Below, piece by piece: positions 1 through 64,000 of a DNA stretch of 64,000 nt. The stretch spans positions 1-64,000 of the forward strand of contig JAFUIO010000002.1 in the NCBI GenBank assembly GCA_017468425.1, given 5' to 3'. Numbering within the stretch: position 1 is the stretch's first letter; every line of letters begins with the position of its first letter. Below the pieces are notes generated by a model. That model searched no databases and was not told where the DNA came from. It worked only from the letters and a program-made list of their open reading frames with translations. Source of the stretch: Clostridia bacterium. GTDB taxonomy: Bacteria > Bacillota > Clostridia > Oscillospirales > Acutalibacteraceae. A program made the translations under genes and the position numbers.

Positions 1-1
1 A

Positions 2-34
2 GGCTTAATCGAGAAAATAAAGGATAAGAAATAG
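2..34 (+). other. Possible 3' end of an upstream plus-strand gene
   Basis: One frame entering from the left edge reads GLIEKIKDKK and stops with TAG. A rho-independent terminator follows about 30 bases later on the same strand, so a plus-strand gene probably ends here. The fragment is too short to identify. Another frame stops at 27, so the choice of frame is uncertain. Confidence 0.2.
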
Positions 35-62
35 AATCAAAAGAGTACATATAAAATATGAA

Positions 63-93
63 GCCATCGGTTCAATGCCGATGGCTTTGTTTT
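63..93 (+). terminator. Rho-independent terminator
   Basis: An 8-bp perfect stem (GCCATCGG / CCGATGGC) with a 7-base loop is followed by TTTGTTTT. The orientation fits termination of a gene entering from the left edge. Just downstream lies the 3' end of the opposing serpin gene. Confidence 0.75.
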
Positions 94-120
94 AAGTGTT
101 CAGTAAACAGAAACTTTAAT

Positions 121-1551
121 TTAAATATTGTTCACCACACCTGTAAACAAGGGTAAATTACCCTTAGAAATCACAAATACAAATGGTCTGTCAAGCACGA
201 AATCTATTATTTCTTCAGGAGGCATAGCAGAACCGCAACCGGGGATTTCTATATATGTTGCCGCCTTTACGCCTTTTTCATCGATTTCAACTCTTGCAGA
301 CTGATTAACAGCTGAAATATACACGGGCGTATCTGAGGTGATTGCTGTAAAATCTGAGCTTTCCATATCAAAGACTTTGGTTGCACCCATTCTGCCGAGT
401 CCGTCTTTTAAGTTTACTGTGGAAGAAACGTCAAACTTAGGTACAGAAAGATTGACCTTCATATACTTTTTGTTTTGCCAGCCATCTTCGCCATCTCCCA
501 AAGAAATCATTTCTCCGTAAGCACCGCCATTTAACACATCAGCAGTTGTCTTTCCTTCATCGGGGAGAATAAACCACATTGTGCTTCCGTTTTTAAGGCT
601 TAAAGCTACTGCACTGTAATCATCATGCCAATAATAATTCATCTGACATAGCTTTTTGTTCATATAGGTAACATTAGTATCGCCATTAAGACCGTGGAAA
701 ATAGCGTCAGTATTGTTTTTACTGTTAAACTCATCGCTCCATTTAGCTTGGAAGAAGAGTGTTGAATAAAGAGCAAGAATGGTTTCAGGAGATAAATCGA
801 TTTTATCGGTGCGGTCCTTTAACATTCCGCCTGTGTTTTTATTGAGCCAATTGCCTATTGACTTGTTTGCACTGTCACTGCCAAGGTCAGTCTGATACAC
901 AGAAGCATAATAGTGATATGCAAGGTTATTCATAGTATCCTGATTGTAATCAAGTCCATCTTCAAGCCAAAGAGAATTGGCCAATGTGCATATTTCATTT
1001 CCGTCATCCTCATAAACGGATTCCCAAACTGCACTGACCTGACTTCTGAGTGTTTCAATATCGCTTACACCGAACAAATCTAAAATTTCCTTACGGCTGT
1101 CACCGTCTGTTATTTCGGCAAGCATAGAAAGGCCTATATATGCATTTATAGGTGACCATAAAGCATTTTCATTGTTCTGTGAAGAGAGGAATTCTGCAGA
1201 TGCTTCTGTGAAAAACTGTGACAAGGAAACAGCTGCATTTTCTCTTGCAGTTCTTCTGTTATTTAACGCTTCTTCCCATATTGCCACATCTGCCATATAG
1301 CTTTCTCTGTCTTTATAATCATCAAGGTCGGGACGCTCCATAACACGTGCATCACTGGGGAGAGCAATGGCGTTTGCTGTAATTATAGGTGTATTGAGGA
1401 AAGAGCTGATGCAAATCACAACTGCTAAAACAGCGGCAACTGCACCTATCCAATAAGGTCTTTTCCTCATTTTCTTCGGAGCTTTTTCAGCTTCTTTGAT
1501 GTGTCTATCGTCTATTTTATCCAAAATTTCCAATACGTGCTTACGCTTCAT
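121..1551 (-). CDS. Membrane-anchored serpin with anti-sigma-like N-terminus
   Basis: 476 residues. Residues 1-32 form a short, charged cytoplasmic segment with an IDDRHIKEAEK motif, like the tails of small membrane proteins encoded next to ECF sigma factors. One transmembrane helix follows at about 33-53, then a linker and a full serpin fold from about residue 105 to the end. The reactive-centre hinge EKGVKAAT begins at about residue 425, the predicted P1-P1' pair is near Ser441-Ala442, and the C-terminal DRPFVFVI strand is classical. Serpins trap serine or cysteine proteases by a large conformational change after cleavage of this loop. The gene overlaps the upstream sigma-factor gene by 11 bases, so the two are cotranscribed and probably coupled. 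I infer that the protein anchors or inhibits the sigma factor inside while exposing a protease trap outside. The target protease cannot be told from sequence. Confidence 0.9.
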   Translation of the reverse strand: MKRKHVLEILDKIDDRHIKEAEKAPKKMRKRPYWIGAVAAVLAVVICISSFLNTPIITANAIALPSDARVMERPDLDDYKDRESYMADVAIWEEALNNRRTARENAAVSLSQFFTEASAEFLSSQNNENALWSPINAYIGLSMLAEITDGDSRKEILDLFGVSDIETLRSQVSAVWESVYEDDGNEICTLANSLWLEDGLDYNQDTMNNLAYHYYASVYQTDLGSDSANKSIGNWLNKNTGGMLKDRTDKIDLSPETILALYSTLFFQAKWSDEFNSKNNTDAIFHGLNGDTNVTYMNKKLCQMNYYWHDDYSAVALSLKNGSTMWFILPDEGKTTADVLNGGAYGEMISLGDGEDGWQNKKYMKVNLSVPKFDVSSTVNLKDGLGRMGATKVFDMESSDFTAITSDTPVYISAVNQSARVEIDEKGVKAATYIEIPGCGSAMPPEEIIDFVLDRPFVFVISKGNLPLFTGVVNNI

Positions 1552-2107
1552 AGTAATAACCCTCCTTAATAAGATGTTCTTTTAATTTTGTTCTGATACG
1601 GTTTAATCTTACCGAAACAGCACCGCTTTTCATATTGACGGCTTTTGCTATATCCTCAACTGAATCTCCATACCAATACCTACGCATAAAAATATATCTG
1701 TTCATATCAGTATCTTGTTCCAAAAAGTTATTTATGGAGTCAGCAATTTCCTGAATAATAACAGCCTGTTCAGGGTTAATATCATTATCAGGCAAACAAG
1801 CACCAAGCTCATCTAAGGATATGTCATAACTGTTGTTTCGTTTTTCTGCCGAAAGATATTCCAATCGTTTCAGTGCCATATTTCTTCCTATTCGATATAC
1901 ATAAGGAGCCAAAGGGTCAGGTTCTTTAGGTGGTATTGCATTCCAAATGGCAAGATATGTATCATTTGTTGTTTCTTCTGCATCATGATGATTACCGAGA
2001 ATGTTCATTGCGATTTTGTATAAGGTGTTACCGAAACGCACCCTCAAAGCCCCAATTGCCTCATCAGCTCTCGCAAAGAAAAGCTTTATTATTTGTTTAT
2101 CTTCCAT
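1541..2107 (-). CDS. ECF-type RNA polymerase sigma factor
   Basis: 188 residues, the usual length of an extracytoplasmic-function sigma factor. The region-2 core is at about residues 24-90 (RFGNTLYKIAMNILGNHHDAEE, then NDTYLAIWN). The region-4 helix-turn-helix is at about 125-180 (MRRYWYGDSVEDIAKAVNMKSGAVSVRLNRIR, here split as MRRYWYGDSVEDIA and KSGAVSVRLNRIR). It should direct RNA polymerase to a small regulon. An AGGAGG site lies just before the ATG. The gene overlaps the 5' end of the serpin gene, which takes the place of the usual anti-sigma partner. An inverted repeat about 60 bases upstream may be an operator. Confidence 0.92.
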   Translation of the reverse strand: MEDKQIIKLFFARADEAIGALRVRFGNTLYKIAMNILGNHHDAEETTNDTYLAIWNAIPPKEPDPLAPYVYRIGRNMALKRLEYLSAEKRNNSYDISLDELGACLPDNDINPEQAVIIQEIADSINNFLEQDTDMNRYIFMRRYWYGDSVEDIAKAVNMKSGAVSVRLNRIRTKLKEHLIKEGYYYEA

Positions 2108-2165
2108 CTAAAAACCTCCTCTCACTTATATAAACCGATTTCATATACTTCATCTTACATAAATT

Positions 2166-2185
2166 TTAGCATTATTTTCTGCTAA
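2166..2185. promoter_or_regulatory. Inverted repeat upstream of sigma-serpin operon
   Basis: A perfect 6-bp inverted repeat, TTAGCA-N8-TGCTAA, lies in the AT-rich leader upstream of the ECF sigma gene. The spacing suits a dimeric regulator. No protein can be assigned, and chance occurrence in AT-rich DNA is possible. Confidence 0.3.
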
Positions 2186-2230
2186 ATACAATATTTCTAA
2201 GGTGAACATAATTTAGATTTGCCAAGCCGC

Positions 2231-2260
2231 AAAAAACAGCTCTCCTAATCGAAGAGCTGT
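2231..2260 (-). terminator. Rho-independent terminator of the tnpV-like gene
   Basis: On the minus strand an 8-bp stem (ACAGCTCT / AGAGCTGT) with a 9-base loop is followed by TTTTTTG. It lies about 10 bases past the stop of the TnpV-like gene and separates it from the sigma-serpin operon. Confidence 0.8.
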
Positions 2261-2270
2261 TGGGTGAATT

Positions 2271-2624
2271 TTAAGTGTATATTAGGTTATCGCTTACAAT
2301 CTCTTTTGCTCTTTGCTGAATGTTTCCCATTTTCTGTACCCATTCAAGTTGGTTTTGCTCTTTTAACTCTTCGGTTACAATTTCGCTTTCTTTCATCTGC
2401 TCAATGAGAATATCATACATTTCATTTGCTTGTCTTTCAACCTCTGCACAGTGTTGATACAATTTGCCTTTAATAAGCAGAGAGTTAAAAAGTGCGGATC
2501 TATGTTTTTCGAGATGAGATTTATACATCATTCCCCATTTTCCGAGCCTGACATTTGCCTCTTCAGGTGGCAGTTTGAGATTCGGAATAAGATAACCATT
2601 CACTTCACGGTATGTAATTTTCAT
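2271..2624 (-). CDS. TnpV-family transposon-encoded protein
   Basis: 117 residues from the preferred start MKITYREVNGYL, chosen because GAAAGGA sits 8 bases upstream. In-frame codons further upstream would add an unlikely tail. The sequence (PNLKLP, LGKWGMMYKSHLEKH, helical QLEWVQKMGNIQQRAKE) is characteristic of TnpV proteins. These are small accessory proteins of Tn4451-like clostridial elements and related mobile units, and their function is not established. No recombinase, relaxase or other element gene is seen nearby, so this is either a solo gene or the residue of a larger element. It lies directly beyond the point where the neighbouring spoVAD gene is cut. Confidence 0.8.
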   Translation of the reverse strand: MKITYREVNGYLIPNLKLPPEEANVRLGKWGMMYKSHLEKHRSALFNSLLIKGKLYQHCAEVERQANEMYDILIEQMKESEIVTEELKEQNQLEWVQKMGNIQQRAKEIVSDNLIYT

Positions 2625-2714
2625 TTGATTCATCCTTTCATTTTTCTTTATTGTAATAATAGTGCCGATTTTTGTGTCAAAAACCAATTGTAAACAAATT
2701 GTAAACGAGCGTTT

Positions 2715-2834
2715 TTAGACAATTTCTTCATCTTCAAATTTGTAAGTTCTAAAATGCCAATAACCCCAGTAAAATAGGGGATTTTCACCACCTTTCGTGT
2801 CGAAAATTGTGTAAGATTTTGTGTTGCTTTTCGC
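2715..2834 (-). pseudogene. Protein-like remnant between spoVAD fragment and tnpV
   Basis: A 39-codon open stretch with no start codon reads AKSNTKSYTIFDTKGG, then ENPLFYWGYWHFRTYKFEDEEIV, and ends in TAA. Its composition, rich in aromatics with a charged tail, looks like the C-terminus of a real protein rather than intergenic DNA. The 5' part is missing and would lie where the spoVAD fragment now is. I do not recognise the family. It is probably debris of the same mobile element that carries the TnpV gene. Confidence 0.35.
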
Positions 2835-2839
2835 TTAAT

Positions 2840-3472
2840 TTATGGTTCTATTTTAACATCTACAGGCGCCATTGCCGCTCCCATATTGTTAGCATCCGTT
2901 ATGCCCAAATCCTGAATTTTCCCGAAAATTACGCTGTCAATTAAAACTTTTCCGCCTGATTTTTCCACAAGAGATGCTCCTGCGGCAGTGCAGGTTCGCT
3001 GAGCGGTAGGTGTGCGTTGACCGCCGTATTCAAGAGGAAAACGGAATTGTTTTTCACTTGAGCAGAAATGGGATGAAGTGGCGGCTATTGCTCTTTTAAC
3101 CGCACCGCTTGCAACAAAAACCGATGCCGTTGCAAGGGTGAGTGCCATTGTTGAGCAAGCACCGTACATACCTGCAAAAGGTATCGACAAATCACGTATT
3201 CCGAAAGTGGAGCCCGTACATTGATTAAGCAAATCTCCTGCAAAAAGAATATCGATATCATTTTTATTAAGTCCTGATTTTTCTATGACTTTTTCAATAG
3301 TTTTCCTCTGCAGTGTGCTTTCTGCTTTTTCCCAGCTGTCTTCGCCGAATGTCACATCATTGTAAATTTCATCAAATTCATCTTTCAAAGGTCCTTTGCC
3401 TTCTTCTTTACCCACAATGGATGCTGTCTGTGTTATTGCAGGAGGATTTTTGAATTTTATAACTCTGTTCAT
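2840..3472 (-). pseudogene. spoVAD: Truncated stage V sporulation protein AD (SpoVAD)
   Basis: Residues 1-203 match SpoVAD, the thiolase-fold protein that takes dipicolinic acid into the developing spore (LFAGDLLNQCTGSTFGIRDL, the active-site-like YGACSTMA, and SSHFCSSEKQFRFPLEYGGQ). The frame then runs from DANNMGAAMAP into an unrelated VDVKIEP and stops. SpoVAD is normally about 335 residues, so the C-terminal third is missing and not found elsewhere in the window. The usual partners spoVAC and spoVAE are also absent. The break at about position 2866 adjoins mobile-element debris. The product is unlikely to function; a full copy may exist elsewhere. Confidence 0.85.
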
Positions 3473-3501
3473 TAAATCACCATTTTTATTATCTGTTACT
3501 A

Positions 3502-3530
3502 TTTACTTTTTATTCTTAAAATGTTATCAT
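3502..3530 (+). promoter_or_regulatory. Putative sigma-A promoter of MFS gene
   Basis: TTTACT, a 17-base spacer, then TATCAT, 29 bases before the ATG of the MFS gene. The -10 is good and the -35 fair. It lies in the short gap between this gene and the oppositely directed spoVAD fragment. Confidence 0.5.
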
Positions 3531-3559
3531 AAATCAAATGCGAAAAAGGAGAATGAAAA

Positions 3560-4798
3560 ATGAATTTTAAAAGAACGAAGCTTGCGTGTTATTCAACATA
3601 TCTTTCTATGTCGGCAGTATTTTGTCTGCCTTCTATGTTGTTTGTTACATTCAGAGAAGCATACGGGATTTCCTATACTCTTCTCGGAACACTTGTGTTG
3701 ACAAACTTTTGCACACAGCTTCTTGTTGACCTGATTTTTACATTTTTTACAAAATACTTCAATGTCAAAACAGTAGTAAGAGTAATGCCGTTAATAACCT
3801 GTGCAGGACTTCTGACTTATGCAATTTTCCCGGCATTGTTTCCCCAATATGCTTATGCAGGACTGCTGGTAGGAACGGTTATTTTCTCAATATCCGCAGG
3901 TCTCAGTGAAGTGCTTCTCAGCCCTGTTATTGCTGCAATTCCTTCTGAAACACCGGAAAAAGATATGAGCATTCTCCATTCACTCTATGCTTACGGTGTG
4001 GTATTTGTAGTTGTAGTCAGCACAATTTTCTTCAGACTTTTCGGAGCTGAAAACTGGATGTACCTTGCAGCTTTCTTCGGACTTTTGTCCATTCTTTCCT
4101 GCGTTCTTTTCTGCACATCTCCTATGCCTGAAATGAACCTTACACAAGAAAAAAGCGAGAAAAAAGCAAGCAAAAAAGGCTTTGCTATGATGCTTTGCGT
4201 AATGTGTATTTTCCTCGGCAGTGCAGCAGAAAACTCAATGACCAACTGGATTTCAAGTTATATTGAAAATGCACTCCACATTTCAAAAGCAGTAGGTGAT
4301 ATTCTCGGTCTTACATTATTTGCAGTGCTTCTCGGTGTTGCCAGAACACTTTATGCAAAATACGGTAAGAATATTGCAAACACACTTCTGCTCGGTATGA
4401 TAGGAGCAACAGCCTGCTATTTAATCGCAGCGGTTTCAACAATTCCTGTTTTATCAATGGTTGCCTGCGTATTCACAGGTTTCTGCACATCTATGCTCTG
4501 GCCGGGTACACTCATTCTTATGGAAGAAAAAATCCCCAATCCCGGTGTGGCAGCATACGCACTTATGGCAGCGGGCGGAGATTTCGGTGCATCTGTTTCG
4601 CCTCAGCTTTTAGGTGTAGTTGCTGACAAGGTTGCAGCAAGTGAATTTGCTGCAGATATGAGTGTAACACTTAACCTCACAACTGAGCAGATAGGTATGA
4701 AAGCAGGTATGCTCACTGCAATGATTTTCCCATTGCTCGGAATAGGAGTATTGATTTTTATTAAAAATTATTTTAAAAAAGTAAAAGTTGTAAAATAA
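3560..4798 (+). CDS. MFS transporter, sugar-permease-like
   Basis: 412 residues with about 12 hydrophobic helices and a basic central loop at about residues 196-210 (EKSEKKASKKG), the standard major facilitator layout of two six-helix halves. AAAAAGGAG precedes the ATG. The family resembles fucose/sugar-type MFS permeases of the Clostridia, but no substrate motif is decisive. It stands alone, with the broken spoVAD upstream and a bidirectional terminator downstream, so context gives no substrate. Confidence 0.85.
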   Translation: MNFKRTKLACYSTYLSMSAVFCLPSMLFVTFREAYGISYTLLGTLVLTNFCTQLLVDLIFTFFTKYFNVKTVVRVMPLITCAGLLTYAIFPALFPQYAYAGLLVGTVIFSISAGLSEVLLSPVIAAIPSETPEKDMSILHSLYAYGVVFVVVVSTIFFRLFGAENWMYLAAFFGLLSILSCVLFCTSPMPEMNLTQEKSEKKASKKGFAMMLCVMCIFLGSAAENSMTNWISSYIENALHISKAVGDILGLTLFAVLLGVARTLYAKYGKNIANTLLLGMIGATACYLIAAVSTIPVLSMVACVFTGFCTSMLWPGTLILMEEKIPNPGVAAYALMAAGGDFGASVSPQLLGVVADKVAASEFAADMSVTLNLTTEQIGMKAGMLTAMIFPLLGIGVLIFIKNYFKKVKVVK

Positions 4799-4963
4799 TT
4801 TATAAGGCACACTCGGCGAACACCTTCCGTTATTTTTGGCGGTTTTATTTTGACAAATCAGGCATATCCCTCACTGCACAGCCTGATATCCTGACAAATT
4901 ATAATTTATTGCTTGAAAAGTAACTGTGAATAATGTCTGGCTTTATAAAACTTACGTTGTGAC

Positions 4964-5010
4964 ATAAAAAACTACCCTTGAAAAACAGATTTCAAGGGTA
5001 GTAATTTTTT
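4964..5010. terminator. Bidirectional terminator between convergent genes
   Basis: A 12-bp perfect stem (CTACCCTTGAAA / TTTCAAGGGTAG) with a 6-base loop is followed by TAATTTTTT on the plus strand and by TTTTTTATG on the minus strand. It serves both the MFS gene on the left and the opposing transporter gene on the right. Confidence 0.85.
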
Positions 5011-5018
5011 GATTGATT

Positions 5019-6368
5019 TTATTTTGTTTCAAATGCTTTCTTCTTTGAAAGGATGATGATAGGAACAATTACGAACACTGCAACGATTGCTGCATACAGG
5101 AACATACTTGAAGAAGGTACAAGCTTTTCTGCACCGTATTCGATAATTGTAATGTTTGATGTACGGCAAGCGATATCACCGAGTGCAGGTCCTACAACCA
5201 TAGGAATAAGCACGAAGAAAATCATTCTGATGCCCTGGAAAAGACCAACCTTATCTTCGGGAATGAAGTCACGTACAGATGCACTCAACTGAATCTGAAG
5301 TATAACATAACCGATAAGTGTTGGTGCAATACCGATAAGCACTACGAAAATGTTTGTTGAGAATGAAAGGATAAACAATCCGATTGCATAAAGAATAACT
5401 GTGGCAACATATGCTTTTAATTTGTTTTTACCTGCAATTTTCATAAGTACAACAATGCCTGTTACAAGAGCTGCAACTGCAAGCACTGCAGTGATGATTG
5501 TTTTCACATCAAACACAACACCGGGAAGAACACATTTTTCAAGGTAAACGAACAAGTAGGGGAAGAATACCTGCACTGCAACATTGTAAAGGCAAACTGC
5601 AGCAAGAGCGAGGTAGAGATTTGCATTCTCTTTGATAACTGAAGGTCTGAAGCCATAGAAAAGGTCTGCCCAGTAATTTGAGTTTGTTCTTTCACCCTTA
5701 ATCTGCGGTTCTTCCATTGTGAAAAGACCAACAAAACCGCAAAGTGAAACGATAAGACCAAGTCCGAGGAAGAATGCTTTGTAAGTGATTACGCTTCCCT
5801 GTGCGAGGCTGCCTACACCCATAACAAGGAGCATGGCTACAAGTCCTACCGCGAGAAGTGTAGTTTCAACTTTAGGTCTTACGGCAGGTGTTGTAACGTC
5901 AGTAACCCATGCGTTGAAAGCCGAGTCGTTACTTGTTGAACCCATAAAGGTCATAATCATATCCATAAGTATAACTGCCCATACAGAGAAAGCGAGAATT
6001 TTAACTTCATCAGAAAGTCCGAAAAGTGTTGCAATGTTTTCTCTTGTGATAAAGCCGAAGGATGCAGTAATAATACCCCATACTATATAACCTGCAGAAA
6101 TAAACATCTTACGTTTTTTCATCTTTTCTCTTAATGTGCCCATGATGAAAGTTGTTACAACAGCGGTAATTGCGGAAAGTGCAACCATTCGGCTGATTGC
6201 CGTAGTGGGAGGCATAACTCCTGCTAAAGCTGCGGCAGAAACACCATCATAAATTTCGCCATAAAGGAAAGTGTTGAAATACATGTTTTCAAGGTTCCAT
6301 GCAACACCGCCCATAAGGCTGAAAAGAACAATGTTCAGCCATATACGTTTTGAAATTTTCTTTTCCAT
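5019..6368 (-). CDS. MFS/GPH-type transporter
   Basis: 449 residues from MEKKISKRIWLNIVLF. This start has AGGAG 7 bases upstream; a longer reading would run into the preceding gene. There are about 12 transmembrane helices with the N-terminal pattern of MFS sugar porters (LENMYFNTFLYG; MGSTSNDSAFNAWVTDVT in the loop after helix 5). The gene begins 22 bases after the glycosidase gene and shares its promoter, so it most likely imports the saccharide that the glycosidase cuts or its products. The exact substrate is unknown. Confidence 0.85.
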   Translation of the reverse strand: MEKKISKRIWLNIVLFSLMGGVAWNLENMYFNTFLYGEIYDGVSAAALAGVMPPTTAISRMVALSAITAVVTTFIMGTLREKMKKRKMFISAGYIVWGIITASFGFITRENIATLFGLSDEVKILAFSVWAVILMDMIMTFMGSTSNDSAFNAWVTDVTTPAVRPKVETTLLAVGLVAMLLVMGVGSLAQGSVITYKAFFLGLGLIVSLCGFVGLFTMEEPQIKGERTNSNYWADLFYGFRPSVIKENANLYLALAAVCLYNVAVQVFFPYLFVYLEKCVLPGVVFDVKTIITAVLAVAALVTGIVVLMKIAGKNKLKAYVATVILYAIGLFILSFSTNIFVVLIGIAPTLIGYVILQIQLSASVRDFIPEDKVGLFQGIRMIFFVLIPMVVGPALGDIACRTSNITIIEYGAEKLVPSSSMFLYAAIVAVFVIVPIIILSKKKAFETK

Positions 6369-6390
6369 AACTTTTTCTCCTGTTTCATTT

Positions 6391-7350
6391 TTATATGTGA
6401 GCCTCGGCAAAACCGATACATTCACGGCCGCGAATGGGGTTGGAAATGTCTCTCGCATTAAAATAAAGCCGTAAAGTGTTATTCTGTTTTACCAGATGGC
6501 TTGCATAAACAAATTGTTTCATCCAGTCTTTTCCGTCAACAACCATCGGCTCAATCAGCATTTTACTGAAAGTGAAGCTGAGACCGTCAGTTGATGTCAT
6601 TAAAAATATTGCTGAATGGCTTTTTCCGTCTTTTTCGTAAATTCCGTTCTGTACTCCCACATAACCGTCTTTCAGTTTATAAACCTTCAGACAACCGCTG
6701 CAAAGGTTAAGGTAGGGGTTATTTTTGTCAGGGGAGATAAGAGGTTTTTCGGCACTTACATAACCGCTTGTGATGTTTTCGCTTTCCGCAAAATTAATGT
6801 GAGTCGGTTCGCAGAATTTACAGTCGTCAATATATGTCATACCGCAGGAATAGTAAAGTCGGTTTCTGCCGTTTTCCTGAATAAGGAACGGGTTTGAAAG
6901 TGCAGTGCCTCTGGGGCTTATTTCAAAGTCCTTTGTGTTTTTTAGCACGGGTTGAGGCTCTGACCAATTTATAAGGTCCTTACTTTCCGTAACATAAATT
7001 TCAGAATTCCATTTAAGTATATTCACCACGTTCAGTGCATTTGCAATAAGCGGACGTGTTCTTTCGTAGAAAAGATAATATGTGCCGTCGATATAATTTA
7101 TATTAGGACGCATAGCTCTTTTAAGAATTTTCTTCTTCTTTGAGAAATCAATTCCGTCTGTGCTTTCAGCGTGATACACACCAAAATTAGTGTGGAAAAA
7201 CATATGCCATTTTTTATCGTGGCATTTATCAGGTGTAAGCAGTGACGGGTCAGCTACAATAAAAGAACCGTCAAAAGGCTTTAATACGGGGCTGTGTTTG
7301 CTCACAAAAAATTGTGCATCAAGTAATTGTTGTATAGTCAGGTTTTCCAT
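6391..7350 (-). CDS. Five-bladed beta-propeller glycosidase (GH43/GH130-like)
   Basis: 319 residues with no signal peptide, so cytoplasmic. The repeated blade motifs are typical of the GH32/43/68/130 fold: VADPSLLTPD with a candidate catalytic Asp, TDGIDFSK, YYLFYERTR, SKDLINWSEPQ, ALSNPFLI, RLYYSCG, STDGLSFT and LRLYFNAR. GAGGT precedes the ATG, and a sigma-A-type promoter lies about 30 bases upstream. It forms a two-gene operon with the transporter that follows. Whether it is a hydrolase or a phosphorylase, and on which sugar, cannot be settled by eye; the family's fold is clear but its exact GH number is not. Confidence 0.7.
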   Translation of the reverse strand: MENLTIQQLLDAQFFVSKHSPVLKPFDGSFIVADPSLLTPDKCHDKKWHMFFHTNFGVYHAESTDGIDFSKKKKILKRAMRPNINYIDGTYYLFYERTRPLIANALNVVNILKWNSEIYVTESKDLINWSEPQPVLKNTKDFEISPRGTALSNPFLIQENGRNRLYYSCGMTYIDDCKFCEPTHINFAESENITSGYVSAEKPLISPDKNNPYLNLCSGCLKVYKLKDGYVGVQNGIYEKDGKSHSAIFLMTSTDGLSFTFSKMLIEPMVVDGKDWMKQFVYASHLVKQNNTLRLYFNARDISNPIRGRECIGFAEAHI

Positions 7351-7379
7351 AAACTACCTCATTCTAATTTAATAAACTA

Positions 7380-7408
7380 AGTATAGCATATTTTTTTGCA
7401 TAAAACAA
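7380..7408 (-). promoter_or_regulatory. Sigma-A promoter of glycosidase-transporter operon
   Basis: On the minus strand: TTGTTT, a 17-base spacer, then TATACT, about 30 bases before the glycosidase ATG. This is good spacing and a good -10. Confidence 0.6.
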
Positions 7409-7417
7409 TAATGTCAT

Positions 7418-7449
7418 AAAAAAACTGCTGTCTGATGACAGCAGTTTTT
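7418..7449 (-). terminator. Rho-independent terminator of PHP gene
   Basis: A 13-bp stem (AAAAACTGCTGTC and its complement) with a TGAT loop, followed on the minus strand by a T-run. It lies just past the stop of the PHP phosphoesterase gene and ahead of the glycosidase promoter. Confidence 0.85.
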
Positions 7450-7464
7450 GAATATTAATTCAGA

Positions 7465-8889
7465 TTAATACCACCAATATGTACCCCAGAGGAAATATCT
7501 GACAGCCGCCATAATCGGTGTCCAGCCGAGAAGTACATTCATTGTGTCTGCAAGGAAACGTAAAAAATCAGGCACGTCGTATGTAGGCACAATAAGAGGT
7601 TTTTCAATTTCTTCACCTTCTGCAGTAATGGGGAATGCCTGTGAGTAAAGAATTCCGCCGGGGCCTGTAAGTGTGAAGCGTACATAGCAACCTAATTTAT
7701 CTTCGTAAGCATTAAGGTCGAGGTAAGTAAGGTTTTTGCCTTCTGCAATAATTTCACCGTCGGAATACCAACGTACATAGTCAAAGTTTTCAGCGTTGAA
7801 GGTAATGGTATCCGAATCCTGATTTACGTCAACTACAGAAACAAAAGGTGTTTCAAATTCTTCGCCGTTGAATTCTTCACCAAGGTCTGCTCTTGCGTAG
7901 TGTGAGCAAGCGAAGAAAGCACCTGTTTCCATACTTGTACGCAGAGCGTCTGTTGTGAGCTCGGGCATAAGCATATATGTGTAGTTGCGGTTATACTGGT
8001 CAATCTTGTGTCCGTCAGAGAAAGTGAAGGCATAAACGTTTCTTCCGTAGGGAATAGTGAGTTTCAGAACATTATCCCAGAGAATATAGTCATAAATTGT
8101 GTGGTTGTTTACACCGCTGTTTACATCCATACCAACGCAAGAGGGGTTATCAAGGAACAAGTTTGCAAATTTGTTTGCATAGTAAGGCTCACTTGCTCTT
8201 GTGATATCATATTCAGAACCTAAATATTCACCAACGTGGTCAAGTAAAGTAATGCCGCCTGCTTCGCCGACTTTTTCAGCAACAGTTTCGTAATCGCCAT
8301 AAACGCCCATTCTTGCCTGGCCGTATTCTTCACCCTCACGCATAAAGAAACCGTTTATGTGGCAGTCGTTAATGGGAGTTGCACCATTAAGCTCAGCAGC
8401 ACCTGTAACCTCAAGCATAGGTTGGGGAGTGCCGTCTGCGTTTGTTCTGCCGACACCTGCCATAATTTCCTGACGTCTTTCGTCGGTAAGTACATCAACA
8501 GCACCCATTTTTGTGTTGCCGAATTTGAAAAGGCGGTAAATAGGGACAGTTGTTGGAATTTCATTCCATGGCACACCTATAACTGCGTGGTCAGAAATTG
8601 CGAGAATATCGTAATCAAGCTCATAGTGCTTTTCTACGCTTTCTGCAATTGTGGGCACTGCATCGGAAGCGTTTGTGTGGCTGTGGAGAGAAGCCTTGTA
8701 TGCTCTCCATTCGCCCCATTTAACATCCTTGTAAGGATTTTCAATCGTATAGTTTTTCTCACCCTGAACATTTCGGGGGATAAAGTCAGGCTTTTTCTTT
8801 GTTGGCTCAGAAGCAGATGCACCAACGGTGAAAATGCCGAGAGCCATAATAACAGCAAGTGCGAGAGCGATAAATTTTTTCAGTTTCAT
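7465..8889 (-). CDS. Exported PHP-domain metal-dependent phosphoesterase
   Basis: 474 residues. Residues 1-27 are a signal peptide (KKFIALALAVIMALGIFTVGASA). The PHP domain starts near residue 65 with the metal ligands of LHSHTNASD, then YDILAISDHA, then LLDHVGE and FSDGH. PHP proteins are metal-dependent phosphoesterases, and the exported ones are of unknown substrate. A beta-rich domain follows at about 370-430. The last 35 residues form a tryptophan-rich hydrophobic tail (LLGWTPIMAAV, ending GTYWWY) that could hold the protein at the membrane. AGGAGG lies inside the end of a 36-codon upstream gene, with only 4 bases between its stop and this ATG, so translation is probably coupled. Confidence 0.8.
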   Translation of the reverse strand: MKLKKFIALALAVIMALGIFTVGASASEPTKKKPDFIPRNVQGEKNYTIENPYKDVKWGEWRAYKASLHSHTNASDAVPTIAESVEKHYELDYDILAISDHAVIGVPWNEIPTTVPIYRLFKFGNTKMGAVDVLTDERRQEIMAGVGRTNADGTPQPMLEVTGAAELNGATPINDCHINGFFMREGEEYGQARMGVYGDYETVAEKVGEAGGITLLDHVGEYLGSEYDITRASEPYYANKFANLFLDNPSCVGMDVNSGVNNHTIYDYILWDNVLKLTIPYGRNVYAFTFSDGHKIDQYNRNYTYMLMPELTTDALRTSMETGAFFACSHYARADLGEEFNGEEFETPFVSVVDVNQDSDTITFNAENFDYVRWYSDGEIIAEGKNLTYLDLNAYEDKLGCYVRFTLTGPGGILYSQAFPITAEGEEIEKPLIVPTYDVPDFLRFLADTMNVLLGWTPIMAAVRYFLWGTYWWY

Positions 8890-8893
8890 TTTC

Positions 8894-9004
8894 TTATCCT
8901 CCTAAACCTACGCTTTGAAGAAATTCTACAATTTTAACTGTCAGGTCATAAATGAAGAAATTGATTTTCGCAAAGAAATCCCTGAATAATGCATTGAAAT
9001 CCAT
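8894..9004 (-). CDS. 36-residue amphipathic small protein coupled to PHP gene
   Basis: The product reads MDFNALFRDFFAKINFFIYD, then LTVKIVEFLQSVGLGG. It has a strong GAGGAG site 7 bases before the ATG and a sigma-A-type promoter upstream. Its stop is 4 bases before the PHP start, and its last codons contain that gene's ribosome site. The helix is amphipathic and rich in phenylalanine, with no signal peptide. It could be a leader that couples translation or a genuine membrane-associated partner. I know no family for it. Confidence 0.6.
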   Translation of the reverse strand: MDFNALFRDFFAKINFFIYDLTVKIVEFLQSVGLGG

Positions 9005-9035
9005 AAAAACACTCCTCACAAAATTTTATATTATA

Positions 9036-9064
9036 ATTATACAGAAAAGAGAGAGATTTGTAAA
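9036..9064 (-). promoter_or_regulatory. Sigma-A promoter of small protein-PHP operon
   Basis: On the minus strand: TTTACA, a 17-base spacer, then TATAAT, about 32 bases before the small-protein ATG. This is a strong match to the consensus. Confidence 0.7.
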
Positions 9065-9153
9065 TATAAAACAAAAATTTTCTCGTATTGGCAAAAAAAT
9101 AATATAAAATAACAGTTGAACTTTATTTTTATTAATGTTTTTTCTGCTTTTTA

Positions 9154-9182
9154 TTGACTTTATCCTATAAAAGAAATAAAAT
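9154..9182 (+). promoter_or_regulatory. Putative promoter of zinc-ribbon/RCC1-like gene
   Basis: TTGACT, a 17-base spacer, then TAAAAT, about 38 bases before the ATG of the first zinc-ribbon protein. The region is very AT-rich, so alternative -10 boxes exist. Confidence 0.45.
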
Positions 9183-9205
9183 AACATTATAGTTTATAGT
9201 TTTAA

Positions 9206-9930
9206 AAAGAGGCGATTTGATGTTCTGTAAAAGATGCGGGAAAGAAATTCCCAACAATTCAAACGTATGTCAGTATTGCGGTTCACAGGTAACACCGAGA
9301 ACATCTGCAAATACATACACAAATTTCAATAATACAACTGTGAATCAGGCACCGTCTGCACCGCAGAAAAATCAGAAGAAAACTCCGTGGAAAATTATTG
9401 CACCTGTAGTTGCGGTGCTTCTTATTATCGCAATAGTTTTCGGTGTGTTTGCCTGTGCGAATAACAAGAAAAAAGCGGCAGAAGAAAAACTCCGTCAGAT
9501 ACTTGAAGAAAGCACAACGAAACCCATTGTTGAATTTATGTGCGAAGACTACAACGGTGACGGCAGATATGAAGCGTTTGCAGTTGTAGGTGAGTCAGAA
9601 GACAAAGCAGAATATATTGAATATTCCGAGGCGGACATCTGCCATGTAAATGAAGAGGAAGCCGAAGTTATCAAAGAATCTGTACGCGGTCATTCAAACG
9701 GTACAATCGAAGTGGGTAACACAATTTATGTTTCACTTGAAGTTTATGACGATGGTGTGGAAACAGGTAAATCATTTATCTACACATCAGATGATAACAA
9801 ATATGTTGAACCGGATGTTTCAGGTAAATATTCAGATGTTCACGAAGAAGACGGCAAGATTTTCGGTAAAGATGAAAACGGCAACGAAATTGAAGTTGAA
9901 CTTACTGATAGAAATGAAGATGAAAGCGAA
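9206..9930 (+). repeat. Direct repeat, copy 1 (second copy about 11124-11855)
   Basis: The ribosome site and first ~240 codons of the gene here recur almost base for base at about 11124-11855. Differences are a few substitutions and a 12-base insertion in the Asn-rich linker. The similarity ends where the two proteins switch to unrelated outer domains. This is a recent tandem duplication or a gene-conversion tract. Confidence 0.85.
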
Positions 9931-11022
9931 GATAATAAAGAAGAAAATAAACAGGTTGCAAAACCTAAATATCAGACGGTGGCGACAAGTTACCAGGGTA
10001 CATTTGCAATAAGAGATGATGGCACAGTATTATCAACTATCGAAGAAGAAACAGAGGAACCTGCCTTTTTTACAGGTAGAGGAAATGTGTCATCGTGGAG
10101 AGATATTGTTTCTGTATCTACCGGTGGTTGGCATACTGTGGGTTTGAAAAAAGATGGGACGGTTATTGCAACAAAAGTTTTACGACAAATTGATCAGTTT
10201 GGGATAAATGAGTTTGATGTTGATTACGGACAGAGCGATGTTTCGGAATGGACAGATATTGTTGCAATATCAGCAAGTACATACCATACTGTTGGGTTGA
10301 AATCAGATGGAACCGTGGTTTCTACGAAAATTAAGAATAATAAACAAGATGTCGATAGAGGTCAGACTGATGTTGAAAATTGGACTGATATATCTATGGT
10401 TTATACTACTTATCAGGGAACAATTGGTGTCAAATCAGATGGAACAGTAGTTGCGGTTGGTGATGCCCAGGATACAAATGGATGGACTGATATTGTAGAT
10501 ATAGATTCAGATATGTCATATCAAGATCTGGTTATTGTTGGTGTTAAAGCTGATGGTACAGTTATTGCCACAGGCAATAATGAATCTGGTGCTTGTGCTA
10601 TTGATGAATGGACGAATATTAAAACTATTTCCACAAATGGTTTCTTTACTGTAGGTTTAAAGAATGACGGAACAATAATCATAACTGATATAAAGGGTCA
10701 GAATAATGCATGGCTTGAAGAAATATATGTTGCAAAAAATTGGACGAATATAAAAAATATAGATACAACAGGTAGTCACATAATTGGTCTTAAAGGTGAT
10801 GGAACTGTTGTTACTACAAGACGTGAGAACCCAAAATCATATCCTTGCGATGGTGCGATCGGATGGTCAGATATTGTCGCGATTTTTGCCGATGGCGACC
10901 ATTATGTTGGCGTAAAATCGGATGGAACAATGATAGGAACACAGTGTCGAAATTATGAAGATGGAGCCTATGGTCAAGGAGACAAGACTGACGATTGGAC
11001 AAATATAAGATTACCTGAATAA
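9220..11022 (+). CDS. Zinc-ribbon membrane protein with RCC1-like repeats
   Basis: 600 residues, started at the ATG 7 bases after AAAGAGG. A zinc ribbon (CKRCGKEIPNNSNVCQYCG) occupies residues 3-21 in the cytoplasm. A Pro/Gln linker, one transmembrane helix at about 55-75 and a Lys-rich stop follow. Residues ~85-235 form a shared globular region with an EF-hand-like CEDYNGDGRYEAF segment. From about residue 250 there are nine or so ~40-residue repeats of the form HTVGLKxDGTVxAT...WTDI, resembling RCC1-type beta-propeller blades, exposed outside. RCC1-like extracellular propellers usually bind proteins or glycans; the ligand is unknown. The N-terminal half is nearly identical to that of the next gene, while the outer module differs completely. 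Confidence 0.75.
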   Translation: MFCKRCGKEIPNNSNVCQYCGSQVTPRTSANTYTNFNNTTVNQAPSAPQKNQKKTPWKIIAPVVAVLLIIAIVFGVFACANNKKKAAEEKLRQILEESTTKPIVEFMCEDYNGDGRYEAFAVVGESEDKAEYIEYSEADICHVNEEEAEVIKESVRGHSNGTIEVGNTIYVSLEVYDDGVETGKSFIYTSDDNKYVEPDVSGKYSDVHEEDGKIFGKDENGNEIEVELTDRNEDESEDNKEENKQVAKPKYQTVATSYQGTFAIRDDGTVLSTIEEETEEPAFFTGRGNVSSWRDIVSVSTGGWHTVGLKKDGTVIATKVLRQIDQFGINEFDVDYGQSDVSEWTDIVAISASTYHTVGLKSDGTVVSTKIKNNKQDVDRGQTDVENWTDISMVYTTYQGTIGVKSDGTVVAVGDAQDTNGWTDIVDIDSDMSYQDLVIVGVKADGTVIATGNNESGACAIDEWTNIKTISTNGFFTVGLKNDGTIIITDIKGQNNAWLEEIYVAKNWTNIKNIDTTGSHIIGLKGDGTVVTTRRENPKSYPCDGAIGWSDIVAIFADGDHYVGVKSDGTMIGTQCRNYEDGAYGQGDKTDDWTNIRLPE

Positions 11023-11138
11023 TTGATTACAGCGGAGGATTGAGAGATTCTCCGCTACAGTTTTTATAAATGCATCCTTGACAAAATGAAAAAATAGAAA
11101 TAATATATTACTATATTCAGTAAAAAAGAGGCGATTTG

Positions 11139-12503
11139 ATGTTCTGTAAAAGATGCGGGAAAGAAATTCCCAATGATTCAAACGTATGTCAGTATTGCGG
11201 TTCACAGGTAACACCGAGAACATCTGCAAATACATACACAAATTTCAATAATCCAACAATTAATAATTCTTATCAGGCACCGCCTGCACCGCAGAAAAAT
11301 CAGAAGAAAACACCGTGGAAAATCATTGCACCTATTGTTGCGGTACTTCTTATTATCGCAATAGTTTTCGGTGTATTTGCCTGTGCGAATAACAAGAAAA
11401 AAGCGGCAGAAGAAAAACTCCGTCAGATACTTGAAGAAAGCACAACGAAACCTATTGTTGAATTTATGTGCGAAGACTACGACGGTGACGGCAGATATGA
11501 AGCGTTTGCAGTTGTAGGTGAGTCAGAAGAAAAAGCAGAATATATTGAATATTCCGAGGCGGACATCTGCCATGTAAACGAAGAAGAAGCTGAAGTTATC
11601 AAAGAGTCTGTACGCGGTCACTCAAACGGTACAATCGAAGTGGGTAACACAATTTATGTTTCACTTGAAGTTTATGACGATGGTGTGGAAACAGGTAAAT
11701 CATTTATCTATACATCAGAAGATAACAAATATGTTGAACCTGATGTTTCAGGTAAGTATGCAAATGTTCACGAAGAAGACGGCAAGATTCTCGGTAAAGA
11801 TGAAAACGGCAATGAAATTGAAGTTGAACTTACTGACAGAAATGAAGAAGATAAGACAGAATCTGAAACTGAAAATCTTACAGAAGCAACAACTACGGAT
11901 AATTCACCTGAAGTCGGTGAGTATATTAAATTCGGTAAGTTTGAACAAGATAACGATACTTCCAATGGTGCGGAAGAAATAGAATGGCTTGTGCTTGAAA
12001 AGCAGGGCGACAAAATGCTTGTTATAAGCAGATATATACTTGATGCAAGATCTTATAATCCTGCCAATCTTACAGAAACCTGCTGGGAAGATTGTGAATT
12101 GAGACGATGGTTAAATGGTGATTTCTTCAACACTGCATTTACGTCAGAGGAACAAGGAAAAATACCTGTTACTACAGTAACGGCAGACCCTTATGACGAT
12201 AAAGACGATTATCAGGGTGATGACACAGAAGACAAGGTGTTTTTATTAAGCAATGATGAAGCGGAAAGATATTTTACTTCAGACCGTGAGAGATTATGCA
12301 AGGCGACTGCTTATACTGAAGCGAAAGGTATTGCTACTGATACATATAACGGAGAATCTTACGGCTGTAGTAACTGGTGGTTAAGAACAATGGCCGGAGC
12401 TTCAATTATGGCTTCATATGTTATGCCAAACGGAAGTATATTCTTGTATAATGTTTCTTTTGATACCACAGGCGTACGTCCTGCCTTGTGGGTAACTCTT
12501 TAA
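11139..12503 (+). CDS. Zinc-ribbon membrane protein with DUF6273-like outer domain
   Basis: 454 residues from the ATG after AAAAGAGG. The zinc ribbon, linker, transmembrane helix and ~150-residue juxtamembrane region are almost the same as in the preceding gene. From about residue 265 it carries a different module: YIKFGKFEQD, EWLVLEKQGDKMLVISRYIL, CELRRWLNGDFFNTAF, VFLLSNDEAERYF, WWLRTMAG and GVRPALWVTL. This is the pattern of DUF6273-type domains, which are common in exported Clostridia proteins and of unknown function. The pair looks like a duplication with exchange of the exposed domain. A terminator follows directly. Confidence 0.75.
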   Translation: MFCKRCGKEIPNDSNVCQYCGSQVTPRTSANTYTNFNNPTINNSYQAPPAPQKNQKKTPWKIIAPIVAVLLIIAIVFGVFACANNKKKAAEEKLRQILEESTTKPIVEFMCEDYDGDGRYEAFAVVGESEEKAEYIEYSEADICHVNEEEAEVIKESVRGHSNGTIEVGNTIYVSLEVYDDGVETGKSFIYTSEDNKYVEPDVSGKYANVHEEDGKILGKDENGNEIEVELTDRNEEDKTESETENLTEATTTDNSPEVGEYIKFGKFEQDNDTSNGAEEIEWLVLEKQGDKMLVISRYILDARSYNPANLTETCWEDCELRRWLNGDFFNTAFTSEEQGKIPVTTVTADPYDDKDDYQGDDTEDKVFLLSNDEAERYFTSDRERLCKATAYTEAKGIATDTYNGESYGCSNWWLRTMAGASIMASYVMPNGSIFLYNVSFDTTGVRPALWVTL

Positions 12504-12518
12504 AAACGACAGCAAAGT

Positions 12519-12553
12519 GCCTACGGAACAAAATTTGTTTCCGTAGGCTTTTT
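12519..12553 (+). terminator. Rho-independent terminator
   Basis: A 10-bp perfect stem (GCCTACGGAA / TTCCGTAGGC) is followed by TTTTT. It ends the tandem zinc-ribbon genes and lies 2 bases from the stop of the convergent spoIVA gene. Confidence 0.85.
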
Positions 12554-12555
12554 GC

Positions 12556-14037
12556 TTAAAGTATTATGCATATAAGTCCATTGCAGCCTTCGTTGATAAC
12601 TTTTTCGAGGGTTTCCTGAATTCTCATGCGTGCATCCGAGGGCATACGGTAGAGTTTGTTGTGCAGACCCTCGTTTACAAGTGCATTAAGGGATTTGCCG
12701 AAAATATTTGAATCCCATATTTTTGACGGATTTTCTTCAAATTCTTTTAGAAGATAGTTGACAAGTTCTTCCGACTGACTTTCAGAGCCTACTATGGGTG
12801 CTACTTCTGTGTTGATATTTGCTTTCATCATATGAATAGACGGTGCAGATGCGCGGAGTCTTACGCCGTATCTTCCGCCTTGCTTCATAATTTCAGGTTC
12901 TTCAAGCTTCAGTTCATCAAGGGTGGGGGTTACAATGCCGTAGCCCGTTGCTTCAACTTCATCAAGTGCATCTTTGATGGGCATATATTTTTTCTTGATT
13001 TCGTTGAGTTCAAGAATGTTTTTCATCAGATCGCTTTCGTTTGCAATTTCAATGCCTGTTTTTTCACCCAGAACCTTGAAGAAAAGATCAGAATGCATCT
13101 GCGGTCTGATTACCGCACTTCCGTTTGCAAGGTCAACGCTTGAAACTTTTGCAAAATCAATATGTTCGCAGTCTTCAAGTTTTTCGGCAACGGTATAAAT
13201 ATCCTGCACACATTTCATATCTTTTGATGCTTCTTTTACCGTGTCGAAAACCCTGCGTCTTACGGGATGCTCTTTTTCAAGAGAATTGAGCCATTGCGGC
13301 AAATCAAAGGATAACTCTTTGACGGGGAATTGGAAAAGGATTTTTTCAAGAATTGATTTTATTTCTTCTTCCGTCAGTTTCATACAGTTTACGGGCAGAA
13401 CTGAAACACCGTATTTCTGCGATAAATCTCTGGCAAGTTTAATTGACGCATCGCTTTGCGGTTTCTTGCAGTTGAGAAGTACAATGAAAGGTTTGTTGAT
13501 TTCCTTCAGTTCTTTTACAACTCTTTCTTCACAGCCTTCGTATTCATCACGCGGTATGTCGCTTATAGAGCCGTCGGTTGTAACAACAAGGCCGATTGTT
13601 GAATGTTCAGAAATAACCTTTTGTGTGCCTAATTCCGCAGCAAGGTTAAAGGGGATTTCTTTTTCAAACCAGGGTGTTTTTACCATTCTCGGCTGGTCGT
13701 TTTCTATGTATCCCAAGGATGACGGCACGATGTAGCCCACACAGTCAATCATTCTCACTTTCAGGTGGGCTTTTCCCGAAACGGTAATGCTTATTGCATC
13801 TTCAGGAATAAATTTAGGCTCAGTCGTCATAATTGTTCTGCCGCCTGAACTCTGCGGAAGTTCATCCGTAGCACGCTGACGCATATTTTCCTCTTTGATA
13901 TTAGGTATAACAAGAGTGTCCATAAACTTCTTGATGAAGGTGGATTTGCCTGTTCTTACGGGTCCTACAACACCAATGTAAATGTCGCCTCCCGTGCGGG
14001 CAGAAATGTCTTCATATATATTTGTTGTTTTGTCCAT
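12556..14037 (-). CDS. spoIVA: Stage IV sporulation protein A (spore coat ATPase)
   Basis: 493 residues, the normal SpoIVA length. The N-terminal TRAFAC-type ATPase domain has Walker A GPVRTGKST at about residues 25-33, MIDCVGY as the Walker B region, and LLNCKKP. The C-terminal end GLICIIL matches the membrane/SpoVM-contacting tail of the family. SpoIVA polymerises with ATP on the mother-cell side of the forespore and forms the base layer of the coat. GGAGG lies 8 bases before the ATG. The upstream region carries a sigma-E-type promoter, as expected for a mother-cell gene. The gene appears intact, unlike the spoVAD fragment nearby. Confidence 0.97.
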   Translation of the reverse strand: MDKTTNIYEDISARTGGDIYIGVVGPVRTGKSTFIKKFMDTLVIPNIKEENMRQRATDELPQSSGGRTIMTTEPKFIPEDAISITVSGKAHLKVRMIDCVGYIVPSSLGYIENDQPRMVKTPWFEKEIPFNLAAELGTQKVISEHSTIGLVVTTDGSISDIPRDEYEGCEERVVKELKEINKPFIVLLNCKKPQSDASIKLARDLSQKYGVSVLPVNCMKLTEEEIKSILEKILFQFPVKELSFDLPQWLNSLEKEHPVRRRVFDTVKEASKDMKCVQDIYTVAEKLEDCEHIDFAKVSSVDLANGSAVIRPQMHSDLFFKVLGEKTGIEIANESDLMKNILELNEIKKKYMPIKDALDEVEATGYGIVTPTLDELKLEEPEIMKQGGRYGVRLRASAPSIHMMKANINTEVAPIVGSESQSEELVNYLLKEFEENPSKIWDSNIFGKSLNALVNEGLHNKLYRMPSDARMRIQETLEKVINEGCNGLICIIL

Positions 14038-14074
14038 AATTTATTCCTCCGTATGCATTGTGTCTTTTTGTTTA

Positions 14075-14101
14075 ATAGTATGTACGGCGAAAAGATAATA
14101 T
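14075..14101 (-). promoter_or_regulatory. Sigma-E-type sporulation promoter of spoIVA
   Basis: On the minus strand: ATA, a 16-base spacer, then CATACTAT, which fits the mother-cell sigma-E consensus (ATA-N16-18-CATACNNT). It lies about 38 bases before the spoIVA start. The B. subtilis spoIVA is known to be sigma-E dependent. Confidence 0.65.
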
Positions 14102-14109
14102 GAATATAG

Positions 14110-14137
14110 TTGACAAATTAATGAGTTGTGATATAAT
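14110..14137 (+). promoter_or_regulatory. Sigma-A promoter of histidine phosphatase gene
   Basis: TTGACA, a 16-base spacer, then TATAAT, both perfect hexamers, 24 bases before the ATG. It diverges from the spoIVA promoter. Confidence 0.75.
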
Positions 14138-14161
14138 TTTATGTATAATTGAGGTGATATT

Positions 14162-15487
14162 ATGGAAAATGTAAAACCTGTTATTGAGCTTGAGCTTTAC
14201 CTTGTGCGTCACGGTCAGAGCAAAGGTAACGCAGGTCTTGTGGAGGAAGGTGCATCTTTTACAGAAATTAACGATGTCCGCCTTACTGACCTCGGCATTA
14301 TGCAGGCAAAAAAAGCCGGCAAGTATTTATCGGATGTTGATTTTGATGCTTGTTTTGCAAGCGGACTTATCCGCACAGTGCAGACTGCAAACGAAATTAT
14401 GAGTTTTCAGAAAGAGAAGAAACCTCTCAATATTCTTCCGATTATCACAGAAATCGGAGTAAATCCTGAATTTCCGGGAAGAACACTTGAAGAAATGAAA
14501 GAAGCTTGTGCCACAGTTCAGATGGCAGAAGGCTTTGAAAATGCTGAAAAACTTGTGGTTTATAGCACTCACGCTGAAGAAGAAGCACTTTACGAAAGAG
14601 CAACAAATGCAATTTCTTATTTCCGTTCAAAATTCAATAAAGGCGAAAAAGTTCTTGTTGCAGGTCACGCGGCTTTCAATACAGTTATGATTTTCCATAT
14701 TATGGGATATACTGCATCTCCTGTTTTTGATATTGAAATTACAAACACAGGCATTACTCACATAATCTTCTATAAAGCGGGTACAAACAGATTCGGCGAC
14801 ATTGTTTTTGACAGCATTAACGATACAAAGCATTTCTGTATTGCCGATGAAGATGTTGCAGAAGTGTCTGTATCAAAACTGATTAAAGAAAATCCTGAAA
14901 ATCTTGATGATGTTGCAGAGAAATTTGTATCTTTGCTTAAAACAACACATTCTCAAAAAATTGACGGAATCGATATAAAACCACAGCTTGTTAAAAAAAC
15001 AGATGAAATAATGCATTTTATTCCCGTTGAAAAATGGCAGAAGCTCCGCAGTCTTATAACTGCAGTCCAGGATTCGGGCACAAAGCTGCAGATTAATTGC
15101 AACACAGATTCGGCTTTTCTTAAAAATACAGAATTTATTTTTAAAGAGCAGAAAAATCAATACATAGGCTATCCTGTTTTTGATTTGGGTAATTTATATG
15201 AAAGCCTTGTTGCTTTATCTGAATCAGACAGAGAAAATGTTTTCACAACATCAGGCTATACTCTTGAAACTGCACAGCGTTTGTGGGAAAAGGTGATAAA
15301 CCTTTATTTTGCTGGGGAAGAAGAATCACTTATTGAAAGAGCAAAAGACAGAGCAAGACTTATGGCATATTTCAATATTTTCTACCGCCTCATCAAAAAT
15401 GAAAACAGAGATGCGGAAACTTTCGCATATTACAAAGAGAAATTTATTGAACACATCAACCGTTGCGGTTCACTTGATTTTGAATAA
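14162..15487 (+). CDS. Histidine phosphatase (phosphoglycerate-mutase-like) with C-terminal extension
   Basis: 441 residues. Residues 11-215 form a histidine-phosphatase domain with LVRHGQSKGNAG (catalytic His in RHG), ASGLIRTVQTA and the second catalytic His in VAGHAAFN. This superfamily includes phosphatases and mutases of sugar phosphates, and the substrate here is unknown. Residues ~220-441 are an extra helical region with no motif I recognise, roughly doubling the usual length. GAGGTGAT is placed before the ATG. It is monocistronic, between its own promoter and terminator. Confidence 0.8.
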   Translation: MENVKPVIELELYLVRHGQSKGNAGLVEEGASFTEINDVRLTDLGIMQAKKAGKYLSDVDFDACFASGLIRTVQTANEIMSFQKEKKPLNILPIITEIGVNPEFPGRTLEEMKEACATVQMAEGFENAEKLVVYSTHAEEEALYERATNAISYFRSKFNKGEKVLVAGHAAFNTVMIFHIMGYTASPVFDIEITNTGITHIIFYKAGTNRFGDIVFDSINDTKHFCIADEDVAEVSVSKLIKENPENLDDVAEKFVSLLKTTHSQKIDGIDIKPQLVKKTDEIMHFIPVEKWQKLRSLITAVQDSGTKLQINCNTDSAFLKNTEFIFKEQKNQYIGYPVFDLGNLYESLVALSESDRENVFTTSGYTLETAQRLWEKVINLYFAGEEESLIERAKDRARLMAYFNIFYRLIKNENRDAETFAYYKEKFIEHINRCGSLDFE

Positions 15488-15495
15488 TGATTTAC

Positions 15496-15520
15496 AGCAC
15501 CCTGAACAGGGTGCTTTTTG
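15496..15520 (+). terminator. Rho-independent terminator
   Basis: A stem of AGCACCCTG against CAGGGTGCT closing on a very short loop, followed by TTTTTG, just past the histidine phosphatase gene. Confidence 0.85.
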
Positions 15521-15547
15521 TATATGTATAAAAATCTCAAAAAAATA

Positions 15548-15576
15548 TTGTTATTTTTATGTATTTGTGCTAAAAT
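15548..15576 (+). promoter_or_regulatory. Putative promoter of the transporter-GH42 operon
   Basis: TTGTTA, a 17-base spacer, then TAAAAT, about 38 bases before the transporter ATG. Confidence 0.5.
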
Positions 15577-15614
15577 GTTAAAGCAAGTAAATTAAAATAG
15601 GGAGGTAGATATTA

Positions 15615-17381
15615 ATGAGTGACTCTAACGGAAATCTTATCGGCAAAGTCAAATCATTAGCCACTGAACTGAAAACACATTGGAATACCCCGGCAGAGGG
15701 GAAATATGTTCCGTACAAAGAGTATAAGGACATTGTATTTGCGGTGGGCAGCAACTACGCAGGCTCAAAAACTCTTGAGTACATAGCTTTTGCGGCATCG
15801 TGCTATCTTATGATGCACCACTATCAGCTGCCGTACCTTACATTCTCGGTTATCAATATCATCAATATGCCGCTTAACTACATTTCAGCGCTTATCTGGT
15901 GGTTTGTGTGTGATAATCTTGGTTTCCTGCCGAAGAAAACAGAAAGAAAGCTTAACATTGTGTATATTGCAATGATGATATTCGGTCTGTTTACAATTTT
16001 CTTCGATTTATCAAGTCTGTTCAATCAGACAAGCACATTTATAACATATCTCAACAGCCTTGAAGGTCTTAATGCCGCGGCGTGTTTCAAGGTTTTCGGC
16101 ACTCATTTCCTGTACACAGGCTGGGTTGGTGCAAGAAATATTTTCTGGCGTAAAAAATTACTTCCCAAATACGGAAGATATAAATATTCGCTCTATTGCG
16201 ATGCTATACCAAAGTGTGTAATGGTAATCCTTATCGGCTGGTTGCCGGTTTATAACATTCCCGATGTTGCCACAAGAGTGTGGATGGCCAACCTGTTGTT
16301 TGCCTGCTTCAATGTTTTCGGCTTTGCAAACAATCTGGAAGAATGCTCAAAACGCATAAGCCCCAACCTTCAGGAAAGAATCCTTGTAAGAAGCTATCCC
16401 ATTAAGCTTTCTCACATTTTTAATTCAATCCTCGCAATTATCCTTCCCGTTATCATCGGTATGCTCCGTTATGAATGGGCAGATATCAACGTTTACAGAT
16501 ATGTAATTCCTGTTACATTCATCGTTGCGGTTTGCTTTACAATGGGCTTTGCAGGCAGAGTAAAAGAAAGAATTCCTCAGCCGCCCATTGAGAAAAAAGT
16601 ACAGATTAAATTCTGGGACGGTATGTTCGGTGTTCTTAAAAACAAATACCTGCTTATCAATACAGTAGTAGGGCTTATTGATGCTCTGGGTAACGGTATG
16701 CTTCCCTTTGTTACAATTCTCTATCTCTTTACATTCCGCTTAAGCGGTCTGCCCTACAGCCTTATCGTGGCACTTGTTTCCTTTGCAGGAACACCGCCCG
16801 ATTTGCTTTCACCCTATTTCCTTAAGAGATTCTCATACAAGCAGATTATGATTTTCTACCAGTTAAGCCGTGCAATAGGTAATGCTGCAATAGTTTGTGC
16901 TATCTGGTTCTGCGGAGAAAATCTTGTGCTTTGCGGAACAATCTGCGTTATCGTTCTGTTCTTTATGGAAATGACAAAAACCGTTCCTACAACTGCAGGT
17001 CACGATATGAACGTGCGTATTCACGACTATCAGATGTACCTCACAGGTGAACGCCTTGAAAACTTTGCAAGTGTTTTCGGCTGGTTTACAGACCCGATTA
17101 AAAACTTTGTAGGCTTCATCATTCCCTTGTTTATTCTTAAATACGGCTTCAACAGTAACTGGGAAGTTCTGTTTGTTGATTCAACAAGAAAATATATAAT
17201 TGCAGTGCCGCTTATTATTGATATTATCGGTTTTGTTCTGATGACAATTCCTTATTTCTTCTGGGATTACGACTCAAAGAAACAGAATATGGTTATGGAA
17301 GTTCTCAAGCGTCGTGCAGAAGTAACTGAAAAGAATGCCAGAGAAGAAGGCATTACCGTTTCAGGCGGATACAAAGGTTAA
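15615..17381 (+). CDS. Large MFS/GPH-like transporter
   Basis: 588 residues with about 12 transmembrane helices, longer than the usual 450 because of an N-terminal cytoplasmic tail (~40 residues) and extended loops. The layout and charged loops (GARNIFWRKKLLPKYGRYKY; TAGHDMNVRIHDYQMY) resemble glycoside-pentoside-hexuronide symporters. GGAGGT precedes the ATG. It heads an operon with a BspA-type membrane protein, a GH42 beta-galactosidase and an alpha/beta hydrolase, so import of galactosides is the natural reading. The substrate is inferred from context only. Confidence 0.75.
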   Translation: MSDSNGNLIGKVKSLATELKTHWNTPAEGKYVPYKEYKDIVFAVGSNYAGSKTLEYIAFAASCYLMMHHYQLPYLTFSVINIINMPLNYISALIWWFVCDNLGFLPKKTERKLNIVYIAMMIFGLFTIFFDLSSLFNQTSTFITYLNSLEGLNAAACFKVFGTHFLYTGWVGARNIFWRKKLLPKYGRYKYSLYCDAIPKCVMVILIGWLPVYNIPDVATRVWMANLLFACFNVFGFANNLEECSKRISPNLQERILVRSYPIKLSHIFNSILAIILPVIIGMLRYEWADINVYRYVIPVTFIVAVCFTMGFAGRVKERIPQPPIEKKVQIKFWDGMFGVLKNKYLLINTVVGLIDALGNGMLPFVTILYLFTFRLSGLPYSLIVALVSFAGTPPDLLSPYFLKRFSYKQIMIFYQLSRAIGNAAIVCAIWFCGENLVLCGTICVIVLFFMEMTKTVPTTAGHDMNVRIHDYQMYLTGERLENFASVFGWFTDPIKNFVGFIIPLFILKYGFNSNWEVLFVDSTRKYIIAVPLIIDIIGFVLMTIPYFFWDYDSKKQNMVMEVLKRRAEVTEKNAREEGITVSGGYKG

Positions 17382-17396
17382 AAGGGGGCGGAAACA

Positions 17397-18617
17397 ATGA
17401 AAAAAGATAAAGAAATAAAAAATCAGGTTGAAGAACCCATTGTTCTTGATATCCCCGAAGATGAAATCTGGACATATCAGATTGAAGGTCTTGCAGCTCC
17501 GCAGATTGGTAAATCATATGATAAATCACTTCTGAAGAAGCTTATTTTCATAGTTTCAATTGTTGTTGCTGTTTCTCTTTCGATTTATTTCAGTATTAAG
17601 CTTATTGCCCGTGATGATGCGTTTGAATACACAAATCTGTCATCGGGTACATATGAATTCACAAGATTCAGTAACACAGGCTTTATCAGGGAAATTGATA
17701 TTGATTATGTAACAAATGTCAGCTATGACAGTGAAAACAAAGACCCTGAAACAAACTTTTCTCTTGTAAAAGATGAAGAAAAGAAAGTAACTGAAGTTGT
17801 TCAGTTTGCAATTAACGAAGATAATGTTCTCAAAGTAATCAATATCGGACCTGATGTTGAAAAAATCGATGGCAAGGCATTTTATTCCTGCTGGGCACTT
17901 GAGAGAATAGAAGTTGATGAAAACAATAAATATTATTGTGACATTGACGGCGTTCTTTATAACAAGGATAAAACTGAAATTATTATGTACCCCTGTAATC
18001 ACGATGAATATTTAAGACAGAAATACGGCTACGAAAAAGAAATGTTCAGAGCTGATGTAACAGATAAGTACAGAAAACAGATTCAGACTTATGTTGTGCC
18101 GTCAACAGTAAAAACAATCGGTGAACTTTGCTTTAACTATGCAAATCTGCGTGATATTTATCTTCCTGAAGGCCTTGAACGTATTGAAACTCTTTCAATC
18201 TTCAAACTTCACGAGCCTCAGTGGGAAGGCAGCAACATTGCATCTCTTGAGAATATTTATTCTTACAAAACAGATAAAGACGTTGCAGACACAGTGTTCA
18301 CTTCACAGAAAGCTCTCGGTAAGGTTTATAACTCACTTCCCGAAGGCCTTAAGTATATAGGCTCTGATGCATTCAGCTATAATCAGGCATTGACTTATGT
18401 TTATATTCCTGCAAGTGTAGAATATATCGGTCATCACGCATTCTGGGATACCGTTTATAAAGAAGACGGAAACCTTATGGGTGTAACTGCTATTGATGTT
18501 GCAATTTCAGAAAATGATTTTGAAAACGTTGAAACAGGCGACCAGTGGAGACCGCAGTACGACTATATGCTTTTCAAAAAGAGTATTGATGTGAATTATT
18601 CATCAACAAGAAAATAA
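17397..18617 (+). CDS. Membrane protein with BspA-type leucine-rich repeats
   Basis: 406 residues. The N-terminal ~45 residues are cytoplasmic and acidic, a transmembrane helix lies at about 48-70, and the rest is outside. LRR_5/BspA-type units are visible: VEKIDGKAFYSCWALERIEV, VKTIGELCFNYANLRDIYLP, LKYIGSDAFSYNQALTYVYI and VEYIGHHAFWDTV. Such repeats usually mediate binding to proteins or surfaces. It begins 15 bases after the transporter stop with an AAGGGGG ribosome site, so it is cotranscribed with it. It may act as an accessory or sensing protein of the transporter; that is inference. Confidence 0.75.
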   Translation: MKKDKEIKNQVEEPIVLDIPEDEIWTYQIEGLAAPQIGKSYDKSLLKKLIFIVSIVVAVSLSIYFSIKLIARDDAFEYTNLSSGTYEFTRFSNTGFIREIDIDYVTNVSYDSENKDPETNFSLVKDEEKKVTEVVQFAINEDNVLKVINIGPDVEKIDGKAFYSCWALERIEVDENNKYYCDIDGVLYNKDKTEIIMYPCNHDEYLRQKYGYEKEMFRADVTDKYRKQIQTYVVPSTVKTIGELCFNYANLRDIYLPEGLERIETLSIFKLHEPQWEGSNIASLENIYSYKTDKDVADTVFTSQKALGKVYNSLPEGLKYIGSDAFSYNQALTYVYIPASVEYIGHHAFWDTVYKEDGNLMGVTAIDVAISENDFENVETGDQWRPQYDYMLFKKSIDVNYSSTRK

Positions 18618-18625
18618 ATTCAGTT

Positions 18626-18655
18626 CAGCGGTCAGCGTTTGTTGACCGCTGTTTT
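18626..18655 (+). terminator. Intra-operon stem-loop (attenuating terminator?)
   Basis: A 9-bp stem (CAGCGGTCA / TGACCGCTG) is followed by TTTT, in the 52-base gap ahead of the GH42 gene, whose AAAAGGAG follows at once. The short T-run suggests partial termination within the operon. Confidence 0.6.
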
Positions 18656-18669
18656 AAAAGGAGAAAATT

Positions 18670-20661
18670 ATGGAAAAGAAATTTTTTGATTATATAATTC
18701 ACGGTGGCGACTATAACCCTGACCAATGGATAAGAACACCTGAAATCTGGGATGAAGATATGCGTCTTATGAAGCTCGCCCACGTAAACAGTGCAACTGT
18801 AGGCATTTTCTCGTGGGCAATGCTTGAGCCTGAGGAAGGTGTTTACAACTTTGAATGGCTTGACAGAATCCTTGATAAACTTCACAAAAACGGTATTGAT
18901 GTAATTCTTGCAACACCGTCAGGTGCAAGACCCGCGTGGCTTGCACAGAAATATCCTGAAGTTCTTCGTGTTGAAGAAAACGGTATAAGAAACGAATATG
19001 GCGTAAGACATAACCATTGCCTTACTTCTCCTGTTTACAGAGAAAAGGTAAGAAATATCAACCGCAAATTGGCAGAAAGATATAAAGACCACCCTGCAGT
19101 GAAAATGTGGCATATTTCAAACGAATACAGCGGAGAATGCCATTGTGAATTATGTCAGCAAGCTTTCAGGGAATGGGTTAAAAATTATTACAACAACGAC
19201 CTTGATGAACTCAATTTCAAATGGTGGAACGGTTTCTGGAGCCATACAATAACTGATTGGTCACAGATTAATTCGCCTAAATACAGAGGTGAAAATCACA
19301 TTTCTGCAATGAAAATCTGTTGGGACAGATTTGTGTCAGAAAGCCACCTTTCCTTCTACGAAAACGAAATTGCACCCCTTCGCGAAATAACCCCTGATAT
19401 TCCGATTACAACGAATCTTATGAGAATGCGTGACGGAATTAATTATCAGGAGCTTGCAAAGAAGATGGACCTTGTTTCATGGGATAATTATCCGCATTGG
19501 GATAAGGGGGAAAATCTTGAACAGGCACTTGAAACTGCATTTTATCACGATATGTTCCGCTCAATGAAAAACGGTCAGCCATTCTTTATGATGGAAAGCA
19601 CTCCGTCGCAGGTTAACTGGCACGATGTAAATAAACTGCCCAAGCCCGGTATGCAGGAATTATCATCAATTCAGGCAGTTGCTCACGGTGCAGACAGTGT
19701 GCAGTATTTCCAGTGGAGGAAAAGCCGCGGAGGTCACGAAAAATACCATGGTGCGGTAGTTGACCATTGCGGACACGAGCACACAAGAGTTTTCAGGGAT
19801 GTTGCACGTCTTGGCGAAAGGCTTGAAAAATTAAGCGACGTTGTGGGTAAATATTCTCACAGCCGTGTTGCTGTTGTTTTTGATTGGGAAAACACCTGGG
19901 CAACAAAGCATTTCCACGGATTCAATAATATCAAAAGAGATTACCGTGCTGAATGTATAAAATGGTATGCTCCTTTCTGGAAAAAAGGTGCATCAGTGGA
20001 TATTATTTCTCAGGATGATGATTTTTCAAAATATGATCTGGTTATTGCTCCGTTTTTATATATGCTTAAAGACGGCACAGACAAACGCATTGAAGAATAT
20101 GTTGCAAACGGCGGTAATTTTGTTGTGACTTATCTTACGGGACTTGTAGATAAAGACGATTTGTGTTTCCTTGGCGGTTTCCCTGCAAATAATCTGAAAA
20201 AGGTTTTCGGTATATGGAATGAAGAAACAGATGCTCTGCCTGAAGGAATCAAAAATTCAGTAACATATAACGGCAAAGAATATGATGCTGTTGATGTATG
20301 CGACTTGCTCCACGCAAATGAAGCGGAAGTTTTAGGTAAATATCAGAAAGATTTCTATGCAGGTTATCCTGCAGTTACGGTAAATTCTTACGGCAAAGGA
20401 AAAGCATATTATGTGGCCTTCGGAAACAATGACGACTTTGCAGAAGATTTCCTGAATCAGTTTGATATTGCACCTGATGCAGATATTGAACTTTCTTCAG
20501 ACGTTGTTATGAGAAAAAGAGGAGACCTTATTTTCGTAATGAACTTCTCTGATGAAGAAAGATGCATAACACTGAATAAAGAATATACTGATGTTATCGC
20601 AGACGAAAAAATAAACGGTGAAGTTAAGCTTCCCGTCTGCGGATATATTGTTCTCAGATGA
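18670..20661 (+). CDS. Beta-galactosidase, family GH42
   Basis: 663 residues with no signal peptide, so cytoplasmic. The N-terminal TIM barrel begins GGDYNPDQW. The catalytic acid/base pair is in WHISNEYSGEC (Asn-Glu), followed by the zinc-type cysteines CHCELC. The nucleophile Glu is in FFMMESTPS. Middle trimerisation and C-terminal beta domains follow, which is standard GH42 length and order. GH42 enzymes release galactose from beta-galactosides, including plant and milk/host-type oligosaccharides. AAAAGGAG precedes the ATG. The upstream transporter probably supplies the substrate. Confidence 0.93.
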   Translation: MEKKFFDYIIHGGDYNPDQWIRTPEIWDEDMRLMKLAHVNSATVGIFSWAMLEPEEGVYNFEWLDRILDKLHKNGIDVILATPSGARPAWLAQKYPEVLRVEENGIRNEYGVRHNHCLTSPVYREKVRNINRKLAERYKDHPAVKMWHISNEYSGECHCELCQQAFREWVKNYYNNDLDELNFKWWNGFWSHTITDWSQINSPKYRGENHISAMKICWDRFVSESHLSFYENEIAPLREITPDIPITTNLMRMRDGINYQELAKKMDLVSWDNYPHWDKGENLEQALETAFYHDMFRSMKNGQPFFMMESTPSQVNWHDVNKLPKPGMQELSSIQAVAHGADSVQYFQWRKSRGGHEKYHGAVVDHCGHEHTRVFRDVARLGERLEKLSDVVGKYSHSRVAVVFDWENTWATKHFHGFNNIKRDYRAECIKWYAPFWKKGASVDIISQDDDFSKYDLVIAPFLYMLKDGTDKRIEEYVANGGNFVVTYLTGLVDKDDLCFLGGFPANNLKKVFGIWNEETDALPEGIKNSVTYNGKEYDAVDVCDLLHANEAEVLGKYQKDFYAGYPAVTVNSYGKGKAYYVAFGNNDDFAEDFLNQFDIAPDADIELSSDVVMRKRGDLIFVMNFSDEERCITLNKEYTDVIADEKINGEVKLPVCGYIVLR

Positions 20662-20670
20662 GGTGATTTT

Positions 20671-21420
20671 TTGAAAATTTTTGCTGATAAGAAAAAGAGA
20701 AAAATATTTCTCGGAATAACAATCCCCGTAATAATTCTTGCGATTATATTTTCAGCCTGTGCTGTGTATCTGGGCGATTATTACTATCCGCAGGCTTCGG
20801 TTTTTGCAGATGTTTATCCTGTTAACCCTGTTTCAAGGAAAATTCTTGAAGACGGAACAATGGTTTACAGACCTGAAAACGTGAAAGCGGGACTTATTTT
20901 CTATCCGGGAGGTAAGGTTGATAATGCATCGTATGAACCGCTGATGAAAGCCTGCACTGATAAAGGGATTTTGTGCGTGCTTGTTAAAATGCCGTTTCAC
21001 CTTGCAGTGTTTGATATAAACGCTGCAGACGGTTTTCAGGAAAAATACCCTGAAGTTGAAAATTGGTACATTGGCGGACATTCTCTTGGTGGTTCAATGG
21101 CAGCGTTACATCTTTCGGAAAATATTGATTCATATGAAGGTCTTATTCTTTTAGGCTCATATTCAACTGCTGATTTGTCAGAAACAGACCTTGATGTTCT
21201 TTCTGTTTACGGAAGTGAAGATAAAGTTCTCAACCGCGAAAAATACGAAGAAAACAGAATAAATCTTCCTGATGACTTTACGGAATTTGTAATTGACGGC
21301 GGATGCCACGCGTATTTCGGAATTTACGGAGAGCAGGCAGGTGACGGAAAAGCCACAATAACTGCACCTGAGCAGATTCTGATAACTGCCGAAAAAATAA
21401 ATGAATTGGTAAGTGGCTGA
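20671..21420 (+). CDS. Membrane-anchored alpha/beta hydrolase
   Basis: 249 residues. The start is a TTG 9 bases after GAGGTGA, overlapping nothing and lying 9 bases after the GH42 stop. An N-terminal transmembrane or signal-anchor helix is at about residues 12-32. The hydrolase core shows GGHSLGGS with the nucleophile Ser, an acidic residue in YGSEDKV and the His in DGGCHAYFG. The family cleaves esters or peptides, with the active site outside the cell if the anchor is as predicted. Its place at the end of the GH42 operon suggests a role in deacylating the imported glycan. Confidence 0.75.
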   Translation: MKIFADKKKRKIFLGITIPVIILAIIFSACAVYLGDYYYPQASVFADVYPVNPVSRKILEDGTMVYRPENVKAGLIFYPGGKVDNASYEPLMKACTDKGILCVLVKMPFHLAVFDINAADGFQEKYPEVENWYIGGHSLGGSMAALHLSENIDSYEGLILLGSYSTADLSETDLDVLSVYGSEDKVLNREKYEENRINLPDDFTEFVIDGGCHAYFGIYGEQAGDGKATITAPEQILITAEKINELVSG

Positions 21421-21502
21421 TATGAAACACAAACAGATTTTCTGTACCTGAACACCGCGGTTTAAAGCTTCAGATAATTTAATTGTGTTTTGCAAAAGAA
21501 AA

Positions 21503-21541
21503 CGCAGCAGAAGTATAGCTGAACTTCTGCTGCGTGATTTT
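21503..21541. terminator. Terminator between convergent genes
   Basis: A 12-bp perfect stem (CGCAGCAGAAGT / ACTTCTGCTGCG) is followed on the plus strand by TGATTTTTTT. The minus-strand side is TTTTCTTTTG-like, so it may work both ways between the hydrolase and the DUF4317 gene. Confidence 0.8.
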
Positions 21542-21542
21542 T

Positions 21543-22670
21543 TTATTTTATATCGATGTTAACTCCGTTTACTTCAACCCCTGTGTTTGCACGTATCATA
21601 ATGTATCTTACTCCGTCAATAACCTGCGTAGAAACAAGGTCTGTTCTGTCTGGGTTAACTTTTATCTGAACATCGGGTGTTACAAGCTCGAATTTCTTTA
21701 CGTCGATAATGCTTTTGGGTGCAATTTCAGCACCTTCGCCGAATTCTTCATCGAATTTGTTGGAGAAACGCTCAACCTTTTCTTCGTCAACGCCGCAATC
21801 TTCAAGCACTTCCCTGAATGTGTTTTTTGACAAACGCAGAGGTTCTTCCTGCTTTGTATCCTTGTGTTCCTGCACCATAACAGAAACGTGGTCGTGAACA
21901 GAACGCATTACTTTAAAATCGCATTCTTCTTCAAGCGTTTCTTTAAGGCAGGTGTTCAGACTGTCCTTCTGTTCAGATGCGGAAACGGGAATTTCCACAC
22001 CGAAAATGTTATCAACAAATTCAGGATGAACGTCGGAAATATCACGTGTGTAATAAAGAACATTGTAAATATTCGCTGCTCTGTTGTCAAAAGAGGGGAA
22101 CATAAAGCCGATATCGGGGTTTGAAAGCATTGAATACTTGTCGAAAGTTCTGAAAGTACCGTCATATTCACGGAAATAAAGACCTGTGTTAAGCTCTTTT
22201 ACAGGGCAGATGCTGCACACAATGTAGGAAAACTGCGATGAAGAATCGCTTTCTTTTTCACCGTCGTTTGAATATTCAAACACATCGTATGTATCGTGAA
22301 TAAGCAGAATTGCAAAATTGCCTTCAAAAGAAACGCTCTCAATTACTGTTTCGTAAAAACGTGTGAGAAGCTCATCATCTTTAAGATGTGAATCGCGAAG
22401 AGCCATAAGCATTTTATGCTTTTCGCTTGTGGAAACCTCCATAGCTCCATATTCAAGGTCCAGAAGGTTAGTGCCCATAGAGCCTGAAAGTGATTTTTTC
22501 ATCACTGCCAGAATTTTTTCACTTTCATCTGTTGAACACTGTGCAACAGACTGGCTGAATTGGGAAATAATAGTTTTTTCAGAGTTCACCATACAACCTT
22601 TAAGGCTGATTATATTGTTTTTATCAGGACGGAAACGTCTTCTGATTTCTCTTAATTCTTTATCTGTCAT
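21543..22670 (-). CDS. DUF4317 family protein
   Basis: 375 residues opening with MTDKELREIRRRFRPDKNNI, with the family's I..I.GCMVN segment next. This is the signature of DUF4317, a cytoplasmic family widespread in gut Clostridia whose function is unknown. AAGGAG lies before the ATG. There is no transmembrane segment. It is bounded by terminators on both sides, so it stands alone. Confidence 0.85.
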   Translation of the reverse strand: MTDKELREIRRRFRPDKNNIISLKGCMVNSEKTIISQFSQSVAQCSTDESEKILAVMKKSLSGSMGTNLLDLEYGAMEVSTSEKHKMLMALRDSHLKDDELLTRFYETVIESVSFEGNFAILLIHDTYDVFEYSNDGEKESDSSSQFSYIVCSICPVKELNTGLYFREYDGTFRTFDKYSMLSNPDIGFMFPSFDNRAANIYNVLYYTRDISDVHPEFVDNIFGVEIPVSASEQKDSLNTCLKETLEEECDFKVMRSVHDHVSVMVQEHKDTKQEEPLRLSKNTFREVLEDCGVDEEKVERFSNKFDEEFGEGAEIAPKSIIDVKKFELVTPDVQIKVNPDRTDLVSTQVIDGVRYIMIRANTGVEVNGVNIDIK

Positions 22671-22727
22671 TGTATTCGCTCCTTGTGCTTAATGAAAGAA
22701 TTATACCACTTCTGACAATAAAAAATC

Positions 22728-22757
22728 AACACCGAAGAGGTTAATTTCTTCGGTGTT
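22728..22757 (-). terminator. Rho-independent terminator of DUF4375 gene
   Basis: On the minus strand an 11-bp stem (AACACCGAAGA and complement) is followed by GATTTTTTATT. It lies 10 bases past the DUF4375 gene's stop. Confidence 0.75.
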
Positions 22758-22767
22758 TTTTTGTTTC

Positions 22768-23679
22768 TTATCTGAAATGTGCTTCGTTTTTTCTGAAGAA
22801 AGACAGAAGCTTTTCTTCAATTTCTTCCTGACAGGTTTCGTAAAATCTATTATCTTCTTCGTCGAAGTCAGGTTCATTTTCATCAAGAAATACCTGTAAT
22901 GCAGCAAGTCCTGCGGGGACTTTAGAATCGGGGAATTTGTTACTGACATCTGTGAGAATCTCAAGAGTTTTCTCCGCTTTAATTCTTTTAAAGGCATCGC
23001 ACATCTGACTCCAGTTATATCCGTAAGAATATAGATATCCGAAAATTCCGCCCGAATTGACTTCCTGCCAGAATTCGTCTGCGAGAAAAACAGTTCTTTC
23101 CCATTTGTTCAAATCTTCAGGAAATTCGCCTTTTGAAGATAATTCGTAAAGGTGAGTTGAGATTTCTGCCAGAAGTCTGTCATCAGGCAGTGCTGAAATC
23201 TCTTTTATCTGCATACTGCAGCCGTCAGGTGAGGGTGAAGACGGAATTTCACCGTTCACAACAACTGATTTTTCAACTTTCCCTTCAACTAAATGCTTAT
23301 ATTTATTCCACACATCCGTAAGCTCACGTATCGCAACAGATTCCTCGTAGTTGCTTATTTCGTTGCACATATCAATAAGATACTGTGTGCCTTTTTCAAT
23401 GTAGTATTCAGCACATCTTAAGGAAAGAGTTGTTATGTCAAAACAATCATCAAAATATTTATCGACTGTCAGCATAAAAATCTGACCTGCTTCAGTCTGT
23501 CCTGATGAATAAAATTCTTCACCAAGGTTTATAAGCACATCTGCGATTCCCAAGTGATTTTTATGTTTTTCAGAAAAAGCGGAAAGCTCTTTTTCCAATT
23601 GCTTCAGATCACCGTTACTGTCAAAGTTTTTCTTTATTTCCTTTAATTGTGATGTGATAGAATTTATAAGTTTATCCAT
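22768..23679 (-). CDS. DUF4375 (DMP19-like) domain protein
   Basis: 303 residues. The C-terminal ~130 residues carry the DUF4375 pattern (LADEFWQEVNSGGIFGYLYS, then CDAFKRIKAEKTLEI). The N-terminal ~150 residues are helical and repeat-like, possibly TPR-type (LGEEFYSSGQTEAGQIFM). DMP19-type proteins have been proposed as DNA mimics in other bacteria, but that role cannot be assumed here. GAGGT precedes the ATG. There is no clear operon partner. Confidence 0.65.
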   Translation of the reverse strand: MDKLINSITSQLKEIKKNFDSNGDLKQLEKELSAFSEKHKNHLGIADVLINLGEEFYSSGQTEAGQIFMLTVDKYFDDCFDITTLSLRCAEYYIEKGTQYLIDMCNEISNYEESVAIRELTDVWNKYKHLVEGKVEKSVVVNGEIPSSPSPDGCSMQIKEISALPDDRLLAEISTHLYELSSKGEFPEDLNKWERTVFLADEFWQEVNSGGIFGYLYSYGYNWSQMCDAFKRIKAEKTLEILTDVSNKFPDSKVPAGLAALQVFLDENEPDFDEEDNRFYETCQEEIEEKLLSFFRKNEAHFR

Positions 23680-23708
23680 AAATACCTCTAATGAAATTTA
23701 TTTGTGGT

Positions 23709-25919
23709 TTATTGTTTGAAAATTATACCCAATACAACAGAGAACATTGCTGAAATGAATTCCCAAAAAGTGTCCGCGTCTGCAAATTTTGTTTCAAAGT
23801 AGAAGGAAGAATCTTTTTCTTCGGCAGCAAAGCGGAAATTGTCAATATCAATGTCTGCACTGCCGTTACTTGTGAAAACAAAATCCATATCCAACAGATA
23901 TTTTATCATATTGTTAGGGCTTATAATTCCGCATTCATTTGCATAAAGGTAAAGGCTGTTAAGGTCGAGTGAAATATCGTGCCATTTACCGTCAGCAGGG
24001 ATAACAACTGAACTTTCGTGGCTTTCGTTTGCTTCGGGAGCATACCACATAAATGTTTCTCTGTAAAGCTTTAATGAATCAAAAATGACATCGTTTTCGC
24101 CGTTATTGCGAACAGAGAAAGTGAGTGTTCCGTAACTCGAAATATCTTTCAGAGCATTGCTGCATAATCTCATCTGACCGTCGTGCAGATATGAAATTGT
24201 CGGGCTTACAGAAAAATTACCGTCTCCTTTTACGTTGAGATAAGAATCTGTATAAGAAAGAGTTGCATTTTCTGCTGTCCATGAGTCGTAGTATCCGCTG
24301 TAGGGGTCAGATAAATTAAACCATGTTTTTTCAGTTTCGCAGTCTGTCCAGGGAAGGTCAATCCATGTTTTTGTCATATAATTTTTGTCAGTTACAAAAG
24401 GACCTATGGGAAGGGCATAAAAGCCTTTTTCTGTTGCGTAAAGGTTTGCGCGCATATTTGAAGCACAGTAAGCATAACTTGCAGATTTCGGGTCTTTTAC
24501 AAGGTCGCTCCACACCTTAACTGTGTCTGCAGATACAATTTCTGCATTTGCCTCAGTGTATATTCCGTTTTCACCGCAAACTGCAAATCCGCGGATTTTT
24601 TCGCCGTATACTTTGATGCCGTCGCCGATATTGTTAAAGGTAACATAAACTGCACCGTCTTTGATTTCGGTGCTTTTTATTGTGGAAACAGTATATGTGT
24701 CTCTTTCACCGTAAACAAGACCTTCAGCAGCAAAGAACATTCTGTGACCTACCGATTCCTTTAAAGCGGGATGAATAACTCCTACTGCAGGGATGTAATC
24801 GAGGGGTAAATCGTGAATGGAAATTACTGCACGTGAATCAGCATTTTTCTGTTGCATATCTGTGTAGTAAAGGTTTCTTTCGGGGAGAATTGTGTCTGAG
24901 CCGTAGTAGTATGGTGCAAGCTGGGTGTAAATAATGGGGAATTGCTCACCGTTTTCAAAGCCGAAAAGTTTACTGTAAGATGATTGCATCAGGTCAAAAG
25001 CTCTGCCGTACATTTCCGCTTCCCAGCCTATATCTGTTTCGCCCTGATACCAAAGCATACCTGTGGGACGGAAATTTTTAAGGGGATGAATTTTCTGATT
25101 GTAGTTTGCAGTAACGGAAGTGTAAACATTCTGCTTATCTTCTTTCCATTTTTCTGCAGTTACATATTGCCCTTCTTCTGCGAGATAATCTGTAAGGATT
25201 TTGTCACTTTCGCAGGTTTCACGGCTGAGCCAGGATGCAATTGATGAACCGCCCAGAGAAGAATTGAGAATACCTACGGGCATATCAAATTTTTTCATAA
25301 GTTGTTCTGCAAAGAAATATGCAACGGCACTCATATTGTAAACTTGTTCGTTTTCACCTGTAACCCATACGGCATCAGTTATATCATCCTGAGCATCACG
25401 GGGCAGGAGAGTAAGTGCAGTTTCGTCTTTATACACAGGGTATCCGGGCACCATAAGAACGCGTAAATTCTTGGAAAGCTTAACTTTATTAAGCCACATT
25501 TCGGAGCCTTTAAGAGACTGTGCAAGCGGATACATCATATTGCTCTGACCTGAAGCCAGCCACAGTTCACCGAAAACAATGTTTTTGAGAACTCTTATAT
25601 CCTTGCCGTTCTCATAAAGAATAATAATATATTCATCGTATGAACCTTTCGGTGCCATAAAAGAAACTGTGAATTTTCCGTCAGCACCTGTTGTGCTTTC
25701 CCCTGAAGCAATAAGCTTTTTGCCGAGATACAGCTCTGCTTTTATTTCGTTGCCGGGTTTGGCTGTACCGGCAAGAATTGCTTCTTTACTGTGCTGAAAC
25801 AGCATAGAATCGGCATAAACAGTGTAAAATTCAGCAGTTATTTCATCTGCTGCAAAGGCTGTTGATGAAGCACCAACAGCCATAATAATTGCGAGTAAAA
25901 GTGAGATAATTTTTTTCAT
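23709..25919 (-). CDS. Exported sialate O-acetylesterase
   Basis: About 736 residues. MKKIISLLL is preferred as the start (GGTGA 5 bases upstream); an in-frame GTG three codons earlier is possible. A signal peptide ends near AFAADE. The SGNH-type esterase core has LASGQSNMMYP (Ser), WYQGETDIGW and the His in GVIHPALKE. A C-terminal beta-sandwich follows. The last ~22 residues are a hydrophobic tail (TFWEFISAMFSVVLGIIFKQ). These enzymes remove O-acetyl groups from sialic acids or other acetylated sugars, which unmasks mucin glycans. The gene follows another exported esterase by about 15 bases and is cotranscribed with it. Confidence 0.85.
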   Translation of the reverse strand: MKKIISLLLAIIMAVGASSTAFAADEITAEFYTVYADSMLFQHSKEAILAGTAKPGNEIKAELYLGKKLIASGESTTGADGKFTVSFMAPKGSYDEYIIILYENGKDIRVLKNIVFGELWLASGQSNMMYPLAQSLKGSEMWLNKVKLSKNLRVLMVPGYPVYKDETALTLLPRDAQDDITDAVWVTGENEQVYNMSAVAYFFAEQLMKKFDMPVGILNSSLGGSSIASWLSRETCESDKILTDYLAEEGQYVTAEKWKEDKQNVYTSVTANYNQKIHPLKNFRPTGMLWYQGETDIGWEAEMYGRAFDLMQSSYSKLFGFENGEQFPIIYTQLAPYYYGSDTILPERNLYYTDMQQKNADSRAVISIHDLPLDYIPAVGVIHPALKESVGHRMFFAAEGLVYGERDTYTVSTIKSTEIKDGAVYVTFNNIGDGIKVYGEKIRGFAVCGENGIYTEANAEIVSADTVKVWSDLVKDPKSASYAYCASNMRANLYATEKGFYALPIGPFVTDKNYMTKTWIDLPWTDCETEKTWFNLSDPYSGYYDSWTAENATLSYTDSYLNVKGDGNFSVSPTISYLHDGQMRLCSNALKDISSYGTLTFSVRNNGENDVIFDSLKLYRETFMWYAPEANESHESSVVIPADGKWHDISLDLNSLYLYANECGIISPNNMIKYLLDMDFVFTSNGSADIDIDNFRFAAEEKDSSFYFETKFADADTFWEFISAMFSVVLGIIFKQ

Positions 25920-25934
25920 TATTTTCACCGACCT

Positions 25935-26975
25935 TTATTTGAAAAGTGAAAGTACCATATTAAAGAGAATTTTGAAAAATTCACAGATTGTAAGGCGGGC
26001 AGCAAGATTGTCTGTGCTTAAGTCATCTGTGATATTGCCTGTGCCTTCAATAACTTTTCCGTCATAGTCCGATGTGTGTGAAGTAAGCCATGAAATCATA
26101 CCGTTGGGGTAGGTGAGCGTAACTTCTTCACCAAGAGCATTCTGAGTGGTCATATGATGGTAAGGACCGTTTTCTGTTGTGAATAAATCATAGTTTACCG
26201 CAAACCATGCGTGGTGGCTGCTCTGTGTTTTCTTGCCATCGGCATAGCAGACCTTTGAAAGAGTTGAGAATCTGCATTCTTCGGGGATTGTGGTGATTTC
26301 TGAAATCTTCTGCCAGGTGGGAGTAACACCTACATAATAGCTTATAAGGGGGTCAAGGCTGCTTGATGTAATCCATACAGGCATATCCTTGAGATGCTCA
26401 ATAGCTTCTTTGTCAGGTGCCCATGCAGGACAAATGGGGAAAGCAGCAGCAAACATTTCAGGGTAAGCAATAGCCATTTTGAGAGTCATTTTGCCGCCCA
26501 TTGAATAACCGCCCACATAAATTCTGCTTAAATCAATGTTTTTATTGTTCTTTGCTATGAAATCGTCAATAGCACTTCTTAAAGGCTCAATAGTTTCATT
26601 TGTCCAGCAGATGCCGAGTTCTTCTCTTGAACGGGCAACCATAATGAATGCACCGCCTGCAGGAGAAAAACGTGACTGGAATTCGTCACTTGCCCAATAG
26701 CCTATCTGGCTTTTTTCAAGGGGCTTGCCCTCGTATTCGCCGTCAGCCAAGCCGTGAAGCCACACAACAAGCGGATATTTTGTGTCATCTTCTTCGTCTT
26801 TTACGGGAGAAAAGTAACGGTAGTCGATCGAAAAATCTCCTACAACAGGGCCTTCTCCCTTCTCGAAACTGCTGTTGATTGCTTCAAGTCCGTCTTCAAG
26901 CGAAACTGCACTTGCACTTACGGGAATAACGAAAATGCAAGCGAATACAAGAAGTAATGCGATGATTTTTTTCAT
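25935..26975 (-). CDS. Exported alpha/beta-hydrolase esterase
   Basis: 346 residues. A signal peptide occupies residues 1-23 (ends ASA). The fold is that of PHB-depolymerase/feruloyl-esterase-like hydrolases: PLVVWLHGLADG, RIYVGGYSMGGKMTLKMA with the catalytic Ser, the Asp candidate in SSLDPLISYY and the His in SSHHAWF. The C-terminus is a hydrophobic tail (CEFFKILFNMVLSLFK) like that of the next gene's product. GAGGTGA precedes the ATG. It is the first gene of a two-gene esterase operon with the sialate O-acetylesterase, suggesting joint deacylation of host or plant glycans. Confidence 0.8.
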   Translation of the reverse strand: MKKIIALLLVFACIFVIPVSASAVSLEDGLEAINSSFEKGEGPVVGDFSIDYRYFSPVKDEEDDTKYPLVVWLHGLADGEYEGKPLEKSQIGYWASDEFQSRFSPAGGAFIMVARSREELGICWTNETIEPLRSAIDDFIAKNNKNIDLSRIYVGGYSMGGKMTLKMAIAYPEMFAAAFPICPAWAPDKEAIEHLKDMPVWITSSSLDPLISYYVGVTPTWQKISEITTIPEECRFSTLSKVCYADGKKTQSSHHAWFAVNYDLFTTENGPYHHMTTQNALGEEVTLTYPNGMISWLTSHTSDYDGKVIEGTGNITDDLSTDNLAARLTICEFFKILFNMVLSLFK

Positions 26976-27011
26976 TTCAAGTCACCTCGTTTAAAAAATT
27001 TGTATCATAAA

Positions 27012-28340
27012 TTACATTATAAAACTGTTGTTATATCTTCTTACCCATTTGAGAACGGCTTTTTTGTCGTACTTCTGAGGCATTGTTGAAGTTGCTGCAA
27101 TAGCTTTTGCGAAATTGCCGATAAGGAAAGTCGCTTTTTTTATAATTTTTCTGTTATGAATAAGTGCTACTGCCTTCTGCATTAAAACATCCATAGGAAC
27201 ATAACTGAAAATTGCCCACAAGCTGTTGGTATCGGCAGTGATAGTCATATCATCTTCGTTAAGAACACCTGTTGAAAGGAGATAGTCGATATCATCACCG
27301 CTCATATGTGCCATCATCATTTTGATGCAAGCCATAGGAGCAAGACCGTTGCCGAGTTCTTTGTAGAAATTACGCTGATATGTCCAGAGTGTTTCTGCAG
27401 TATATGCCATATCAGTATCTTTCATAATGGCATCAGCAAGAATTTTTGATGCTTTCAGGGTGTTTGCGATACCTGAGCCGATAATAGGCACTGTCATAAA
27501 AGCACTGTCACCGATTGCAGCATATCCGTCAGCAACGAGTATGCCGAGAGGCTGCCTTACAGGGATATTTACAAACTGACCGCCACGTAATTTTTCTGTA
27601 CCGAGAGAGGGGTTATCTTTACGCAGTACGCTTATAGTTCTTTCAACTTCCTCCATATCCAGTTTATGGAAACGTCCGATAAGCACATCAGTCCATTCTT
27701 CTTCAGTAGCAACCCAGGAAATACCTTTTTTATCTTCAGGAAGGAGAAGAACTTTATATTTATCGCGGTCGCAGACTTCAGCAGTTTTGTTGAAGAATGC
27801 TCTGTAAACGTAAAACTGCTCATAAGGACCTACTTCTCTCTGAATTCCGAGATTTTCGGGAAGATTACGTCTTACGGGAGAATGAAGACCGCAAGCATCA
27901 ATAACAAGGTCGGCATATTCAATTCCGTTTTCTGTTTTTATACCTGTAACGCGGCTTCCTGCCATAACGGGACCAAGCACAGGGCAGTTGTATACAAATT
28001 TCACACCTGCTTTTTCAGCATAAGTAATAAGATGGTTGTAAATATCTTTTCTTTCCATCTGAATTTCAAGCTGGTCTTCAGGTACGTGCTGTGTAACGGG
28101 TGTACGCATAGACATTCCGTAGAAAGTCATATCGTGCTTGAATTTATAAAGGCTTTCGTCAGGCAGGGGAAGACCGAGACAGGTGAAACCTTTCTTATCA
28201 AAAATATCAGTCCAGTCGTGCCCCATATTTTCTCTTGCATTTTTTTCGAATACGGTAACATCGTATCCGTTTTTTGCAAGGAGCATCGCTGTAGCGATAC
28301 CGCCGTGACCGCCTCCTGCAACAATAATTCTTTTTTTCAT
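27012..28340 (-). CDS. FAD-dependent oxidoreductase (second of tandem pair)
   Basis: 442 residues. The N-terminal Rossmann motif is VAGGGHGGIATAMLLAKNGY, ending in an acidic VFEK. The mid-protein DACGLHSPVRRN and the later GYAAIGDSAFMTVPIIGSG motif fit FAD monooxygenases and geranylgeranyl-reductase-like proteins. No membrane helix is seen. GGGAGGATA precedes the ATG. It is a close paralogue of the gene 16 bases upstream, with the same length and the same motif order. The substrate is unknown; quinone, carotenoid or lipid reduction and aromatic hydroxylation are all possible for the family. Confidence 0.8.
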   Translation of the reverse strand: MKKRIIVAGGGHGGIATAMLLAKNGYDVTVFEKNARENMGHDWTDIFDKKGFTCLGLPLPDESLYKFKHDMTFYGMSMRTPVTQHVPEDQLEIQMERKDIYNHLITYAEKAGVKFVYNCPVLGPVMAGSRVTGIKTENGIEYADLVIDACGLHSPVRRNLPENLGIQREVGPYEQFYVYRAFFNKTAEVCDRDKYKVLLLPEDKKGISWVATEEEWTDVLIGRFHKLDMEEVERTISVLRKDNPSLGTEKLRGGQFVNIPVRQPLGILVADGYAAIGDSAFMTVPIIGSGIANTLKASKILADAIMKDTDMAYTAETLWTYQRNFYKELGNGLAPMACIKMMMAHMSGDDIDYLLSTGVLNEDDMTITADTNSLWAIFSYVPMDVLMQKAVALIHNRKIIKKATFLIGNFAKAIAATSTMPQKYDKKAVLKWVRRYNNSFIM

Positions 28341-28356
28341 TTATGTATCCTCCCGG

Positions 28357-29685
28357 TCAGTTATAAGGCTTAAAGCATTTGTTATAGTTTTTAACCCACT
28401 TAAGAGCCTTTTTCTTATTGTATTTTCTGGGCATCATTGCAGATACAACAATGGCTTTGCCCATACTTGTAACCATTTTTGTGAATTTGGGTGCTACTGT
28501 TTTGTTTTTGAAAAGATTATACATCTTCTTGCAGAAAACAGGGAAGGTCGACAGTTGAGCAACTGCCTTTATGTTGTTTGATTCTGCACCGATAGCCATA
28601 TTTTTAGCAGTAAGAATGTGATTGTCTACAAAATAGTCAAGGTCTTCACCTGTAAGGCTTGAAATCATAAGCTTGATACAGGCAATAGGGGCAAGACCTG
28701 CACCCATTTTAACGTAAAAATCACGCTGATAATCCCATAAAACATCAATGGTGTATTCTTTATCCTTGTTTGCAATAAGGCTCTCTGCAAGGATTTTTGA
28801 AGCCTTCAGAGTGTTTGCAATGCCTGAGCCGATAATAGGAGTTGTCATAAAAGCACTGTCACCGATTGCAGCATATCCGTCAGTAACAAGTATTCCAAGC
28901 GGTTGCCTTACGGGAATGTTTAAAATATGACCGCCTCTTACAAGCTCTGTGCCGATGTTATTGTTTGCAGGGCGGAGTCTGTCAACTATTTCGTTTGCTT
29001 TATTAATGTCAAAATCGTAGAATTTGCCGATAAGCACATCTGTATAGCCGTTGTTATCCACAACCCACGAAATGCCTTTTTCGTATTCCGCAAGAAGAAT
29101 AACTTTATATTTATCCTTCGGCTCAGCGGCTTTGTTATAGAATGCTCTGTATGCCCGGAATTGCTCATAAGGGCCTATTTCTCTCTGTATGCCTGTTTCT
29201 TCGGGAAGATTTCTTCTTACGGGAGAATTGGCACCGCAAGCGTCAATAACAAGGTCGCCTCTGATTTCGCCGTTGTAAGTTTTTATGCCCACAACTTTAT
29301 TCTTTTCAATAACGGGGCCTTCTATATTGCAGTTGTAAACAAATTTAACACCTGCTTTTTCAGCGAAAGGAATAATATGGTCGTAGATATCTTTTCTTTC
29401 CATATTGATTTCAAGCTGGTCTTCAGGGATAGACTGCTTAAGTGAAGTTCTTTCAGCAGGGCTGTAAAAAGTTATATCGTGCTTGAGATAATAAAGGCTT
29501 TTGTCAGGCATAGGAATTCCGACAGCGGCAAAAGCTTTTCTGTCAAAAGCATCCGTCCAGTCGTGTCCCATATTTTCGCGGGAATTTTTTTCGTATATTG
29601 TAACGTCAAAACCGTTCTGTGCAAGGAGCATACCTGTAGCAATACCGCCGTGACCGCCACCTGCAACGATAATTCTTTTTGCCAT
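28357..29685 (-). CDS. FAD-dependent oxidoreductase (first of tandem pair)
   Basis: 442 residues from MAKRIIVAGGGHGG, chosen because AAGGTTGAT is close upstream and this start aligns exactly with the paralogue. It has the same FAD motifs: GGGHGGIATGMLLAQNG, DACGANSPVRRN and GYAAIGDSAFMTTPIIGSG. It is transcribed away from trxA, with a sigma-A-type promoter and a palindrome in the shared intergenic region, so it may be under the same redox control. The function beyond FAD-linked oxidation or reduction is not evident. Confidence 0.8.
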   Translation of the reverse strand: MAKRIIVAGGGHGGIATGMLLAQNGFDVTIYEKNSRENMGHDWTDAFDRKAFAAVGIPMPDKSLYYLKHDITFYSPAERTSLKQSIPEDQLEINMERKDIYDHIIPFAEKAGVKFVYNCNIEGPVIEKNKVVGIKTYNGEIRGDLVIDACGANSPVRRNLPEETGIQREIGPYEQFRAYRAFYNKAAEPKDKYKVILLAEYEKGISWVVDNNGYTDVLIGKFYDFDINKANEIVDRLRPANNNIGTELVRGGHILNIPVRQPLGILVTDGYAAIGDSAFMTTPIIGSGIANTLKASKILAESLIANKDKEYTIDVLWDYQRDFYVKMGAGLAPIACIKLMISSLTGEDLDYFVDNHILTAKNMAIGAESNNIKAVAQLSTFPVFCKKMYNLFKNKTVAPKFTKMVTSMGKAIVVSAMMPRKYNKKKALKWVKNYNKCFKPYN

Positions 29686-29725
29686 AAAATCAACCTTCTT
29701 CGCATAGTGAAAGCATAGTGAAATA

Positions 29726-29754
29726 ATGGTAACATAAATGCATAATTTTTTCAA
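29726..29754 (-). promoter_or_regulatory. Promoter of the FAD oxidoreductase pair
   Basis: On the minus strand: TTGAAA, a 17-base spacer, then TACCAT, about 40 bases before the ATG. The palindrome at 29774-29788 is centred about 62 bases before the expected start site, a class-I activator position. Confidence 0.5.
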
Positions 29755-29773
29755 TATTTTGTTTATTTAAAAA

Positions 29774-29815
29774 TGTGACTTTGTCACAGAAAAAATCACT
29801 TTTTCAGCATATAAT
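29774..29815 (+). promoter_or_regulatory. Crp/Fnr-type palindrome and -10 box of trxA
   Basis: A perfect TGTGAC-TTT-GTCACA palindrome at 29774-29788 is followed by TATAAT at 29810-29815, with no -35 match at the right distance. The palindrome centre is about 41 bases upstream of the expected start site, the class-II position of Crp/Fnr activators. A Crp/Fnr regulator gene is adjacent. Confidence 0.6.
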
Positions 29816-29851
29816 AAAGGTGTAAAAAACAAAAGAAAGGAAGTAATGATT

Positions 29852-30157
29852 ATGTCAGTACTTAAAGTAAATAAAGATAATATAAATGAAGTTTTAAACA
29901 GTGATAAAAAAGTTCTTCTCGATTTCTACGCATCATGGTGCGGACCTTGCAGAATGTTATCACCTGTAATCGATAAAGTTGCAGAGGAAAACCCTGATAT
30001 TGTTGTGGGTAAAGTAAACGTAGATGATGAGCCTGAGCTTGCAGCAATGTTTTCTGTTTCAAGCATACCCGTGCTTGTTGTGATGAAAGACGGAAAAATC
30101 CTTAAACAATCTCTGGGAGCAATCCCGAAACAGCAGGTTGAAGCGTTATTGGATTAA
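29852..30157 (+). CDS. trxA: Thioredoxin
   Basis: 101 residues from MSVLKVNKDN; an ATG two codons earlier is also possible, but GGAAG is better spaced for this one. The classical active site WCGPC lies in DFYASWCGPCRML, with the cis-proline in SSIPVLVV. It reduces protein disulfides and peroxiredoxins using electrons from thioredoxin reductase, which is encoded 1.5 kb away with a peroxiredoxin. Its 3' end overlaps the convergent Crp/Fnr gene by 12 bases. The promoter appears activator-dependent. Confidence 0.95.
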   Translation: MSVLKVNKDNINEVLNSDKKVLLDFYASWCGPCRMLSPVIDKVAEENPDIVVGKVNVDDEPELAAMFSVSSIPVLVVMKDGKILKQSLGAIPKQQVEALLD

Positions 30158-30820
30158 CTGACGAAGACGTTTTTTGTCAATTACCTTAACGCCTTTGCGT
30201 GATACTTCAACGAGCTTTTCGTTAGAAAAATATTTAAGCATCCTTGAAACAACCTCACGGGCAGAACCCATATATTTTGCAATCTGCTCGTGAGTAAGGC
30301 TGACAGTATCTGAGCCTGTACGTGCAATTTCATCAAGCAGGAAAATTGCCAGACGCTTATCAAGGCTCATAAAAAGTATCTGCTGCATAACCCACATAAC
30401 GTCAGAAAAGCGGGAAAGTGCAGTTTCAAGAGTGTAGATTTTTATATGGTCATTTCTGTCTGCAATTGAAGCAAAAGCAGGGCCGCTGATGTTGAAGCAT
30501 ACACTGTCTTCTTCCGCGTCAACAAAAACATCAAATGTAATTGTTCTGAAAACGCAGGATGCAGACAGTACACATAAATCCCCTTCATGAAGACGGCAGA
30601 GAGTAATATCTTTTCCGTCTTCAGACATCATATAAAGCCTTAAACATCCGTTTTTTACAAGAATTACACCTGAACAATCGCTTGCATCGTGGACTGTTGT
30701 ACCCTTGCGGTAAGTCACTGCCGAAGAATTCTGACATATGTATTCTTTATCATCTTCGGAAATTTCCTCCCAGAACGGAAAAATTTCCTTATAAATAGTC
30801 TCGAACATTTCTTTTGCCAT
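30146..30820 (-). CDS. Crp/Fnr family transcriptional regulator
   Basis: 224 residues: an N-terminal cyclic-nucleotide-type effector domain (GVILVKNGCLRLYM, EGDLCVLSASC), a dimer helix, and a C-terminal winged helix with recognition helix GSAREVVSRMLKYF. Several cysteines in the effector domain (GC, LC, CVLSASC) could sense redox state, though the N-terminal [4Fe-4S] pattern of FNR is not seen. The recognition helix has Arg-Glu as in CRP and Ser-Arg as in FNR. AGGAGTGA precedes the ATG. Its convergent overlap with trxA and the palindrome ahead of trxA suggest it controls the thioredoxin genes. Confidence 0.9.
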   Translation of the reverse strand: MAKEMFETIYKEIFPFWEEISEDDKEYICQNSSAVTYRKGTTVHDASDCSGVILVKNGCLRLYMMSEDGKDITLCRLHEGDLCVLSASCVFRTITFDVFVDAEEDSVCFNISGPAFASIADRNDHIKIYTLETALSRFSDVMWVMQQILFMSLDKRLAIFLLDEIARTGSDTVSLTHEQIAKYMGSAREVVSRMLKYFSNEKLVEVSRKGVKVIDKKRLRQLIQ

Positions 30821-30827
30821 ATTAAAA

Positions 30828-31603
30828 TCACTCCTGAATTGTCTTTCCGCAAGGCAGATAGTGGAGATTCTTTATATATTTTTTCATAAATTCATATTGC
30901 TCTGTGCCTGTGCAGTGGCAGGTATAAAAGGTTGTGCCTGATTTTTGCAGGATTTCCGCATATTCTTTTAACTTTTCATCAAGAGGAAACTTTGAAAAAT
31001 GAAATCCGCCCACAAGCACATCAGGCGAAAACCATTCGGTTATATCGAGAATTCCCTTGTGAGAGCAACCGCTGATGAGAAAGGTTCTGCTATTTTCTTT
31101 AATCAGCAGATATTGCTCGTGTAAGAATCTGTCGGGGATGAAGCTATTGTTTTTAAGCTCTGTAAGTCCGGACGAGCCTGAATCATACTTTTTCTCGGAT
31201 TTGTTGCAGGAATAAAGAAACAGATTATCGTCAATCTGCAATTCATCTTCCGTAAAAATCAATCGTTTATTATCTTTTAACTTTTTATCAAGTCCTATAT
31301 ATTTTTCCTGACCGTTGTAGTAATCTCCGAAGGCATACCGGCTTAAATAAACAGGAGCATTTGTGTTTATTTCCAGAAATTTTTCAAGTCCTCCGCCGTG
31401 GTCGTAGTGACCGTGGGAAAGAATTGCAATATCAGCATCTTTCAGATTCACGCCGAGTGTTTCGGCATTCTGATAAAAAGGTCAGTCTGCCCCATATCAA
31501 ATAAGATTTTGTGGTTTTCAGTTTCGATATACAGTGAAAGTCCGTGTTCAGCTTTAACGGAATCATTCAGTGCAGTGTTTTCAAGTAAAGATGTGATTTT
31601 CAT
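30828..31603 (-). pseudogene. MBL-fold metallohydrolase, single frameshift
   Basis: Starting at ATG 31603 (AAAGGA upstream), the first 39 codons read a normal MBL N-terminus (MKITSLLENTAL, HGLSLYIE, KILFDMGQTDLF). They then run out of frame. The continuation with the metal motif SHGHYDHGGGLEKF lies in the next frame, down to the stop at 30828. Adding one base to the five-A run at 31475-31479 would join the two parts seamlessly. The remaining domain is complete, with GCSHKGI and CHCTGTEQY. The family hydrolyses phosphoesters or thioesters, often in pterin or cyclic-phosphate metabolism. It is either a recent mutation or a homopolymer sequencing error. Confidence 0.8.
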
Positions 31604-31658
31604 ACTTTCAAAATCCTTTAATTTGTGATATACTTATTTTACTCCAAGGAGGTTTATT

Positions 31659-32570
31659 ATGCAACATATTTTTGATATGATTGTCATCGGTGGCGGTCCT
31701 GCAGGGTACACATCTGCTCTTTATGCTTCGCGTGCAGGTTTTGATACTCTGGTGCTTGAAAGAATGGCGCCGGGCGGACAGATGGCGCTTACAGATACTA
31801 TAGACAATTATCCCGGCTTCGAAAACGGAGTGGATGGATTTGATTTAGGTGTAAAAATGCAGTCGCAGGCCGAGCGCTTCGGTGCAAAAACCGAGTTTGC
31901 AGATGTAACGGATGTTGATTTTACAGAGAAAATCAAAAAAATCAGCACCACAGCAGGGGAGTTTTTTGCTAAAACTATAGTTGTTGCCACAGGTGCAAAT
32001 CCGCGGGAATTAGGCATTGAAAACGAAAAAGAATACGCGGGAAAAGGTGTCCATTACTGTGCTCATTGCGACGGCAGATTTTATAAAGACAAAACCGTTG
32101 CAGTAGTCGGCGGCGGTAATACTGCAATTCAGGATGTGTTATATCTTTCAAGAATTGCAAAAAAAGTTTATGTTATTCACCGCAGAGATTCTTTCAGGGC
32201 AACGAAGATTTATGTTGAGCAACTGAAAAAAGCTGAAAATATTGAGATTCTTTACAACAGCACTGTCGAGAGCATAATTGCCGAAGAAAGAGTTTCGGGC
32301 ATAACGGTAAAAAATTCAGATGCGGGTGAAAAGAAGAAACTTGAATGTGATGCGTTATTTGTAAGTATCGGCAGAATCCCTGCAACGGAATTCCTGAAAG
32401 GTAAAATAAACCTTGATGAAAGCGGTTATATAATTGCGGACGAAACAACAAAAACAAGCGAAAACGGTGTTTTTGCCGTAGGAGATGTGCGTACAAAAGA
32501 ATTAAGGCAGGTTGTAACTGCGGTGGCAGACGGTGCTGTGGCAGTACACTTTGCAGAAAAGGAGATATAA
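31659..32570 (+). CDS. trxB: Thioredoxin reductase
   Basis: 303 residues of the low-molecular-weight bacterial type. The FAD motif is IGGGPAGYTSALYASRAG, the redox pair is in CAHCDG, the NADPH motifs are VVGGGNTAIQD and HRRDSFRA, and the C-terminal FAD motif is GVFAVGDVRTK. AAGGAGG lies before the ATG. It transfers electrons from NADPH to thioredoxin. The peroxiredoxin gene begins 2 bases after its stop, so the two form a tight operon. It is divergent from the frameshifted MBL gene. Confidence 0.95.
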   Translation: MQHIFDMIVIGGGPAGYTSALYASRAGFDTLVLERMAPGGQMALTDTIDNYPGFENGVDGFDLGVKMQSQAERFGAKTEFADVTDVDFTEKIKKISTTAGEFFAKTIVVATGANPRELGIENEKEYAGKGVHYCAHCDGRFYKDKTVAVVGGGNTAIQDVLYLSRIAKKVYVIHRRDSFRATKIYVEQLKKAENIEILYNSTVESIIAEERVSGITVKNSDAGEKKKLECDALFVSIGRIPATEFLKGKINLDESGYIIADETTKTSENGVFAVGDVRTKELRQVVTAVADGAVAVHFAEKEI

Positions 32571-32572
32571 TT

Positions 32573-33025
32573 ATGTTGGAAATCGGAATGAAAGCACCTG
32601 ATTTTACTTTGCAGGACAAAGACGGAAAAGAAGTTTCACTTTCGGACTTTTCAGGCAAGAAAGTAGTTCTGTATTTTTATCCCCGCGATAATACACCGGG
32701 TTGCACACGTCAGGCTTGTGCTTTTGCAGGTCTTTACAAGCAGTTTCAGGAAAAAGGTGTTGAAGTTATCGGCATAAGTAAAGACAGCGTTTCTTCACAT
32801 CAGAAATTTGCCGAAAAGCATTCTCTGAATTTTATATTGCTTTCAGACCCTGAACTTGATGCAATACAGAAATACGGTGTGTGGCAGGAGAAAAAGCTTT
32901 ACGGTAAAGTAAGTATGGGTGTTGTGAGAACAACGTTTATTATTGATGAAGACGGAAATATTGCAAAGATAATGCCTAAGGTAAAGCCTGACACAAATGC
33001 CGCAGAAATACTTGCTGAAATATAA
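32573..33025 (+). CDS. bcp: Bcp/PrxQ-type peroxiredoxin
   Basis: 150 residues. The peroxidatic Cys is in YPRDNTPGCTRQACAF, with the second Cys five residues on, the usual atypical two-Cys arrangement of Bcp proteins. The C-terminal TTFIIDEDGNIAKI strand is typical. It reduces peroxides and is recycled by thioredoxin. The gene is tightly coupled to trxB (2-base gap; AAAAGGAG in the trxB tail), which fits that cycle. Confidence 0.93.
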   Translation: MLEIGMKAPDFTLQDKDGKEVSLSDFSGKKVVLYFYPRDNTPGCTRQACAFAGLYKQFQEKGVEVIGISKDSVSSHQKFAEKHSLNFILLSDPELDAIQKYGVWQEKKLYGKVSMGVVRTTFIIDEDGNIAKIMPKVKPDTNAAEILAEI

Positions 33026-33035
33026 AAATAACATA

Positions 33036-33066
33036 AAAAAGGATGATGCACTGCATCATCCTTTTT
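33036..33066. terminator. Bidirectional terminator
   Basis: A 15-bp perfect inverted repeat (AAAAAGGATGATGCA and its complement) flanked by A- and T-runs lies between the convergent peroxiredoxin and metallophosphoesterase genes. Confidence 0.9.
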
Positions 33067-33068
33067 GT

Positions 33069-34067
33069 TTATACCAATTCAATTGTGTAAGCGGAGTTTG
33101 TAAACCACTGATTTGTAACGAAATTACGGGGTCTGATGATAACTTCGTTTTCGTAAACTTCAAGCTGCATTCCTGTACCTGCCTGAAGAAGACCGAACGT
33201 ATTTATAATACCATATGTGGGAAGGCTGATGTAGGTTACACCGTTTACCTGCTCAACATTTGAAAGACCGTATTTTTCGCCGATATATGTGCATTTTATG
33301 CCTGAATGCATATGGCCGCTGATATAGAATACGTTAGGATATTTTTCCATAACTGATTTTATGTCGTTGATTGAGAGATCAACACCTGAACCGGGCCAGA
33401 TAACCTGTTCTCCGTTAGTACCGTCAACAGGCCAATGGCAACAAACAAAAACAGGTTTTCCTTCTGCAGTTGTTCTTGCAAGTTCAGCGTCAAGGAAGGC
33501 AATCTGTTCAGGTGACATATCCATTGCATCCCAATGTCCGCCGTTGATAACCTCGTCACCAAGCACGATGAATGTATAGCCGTCAATTTCCATGCTGTAA
33601 TAGTTGTGCTCGTGATTTGTTCCGTAATATTCATTTGAATATCTGATGAAGTTTGCCAGAGCCTCTTCACGTGTGATGTTGGTTACATCTCTGTCACCTA
33701 CGTGGCCGATATCGTGGTTGCCGGCAACAGTGATTGTGGGGCAGGGGCTGTATTCTTTGATGATTTCAAAGTGTTCTGCAAGTGAAGGCTCGTCAGCATA
33801 GTTTGTGATGTCACCTGCAACAACAAGAGCGTTGATGTTTGTTTTTGCTCTGCTCATATTTCTCAGGCCTGCTTTAAGAAGCTCAGGGCGGAGAAGCTCA
33901 GTCTGTTCAATGTGAGTGTCAGATATCATTTCAAGAGTGAAAAGACAGTCATCTTTTTTTGTGTCGATAACGGGAGCTTCAATTCCTGCATACGGCACGA
34001 AACATGTCATAAGAATTGACAGAAGAAAAACTCCGAGATTTGAAAAAATTGCATTTGCTACGCTCAT
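33069..34067 (-). CDS. Membrane-anchored calcineurin-like metallophosphoesterase
   Basis: 332 residues. An N-terminal hydrophobic helix (FSNLGVFLLSILMTCFVPYAG) anchors or exports the protein. All five metallophosphoesterase blocks are visible: SDTHIEQ, GDITNY, GNHD, CHWPVDG and GHMHSG. The family cleaves phosphomono- or diesters with a two-metal centre; the substrate is unknown. GGAGGCG precedes the ATG. It may be the last gene of the strand's operon, 68 bases after the L-serine dehydratase. Confidence 0.88.
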   Translation of the reverse strand: MSVANAIFSNLGVFLLSILMTCFVPYAGIEAPVIDTKKDDCLFTLEMISDTHIEQTELLRPELLKAGLRNMSRAKTNINALVVAGDITNYADEPSLAEHFEIIKEYSPCPTITVAGNHDIGHVGDRDVTNITREEALANFIRYSNEYYGTNHEHNYYSMEIDGYTFIVLGDEVINGGHWDAMDMSPEQIAFLDAELARTTAEGKPVFVCCHWPVDGTNGEQVIWPGSGVDLSINDIKSVMEKYPNVFYISGHMHSGIKCTYIGEKYGLSNVEQVNGVTYISLPTYGIINTFGLLQAGTGMQLEVYENEVIIRPRNFVTNQWFTNSAYTIELV

Positions 34068-34135
34068 AGTTGCGCCTCCTTATTGATACATTTTCAAAAA
34101 AAGTGTATTTATTCTAACACAAAGGAAGTGTGTTT

Positions 34136-35350
34136 TCAAGTTGTTTTTTTCTTTTTCAGGTACAATTTTGCGAGACCGCCTTCAGATGTTTCGCGGTAAT
34201 GGAATTTAAGGTCTTTCCCTGTTTCGTACATTGTTTCCACAACAAGGTCGAATGAAATTTTTCTTGTTGAGCTGAGGAAGTTTGCAAGGTTAAGAGCATT
34301 TATAGCTCTCATAGCGGCAATAGCACCGCGTTCAATACAGGGAATCTGCACAAGCCCTGCAATGGGGTCGCAGGTAAGTCCTAAATGATGCTCCATTGCA
34401 ACTTCTGCCGCATATTCAATCTGTTCAATTCTCATACCGAAAATTTCTGCAAGTGCGGCAGCAGCCATAGAACAAGCAGTGCCCATTTCAGCCTGGCAAC
34501 CGCATTCCGCGCCGCTGACAGATGCGTTTGTTTTAACAAGAATACCTATAATACCTGCCACTGCAAGTGCATCGATGATTTTTCTGTCTGAAAAACGCTT
34601 TTTCTCCTGCATATATTTTAAAACTGCAGGTAAAACACTGCTTGCACCGCATGTAGGTGCAGTTACAACGATACCACCGCCTGCATTCTGTTCGCCTACT
34701 GCGAAGGCATATGCACAAACCATTCTGTTTTCATATGTGATTTCACTTTCGTCAATGTGCTGCTGGTCAAGAAGATATCTTGCTTTTCTTTCAACTTTAA
34801 GACCACCGTCAAGTATCCCGTCAGTAAGCAGACCTTCGTTAATACAATCTTTCATTGCTGCCCATACATCGGCAAGGAATTCCTTGATTTCTTCGCCTTC
34901 GTTCTGATAAACGTAGTCACTTATACGGATTCTGTGCTTTTTGCAGTATTTTGCAATTTCAGCAAAGGTATTTTCTTTGTACACTTCTTCAGGAGTAATC
35001 TGAGGTCTGCCTTCTACTGCAAAGTCACCTCCGCCGACGCTCATAACTCGCATTTTTGCAATTTCTTCGCCGTTTTTATATGCAAAAAAGTCTACGGTAT
35101 TTTCGTGGGGGATATCTTCTGTTTTTGTGTCGAAAACAAGTTCGGTTTTTATTCCGCCGAACCCCTGGATAATAGCCTCGTCTGTGTGGTGACCTTTGCC
35201 TGTTTTTGCAAGTGAGCCATAGAGGATAGCTTTGAAAGTGTCAGCCTCAGGGTTTTCCTCTCTGAAAAGAGTAGAGGCCCTGAAAGGTGCCATTGTGTGT
35301 GAGCTTGAAGGTCCTTTGCCGATTTTATAGAGTTCTCTTAATGATTGCAT
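34136..35350 (-). CDS. L-serine ammonia-lyase, iron-sulfur type
   Basis: 404 residues from MQSLRELYKIGKGPSSSHT, the conserved family start (an upstream in-frame extension is non-homologous). The cluster cysteines sit in APTCGAS, CGCQAEMGTACS and LTCDPIAGLVQIPC. Like E. coli SdaA it is a single chain with both the beta-like and alpha-like domains, though about 50 residues shorter. It converts L-serine to pyruvate and ammonia and is oxygen-sensitive. It follows the GDPD-like gene by 17 bases in an operon with a GH89-like protein and a NahK-like kinase, perhaps because mucin glycopeptides supply both sugar and serine. Confidence 0.93.
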   Translation of the reverse strand: MQSLRELYKIGKGPSSSHTMAPFRASTLFREENPEADTFKAILYGSLAKTGKGHHTDEAIIQGFGGIKTELVFDTKTEDIPHENTVDFFAYKNGEEIAKMRVMSVGGGDFAVEGRPQITPEEVYKENTFAEIAKYCKKHRIRISDYVYQNEGEEIKEFLADVWAAMKDCINEGLLTDGILDGGLKVERKARYLLDQQHIDESEITYENRMVCAYAFAVGEQNAGGGIVVTAPTCGASSVLPAVLKYMQEKKRFSDRKIIDALAVAGIIGILVKTNASVSGAECGCQAEMGTACSMAAAALAEIFGMRIEQIEYAAEVAMEHHLGLTCDPIAGLVQIPCIERGAIAAMRAINALNLANFLSSTRKISFDLVVETMYETGKDLKFHYRETSEGGLAKLYLKKKKTT

Positions 35351-35367
35351 TTTACATCTCTGCCTTT

Positions 35368-36228
35368 TTAAGAAGTTATTATGTCGCTTGACGGTGCATT
35401 TGCATTCCATTCGGTAAGAATTGCACGTACAAGTTCAGGTTTTTCTGCGATTATCTGATTCGGTGAATACTGAACTGCTTTCAATGCATCGAGTTCATCT
35501 TCTACACCGTAAAAAGATATTTTAAGCCAGTTTTCTTTGAAAATACTTGAAAATAAAGGACTGAAAGCATTGAAGTCGCAGTTGATTCCGATAGCACCAG
35601 CCTGAGATACTTCAGCAGCAACTGACGAAATATAGTCAGCATCATTTACCTTTGTTTTATCTACTTCGTAATCGAGATAAAAGTCTATGTTGCAGTGTGT
35701 GCGTACATATTTTGCCTGATTTTTGTTAACACCTGTGAAAAAGCAGTAATCTTCCATTTCATAGTTAGTTATGATTCTGTCCAATTCCTCAAGATTTGTA
35801 GCATCGCACAGACGAAAGTTGACAAAATGACGTCTTGTATTTTCTTTTGCTGCTTCTTCACTGAGGTAGCTTATAAGGTATTCAAAGGGCATTGTGTTTT
35901 CTGTTATTGCGTCTGCACTTTCAGCGATGTAAGCAACGGCTTCATCGTCAAAACACACGTCAAGTTCAATGCAGTCAGCATCGTGTTCAAGTGCAGATTT
36001 AACGTAAAGCAGTGAATTTTTTTTGTTATCTTTGAATCCGTTTGAAGCTGTAATCAGACCGCTTTCAGGGAAACTGTAATAGTTTTCGAAAAGACTTTCT
36101 TTAGCTGATTTTACAGCGGCATTTTTAATTGACGGTATTGCTATCAATGCCGTAAAAGCTACCATAACTGCAAGAACAACAAGGCAAGATACTGCAATGA
36201 GAAGGTGTTTTTTGTTAAACTTCTTCAT
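35368..36228 (-). CDS. GDPD-like membrane protein lacking catalytic residues
   Basis: 286 residues with an N-terminal transmembrane helix at about 9-32. The rest follows the glycerophosphodiester phosphodiesterase barrel: LITASNGFKDNKKNSLLYVKSAL, then ADCIELDV. The usual His-Arg of HRG is Ala-Ser here, the PENT glutamate is not conserved, and the later HD is replaced by Glu-Ser in IAESAD. Activity of the normal type is therefore doubtful. The ATG overlaps the stop of the upstream kinase gene by one base (TGATG), so translation is coupled. It may bind rather than cut a phosphodiester or sugar. Confidence 0.65.
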   Translation of the reverse strand: MKKFNKKHLLIAVSCLVVLAVMVAFTALIAIPSIKNAAVKSAKESLFENYYSFPESGLITASNGFKDNKKNSLLYVKSALEHDADCIELDVCFDDEAVAYIAESADAITENTMPFEYLISYLSEEAAKENTRRHFVNFRLCDATNLEELDRIITNYEMEDYCFFTGVNKNQAKYVRTHCNIDFYLDYEVDKTKVNDADYISSVAAEVSQAGAIGINCDFNAFSPLFSSIFKENWLKISFYGVEDELDALKAVQYSPNQIIAEKPELVRAILTEWNANAPSSDIITS

Positions 36229-37346
36229 CACTTGCTGTACCTCCCGTAGAGTTCATCTGTGATTTTATTGAGTTCATCCATATGTTCTTCAATATCTTTA
36301 ACAAGAGCAAACTGTGTTCTGCATCTTACAAGGTTGTGGTCTGCGTAATCTGTGTGGAAATAAACGTCTCCGTCAAGGTAGTCTGTAAGGAATCTCATAC
36401 CGCATTCAAAAGTAAGAAGCTTTGCTGAAAAAGCAAGGTTTTCTGCTTCTGTGGGAGTAAGGCTTTTACCTGCAGTTGAAAGGTAGCCTTCTGTGTATGC
36501 CTTGTAAAGGTCAACGTTGAGTTTCATCTTTGATGCATCTTTTTCGTCTTCTGCAGCAGTACCTGCACCTGAGCGGATGGCATCACCGAAATCATAAAGT
36601 GAAACGCCGGGCATAACTGTGTCAAGGTCGAGTATACAAAGACCGAGGTTTGACTGATTATCAAACATAATGTTGTTGATTTTTGTATCGTTATGTGTAA
36701 CTCTTATGGGAAGTTTACCTTCAGCAATAAGATTTACAAGCTTTTCTGCATCTTTTTCTCTCTGAAGAACAAAGTCGATTTCTTCTTTTACGTTATCTTT
36801 TCTGCCTGATTTGTTTGCTTCAAGTGCAACAAGGAAATTTTTGAAACGCTGTTTTGTGTTGTGGAAATCAGGAATAGTTTCGTGAAGTGTGCTTCCGTCA
36901 AAGTCAGCAAGCTTACTCATAAAATCGCCGAAAGCCGCACCTGCATTATAGAAAACCTGCGGATTTTCTATAGTGTCACAGGAGTAAGCATCTGTAATAA
37001 AGTTAACACATCTCCAGAATGTGCCGTCAGCCATAATGTGATAGGGATTTCCGTCTTTTGCGATAAGCGCATAAAGTGCTTCTCTTTCAGTGTCACCGCC
37101 GTTTTGTCTGATTTTTTCAGCAAGGTGGCTTGTAACATTAACCATATTTTCCATAAGCTGAACAGGTGTTTTGAAAACGTTTGTGTTGATTTTCTGAGCA
37201 ATATACTGTTTGTTTTTACCGTTTATGTCAAACTGTAAAGCAAAAGTAGTATTGATATGACCTGCAGTGATGTGTCTGTAGCCCGTGTAATTGCCTTCAA
37301 ATTCGTATGAAGAGAGAATTTCTTCAATGTACTGTGTTGTTTCCAT
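36228..37346 (-). CDS. Sugar kinase of the APH fold, N-acetylhexosamine 1-kinase-like
   Basis: 372 residues. The phosphotransferase core shows ITAGHINTTFAL near the N-terminus, VTHNDTKINNIMF (catalytic loop) and CILDLDTVMPG (metal-binding Asp). The length and these motifs resemble bifidobacterial NahK, which phosphorylates GlcNAc or GalNAc at C1 for salvage of mucin and milk sugars. AAAGGAG precedes the ATG, 18 bases after the GH89-like gene. That neighbour's family releases GlcNAc, which supports the assignment. Other APH-fold kinases (choline, homoserine) fit less well. Confidence 0.7.
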   Translation of the reverse strand: METTQYIEEILSSYEFEGNYTGYRHITAGHINTTFALQFDINGKNKQYIAQKINTNVFKTPVQLMENMVNVTSHLAEKIRQNGGDTEREALYALIAKDGNPYHIMADGTFWRCVNFITDAYSCDTIENPQVFYNAGAAFGDFMSKLADFDGSTLHETIPDFHNTKQRFKNFLVALEANKSGRKDNVKEEIDFVLQREKDAEKLVNLIAEGKLPIRVTHNDTKINNIMFDNQSNLGLCILDLDTVMPGVSLYDFGDAIRSGAGTAAEDEKDASKMKLNVDLYKAYTEGYLSTAGKSLTPTEAENLAFSAKLLTFECGMRFLTDYLDGDVYFHTDYADHNLVRCRTQFALVKDIEEHMDELNKITDELYGRYSK

Positions 37347-37364
37347 ATTTTCGGCTCCTTTATT

Positions 37365-39461
37365 TTAACTGAAATATTTGTTTACTATGTTATCGCAGAT
37401 TGTGAGTGTGTCTTTTTCTTCAAATTCAGGCGGGTTGAAAGTAAGGATTACCCCTTGCTCAAACCTTGCCATATCACTGTAGAAGGGAGTTGATGTGAAA
37501 ATATCGCGGTCGTTAATCTGTTTTCTTGATTTTTCCTGGAAACCAAGGAATTTGAACTGACCTGAAATGTGCTCGAAGAATTTCTGCCATCTGATTTTCT
37601 GATAGCAGGGCAGGAAATTACCGAGCAACTGCCAGCCGTAGTCATAACGCTGATTATCTTCAATCATCGGTCCCCAGAGTCCGATTGATGCAATGTAGTT
37701 TATGATAAAATATGTAAGTTCATCGTCGGTTTCTGCAAGCTTTTTCAGTTCATCAATATAACAGCTTGCGTTGAATAATTTATGGCAGACGAGCATTTCG
37801 TTCACATCGTCAATAATACCGAGGAATTTCTGTGATTTTTCTTCCAGAGGTTCCATTTTTCTTTCTCTGTAAGCGTTTGCTGTTTCACCGTGTAAGGGGA
37901 AGGCAATATTGTCAAGTAACTGCTTTGCAATATTTATTACATCGTATCTGTACGCCTCGTTGTCGCAATCAAGTTTGCGGAGTGAACGGTAAATTTCGAG
38001 AAGGTCATCGTTATCATAAAGCGGTTCAACTCTGTCATAAAGGCCTGTGTGTCTTAAGTTAAGCTGAGGTCTTGTGCAGATTGCAGAGCCTACGGGCACA
38101 GCACTGTGTTCTTTTGAATAACAGGTTTTTCTGTAAAGAGAAAGTCGCTTTTCAGCATTATCATCAGTTGTGCCGTAACGTGCAATTTCATATTTTTTAT
38201 ACCATTCAGTAAGGTCGATTTTACCTTTTTCGGTAAGCACATCAAATGAAAGTGCAAAGAACATAGGATTCTGGTTAAGGTTTTCGGGAAAAAGTCCTGC
38301 ACCCACAGCATTCGGATATTTTTCCTTGCATTCAAGATAAGGGTTATCGGCAATTTCGTCGATATCACCCTGCATACTGTTGTGTGAGTTATTATGTTGG
38401 GAATTACCCAGAATAAATTCGCAACCGTTGAAACCGTTTGCCTTTTCGTGCATTGCAGAGTCAATATCAAGCACAAGGGTATTGCATCTTTTTATTTTGG
38501 ACATAAACTCAGGCCTGTAACCTTCGCTTGAGAAAACGAGTGTTGCGTTTTCGTTATAGAAATCGGCTGCTCTGTCAAGCTCTTTTGCAGCATTTTCAAG
38601 GTAAGCAATTTCCTTTTTCTTTGTACCTGCAGAAGAAGCACAAAGCTGATTGCAGAGATAGTAGTCTGATGTGCCTAAGTATTCATCCTGCACTTCAAGA
38701 TATTTAAGGAAAAATCTTCTGAAGCTGGGCGAATCAATTCTGAATTTATATGTTTTTGCAAAAGCTGCCCATTTATCTTCAACAATTATTTCTTTTGCAC
38801 CGAAAAGTTTGGTTGTAATATCAGGAACAAGACCTGAGAAAGTTGACAGAATAGGTGTGATGCCCAATTCTTTCATACGTGCAACAACTTTTTTGCCCAT
38901 TTCAAGGTTTCTTTCGATATGCTCAAAGGTTTTGCTGGGAATATAGTTGTAGAATCTGTTGGACATCTGCCAGGAATAAAAAGCGGGTCCTGAAACAAAT
39001 TCAAGAGCAAAATCCTGGGGGAAATCCATTTTTATCAATGTATAGAAACACACGCCTTCGTTTCCCACAAGGTTTACTGCCATATTGATGCCGTTTATTG
39101 CAAGTGTATCAAGAAATTTTTCCCATTTTTCAAAATTCCATTTCCACGCATCGTTTGAATATAAGGTGTAGTCGCCGAAAACTCTCAGCTTCTGCGGAAT
39201 GTAAGCAGAAAACTCTTTTTCGGGCAGGGGAGCCTCTGTGATTTCTCCCATATCACCGCAACAGGGTGTTATTTTTTTATTAAGGCAATTTTCAAGATAT
39301 TTGCCGAAAGCCTTTGCTATGCAGACATTGTCTGTGCCTGAAAGGCAGATTTTTCCGTCTTTTGTTTTATATCCGTACCAATCCTGCTCAGTTGTCTTTT
39401 CAACAATTTCATATATAAAGCAATCTTTAATCTGTGGTGCGATTCTGCTGATTAAATCCAA
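37365..39461 (-). CDS. GH89-like protein (alpha-N-acetylglucosaminidase family)
   Basis: 698 residues with no signal peptide. The start is TTG, with GGAGGT 8 bases upstream. GH89/NAGLU landmarks occur in order: NFEKWEKFLDTLAINGINMAV, GPAFYSWQMSN, VARMKELGITPILSTFSGLVP, TLVLDIDSAM, NSQHNNSHNSMQGDID and VGAGLFPENLNQNP with one predicted catalytic Glu. Where the family has the other catalytic Glu in FNEM, this protein reads CNQL. The protein may therefore be an altered or non-canonical member. It heads an operon with a NahK-like kinase, a GDPD-like protein and L-serine dehydratase, consistent with intracellular GlcNAc use. Confidence 0.75.
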   Translation of the reverse strand: MDLISRIAPQIKDCFIYEIVEKTTEQDWYGYKTKDGKICLSGTDNVCIAKAFGKYLENCLNKKITPCCGDMGEITEAPLPEKEFSAYIPQKLRVFGDYTLYSNDAWKWNFEKWEKFLDTLAINGINMAVNLVGNEGVCFYTLIKMDFPQDFALEFVSGPAFYSWQMSNRFYNYIPSKTFEHIERNLEMGKKVVARMKELGITPILSTFSGLVPDITTKLFGAKEIIVEDKWAAFAKTYKFRIDSPSFRRFFLKYLEVQDEYLGTSDYYLCNQLCASSAGTKKKEIAYLENAAKELDRAADFYNENATLVFSSEGYRPEFMSKIKRCNTLVLDIDSAMHEKANGFNGCEFILGNSQHNNSHNSMQGDIDEIADNPYLECKEKYPNAVGAGLFPENLNQNPMFFALSFDVLTEKGKIDLTEWYKKYEIARYGTTDDNAEKRLSLYRKTCYSKEHSAVPVGSAICTRPQLNLRHTGLYDRVEPLYDNDDLLEIYRSLRKLDCDNEAYRYDVINIAKQLLDNIAFPLHGETANAYRERKMEPLEEKSQKFLGIIDDVNEMLVCHKLFNASCYIDELKKLAETDDELTYFIINYIASIGLWGPMIEDNQRYDYGWQLLGNFLPCYQKIRWQKFFEHISGQFKFLGFQEKSRKQINDRDIFTSTPFYSDMARFEQGVILTFNPPEFEEKDTLTICDNIVNKYFS

Positions 39462-39491
39462 TTCTAACTACCTCCGCATACAATTATAATC

Positions 39492-39520
39492 ATTATATCA
39501 CAAACAAACAAAAAAGTCAT
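39492..39520 (-). promoter_or_regulatory. Extended -10 promoter of the GH89-like operon
   Basis: On the minus strand: ATGACT, a 17-base spacer, then TGATATAAT, an extended -10 (TGnTATAAT). The -35 is weak. It lies about 30 bases before the TTG start. Confidence 0.55.
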
Positions 39521-39574
39521 TACTTTCAATGGAAATATAAATTTAATTTTTTTGTCTAAATATTACAAAACTTG

Positions 39575-39603
39575 TTGAAAAAAATATTGCGGTGTGGTAG
39601 AAT
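39575..39603 (+). promoter_or_regulatory. Promoter of ThuA-Gfo/Idh genes
   Basis: TTGAAA, a 17-base spacer, then TAGAAT, about 34 bases before the ThuA-like ATG. Confidence 0.6.
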
Positions 39604-39637
39604 TAACGATAACAATGCACTGAAGGAGTGTTGCATA

Positions 39638-40369
39638 ATGATAAAAGTTACAGTATGGCACGAAAATTATCACGACAGAACAGACGAAGCAACAATGGCA
39701 ATGTATCCGGGCGGAATGCATAATGTTATTGCATCTTTCCTTAAAACTGATGAAGAATTGCTTGTAAGAACAGCAACTCTTGACCAGCCTGAATGCGGTT
39801 TGCCTGATGAACTTCTTGAAGATACAGATGTACTTCTCTGGTGGGGTCACGCAAAGCACGATGATGTGCCCGATGAACTTGCAAAAAAAGTTCACGAGAG
39901 AGTTCTTCGCGGAATGGGTATAATTTTCCTTCATTCTGCTCATATGTCAAAGCCTTTCCGTCTTACAATGGGTACAAGCTGTACTCTTAAATGGAGAGAT
40001 AACGACAGAGAAAGATTGTGGACAGTATTACCTCAGCATCCTATTGCAAAGGGTGTAAGCGAATATATTGAGCTTGAAAGCGAAGAAATGTACGGCGAAA
40101 GATTTGATATTCCTCAGCCTGATGAACTGATTTTCCTTGGCTGGTTTGCAGGGGGAGAGGTTTTCCGTTCAGGTTGTACATGGTATAAAGGTCTCGGTAA
40201 GGTTTTCTATTTCCAGCCGGGTCACGAAACTAACCCCAGCTATCACAATGCTGATGTGCAGAAGATTATTACAAATGCAGTTAAATGGGCAGCTCCGCAG
40301 GTAATAGTTGAAAAACTTGATTGCCCCCATTATGCTTCCCTTGAAAAGAAAAGACTTGAAAATAACTGA
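39638..40369 (+). CDS. ThuA-like glutamine-amidotransferase-fold protein
   Basis: 243 residues from MIKVTVWHENYHD (GAAGGAG 8 bases upstream). The ThuA-type fold is recognised by LLWWGHAKHDDV, GMGIIFLHSAHMSKPF, GWFAGGEVFRSG and the terminal GKVFYFQPGHETNPSY. ThuA is linked to trehalose and other disaccharide catabolism, where it acts next to oxidoreductases of 3-keto sugars. The Gfo/Idh/MocA gene begins 15 bases after its stop, matching that pairing. The sugar concerned is not known. Confidence 0.85.
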   Translation: MIKVTVWHENYHDRTDEATMAMYPGGMHNVIASFLKTDEELLVRTATLDQPECGLPDELLEDTDVLLWWGHAKHDDVPDELAKKVHERVLRGMGIIFLHSAHMSKPFRLTMGTSCTLKWRDNDRERLWTVLPQHPIAKGVSEYIELESEEMYGERFDIPQPDELIFLGWFAGGEVFRSGCTWYKGLGKVFYFQPGHETNPSYHNADVQKIITNAVKWAAPQVIVEKLDCPHYASLEKKRLENN

Positions 40370-40384
40370 AAGGATTGACAGATT

Positions 40385-41446
40385 ATGAAAAAAGTAAGAA
40401 TCGGTATTATCGGTAACGGCGGTATCTGTAAAGGTGCTCACGTGCCAACATATCTCAAAGATGAAAGAGTTGAAATTGTAGGCGTTTGCGATATTATTGA
40501 AGAACGTGCACAGTTTTTAAAAGATGAATATTTCCCCGAAGCTAAGGTTTACACAGATTACAAAGAACTTCTTAAAGATGAAACTATTGATTCTGTTGAT
40601 ATCTGTACTCCCAACTATCTCCACTCAATTATAGCGGTTGATGCTTTCAAAGCAGGTAAACACGTTTTCTGCGAAAAGCCTGATGCTATTGATGTTACAG
40701 AAGTTCTTAAAATGCAGAAAGCAGCAGACGAAGCAGGTAAAGTTCTTATGGTTATGAGAAATAACCGTTTTGTAGCTGCTTCTCAGTATGCTAAAAAATA
40801 CATCGATGCAGGTAAAATGGGCGAAGTTTACGCAGGTCGTTGCGGATGGCAGAGAAGACGCGGTATCCCCGGTAAAGGCGGCTGGTTTACAACAAAAGCA
40901 CAATCAGGCGGCGGTCCTCTTATCGACCTTGGTGTACATATGATTGACCTTGCAATCTGGCTTATGGGTAATCCCACTCCTGTTTCAGTAAGTGCAAATA
41001 CATTCTGCAAATTTGCAGATAACGATACAAGCGACTCTGTAAACTCTGATTTCGGCGATAAGAATTCAGAGGGTACATTTGACGTTGAAGACCTTGCAAT
41101 GGGTATGATAAGATTTGATAACGGTGCAGTGCTTCAGATTGAATTCAGCTGGGCATCAAATATCAAGAGAGAACGCCGTTTTGTTGAATTACGCGGTACA
41201 AAATCAGGTCTTAAATGGGAAAATGATGATGTTGAAATCTTCACAGAAGAAGCAGGTCAGCTTCTCGACATCAAACCTGCAGGAAACCTTGAAAGCAAAG
41301 GTCACCACAACAACCTTGTTCATTACCTTGATGTGCTCACAAAGGGTGCAGATGCTTGCTTCAAACCTCAGCAGGGTGTTGATATGATTAAGATTCTCTG
41401 TGCGATTTACAAATCAGCAGAAACAGGCAAAGAAGTAGTTCTTTAA
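40385..41446 (+). CDS. Gfo/Idh/MocA family oxidoreductase
   Basis: 353 residues. The N-terminal NAD(P) motif is GIIGNGGICKGAHVP. The family signature CEKPDAIDV with the catalytic-type Lys lies at about residue 98, and GGPLIDLGVHMIDLAIWLMG marks the second domain. The family oxidises or epimerises sugars and inositols. It lies directly after the ThuA-like gene, as in pathways that go through 3-keto sugars. GAAAGGAT lies before the ATG. A GC-rich stem-loop separates it from a second Gfo/Idh/MocA gene. Confidence 0.9.
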   Translation: MKKVRIGIIGNGGICKGAHVPTYLKDERVEIVGVCDIIEERAQFLKDEYFPEAKVYTDYKELLKDETIDSVDICTPNYLHSIIAVDAFKAGKHVFCEKPDAIDVTEVLKMQKAADEAGKVLMVMRNNRFVAASQYAKKYIDAGKMGEVYAGRCGWQRRRGIPGKGGWFTTKAQSGGGPLIDLGVHMIDLAIWLMGNPTPVSVSANTFCKFADNDTSDSVNSDFGDKNSEGTFDVEDLAMGMIRFDNGAVLQIEFSWASNIKRERRFVELRGTKSGLKWENDDVEIFTEEAGQLLDIKPAGNLESKGHHNNLVHYLDVLTKGADACFKPQQGVDMIKILCAIYKSAETGKEVVL

Positions 41447-41457
41447 TTTAAACTAAC

Positions 41458-41475
41458 GGGCGGCATTTGCCGCCC
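41458..41475 (+). terminator. Intra-operon GC hairpin
   Basis: A 7-bp GC-only stem (GGGCGGC / GCCGCCC) with an ATTT loop is followed by TTATTTAC. It sits between the two Gfo/Idh/MocA genes. The imperfect T-run suggests partial termination or a stability element. Confidence 0.6.
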
Positions 41476-41506
41476 TTATTTACATCATAAAGGTGGTGTT
41501 TTGCTG

Positions 41507-42496
41507 ATGAAATATGCAATAATAGGTACAGGCTGGATTGCAAAAGCCTTCGCTGACGGAGTTAAGATAGCAGAAGGGATTTCGCCCTTTGCAGTATACT
41601 CAAGAACACGTGAAAAGGGTGAAGAATTCGCAGGAAAAACAGGCGCTGAAAAGGTGTTTACAGACCTTGAAGAAATGGTACTTTGCGATGAAATTGATGC
41701 AGTTTATATTGCTTCGCCCAATGCCTTCCATTACAAGCAGAGTAAGCTGTTTTTGGAGCACGGAAAACATGTAATCTGTGAAAAACCGATTACTGTTTGC
41801 CCGTCAGAATTTGAGGAGCTATTTGCTCTTGCAAAGTCAAAAAAACTTGTGTATATGGAAGCCATAATGATGATGCATTTTCCCAACAGATTTCTCATTG
41901 AAAATGCAATAAAACGCATCGGAAAAATCTTCTCCGCAAGGGTGGATTTTTCACAACTTTCTTCAAAATACCCGGCTCTTGTAAGAGGTGAAAATCCCAA
42001 CATTTTTAATCCCGAAATGGCAACAGGTTGCCTTATGGATCTGGGGATTTACAACATATATTTCGCTTTGTATTATTTCGGAAAACCTGAAAAAATCACT
42101 TCAACTTCTCTTAAGCTTGACACAGGGGCAGACGCTCTGGGAACGGCGGTTTTCCATTATCCCGACAAGCAGATTACCCTCACTTACTCAAAGGTAGGGC
42201 AGTCAAGAACAGCAACTGAAATTTACGGTGATAAGGGTACAGTCGTAGTAGAATCAATAAGTAAGCTGGTTAATATCAGCCTTATTTCCAACAATGGTGA
42301 TATGGAAATTATTGCTGATGATACGGAAAAAGAAGAAGTTATGAGCTGGGAAGCCAAAGACTTTTTCCGCTTTATCCGTGACTATGATGCTTGTTCTGAT
42401 GAGTATGAAAAATGTGCGGAATTCTCGCTTGAAGTGAGTCGTGTTATGGCAGAAATAAGAAAACAGAATGGCCTGAATTATACATCTGTCAGATAA
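41507..42496 (+). CDS. Second Gfo/Idh/MocA family oxidoreductase
   Basis: 329 residues from MKYAIIGTGWIAKAF (an in-frame TTG two codons upstream is less likely; AAAGGTGG serves the ATG). The NAD(P) motif is IIGTGWIAKAF, and CEKPITVCPSEF carries the family Lys. MATGCLMDLGIYNIYF is in the substrate domain. It is only distantly like the preceding paralogue and closer to the short dihydrodiol-dehydrogenase/sugar-dehydrogenase branch. It ends at a strong terminator. Confidence 0.9.
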   Translation: MKYAIIGTGWIAKAFADGVKIAEGISPFAVYSRTREKGEEFAGKTGAEKVFTDLEEMVLCDEIDAVYIASPNAFHYKQSKLFLEHGKHVICEKPITVCPSEFEELFALAKSKKLVYMEAIMMMHFPNRFLIENAIKRIGKIFSARVDFSQLSSKYPALVRGENPNIFNPEMATGCLMDLGIYNIYFALYYFGKPEKITSTSLKLDTGADALGTAVFHYPDKQITLTYSKVGQSRTATEIYGDKGTVVVESISKLVNISLISNNGDMEIIADDTEKEEVMSWEAKDFFRFIRDYDACSDEYEKCAEFSLEVSRVMAEIRKQNGLNYTSVR

Positions 42497-42550
42497 TATA
42501 AAACAACGCAAAAAACGAAAGAAAAGTAATATCAGAATATAACTTTTTTA

Positions 42551-42588
42551 TGACATCTTTTCACTTACGGAAAGATGTCATTTTTTTG
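42551..42588 (+). terminator. Rho-independent terminator
   Basis: A 10-bp perfect stem (TGACATCTTT / AAAGATGTCA) with a 10-base loop, followed by seven T. It separates the sugar oxidoreductases from the surface-fibre locus. The rest of the 340-base gap holds only the promoter at 42702 and an AT-rich leader. Confidence 0.92.
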
Positions 42589-42701
42589 TTGAAATTATTT
42601 CGTAATTGTTACAAAAAAATACGGAATTTCAGAGTGTTTCAAATTAATAAACATTATTGTGAAAATTGTTAAAAAATTATGAAGATAAGGAGCGTTTTTG
42701 G

Positions 42702-42730
42702 TTGACAAATTGACAGTAAAGTGGTACAAT
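42702..42730 (+). promoter_or_regulatory. Sigma-A promoter of the surface-fibre locus
   Basis: TTGACA, exactly 17 bases, then TACAAT. It leaves a leader of about 100 bases before the EAL-like gene. It is the clearest promoter at the head of a run of seven genes in the same direction. Confidence 0.8.
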
Positions 42731-42836
42731 ACAATGGATAGAATAGAGTTAGTGGGAGTATGTCTTCTTTAAAATTCTTTAACGGAAAATACCCCGATAA
42801 TTCTTCCGAAATCCTGCAATACGGAGAGTGCTTTTT

Positions 42837-43586
42837 ATGGCTGAAGAAAAAAAAGAAACTATAAAAGTTCCAAGAGCAAGAACGATGGAAATGTTGTTCA
42901 AACCTGTGTTTGACGTCGGTCTTAATATGGCAGTTGATTATTACACACGCATTCTGATTACTGATTATAAGGTAGGCATTATCCAGCCTGAAACTTATAT
43001 TCCGGTGGCAGAAAAATCAAATCAGATTGCCGACATCGGCAAATGGGCAATTGAAGAAGCCTGCGATGTTATGATCAGAGCCGAACAGAGAGATGTCGGA
43101 ATCAACAGTGTTATCCTCTGGACATCACTCAAGCATCTTAACAAGAAAAATTTTGTCAAATCAATGACTAATATTGTTGACAAAAAAGAAATTGAACACG
43201 ATAAGTTCTGTTTCCAGATTACAGATCACATTCTTCAGGCTGATCAGGATATAATTTCTCAGAACATCCGCGATTTACGTAAAGAAGGCTTCCGCGTAGC
43301 AATTGATGATTTCGGTGTTGAATATTCATCACTTACGAATCTCGGTCAATATGAAGTAGACTATATCGGTATCGATTCTTCACTTACCCGCGATATAGAA
43401 ATAAATGAGCGTCAGCTGAATATGCTCCAGGGTATTATTGATTTCGCAAAGAAAATCGAAACCAAGGTTATGGTCGGCGGCGTTGAAACTATGGAAAAAG
43501 CTGAACTTCTCAAAACCATGGGAGTTGACAGACTGTCAGGACCGCTTTACGGTGATTTTATAAAAGAAAAAGAAATTACTCTGTGA
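42837..43586 (+). CDS. Degenerate EAL-domain protein
   Basis: 249 residues from MAEEKKETIK (GGAGAG 8 bases upstream). The EAL barrel can be followed through LFKPVFDVG, IIQPETYIPVAE, IGKWAIEEACD, IDDFGVEYSSL and VGGVET. The catalytic EAL glutamate is missing (YTRILI in its place), the ITE glutamate is Asp, the conserved Lys before ID is Gly, and the Glu of AEGVE is Gly. It should not hydrolyse cyclic-di-GMP but could bind it or a protein partner. It has no GGDEF or membrane part. As the first gene of the fibre locus, it may tune production by cyclic-di-GMP. Confidence 0.85.
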   Translation: MAEEKKETIKVPRARTMEMLFKPVFDVGLNMAVDYYTRILITDYKVGIIQPETYIPVAEKSNQIADIGKWAIEEACDVMIRAEQRDVGINSVILWTSLKHLNKKNFVKSMTNIVDKKEIEHDKFCFQITDHILQADQDIISQNIRDLRKEGFRVAIDDFGVEYSSLTNLGQYEVDYIGIDSSLTRDIEINERQLNMLQGIIDFAKKIETKVMVGGVETMEKAELLKTMGVDRLSGPLYGDFIKEKEITL

Positions 43587-43619
43587 TTATAGCTATCCTT
43601 ACGAAAGGAGTTGGATATA

Positions 43620-44492
43620 TTGGCAAAAAAACAAAATGTGCAGTTTGACCCGAATAATCCTGAAATGGAAAAATACGGTGTCCGCACATCAGCAAAAAAA
43701 GTCAGAAAAAATAAATTGTTTCTGCGTATCGTTGTTATCATCCTTGTATTATTGCTTTTGTTCCTTTCAATATTCTTCGGATGTGTAACTTACGCAAATC
43801 AGGCAGGTCGATTCACAGTAAACCTTGACCCTGATGCAATTGAAAAATACGGTATCACACTTTGTGAAAGCTATGAACAGGCATACGGTTTAGGTGCCTG
43901 GGCAAACGGAGGTACAGGGCCGGATGGCAAGCCCAACGCTGAAAGTAACTATGAATCAGGCGTTTTAATCCGCGGTAATGCTGTTGAAAATATGGATAAC
44001 ATTACAGAGGAGTGGTTGCCGGAAGATATCGACAGTGCAAATCACTCAGGCAGCCACAACGGTGATGCTAACAAAGACGGCGAAATTGACTACATAGCAT
44101 ATACTTTCTACCTTAAAAACGTAGGTAGAGAAGATGCAGACTATAATGCTTCAATAGACGTTCTTTCAGTAGACCTTGATGCCGACGAGGCACTCAGAGT
44201 AAAGGTTTACAGAAACGGTGAAGCAATTACTTACGGTAAAAAACCTGTCAAAGGTACTGAAAAAAATGAATATGCAAAATTCGGTATCGACAAGTTCTTT
44301 GCAAAAGAAAACAAGGTTATGGATAGAAACGTAACCAACTTTAAATCAGGCGCGGTTGACAAATATACAATTGTCATCTGGCTTGAAGGATGGGATCCTG
44401 AATGTGTTGATAAAATTATGGGAGGAGAGGTTAAGCTGTCTATGATGTTCCATATTATAGACAAAGAAGCCGAAAACGAGGAGCTTGTTTAG
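43620..44492 (+). CDS. Membrane-anchored TasA/camelysin-like protein
   Basis: 290 residues from a TTG 9 bases after GAAAGGAG. A basic N-terminal tail (~28 residues), a transmembrane helix at about 30-52 and a YANQAG segment precede an extracellular beta-rich domain. Its C-terminal stretch YTIVIWLEGWDPECVDKIMG and the following MMFHI match the end of the next gene's product (FLWLEGNDADCEML..AMTLEI), so the two share a fold. A DxNKDGEIDY loop at about residue 150 may bind calcium. The stop is TAG, the rarest stop in this window. It may be a base or nucleator for the TasA-like fibre. Confidence 0.6.
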   Translation: MAKKQNVQFDPNNPEMEKYGVRTSAKKVRKNKLFLRIVVIILVLLLLFLSIFFGCVTYANQAGRFTVNLDPDAIEKYGITLCESYEQAYGLGAWANGGTGPDGKPNAESNYESGVLIRGNAVENMDNITEEWLPEDIDSANHSGSHNGDANKDGEIDYIAYTFYLKNVGREDADYNASIDVLSVDLDADEALRVKVYRNGEAITYGKKPVKGTEKNEYAKFGIDKFFAKENKVMDRNVTNFKSGAVDKYTIVIWLEGWDPECVDKIMGGEVKLSMMFHIIDKEAENEELV

Positions 44493-44590
44493 GAAAAAAG
44501 TGAACAACACACTTTCTTAATTAAGCAAGTTCCTTAAGTAACTTTTCTCCCCTTAAAAATTATCAACACATATTTGGATATATATTTAAA

Positions 44591-44617
44591 TGAAAGTAAA
44601 ACTTTCAGAAATTTTTT
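44591..44617 (+). promoter_or_regulatory. Stem-loop ahead of the TasA-like gene
   Basis: A TGAAAGT-AAA-ACTTTCA stem-loop followed by GAAATTTTTTA lies just before the GGAGGT of the TasA-like gene. It resembles a weak terminator or an attenuator, or a 5' stability element of an abundant message. Confidence 0.4.
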
Positions 44618-44632
44618 ATGGAGGTAATATTC

Positions 44633-45448
44633 ATGAGAAAAACAATGAGAAAAAGTGCGTTGCTCTCATCAGTAGCAATGCTCATCGTTTCAGCTATCGT
44701 TCTTACATCTGCTACATATGCATGGTTCTCATCATCAAAAGTTGTTGCAGTTGAAGAACTCGATGCAAGTGTTAAAGTAACAACAGGTCTCCTTATCTCA
44801 GTTGATAAGGGTGGAAACTGGGGCACACAGGTTGACTTCGCAGACGCAGTTTCTGTTAACGGTACTTGGGGTGCAGGTTATGCAAAGGATATGGTATTTG
44901 ATCCCGTATCAACAGCAGACGGTGAAACATGGATTTCAGCTGTTTACAACGAAGATACAAAAGCTCTCGACACATCAGCTGCAGTTGTAGGTACAAACCT
45001 TGTAGCTGTTCCTCTCTGGGTAACAGGTCCTGCTGATGCAAACGTTAAAGCTGTTGTTAAATTCGACGGCACAGATTCACAGGCAGCAAAATGTATGAAA
45101 TTTGCTCTTGTTCCTGCTAACGACGCTGGTGATGCAGTTGCATCAGGTGCATACGATGAAGCAGTTGCAGCAGAAGCTAATGCTGACAACAAGTTTATGG
45201 GTATCTCATCAGCAGGTACAGCAGCAACAGCTGGTGCTTACGTATCAGACGGCGGTAAAACAATCAACGAAGTTGCAGCAGACGGCGGTATCACATTCAC
45301 AATTCCTGCAGGCACAACAACAGATGCTCCCTTGAAATATGTAGCATTCCTTTGGCTTGAAGGTAACGATGCAGACTGCGAAATGCTTAAATTCGACGTT
45401 GCCGGTGAAGACGTAACATTCGCAATGACACTTGAAATCGTTGACTAA
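44633..45448 (+). CDS. TasA-like secreted fibre protein with SipW-type signal
   Basis: 271 residues from MRKTMRKSALL (GGAGGT 7 bases upstream, near-consensus). The signal peptide ends in TSATYAWFSSS, the AWF-type motif processed by SipW-class peptidases in TasA and camelysin proteins. The mature part is rich in Ala, Gly, Asp and Thr and poor in Lys and aromatics, typical of an abundant assembled surface protein. It ends FLWLEGNDADCEML and AMTLEIVD. TasA proteins form extracellular fibres in biofilm matrix. Flanking stem-loops suggest separate control of its message. The SipW gene lies just downstream. Confidence 0.8.
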   Translation: MRKTMRKSALLSSVAMLIVSAIVLTSATYAWFSSSKVVAVEELDASVKVTTGLLISVDKGGNWGTQVDFADAVSVNGTWGAGYAKDMVFDPVSTADGETWISAVYNEDTKALDTSAAVVGTNLVAVPLWVTGPADANVKAVVKFDGTDSQAAKCMKFALVPANDAGDAVASGAYDEAVAAEANADNKFMGISSAGTAATAGAYVSDGGKTINEVAADGGITFTIPAGTTTDAPLKYVAFLWLEGNDADCEMLKFDVAGEDVTFAMTLEIVD

Positions 45449-45560
45449 TTAATTGAATCAACTATATTTTAGTGATTGTTCAACTTTAGAGTTATAAACA
45501 TAGCTCGCTGAATCGTTTCAAATATCGGCTTTTGAAACAGCTTAAAACTTAAAACATAGG

Positions 45561-45587
45561 CCGGGCGGGGTTAACCGCCTCGCCCGG
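45561..45587 (+). terminator. GC-rich hairpin after the TasA-like gene
   Basis: A 10-bp stem (CCGGGCGGGG against CCTCGCCCGG, with one G-T pair) and a 7-base loop stand out in very AT-rich DNA. No clean T-run follows (TATGTGTTTCC). It may protect the 3' end of the fibre message or reduce read-through to sipW. Confidence 0.6.
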
Positions 45588-45613
45588 TATGTGTTTCCTT
45601 TCAGAAAACACAA

Positions 45614-45628
45614 TCTGATTTAATCAGA
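45614..45628. promoter_or_regulatory. 15-base palindrome upstream of sipW
   Basis: TCTGATT-T-AATCAGA is a perfect 7-1-7 palindrome in the 308-base gap between the TasA-like and SipW genes. It is a likely operator. The rest of the gap is AT-rich, with no reading frame. Confidence 0.45.
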
Positions 45629-45756
45629 CTAAACAAATCAGTGCAAATACTGTTAATAATATAAATTCTATTAAATTCGAAAATAAAAGAGAAATCTTTT
45701 AATATATATGAAAAGCACAAAGAAAAATCATAAAGAATAAAGGTGGGTTCCGAAAC

Positions 45757-46590
45757 ATGGCGGAAGAAAAAAAGACAAGTAGTGTAATAGAAACCATAGG
45801 TGACGTAATTACCGCAATAATACTGGTATTCTCAGTTATATTTACAGCTCTGACTTTGTCATCGGCAAATTCAGAAAACGGTTTACCTAATATTGCCGGT
45901 TATTCGTTGTTCTCTGTTCAGTCAGACTCAATGGAACCTGTGTTTTATACAGGCGATTTGCTTGTTATTAAAGAATACCAGGGCGAAGAACTTAATTCCG
46001 GTGATATCATTTCATTCAGAACAATTGAGCAGGGCCAGTACATTATCAACACCCATAGAATTGTTGAATGTCATGATATCGGCGGTATCAAAACATACAC
46101 CACACGAGGTGATAATACACCCGCGAACGACCAGACTGACGTTGTTGCAAGTGAAATTGTCGGTGTTTATGCCTACAAAGCAAACCAGAAGAACGGCGTT
46201 GACGATGGTACAAGAGTAAAAGGTGTAGGTAAAATCATCGATATCGTTAAAGGTACAGGCGAATCAGGTGAAAAATGGACCTGGACTCTCAACGAAGGTA
46301 CTGAAAACGAAAGAAGACTTAACCTTTCATTCCTTCTCTTCATAATTGTTCCGCTTGCTCTTATCTTCCTCTTACAGATTTATAAGTTTATCAAGGCTCT
46401 TAATGAATCTAAAGCAGAAAAAGCAAAGGCAGAAATTCTTGAAAACGGTGAACTTTCAGAAGAACTCAAGAAGAAAGCAATTGAAGAGTATCTTGCAAAA
46501 CAGGCAGCTGAAGCAAAAGATGCAGAAAAGCCTGCTGAGGAAACATCCGGGGATGCTCCTGCGGATGCAGAGAATAAAGACGAAAACTAA
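45757..46590 (+). CDS. sipW: SipW-type (ER-type) signal peptidase I
   Basis: 277 residues. An N-terminal transmembrane helix at about 12-38 is followed by the nucleophile in VQSDSMEPVFYTGD. The general base is the His of NTHRIVE rather than the Lys of ordinary bacterial leader peptidases. GDNTPANDQ and a second transmembrane helix at about 190-212 follow, with a charged Ala/Glu-rich cytoplasmic tail of ~60 residues. In Bacillus, SipW cleaves TasA and TapA. Here the AWF-signal protein is directly upstream and the anchored TasA-like protein before it, so they are the expected substrates. AAAGGTGG precedes the ATG. Confidence 0.92.
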   Translation: MAEEKKTSSVIETIGDVITAIILVFSVIFTALTLSSANSENGLPNIAGYSLFSVQSDSMEPVFYTGDLLVIKEYQGEELNSGDIISFRTIEQGQYIINTHRIVECHDIGGIKTYTTRGDNTPANDQTDVVASEIVGVYAYKANQKNGVDDGTRVKGVGKIIDIVKGTGESGEKWTWTLNEGTENERRLNLSFLLFIIVPLALIFLLQIYKFIKALNESKAEKAKAEILENGELSEELKKKAIEEYLAKQAAEAKDAEKPAEETSGDAPADAENKDEN

Positions 46591-46623
46591 AATATAAAAT
46601 CTGGCTGCAAAACCCTTCGTATG

Positions 46624-46640
46624 GACGGCCGTCGGCCGTC
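46624..46640 (+). repeat. GC-rich stem-loop between sipW and AAA+ gene
   Basis: GACGGCC-GTC-GGCCGTC forms a 7-bp stem with a 3-base loop. No T-run follows, so it is more likely an mRNA processing or stability element than a terminator. Confidence 0.5.
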
Positions 46641-46710
46641 TGTATGAAAGCGCAACGGATTATATATATAATAGAAAGCAAATTTTTTAAAAATTTACGA
46701 GGTGACAAAA

Positions 46711-48255
46711 ATGAGCATACTGTTGAACTTCATTCAGGATTTTTTGGGACAGTTCTTTGTAAGCGGTTTTTGGGGAATGCTTAAAGGCTTAGGTAAAGGC
46801 TTTATCAACATCTTCAATTTCCCGAAATACATAGAAATCTTCAAAAAATATTCATCCAACTTCGGTGCAGGCGAATGGGCGCTCGCAATTCTTTGCGTAG
46901 TTCTTATCGTTGCAGCACTTGCAGCAATTGTATTTGTGATTGCGCTTCTTCTTAAGAAATATGTAAGAGTCCGCAAAACTCTTGTTGATCAGGAAGAGCT
47001 TCTTAACGAAGTTGGTAACCTTAATCGTGAAGTTATCAAACTTAATATGGAAAAGCAGAAAATCCTTGCTATGAAAGTTTCACAGTTAGGCCTCAGACCT
47101 GATGAAGATCCTTATGAGGATATAGAAGAAAAGAAAGAAGAAACAGAAGAAGAAGTCGACACAACTGCTGAAGATTACAGCCGTTTCTACAAGCTCACTC
47201 AGGTTGACCTTGCTATGAAGGATTATGTTCAGCACGATTTCGATAACGATATCACTCTTCCTGAATTCTGTGAGCGTTTCCGTAACTTTGCATGTAGCAG
47301 ACTTGGTCTTTACTATGAAATTGACACTCTCCGTCTTTTCATTTCTGGTTTTGCTGCTGCAAGACTTATCATCCTTCAGGGTATTTCAGGTACAGGTAAA
47401 ACTTCACTTCCCTATGCTTTCGGTAAATTTATTCAGAATGACGTAACTATTGCTTCTGTTCAGCCTTCATGGCGTGACCGTACAGAGCTTTTCGGTTACT
47501 TCAACGAATTCACAAAACGTTTCAATGAAACAGAAGTTCTTAAGAGAATGTATGAAGCTTGCTTCATGGAAGACGTTTCAGTTGTTATCCTGGACGAAAT
47601 GAATATCGCTCGTGTTGAATATTACTTCGCTGAGCTTCTTTCAATCCTCGAAATGCCTTCACGTGATGAATGGGTTGTTTCACTTGTTCCCACAGTATGG
47701 CCCACTGACCCCGAACTTTTCTTCGATGGTAAATTCAGACTTCCTCCCAATATGTGGTATGTCGGCACAATCAATAACGACGACTCTACTTTCGCCGTTA
47801 CTGATAAGGTTTATGACCGTGCTATTCCCATCGATATCAATACAAAAGGTAAATTCTTCGAAGCACCGCTTACAGATCCTCTTTACCTTAACTACAAACA
47901 TCTTGAAGCTCTCTTTGATGAAGCTAAAGAAAAATATCCTGTTTCAGAAGAAGCTCTTAAGAAATTTGCTCAGCTTGACGACTATGTTATCGAACATTTC
48001 CGTATTGCTTTCGGTAACCGTATTTTAAAACAGCTTAAAGACTTTGTTCCTGTTTACGTTGGTTGTGGCGGTAAGGAAATCGATGGTATCGACTTCATCC
48101 TTGCTCACAAAATTCTTCGTAAATTCGAAAGCCTTAACGTTTCTTACATCCGTAATGAAATCGGCGGTCTTATTACTTATCTTAACAAAAACTTTGGTAA
48201 AAATAACATGAAGGATTCTAAGGATTACCTTGAAAGACTTCAGAAGCTTATGTAA
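46711..48255 (+). CDS. Membrane-tethered McrB-like AAA+ ATPase
   Basis: 514 residues from MSILLNFIQ (GAGGTGA 5 bases upstream). An amphipathic N-terminus and a strong transmembrane helix at about 56-82 are followed by a coiled coil (~88-125) and an acidic linker. The AAA+ module has Walker A GISGTGKTS near residue 224, Walker B VVILDEMNIA near 291, sensor-1 VGTINND near 352 and the VYDRAIP arginine near 370, the pattern of McrB-type ATPases. No DNA-binding domain of classical McrB is seen. The membrane tether and the fibre-gene neighbours argue for a role at the cell envelope rather than restriction. The next gene probably encodes its partner. Confidence 0.85.
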   Translation: MSILLNFIQDFLGQFFVSGFWGMLKGLGKGFINIFNFPKYIEIFKKYSSNFGAGEWALAILCVVLIVAALAAIVFVIALLLKKYVRVRKTLVDQEELLNEVGNLNREVIKLNMEKQKILAMKVSQLGLRPDEDPYEDIEEKKEETEEEVDTTAEDYSRFYKLTQVDLAMKDYVQHDFDNDITLPEFCERFRNFACSRLGLYYEIDTLRLFISGFAAARLIILQGISGTGKTSLPYAFGKFIQNDVTIASVQPSWRDRTELFGYFNEFTKRFNETEVLKRMYEACFMEDVSVVILDEMNIARVEYYFAELLSILEMPSRDEWVVSLVPTVWPTDPELFFDGKFRLPPNMWYVGTINNDDSTFAVTDKVYDRAIPIDINTKGKFFEAPLTDPLYLNYKHLEALFDEAKEKYPVSEEALKKFAQLDDYVIEHFRIAFGNRILKQLKDFVPVYVGCGGKEIDGIDFILAHKILRKFESLNVSYIRNEIGGLITYLNKNFGKNNMKDSKDYLERLQKLM

Positions 48256-48308
48256 TATCTTAAGCTTTATAGCACAACTAATCTTCAAACAAAAGGGGAC
48301 GTTCTCAG

Positions 48309-50441
48309 ATGAGCGAATCATATCTTGATTTATACTCTGTCTACAAAGGCAAAATGGCTGAAATGACAGCCGGAAACCCGTACTATGACTTTATGTACGA
48401 GGCTATTTCCTCCGGACACAACAATTTTTCTCAATTTAATAGATTCTTTGAAAAGAAAATTGATATCCGTTGGGTTGAGGCTATCGAGCGTTGTATTATC
48501 CCTATCGACAACATTCTCAGAAATCCCCGTAAGTTTATCGTTCAGGAAGAAGAAGTTGTTATTATTGAACGTGCCAAAAAAATCACTACTGAATCAATCA
48601 GACATCTTGCACAGCATACCAATATGATTTCCAAGGTGGAAGATGACGGCAGTGTTATGCCCAGCAAAATCCTTAACGTTTTCCGTGAAGAAAGTTATGA
48701 AATTTACGAAAACCGTTTCTTATTCACCCTTATCAAGCAGCTGGAGTATTTTATCAATGTCAGATATGATGTTCTTTCAAAGTTGTCTGACGATGAAAGC
48801 CTCAATTCGCTTAAAATGGAAAGTTCGGTAAAAAAAGGCAACGAACTTATAACTTTCAAAATGGAAGTTGCAACCAAATATAACAGTGATGAAGATGTAG
48901 ACGGCAAAAAAGAAAAATCAGTTATGGATAGAATCCACAGAATCAAAACACTTGTTGATGATTTTGTTCATTCTAACTTTATGAAAGAAATGCGTAAATG
49001 CGTTCCTGTCCGTCCTCCTATTATGAGAACCAACGTTATTCTGAAGGACCCCAACTTTAATCAGTGCCTTGGTCTCTGGAACTTCATCCACTCATATGAC
49101 GACGTTGGTTACGAAATCAATGTTAAAGAATCAGATGATATGGTAAGCGATAGCTACCGTGATGACCTTTACGGTGTAATGGCTTACAACTATATGCTTC
49201 TCAAGAAAAACACAGAACCTGAAAGCAGCTATATCGGAAAACTCAAAAAACGTAAAATCAAACCGAAGTTTATTAAACGTCTCGCAGAAGAACTTGTTCT
49301 TAATTATGATTTGGATGAAGCTGAAATCAGGAAAGTGTTTATTGACGGTGTAAAAATTGCCGGTAAGAAGAAAACAGCCGGTGAACAGAAAATCAGAGAA
49401 GCAATTGCCCGTGCGTTGGCTTATGAAAATGAACGCAAACGCCTTATTGAGCAAAAAATCAAAGAAGAAATCGAAAGAAAGAAAGAAATCGAACGTCGCA
49501 GAATCGAACGCGAAAAAGCAAGAATCGCAAGAGAAAAAGAATTGGAAAGACAGCGCAAAGAGCGCGAAAGAGCAAGAGAAAAAGCAAAGAGAGAAAAAGA
49601 AATTGCTCTGGAAAAGGCAAGACGAGAGAGAGAGAAAGAAAAGAAACGTCTTGCAAAACTCAAGGAACAGCAGGCAATCGCAGCTGCCAAAGAAAAGGAA
49701 CGTCTCGCAAAACAGAAGGAAAGAGAACGTATCGCAAAAGAAAAAGCTTTGGAATTGGAAAGGCAGCGTAAGGCTAAAGAGCTTGAGAAGAAGCGCATAG
49801 CCAAGGCAAAAGCTGAAGCACTTGAAAAAGAACGTAAAGCTAAAGAAAAAGAAAAAGCAAGAATCGCAAAAGAAAAAGCGCTTAAACTTGAACAGGAAAG
49901 AAAAGAAAAAGAGCGCATAGCGAAAGAAAAAGAAAGACTCAAAGCACTTGCTGAAAAAGAAAAGGCAGAAGCTTTAGAGAAAGAACGTAAGGCTAAAGAA
50001 AAGGCCCGCGAAAAAGCAGCTAAAGAAAAAGAAATCAAGCTCGAGAAAGAACGAATTGCAAGAGAAAAGGCTAAAGAGAAAGAAAGAATAGCCAAGGCGA
50101 AAGAAAAGGCAATTCAGGAAGAAAAAGAACGCAAAGAAAAAGCTAAGTTGAGAGAAAAAGCTGCTAAGGAAAAAGCAATTCAGCAGGAAAAAGAAAGAAT
50201 CGCAAGAGCAAAGGCTAAAGAGAAAGAAAGAATAGCCAATGCAAAAGCAAAAGAAAAAGCTAAGGAAGCCGAAAGAAAAGCTAAACTGAAAGAAAAAGAG
50301 CGATTAGCAAAAGCTAAGGCTGATGCACTTGCAAAAGAAAAAGCAAGAATCGCAAGAGAAAAAGAAAAAGCTAAACTTAAGGCTCAGCAGGAAAAAGAAA
50401 AAGCAAAGAAAAATGCATCAGAAAATAGTGATGCAGAATAA
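48309..50441 (+). CDS. DUF2357-like protein with ~340-residue charged helix
   Basis: 710 residues; AAGGGGA lies 10 bases before the ATG. Residues 1-360 are globular. SYEIYENRFLFTLIKQLEYF and the preceding region recall DUF2357, a family found beside McrB-like ATPases in place of McrC. No PD-(D/E)xK nuclease motif is visible. Residues ~361-704 are almost only Lys, Glu, Arg and Ala (EKERIAKEKA-type units), predicted to be a single long alpha-helix or coiled coil of some 50 nm. It has no signal peptide, so it is cytoplasmic. It likely couples to the AAA+ ATPase encoded 53 bases upstream. Confidence 0.6.
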   Translation: MSESYLDLYSVYKGKMAEMTAGNPYYDFMYEAISSGHNNFSQFNRFFEKKIDIRWVEAIERCIIPIDNILRNPRKFIVQEEEVVIIERAKKITTESIRHLAQHTNMISKVEDDGSVMPSKILNVFREESYEIYENRFLFTLIKQLEYFINVRYDVLSKLSDDESLNSLKMESSVKKGNELITFKMEVATKYNSDEDVDGKKEKSVMDRIHRIKTLVDDFVHSNFMKEMRKCVPVRPPIMRTNVILKDPNFNQCLGLWNFIHSYDDVGYEINVKESDDMVSDSYRDDLYGVMAYNYMLLKKNTEPESSYIGKLKKRKIKPKFIKRLAEELVLNYDLDEAEIRKVFIDGVKIAGKKKTAGEQKIREAIARALAYENERKRLIEQKIKEEIERKKEIERRRIEREKARIAREKELERQRKERERAREKAKREKEIALEKARREREKEKKRLAKLKEQQAIAAAKEKERLAKQKERERIAKEKALELERQRKAKELEKKRIAKAKAEALEKERKAKEKEKARIAKEKALKLEQERKEKERIAKEKERLKALAEKEKAEALEKERKAKEKAREKAAKEKEIKLEKERIAREKAKEKERIAKAKEKAIQEEKERKEKAKLREKAAKEKAIQQEKERIARAKAKEKERIANAKAKEKAKEAERKAKLKEKERLAKAKADALAKEKARIAREKEKAKLKAQQEKEKAKKNASENSDAE

Positions 50442-50479
50442 TAATTTGTAAAGCGTAATAACTTTACAGTACGCATATA

Positions 50480-50538
50480 TTTGTAAAGCTAATTTGCTTT
50501 ACAAACACCAAAAAGTCTTGATTTTACAGGCTTTTTGG
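50480..50538 (+). terminator. Two stem-loops before the giant surface gene
   Basis: TTTGTAAAGC-TAATTT-GCTTTACAAA (10-bp perfect stem) at 50480-50505 is followed by CCAAAAAG...CTTTTTGG at 50508-50538. Neither has a perfect T-run. They may attenuate transcription into the giant gene or mark its own regulatory region; no clear promoter was seen downstream of them. Confidence 0.4.
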
Positions 50539-50627
50539 TCAGAGGATAAAGTTTTGTTTTATAGTGCGTGTGTATGCGAAAGAAACCAGAACTTATCCCA
50601 TTTGAAATCACGGAGGTATTTTAAACT

Positions 50628-51407
50628 ATGGATAAAAAATTGACGAAAAGGTTATTGGCCTTGGTTCTTTCCGGGGGGATACTCTTATCCTCTACCGGCG
50701 TATATACTGCACTCGCAGCATCAAATACGGGCAATACAAGTGAATATACCTCCGCTCTTGTAGGCTCATCATCTGATTCTGCAACAGGTAATAAACCCAT
50801 TTCCGGCGAATTTGTAACAATTCCGCAGGCGGCTCAGACAACTATCAAGACTACTACAACGCGCGTTCCGCCAACAACAAGAGTTACAACAAGACCTACA
50901 ACAACGAAGAAACCTACTACAACACAGAGACCCTCAACTACTCAGGGTCCTGCATCAACTCAGACACCAACAACAAAGGTTCCTTCAACAACTCAGACTC
51001 CCGGTGTATCTACAACAGTTCCCGGAACAACAAAAGCACCCGTAACAACACGTCCCTCATATTCTCAGGCACCCGGAATTTTCCAGCCTGACACAACTGC
51101 TCCTGAAGTTACAAGACCTCCTATAAATGAAGAACTTGAATGGCTTGAAACTACAGAATCAGAAGAAACAACAACATCTGCTCCTGAAACTGGTAAGACC
51201 AAGCCTGATTTCGAAGTTATTACACAGCAGGTAGCAAACAACTCTGAAGACGTATGGGTAGGCGAAGGTACAGAAACAAACCCATATCAGGTAAGTTCAG
51301 CCGAGCTTTTCCTTAAAATGAGCGAACTTATCAACGATACAGCTAACGCTAACAAATATTTCAAGCTTACTGCTGATATCGATTTTTCAACTACAACAAT
51401 CGACTAG
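50628..51407 (+). CDS. Giant exported GLUG-repeat protein, N-terminal part up to in-frame TAG
   Basis: GGAGG lies 11 bases before the ATG. The signal peptide spans residues 1-31 (LLALVLSGGILLSSTGVYTALA). A Thr/Pro-rich linker at about 70-165 (repeats like TTTRVPPTTR and TTKKPTTTQRP) resembles wall-spanning or glycosylated stalks. An acidic stretch follows, then the first module opener WVGEGTETNPYQ and YFKLTADIDFS. After 259 codons a TAG (51405-51407) interrupts the frame, but the same frame continues open for at least 12.5 kb with homologous modules. This part alone would be a short secreted stalk without its main domains. Confidence 0.8.
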   Translation: MDKKLTKRLLALVLSGGILLSSTGVYTALAASNTGNTSEYTSALVGSSSDSATGNKPISGEFVTIPQAAQTTIKTTTTRVPPTTRVTTRPTTTKKPTTTQRPSTTQGPASTQTPTTKVPSTTQTPGVSTTVPGTTKAPVTTRPSYSQAPGIFQPDTTAPEVTRPPINEELEWLETTESEETTTSAPETGKTKPDFEVITQQVANNSEDVWVGEGTETNPYQVSSAELFLKMSELINDTANANKYFKLTADIDFSTTTID

Positions 51408-54400
51408 GCTGTCCTTGACGGTCTTGCCGAACATCATGGCATCGGTGGTACACTCGTCTCAGTTAACCCTGAAGTTTCATCAAACTCAAATGTTTTCTTC
51501 CATCTTGATGGTAACGGAAAACAGATTATGAACTTAACAATGAATTTGAGTTACTTCAACTCACTTAGTATTTTCGGTTACGTAAACTCAGCTTCAACCA
51601 TTACAAACCTTGTAGTTCATAATGTTTCAATAACTAACGGATATTCAAATGCACAGGCTGCAGGTGTTATCCTTAAAAACGAAGGTAATATTGACGAGTG
51701 CCGTTTCTCAATTATTGCACTCGACACAACAGCTTTAACAACTAAAGCAGAATCATTCTACCCTGACTACACAACACTCCGTACATATTCAGGTACTGCT
51801 ATCGTAGTTGACAACAGCGGTGTTATCGACTATGAAACAAACTTTGACAATACCAATGTTAAACTTAACATGGTAGAAAATGCAACAATCAAAACATCAA
51901 GACCTTATGCAGGTGCTCTTGTTGCACAGAACAGAGGTAAAATCAACAAAGTCCGTGGTGTTAAGCTTACTATTGAAGGCGACACAACAAAGAGTACCCA
52001 CGTTGGTGGTCTTGTAGGTACAAACGCAACACAGAGAACAAGCTCTGCAACAGGTATGTACTATTGTGAAATCCAGATGGACGGACGTAACAGTAGTGTC
52101 AAAGGTGCAGACAAAATCGGTTTCCTCGTTGGTCACAACTCAGGCCGTATCCAGCGTGCAAATGTAACAGGTAGCTTTAATACAAATGCACAGGCGAGTG
52201 CCACTAAATATGATGTTCTCGTAACAGGCGCTTCTGCTGCTGGCGGTATCGTTGGTGACAACACAGGTGACGTTCAGCTCTGTACTGCAACTAATGTTGG
52301 TGCTTACTTCGCAGATGCAACTGATGGTGCAATCTATGGTGGTATCGCAGGTAAATCAAACTACGGTATCAGAAACAGTATCGCAACAGGCTCAACTGCA
52401 GGTGCAGGTGATGCAAATGCAATCACACGTTACATCGGCGGTATAGTAGGTTACGGCGATACAGGCAACAACTTTGGTGTAGAAAACTGTTATGCTCTCG
52501 TTAAAATCATCGATTCAAAAGCAGCACTCGGTGCAATCGTTGGTTTTAACGGCGACAAAGCATATAAAAATAATAAAATCAGAAATGTATTCTATTCAGC
52601 AATCATTTCTTCAAGACCTTCTCCCGTATCATATGGCGGAGCAGGTGTGAATGAAGGCGACCTTCAATTCTCAAAGGCTTATGCAATGTCAAGCTATATC
52701 CATCTTATAACAAATGGTTTAGACTTTGGTATTACAAAGACAAAAGCTCAGGTATCAACAAGCTCTTTCAGCTTCTCAGGCTGGGGCGATGCTACATTTA
52801 ATGTAAAGGGTAACTTCTCAGGACCGACAAATGCTTCTTATTATACAGTAACAGGTCTTGGCACAGACACACTTACTTATGAGCTTATAACAGACGGTCT
52901 GAACGACAAAACTGTTTTCTACTATGATGTTGATATTACTATTCCATCATCTATCGGTGCAGATAAAAATGGTATCACCCTTGTAAATCAGCCCATGGAA
53001 TTGGGTATGCTTAACTCAAGCGGTACCCATACCACATCTGACTATACATCTGACGGATTCATAGGCACAGCAGATAAGCCTATCAAGCTTACCACAGATG
53101 AAATGAACTTCCTTTACTATGCTCCTGCAGCACATTTTGTGCTCGGCAGTACTCAGTATGTTAACGATAGTTTCACAGCTCCTTCTGCAACCTTCTGGGG
53201 CACTATCAATGGCAATGGTAATACAATTGTATACGCGATTGACAAAGATTTGTTCAAGGGCATCTACGGCTCACGTGATGATTCTCTTCAGAATAACAAT
53301 TCTGCTACTCACAAATCAGATTCCTCTGATGAAGCTGACGTAGCATCAAACCTTGCAAACGGTGTAATCAGAAACCTTACTATCGACTTCTCTCCAAGTG
53401 GCACAGCTACCACAGTAAAGCTTTCATCACTTTTCGGTAATATATGTAACGCAACATTAAAGAATATAAATGTTACTTTCAACTGTATGGCTTACGGAAT
53501 CACTTTTGAGCCTCAGGAGAAAGAAACAGGTCTCTTTGCAAAAGCGGTTTACGGTAATTCGTATCTGTATGGATGTTATGTTGATAACTACTATGATGAG
53601 GCAAGAGGCAACTCACAGTTGGCAAGTATGGATACGTCATATGACACAGTTTCAGGCTTTATCGGCGTAATTGATGCTGAAAAAGCAATTATTGACAACT
53701 GCGGTGCTGATATTCCGATTTTCCCTAAAGCACAGAATATGAAGAATATCGGTATATTCGTAGGTGAAATCAGATCACTTGATGGTGGTTACATTCAGAA
53801 CTGTTATGCATCAGGTGCTCTTATCAAATCAGGTGGCTCATTCCAGACTTCAAGCTGTAACCTCTTTGCAGGTAATATTTCATCAGGCAGTAGTGATACT
53901 CATATCTATAACTGCTATTATTCACCCTCATACCTGTATACAAACAGTATATATAAAGATGGTATAACAACAGGTATCAAGGCCGGTTCATTCACAGGTT
54001 CCTGTAAAGCATGGTCATTCCAGGTGAAAAATGCTTCAACCCAGCTTTGGGGCGATGCTTCACTTAAGGTTGCAGCATCAGGCGGTGACAGTGCTGCACT
54101 TGAAACAATAAATAGTATTGACAGATTTGATATAGCTTATTATGAGGCTAACAGTCTTAGCCTTGACAATTATTTCACTGCGGCATCATCATCAGAAACA
54201 ATTACTTTTGGTGCTAACAGAAAATTCAGTTGGTCCGGCAGAATAATGCTTAGTTTCACTTTTACCGGTGATACAAACGCAAGTGCATCAATTACAGCAA
54301 GGCACAATGCAACAGGTCTTGTGGCAAAGCTTACTGTGTTCAGTTCATCAGACCTTGAAATTGACGGCGATGGTTATTACCTTATCAAAACTCCCGTTGA

Positions 54401-57400
54401 CCTTTACTATCTTTCAGATAACCAGACCAAGCTTGTTTCAGGCTCCACAGAATATATGTATATGAGCACCAACTCGAAAATCAGGCTTGGCGCTAACATT
54501 GATATGTCAGGTTATACTATCGAGCCTATCGGTACTTCAGCGGTTTTCTTCAAAGGTGAATTTGACGGAGCAGGTTATACAATTTCTAACCTGAACTTTG
54601 GACCGAACAACCTTGACCAGGCACTCTTCGGTTATGTTCAGGGTGCTACAATCAGAAGGCTCAATATTGATAGTGCCAATATCGTAGGTGCATCATATAC
54701 AGGTGCAATCGTTGGTACGGTTTACGACTATGCTACTATTGATACCTGTAAAGTAACCAATTCAAATATCAGCGGTCAGAATCATGTCGGCGGTATTGTT
54801 GGTGGTATCAATGCAAAATCAGGCCCACAGGCTACTCAGATTACAAACTGTACTGTAGAAAATACAACAGTAACATCCACAAAGCCGGTTAAAGAACATG
54901 GTTATATCGGCGGTATCATCGGCGGTACATCTATGAACAGTACTGAAGGATGCTACGCTGAAATCACAGGCTGTAAGGTAACAAGCAGTACTATTGAATC
55001 TGAAGCATATGGTGCAGGTGGTGTAGTAGGCTACGCTCCCGACACTAATAACAAAATTTCTTCTTGTGAAGTTACCGGCACAACAGTTACTTCAGATGAA
55101 GCTTCAAACGGTGTTACATATGCATCTCTCGGTGCTGTTGCAGGTGCATTCGGTGGCTCAACACTTGAAAATTGTACAGTAACATCTTGTAGGATAATAG
55201 GTGAGTGTGCATCGGGTGTTGTAAGCCGTCTTATTAACGAAGCAGGCACAATATCAACAATTTCAGGCTGTACTGTTACGAATTCTGAAATTGTTGCTCC
55301 GAATATTGCAGGCGGTATCCTTGCACAGGTAAGTGCTTATGCAACATCTTCCTGCTACGGTGACAAAGTTATAACAGGCTGTAAAGTTTTACCATGTATT
55401 GATTCGGAAACCGGTAAAGAAATCAGTGCAGTTAAAGCAGCTGTTGCAGGCGGTATCGTAGGTAATGTTCAGCAGTTCTCGAATAAAAATCTCACAGTTT
55501 CAGACTGTACTAACCTTGGTACTATTGAAACAACAGGTAAAAAAGGCTCAATTACTGATGCTGCAGGCGGCATCGTCGGCAGACTTTCATCAGCCCTCCA
55601 GACACCCGGTATTCTTATTGAAGGTTGTCTTTCACAGGGTACTGTAAAAGGTAACTCAAACCTTGGCGGTATCATTGGTATGAACAATGGTAATGCTCAC
55701 ACAGGTGCAAATAAACTTATCAAAGATTGTTATGTAACAACTAAGTTTACAAGTGGCAACCTTGCAGTTGTAAAAGGTCTTGCAATCGGTAATGTAGGAT
55801 ATCAGGCTAAAACCGATTCTTCTGCATTGGCAGAAAATGTTGTTTACTCATCACTTAATACCCGTGAAGCCCTCTTCGGTAATATCGAAGAAACTTCAGG
55901 CGGCTTTGATATGAACAAAGGTGCCGACCAGACAAGCGGTATTACAGTTGACTTTACAACTGCTGCTTCCAATACCACAACAGCAGGTAAGCGTTATCTT
56001 GCTCACTTTGCAAACGGTGTTGTTGGTTACTATGATGGTATGATGGGCACATCAAATACTGTTCAGTTGCATACAAACTTATATATAGGTTCTACTTCTT
56101 ACATTAACGCAATGACAACTCGAACCGACTTGTCTTATGGTGGTGTGAACTTAGGAAGTCAAAGACTTAGTGGTCTTCAGAAAACAACCGCTCCGCGTTT
56201 TTCAGTAGGTAATTTGCCTTCACTTACAGGTACAGATGGTAATGCTTTTGCTCCTCCTGCAACAAGCCCGTTCACAACAACTGCAAGCTCATCAAAAATC
56301 CTTGTTGGTTGTGGCGATAAGAATGGTACTGCTGATGCAACATACAACAAACTTACAGACGTAAGTATCCAGACATTTGATAAAAAATGTAACGCAACCG
56401 TTAAAACAACTTACACAGGCATCATCAACGGTGAAACAGTTTCGTTTGATGTAGGCTTCAACGTTGTTGTAAACGGTGAGCACGCATATGACGGTGACGG
56501 TACAGAATATAACCCCTTCCTCATCTACACAGCAGAAGACCTTCTTGCTATCAAACAGCATCACGATAATCCCTCTGCTAAAGATGACTACAAGGATAAT
56601 CCTGAGTTCTATTATGAAGCATATTACTGCATAATGAACGATATCGATATGACAGAAGAACTTGCAACAGAAAACAAATCTTTTGCTCCTATCGGTACAG
56701 TGGATGAACCTTTCAAAGGTAAAATCACAACATATCATGATGAGCAGATGAAAATCAGCAATCTGCTTATAAACGACCCGAAACAGAATGCTGACTATGC
56801 ATATAACGATTCATACATAGTAACTGATGCTGAGGGTAATAAAACGGTAGAATATTCAGACGCACTCGGTCTCTTTGGTTATACTGCAGAAGGTGCAGAA
56901 ATTTATAACCTTGAACTTGAGAATGTCAATATTCTTTCAGTACCCGGTACAACAAACGGCTTCCTTGGCACAAAATCAGGTGCATTGGTCGGTGTGGCTA
57001 ATGATACTATTATCCAGAACGTTAAAGTTTCAGGTGCATCTTCAGTTGCAATCGAAGGTTCATTCGGCGGCAGGGCAGGTGCAGTAGGCGGTATTGTAGG
57101 TCAGGCAGGCAACAATGTTGTAATGACAGACGTTCAGGTTGTCGGCACAGATAACGAAAGCCGTGCAACAGTCAAAGGCCAGTATTGTGTAGGCGGTATC
57201 GTCGGTTCATCAGCAGATACAACAGGCTGTTCAATTACTAACGCTTACGTTGAAAATGTTAATGTAACAAACCTTGCAACTTCAGGTGTTTCTATTGCAG
57301 GTGGTATTGCAGGTCAGTATTCAGGCGTTATTACAGGTTCGGCAGAAGTCAAAGATGACGAAGGTAATATTGTCACTCCCGCAACGCGCGTAAAAGTCAA

Positions 57401-60400
57401 TAACGTATCAGTTCTCGGTACGGTTGTTGGCGGTGTTGTAGGTTCAGGTAATGTTACTAACCTCGCATTGGGCGGATGCGACCTTACTATTGAAGACGCT
57501 GACGTAACAAATACAATCGTAGAAGTTACAGATACAGTAAGAGCTGATGCAAATGCAGGTCCAAACGGCATTGCAGGTGGTATTCTCGGTCAGACAAAAG
57601 ACAGTTACCACTATTACATTACAGACTGCACAACAGATGGTAATACAACAGTTACATCAGGCTATTGTGCAGGCGGTATTGTTGGCCGTGCAGCAAACAG
57701 AGGCAAAGGTCAGCTTCAGACAGAAACTTGCCTTATCATTTCTGATTGTACAACTCTTGCAAAAGTAGAGCAGCTCAATGCTCCCACAACAAATACACTC
57801 ACACTCAGCGGTACTGTCAGAGATAAAACAGGCGCAGGTGCAGTAATCGGTGTTATTGATGGCAATGCACTTGCTATGAACGAAGATACAAATGCTCCGC
57901 AGATACAGATTAAAAACGTAACTGCAGGCGGTGAAATCTCAGGTACATTCAACGTTGGTGGCGTAGTCGGTGAATTTGCAGTATATCAGGGCAAACTCAA
58001 CGAGCTTACAGAGTCTATCATTTCAGATTGTATTGTTTCAGCAAGAATTACTCCTCTTGCGGCGGCAACAGAACGTTTCGGTGTTATCTTCGGTTCAATT
58101 GAAGGTAATACAGAAAGCAGTAGTTCTGCTTCCGGTGCAGCACCGAACACGAAAGCTCCGTTCCCGGAATTCGATTCAAACGGTGCAGTAATAGAATACG
58201 CAGTAAAACCATTTGATAAGATTTTCTATTCATCTTATACTGCAGGTACTTATAATCTTTACGGTCTTTCAGAAATCAAAAATTATCAGGATCCCGTTCA
58301 CGGTGTATTCTTTGATACAATCTACGACGTAAACAAAGTAGTTTATAACTTTGAAACTGACGATGGTACAGTAGAACTTCCCGTCAGCGTTGTTAAAGAT
58401 GGTTACACAGCGAATGATCCGACCGCATCATATCAGTGGTTTGGCGAAAGCGTTTACGGATTCTCTGCAGAATTCAAAGACCTCCTTGCAGCAAACGAAG
58501 GCTCAGGTACACCCTTCGGCTTCTCAATTGCAGGTAAAGATTTTACTCTTGTTGAAGACGGTGTTCAGTCTGCAAACAAAGAAATTTTCGAGGTTATTCC
58601 TAACGATGACGGGCATCTTGGTGTTAACCTTACAAAATATCCTTATAAGATTAAAGTTAAACAGTTCAATACTGCAGACCTTGTATTTACTTATACAAAC
58701 GGACTTCAGATTGGTATCCCCGTAATCTGCGGTGTTAACTTTGAAGGTGAGGGTACAGCAACAAACCCGATTCTGGTTTCAAATGAGGATATTTTCTACC
58801 ACATTGTTAAGGTTCTTCCCTCATATTCATTTGTCCAGACGAAAGAAGAACTTGACTTGTCTGATAAGACAAAATATCCTGCAACAAGTCTTGCACAGCT
58901 TATTCCTAACTTTACAGGTACATATGACGGTCAGGGTCATACAATCAAAGGTTTCGATGTAACAATCGAATCTTCAGAATCTCCCGTTGGTATCTTCAGC
59001 AAAGTTTCAGGTGTGCAATATAAGGTTGACGAAGACGGAAATCAGGTTCTTGATGAAAACGGCGAACCAATTATTATTCCCAACATTCAGAATGTAACAT
59101 TTATTGGTTGTTCGGTAAGCAGCGGTGAATGTGATAAGGGTACAGGTGTTGCAATCGGTGAACTCGCAGACGGAGCAACAGTTTCTAATCTTAAAGTTGA
59201 AAATTCGGTTGCAACTTCAAAGCTGGGCAACGTTGGTGGCGCAATCGGTACAGTAACAGGTGCATCAGTTGCTGATAAAATTACAGTAACAGGCGGCACA
59301 GTTGAGGCTGAAAAAGGCTCAGCAGGCGGTGCAATCGGCACAGTTATTGAAGATACTGCTACCGTTACTTCACCTGTAGTTAAAAATACTACTGTAACTT
59401 CAGGCTCAGTTGATGCAGACGGCACATACCTTGGCGGTACAACAGAGGATATCGCAGGCGGTATTGTTGCTCAGGCACATGGTGAAATCATCGGACCTGA
59501 ATCAACTGAAACAGATGCAGACGGCAACCCGATTTATCCTAACGCAGTTGAAGATGTTACAGTACGTGCTCTTGTAGCAGGCGGTGCAGTCGGTGCAGTT
59601 TACAAAACAAACATTGCAGAGGATGCAAGTATTACTCATAAACTTACTCTCAAAGACATCAGAGTTTCAGGTGCAGAAGTAACTGCAAAATCTGTAGACG
59701 GCACTCGTGCAACATCAGGTGCAGGTCTCTTAGGCTTCGCAAGAGCAAAAACAGAAGTAACTCTTAACAACTGTTATGTAAATAATAAAACAAAAACCGA
59801 AACTTCATCAGTAGCATCTCAGGGTGGTGTTTCATACGGCGCCGGTGCAGTTGCTAACGTAGATGAAAATGTTATAAAACTCGAACTTATCGACGTTGAA
59901 TCTTACGCAGAAGTAGTTTCACAGGAAGCAGGTAACGACGGTACGGTCTATGCTGCATCACTTGTGGCTTATGTAAACAATGCTCCGGAAAAACTTACAT
60001 TTGACGGTTGTGTTGCAGGCGGTAAGATTACAGGTCATGCGATGAAGACATTCGTCGGCGGTGCAATCGGTGGATTTAATGTTGATAACAATCCGGAAAA
60101 TGATGCTGACGAAGGAAATACTGAAAATCACGACATTGACAATGAAATAAAGCATCCTTTATTCGTCAATGGTGTTATCAGTGCTGAACTTGAATGTATT
60201 GACGGTCATTCAAACAACGTTACACTCAAGTCAGTTCACAGAATAGGCAAGTTTATTGCAAAATACGGCGTGAATATGTTCGTGGAAGGAAACTTCCCCA
60301 CAATGTTCCAGAATAACTACTATTCAACATATCCCAACGATATAGCGTTCTTTGCAACAGAGTCAGGGGAGAAAGGTCCTCTCGATGCAATTCTTGCACA

Positions 60401-63400
60401 AACAAAGTCAGATGACGGTGCAGATGCATTCAAGAACATCAACGTTCAGGAAAACCTTGCAATCGCTGATGAATTCAAGTCAGGCTGGAACAGTGTTGCA
60501 ATCACAAAGGCTATCGGCTCTGAAACAACACTTTATGCAAGGCTCAGCGAAGAATATGCCTCACTTCCATACGGTAGTGAAAACAACAGACGTGATGCAG
60601 TTGCAGCAGGCGGCTTCAGCCTTATGGAAACTGCAAAAGATGCAGAGGGCAACCCTGTAAGCTGTATCGAACTGATAGGCGACCCGTCACAGACAGAAAA
60701 TATCGGTGAATTTGAAATCACAGTTAAGCCTACAGACTACGGTGCAGAAATGCTCGTTGCAGAATATTCCTGCGGTCTTAAAACAACTGCACAGATTATT
60801 TCTGTTGAAATTGAAGGTGACGGCTCTGAAGGAAATCCATTCCTTATCAGCACACCTACACAGCTTCGCGTTGTAGCTTACCTTACAGTAGGTAACTACC
60901 ACTTCAGACAGATTAACGATATCGACCTTTCAAATTCTTATGCTGCAACAGGTACAAATACAGACAAGTTTATCCACAACAACGGTGTTAAATTCTACGC
61001 TCCTATCGGTACTGAAACAGCACCTTTCGACGGTGTATATGACGGTCAGGGTTATAAGATTGAAGGCGTTAAATCTGAACGCGGTAACGAAAACAATATC
61101 GGCGTATTCGGTGTTGTAGCACAGAATGGTACACTCGTTCCTACAATCAAAAACCTTCACGTAGAGCTTCTTGCTCCCGACCAGAAGGTAAACGGTATTC
61201 TCGGTAATGAAAATGTGGGCGGTATCGCAGGTAAGATTTCTAACGCAGTTATTGAAAACTGTTCAGTAACAGTAGGTACTTTAACAGGTAAACAGAATGT
61301 GGGCGGTATTGTCGGTCACTTCACAAGTTCAAGAATCATCAACTGCTTCACTCAGTCTGATGTAAATGCAATAAATACTGAACTTGCACCTTACGCAGGC
61401 GGTATCGTAGGTTATGTAGCAGATGCAGTGAACTTTGAATCAACTACGATTTCAGGTTGCTTCGCATCAGGCAGTATCTACGCATCATCTATGAATGCAA
61501 ACGATGACACTTCAAATGCGGCAGGTATCGTATCTTACCTTGCAAACTCTACAGACCTTGTAATTGATAACTGTCTCTTCACAGGTACAACCTCAAGCGG
61601 TTACGGTATTGTAGGTAGTAACAACTATCTTAAGTTTATTATGACAATGTCTGACTGTATCGATGCAGGTCAGAACGTTGCAATGGCAAATGATAAATTC
61701 ACAAAGATTTCTACAGCGGTTGCTTCTTCCACAACTCTTGGTACAGGAACAATCACGAAGTCAAACCTCTACTACGACAGTGCGCTTCTTAAAGTGAACA
61801 CAGATGTAGATGAAGCAGGTAAAGAAAATCTTGCTAAAATCACAGGTAAGCCTACATCAGAGCTTATCAATGTTTCAATGGGTGAGGGATGGACATCAAT
61901 TGCAGGACATTATCCTGTACCAACAGTTTCAGAAATTACTGTTACAACTTATGATGAAAATTATAATGTAACAAATACAGAAACAAAGGTTGACCCGTAT
62001 TCAGATGCTTATGCTAAATTCTTGTCAGCACCTATCCAGACAAGTGAAGCTGAAGAAGAAAGCGACATCACTAAAGTTGCTTACGGTCAGGGACTTGTAT
62101 ATCCTGTAACACTTCTCACAAAAATTGGCGAAGATAAAGTAACTTATTCTTCCTCAATCTTTGATACAACAGACACAGTAGCATATCCCGAAGGCTTCGA
62201 CACAGCTCTTTACGGTAACCGTACATCACAAGAGGTTGAAGTTGAAGGCGAAGACGGTACAAAGACAACAGAAACAATTGTAACAGATAACAAAAACGTT
62301 GACCTTCTCTTCGGTGACAATGCAGAAACAGGCAAAACAACAGTTTACAGAAACATCTTTGATACAACAAAGGGTATAGCAGAAAGAGGAAACTTTGATA
62401 CTAAACCCACAAAGAACACATATGTCAATGCAGGTGCTGCATCAGGCGGTGTATTCTCAAACAAAGAAGCATATTACAATGCACAGACTCCTGTAATATT
62501 TGCAACTGCAAAAATCAATGGTGTGGATGTACAGAGAGATATTAAGCTTGCTCTCAGCCAGGGTACAACTTACTGTATCGCAACTCAGCGTCAGCTTTAT
62601 GCTCTCGGTAAGGCAGATTATGAACTTGTAGAAGGTACCAAGTTCTCAAATTACTATGGCTCTACTTATAACTACAAGCTTATTACTGACATTGACTGTG
62701 GCGATAACACAACATTGTTCACACCTATCGGTCTTGATGCAATAGCTGACGGCGGTTACACAGGCCAGTTTGATGGTTCAGGCCATACAATCAAAAACCT
62801 TAAGATTGAACAGACCGGCAAAGATTATGTTGGTATGTTTGCAATGGTTTCTAAAAACTGGAACAGCCCATATGACCCCTGCGTGAAAAACCTTACTCTT
62901 GAAACCCCCACAATTGTGGCAACAGGCACAGTTTCGGGCGGTCAGCAGACAGGCGGTAACTACGTAGGTGCACTTATAGGTCACGTTAAGGGCAGTGGAT
63001 ATACTGTTATTGAAAAATGTCATGTAATCGGTTATGCAGAATATGACGAAAAGGGTAATATTCTTCCGGAAACAGTCAAAGGTTCAGTAACAGGTAACGG
63101 CTCTTATGTAGGCGGTCTCATCGGTAAAGTTGATTATCCTAATTATATAGATGCAACCGGTACGGACGCAGGTACTATCGTAAGAAGCTGTAGTTCATCA
63201 GTGCTTGTTTCAGGCTCAAGAGATGCTGTCGGTGGTCTTATCGGTGATTCAGCAGCAACAGTAGAATCTTGTTACGCAACAGGTAATGTTGTTTGTGATA
63301 ATATCTACAACACCCAGAATAATGAAAGAGTATTCGGTGTTGGCGGTCTTATCGGTATCATGTCAAATGGTACTGTAAACCAGTCTTTCGCATCAGGTAA

Positions 63401-64000
63401 CGTTGAAGTTAAGAAATTCACTACAGGCAATAACGCATTCGTTAACGGTGACCTGGGTATCGGCGGTTTCGTCGGTGTTGTGAAAGAAATGAAAGACCCT
63501 GTTTCACAGGCTGAAATAACAGCCGATGTAATCACAGAATGCTTCAGTGGCGGTAACGTTAAATTCGGTACTGAAAACAGCACTTCAGCAATCAATCCTA
63601 ATAATGGTAAAACTACTATTGTTGGCATTGGTGGTTTCAGCGGCATCAACCGTGAAGGAATTGCTCATGCATATTCTTCAGCTGCAGTTAATGCAACATT
63701 CGGAGCTATATATGCAAGAAGCAATAGTGCAGCATACGGTGTAGGTATCGGCGGTGTTGCAGGTGTGGCACTGGGTAATGTTGAAGATGTTTATTCTTCA
63801 GGTTCAGTTGCTCCTGCTTATGCATCAATTGATTCAACAAACAATCCCAAAAACTGCTACTTCGGAAAAGGTGGTACAGTCGGTACTAAGATGGATTCAG
63901 ATGCAACAGTAAGATACTGTTACTACGATAGCTGGACTAATACTGACCCCACACTTACATCAATCGGCGGTCAGACAAATAATCAGGAAGCAAGAGGTCT
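51408..64000 (+). CDS. Giant exported GLUG-repeat protein, continuation (runs off window)
   Basis: The frame of the preceding signal-peptide part is open from after the TAG to the last base, adding almost 4,200 codons. It is built from repeated units. Openers of the type DGDGTEYNPFLI, FEGEGTATNPILV and IEGDGSEGNPFLI lie near 56487, 58740 and 60810, with related units near 53065, 54362 and 62560. Each is followed by DIDL/DIDM, PIGT, FDGxGHTI and strings of GLUG-type GGIVG..NC.V repeats, which build a right-handed beta-helix. Such proteins act as very long adhesins or surface fibres. No internal start with a ribosome site and signal peptide is seen, so this part depends on read-through of the TAG, or else the TAG is a recent mutation or an error. 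The C-terminus is outside the window. Confidence 0.75.

Follow-up and report, generated by a model that had tools for sequence, protein, structure and literature searches.

A membrane-anchored McrB-like AAA+ protein and a nuclease-free DUF2357 partner travel with SipW-type peptidases and TasA-like proteins in Clostridia

An AAA+ protein related to McrB and bearing a membrane helix, a DUF2357 protein without a nuclease, and a signal peptidase of the SipW type make up a conserved unit, which is accompanied by secreted proteins of SipW type (TasA-like). The unit lies in a 64,000-nucleotide stretch of clostridial DNA, referred to here as the window (C31:1-64000, from a 1.98-Mb assembly that is 84% complete), within a run of seven genes extending on the forward strand from 42828 to the end of the window (Table 1). 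An earlier note, made from the sequence alone, had placed these seven genes in one order on one strand, and all were found at those places. We put the probability at roughly 55% that this is a CoCoPALM-type locus, in which a GTPase/DUF2357 platform docked on SipW would control the assembly of TasA-type fibres.

Table 1. Features of the fibre locus and its transcription signals in the window.
Feature	Position	Strand	Remarks
Terminator-like hairpin with T tail	42550..42581	+	Lies between the locus and the oxidoreductase gene upstream
Sigma-70-type promoter	42702..42730	+	TTGACA-17-TACAAT, TG before the -10; 11/12 matches
Degenerate EAL-domain protein	42837..43586	+	Likely start ATG 42837; Pfam EAL, E = 3e-43
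TasA1, membrane-anchored TasA-like protein	43620..44492	+	TM near residues 37-55 from this start; model pLDDT 85
TasA2, secreted TasA-like protein	44633..45448	+	SipW-type signal ATYAWF
12-bp GC-rich hairpin between the TasA2 and SipW genes	45560..45588	+	Stem kept, loop changed in L060
SipW/ER-type signal peptidase	45757..46590	+	Two TMs; Ser-His-Asp
McrB-like AAA+ NTPase	46702..48255	+	N-terminal TM, Walker A/B, NNDD (NxD) motif, arginine finger
DUF2357 (McrC N-domain-like) protein	48309..50441	+	PF09823; ~340-residue charged helix where the nuclease would be
Giant protein, N-terminal 259 codons	50628..51407	+	Sec signal, Thr-rich stalk; closed by an in-frame TAG
Giant GLUG-type frame, remainder	51408..64000	+	Runs on past the window to C31:68015

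The AAA+ protein has one strong transmembrane helix (TM; residues 66-84), with a charged heptad-like stretch behind it, and its N-terminus gives a weak match to an FtsL model. Neither Pfam nor NCBIfam revealed a DNA-recognition domain on this N-terminus, where the TM and coil stand instead, and McrB was the only solved relative of the protein's profile (E about 1e-7). The catalytic apparatus is nearly invariant: in the best 80 of at least 496 relatives, Walker A, the arginine finger and the N-terminal TM are each present in 80/80, the NNDD motif in 79 and Walker B in 78. The helix, the intact NxD motif and the nearest solved relative together bear out the original description of a membrane-bound, McrB-like AAA+ protein. 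A related AAA+ protein is also matched by PADLOC as the defence candidate PDC-M26A (E = 1e-35).

Its partner contains a DUF2357 domain, which matches PF09823 above the Pfam cut-off when the N-terminal domain is scanned alone (E = 2.8e-10), as do the N-domains of all ten relatives scanned. Full-length proteins with the helix often hide this domain from hmmscan, and the window's protein is matchless at full length, a difficulty that is resolved by scanning only the N-domain. A profile search with the domain yielded no solved relative, and none of the six full-length partners scanned from the clade contained a nuclease domain. Among relatives the helix may be long and charged, a heptad coiled coil, or absent altogether; about ten relatives, mostly labelled Bacilli, lack it. 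The long charged helix is thus an accessory and not a core part, so that of the earlier DUF2357-plus-helix proposal the domain is real, while the helix as a core element did not hold. Some coil variants (L061:5313-7775, L095:11575-14484, L098:7827-10469 and L102:2738-5308) end in a similar small C-terminal domain with a GIYYYRE or GIYFYRG terminus, for which Pfam scans of the first three gave no name.

The peptidase scores above the cut-off of TIGR02228, the SipW/archaeal-type model (E = 3e-23; 82 bits against 51.85), and its alignment reveals a Ser-His-Asp set instead of Ser-Lys, kept in most relatives, which confirms the assignment to SipW. The connection between this enzyme and the DUF2357 protein can be covalent. 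DUF2357, coil and SipW form a single open frame in L092:7335-10304 and in L108:2827-5745, and within the genus of L108 the fused frame, about 970-1000 amino acids long, occurs in nine of 16 genomes, representing nine species. The eight other fusions of the genus are 71-76% identical to that of L108 over about 970 residues, and in one further genome the DUF2357-SipW fusion is split into two frames. As the peptidase follows the cytosolic part in this order, the topology agrees with DUF2357 lying in the cytosol and docking on SipW, which would place DUF2357 on the side of the membrane where the AAA+ domain is expected.

The 80 relatives, the best-scoring of at least 496 loci, come from gut, rumen and other metagenomes and span clostridial and Bacilli-labelled genomes. 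A SipW-type peptidase is present in 78 of these 80 and DUF2357 in 77, every exception being cut by a contig end; the SipW frame lies close to the AAA+/DUF2357 frames (median gap about 60 nt), overlapping in 11 cases and being fused in two, and SipW-type cargo accompanies the unit in 72. Linkage of the pair to SipW is well supported, and because these are the best-scoring of at least 496 loci its rate may be lower farther out. A sample of 100 genomes from the family gave a strong AAA+ match in about ten and SipW-type matches in 84, so it is the pair that goes with SipW and not the reverse; most SipW-bearing genomes have no pair, which is accordingly not needed for SipW cleavage as such. Among ten sampled family relatives with the AAA+ gene, DUF2357 adjoins in nine, the tenth (G063) being cut by a contig end, and SipW-type peptidases lie beside the pair together with TasA-like or other genes encoding SipW-type signals.

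Distant McrB relatives show the opposite state. They were the only members found by a phylum-wide search, which recovered no further close ones; in 20 of them the AAA+ protein has no TM and no SipW gene lies within up to 20 kb, while all four outgroup partners scanned combine DUF2357 with PDDEXK_7. In a quick tree with long branches, a single branch (SH-aLRT 93) divides the clade from the outgroup. The earlier note had raised the prospect of a pair lying mostly apart from fibre genes and beside nucleases in relatives; a search for this arrangement instead gave the SipW and DUF2357 linkage among the best 80 of at least 496 loci, the fusion in nine species, and a nuclease in 0/6 clade partners against 4/4 in the outgroup. 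The linkage and the contrasting outgroup therefore support the pair as part of a SipW/TasA fibre locus, not a restriction locus. Outgroup NxD McrB relatives include L147, L148, L150 and L152, whose partners are DUF2357-PDDEXK_7 where scanned, and some of these adjoin genes that by eye are methyltransferase-like or otherwise defence-like.

The candidate substrates, TasA1 and TasA2, both carry SipW-type signals. TasA2 has the strongest codon bias among the genes compared (ENC 30.2 against 37-49) and is on this basis the probable major fibre subunit. Structural matches are weak overall (Z 5-6.5): Foldseek ranks the TasA fibre 8aur first for TasA2 (E = 5.5e-3), and TasA1 reaches Z 6.5 against the same structure, each weak and tied with other beta sandwiches. 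A search of the genome with Peptidase_M73 (PF12389) gave no match, so the term TasA-like rests on signal and fold, not on a family model. Of the original claim of two TasA-like proteins, the signals and the weak TasA-fibre match of TasA2 stand, while membership by family model does not.

Transcription signals frame the locus without fixing its units. The promoter is the best of the region and follows the upstream hairpin, beyond which the window's genes look metabolic (oxidoreductases). Promoter-like sites number 19 in the region against 19.9 in shuffles, so only quality and position count in its favour; the single good promoter proposed previously survives in these two respects, and site number adds nothing to it. 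The hairpin between the TasA2 and SipW genes, possibly a partial terminator or an mRNA 3' end, is conserved, and together with the 187-nt spacing ahead of the giant gene it allows several transcripts. The locus had been taken to end at the giant protein; its genes in fact continue for ~10 kb beyond the window, up to C31:74170, adding three further SipW-type peptidases and four further fibre-like proteins, whose signals are of SipW type or close to it. Its last gene (L022:8548-10170; G000:C31:72548-74170) encodes an EVIDEP-repeat membrane protein, with more than 20 near-identical repeats N-terminal of a single TM and a short domain behind it.

Two of the seven genes are accessory. The signal peptide of the giant protein is of the ordinary AxA type and not of the SipW type, and the protein's frame is closed by a TAG at 51405-51407, codon 260, before reopening at once for ~5,500 codons more (5,795 in total). 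In a near relative, L060, whose AAA core is 97% identical, no stop interrupts the frame at this site, and both a nonsense mutation and an assembly error are possible; recoding was rejected, as TAG terminates the TasA1 gene in the same locus. The exported, GLUG-type character first proposed for this protein is retained, though not as one intact frame. Nor does it belong to the core combination in which it had been included: among the best 80 of at least 496 loci, at least five GLUG-like motifs occur in only 12, and a downstream frame of at least 900 amino acids is found in 40 of the 57 long loci, so the giant was rejected as a core part.

The EAL protein, the other accessory component, is degenerate as first described: the motif glutamate and most of the catalytic residues are gone, and in most of 32 aligned relatives the other catalytic positions are replaced, as judged by eye from the EAL consensus. 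It is the only EAL protein found in this 84% complete assembly, in which no GGDEF protein was found, nor was one found in G063 or G087, both with an EAL gene; G014 has GGDEF. Control by c-di-GMP was, on these grounds, largely dropped for this organism, a LapD-LapA-like scheme is unlikely here, and the EAL fold is apparently used without c-di-GMP.

Bacterial restriction and matrix systems each share part of this architecture. McrBC type IV restriction systems and NxD McrB proteins with DUF2357-PDDEXK_7 partners have in common with the locus the AAA+ core and the DUF2357 activator domain, and the DUF2357 of McrC acts, within a hexamer, to stimulate GTP hydrolysis by McrB. The locus differs in that a membrane helix replaces the DNA-binding domain, the partner nuclease of the outgroup is absent, and SipW is linked. 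The Bacillus subtilis tapA-sipW-tasA operon likewise sets a SipW-type peptidase beside fibre proteins with SipW-type signals, whereas the present locus has two TasA-like proteins by SipW, extra SipW copies and a giant. In B. subtilis the subunits of the TasA fibre join by donor-strand exchange; to our knowledge the operon is without the NTPase/DUF2357 pair, and we know of no NTPase for this assembly.

The closest likeness is to CoCoPALM, named in one passage of a 2024 eLife paper on defence systems and left there for later work (PMC11090510). The passage describes an NxD McrB GTPase with an N-terminal TM and coil, the N-terminus being compared with FtsB, a coil-bearing DUF2357 partner often without a nuclease, and neighbours of the signal peptidase family (PMC11090510). 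All the features compared were found here: NxD and not NxxD (79 of the best 80 of at least 496), the TM with its coil, DUF2357 (10/10 N-domains) without a nuclease (0/6 full-length partners), and the adjacent or fused peptidase. The locus is therefore a richer example of a kind already named, though unstudied, rather than a kind of its own, which overturns the earlier view that no described system has this combination. TasA-like substrates, a degenerate EAL protein, a GLUG giant and a DUF2357-SipW fusion are not named in the main text of that paper (PMC11090510), and in the literature searched DUF2357 is joined with a signal peptidase nowhere besides that paper. A McrB-family NTPase working outside restriction is also exemplified by PcdA of Staphylococcus aureus, re-used for cell-division placement, which has N-terminal EVE domains and interacts with FtsZ and DivIVA; the abstract describing it names neither SipW nor a DUF2357 partner (PMC10602043).

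From the arrangement of domains and genes, we infer that the pair may energise or gate fibre assembly, with an anti-virus machine probably turned to the building or placement of surface fibres. Along the cytosolic surface of the membrane the NTPase would assemble into a ring, and the DUF2357 protein would act as its switch, the part that McrC plays for McrB. This protein, using its coil as a spacer or rod, would also keep the ring in place on SipW from the cytosolic side, and the complex would act as an export and assembly platform that gathers or gates membrane-held pre-subunits. SipW would then cleave these at one place, in step with the growth of the TasA-type fibre, and accessory surface proteins, here the giant GLUG protein, might be assembled alongside. 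Tentatively, and with slightly less than even odds, this would amount to TasA-class fibres being assembled on an NTP-driven platform, where a membrane ring derived from McrB acts on SipW and pre-subunits under the control of DUF2357.

The main rival, which is unlikely but deserves serious attention, is a positioning scaffold like PcdA, in which the pair would mark the pole or division plane and recruit SipW and the fibre products, performing no work on the subunits. The placement role of PcdA (PMC10602043), the likening of the CoCoPALM N-terminus to FtsB (PMC11090510) with the weak FtsL match seen here, and the long coils of changing sequence all suit such a role; however, about ten relatives have no coil, the NTPase motifs are conserved beyond the needs of a plain scaffold, and fusion to the peptidase suggests an action on processing.

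Quite improbable is a role in phage defence, by a system akin to Type IV restriction, with the surface proteins serving as a shield or the pair sensing envelope damage. The origin of the McrB/DUF2357 family, the PADLOC match and the concern with defence of the paper naming CoCoPALM (PMC11090510) lean this way, against which stand the absence from the six partners scanned of a nuclease retained in the outgroup, the constant linkage to SipW, joined in most loci by SipW-type cargo (72/80 of the best-scoring among at least 496), and the metabolic look of the genes upstream. That the pair is merely an unrelated housekeeping or regulatory unit in a surface-protein region is nearly refuted: the conserved TasA2/SipW hairpin and the gap before the giant would permit it, but the 78/80 linkage among the best-scoring of at least 496 loci, the overlapping frames and the fused polypeptide in nine species argue strongly otherwise.

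If the platform reading is true, it would give Gram-positive bacteria their first known motor dedicated to building fibres independently of sortase, and would be an example of restriction machinery converted to secretion or assembly. The SipW-type, TasA-like substrates, the missing nuclease and the fusion of DUF2357 with SipW offer a concrete, testable function for CoCoPALM, the control of fibre processing and assembly, in Clostridia that are common in gut and rumen. Should this hold, genes of bacterial immunity would be linked to surface architecture and host attachment.
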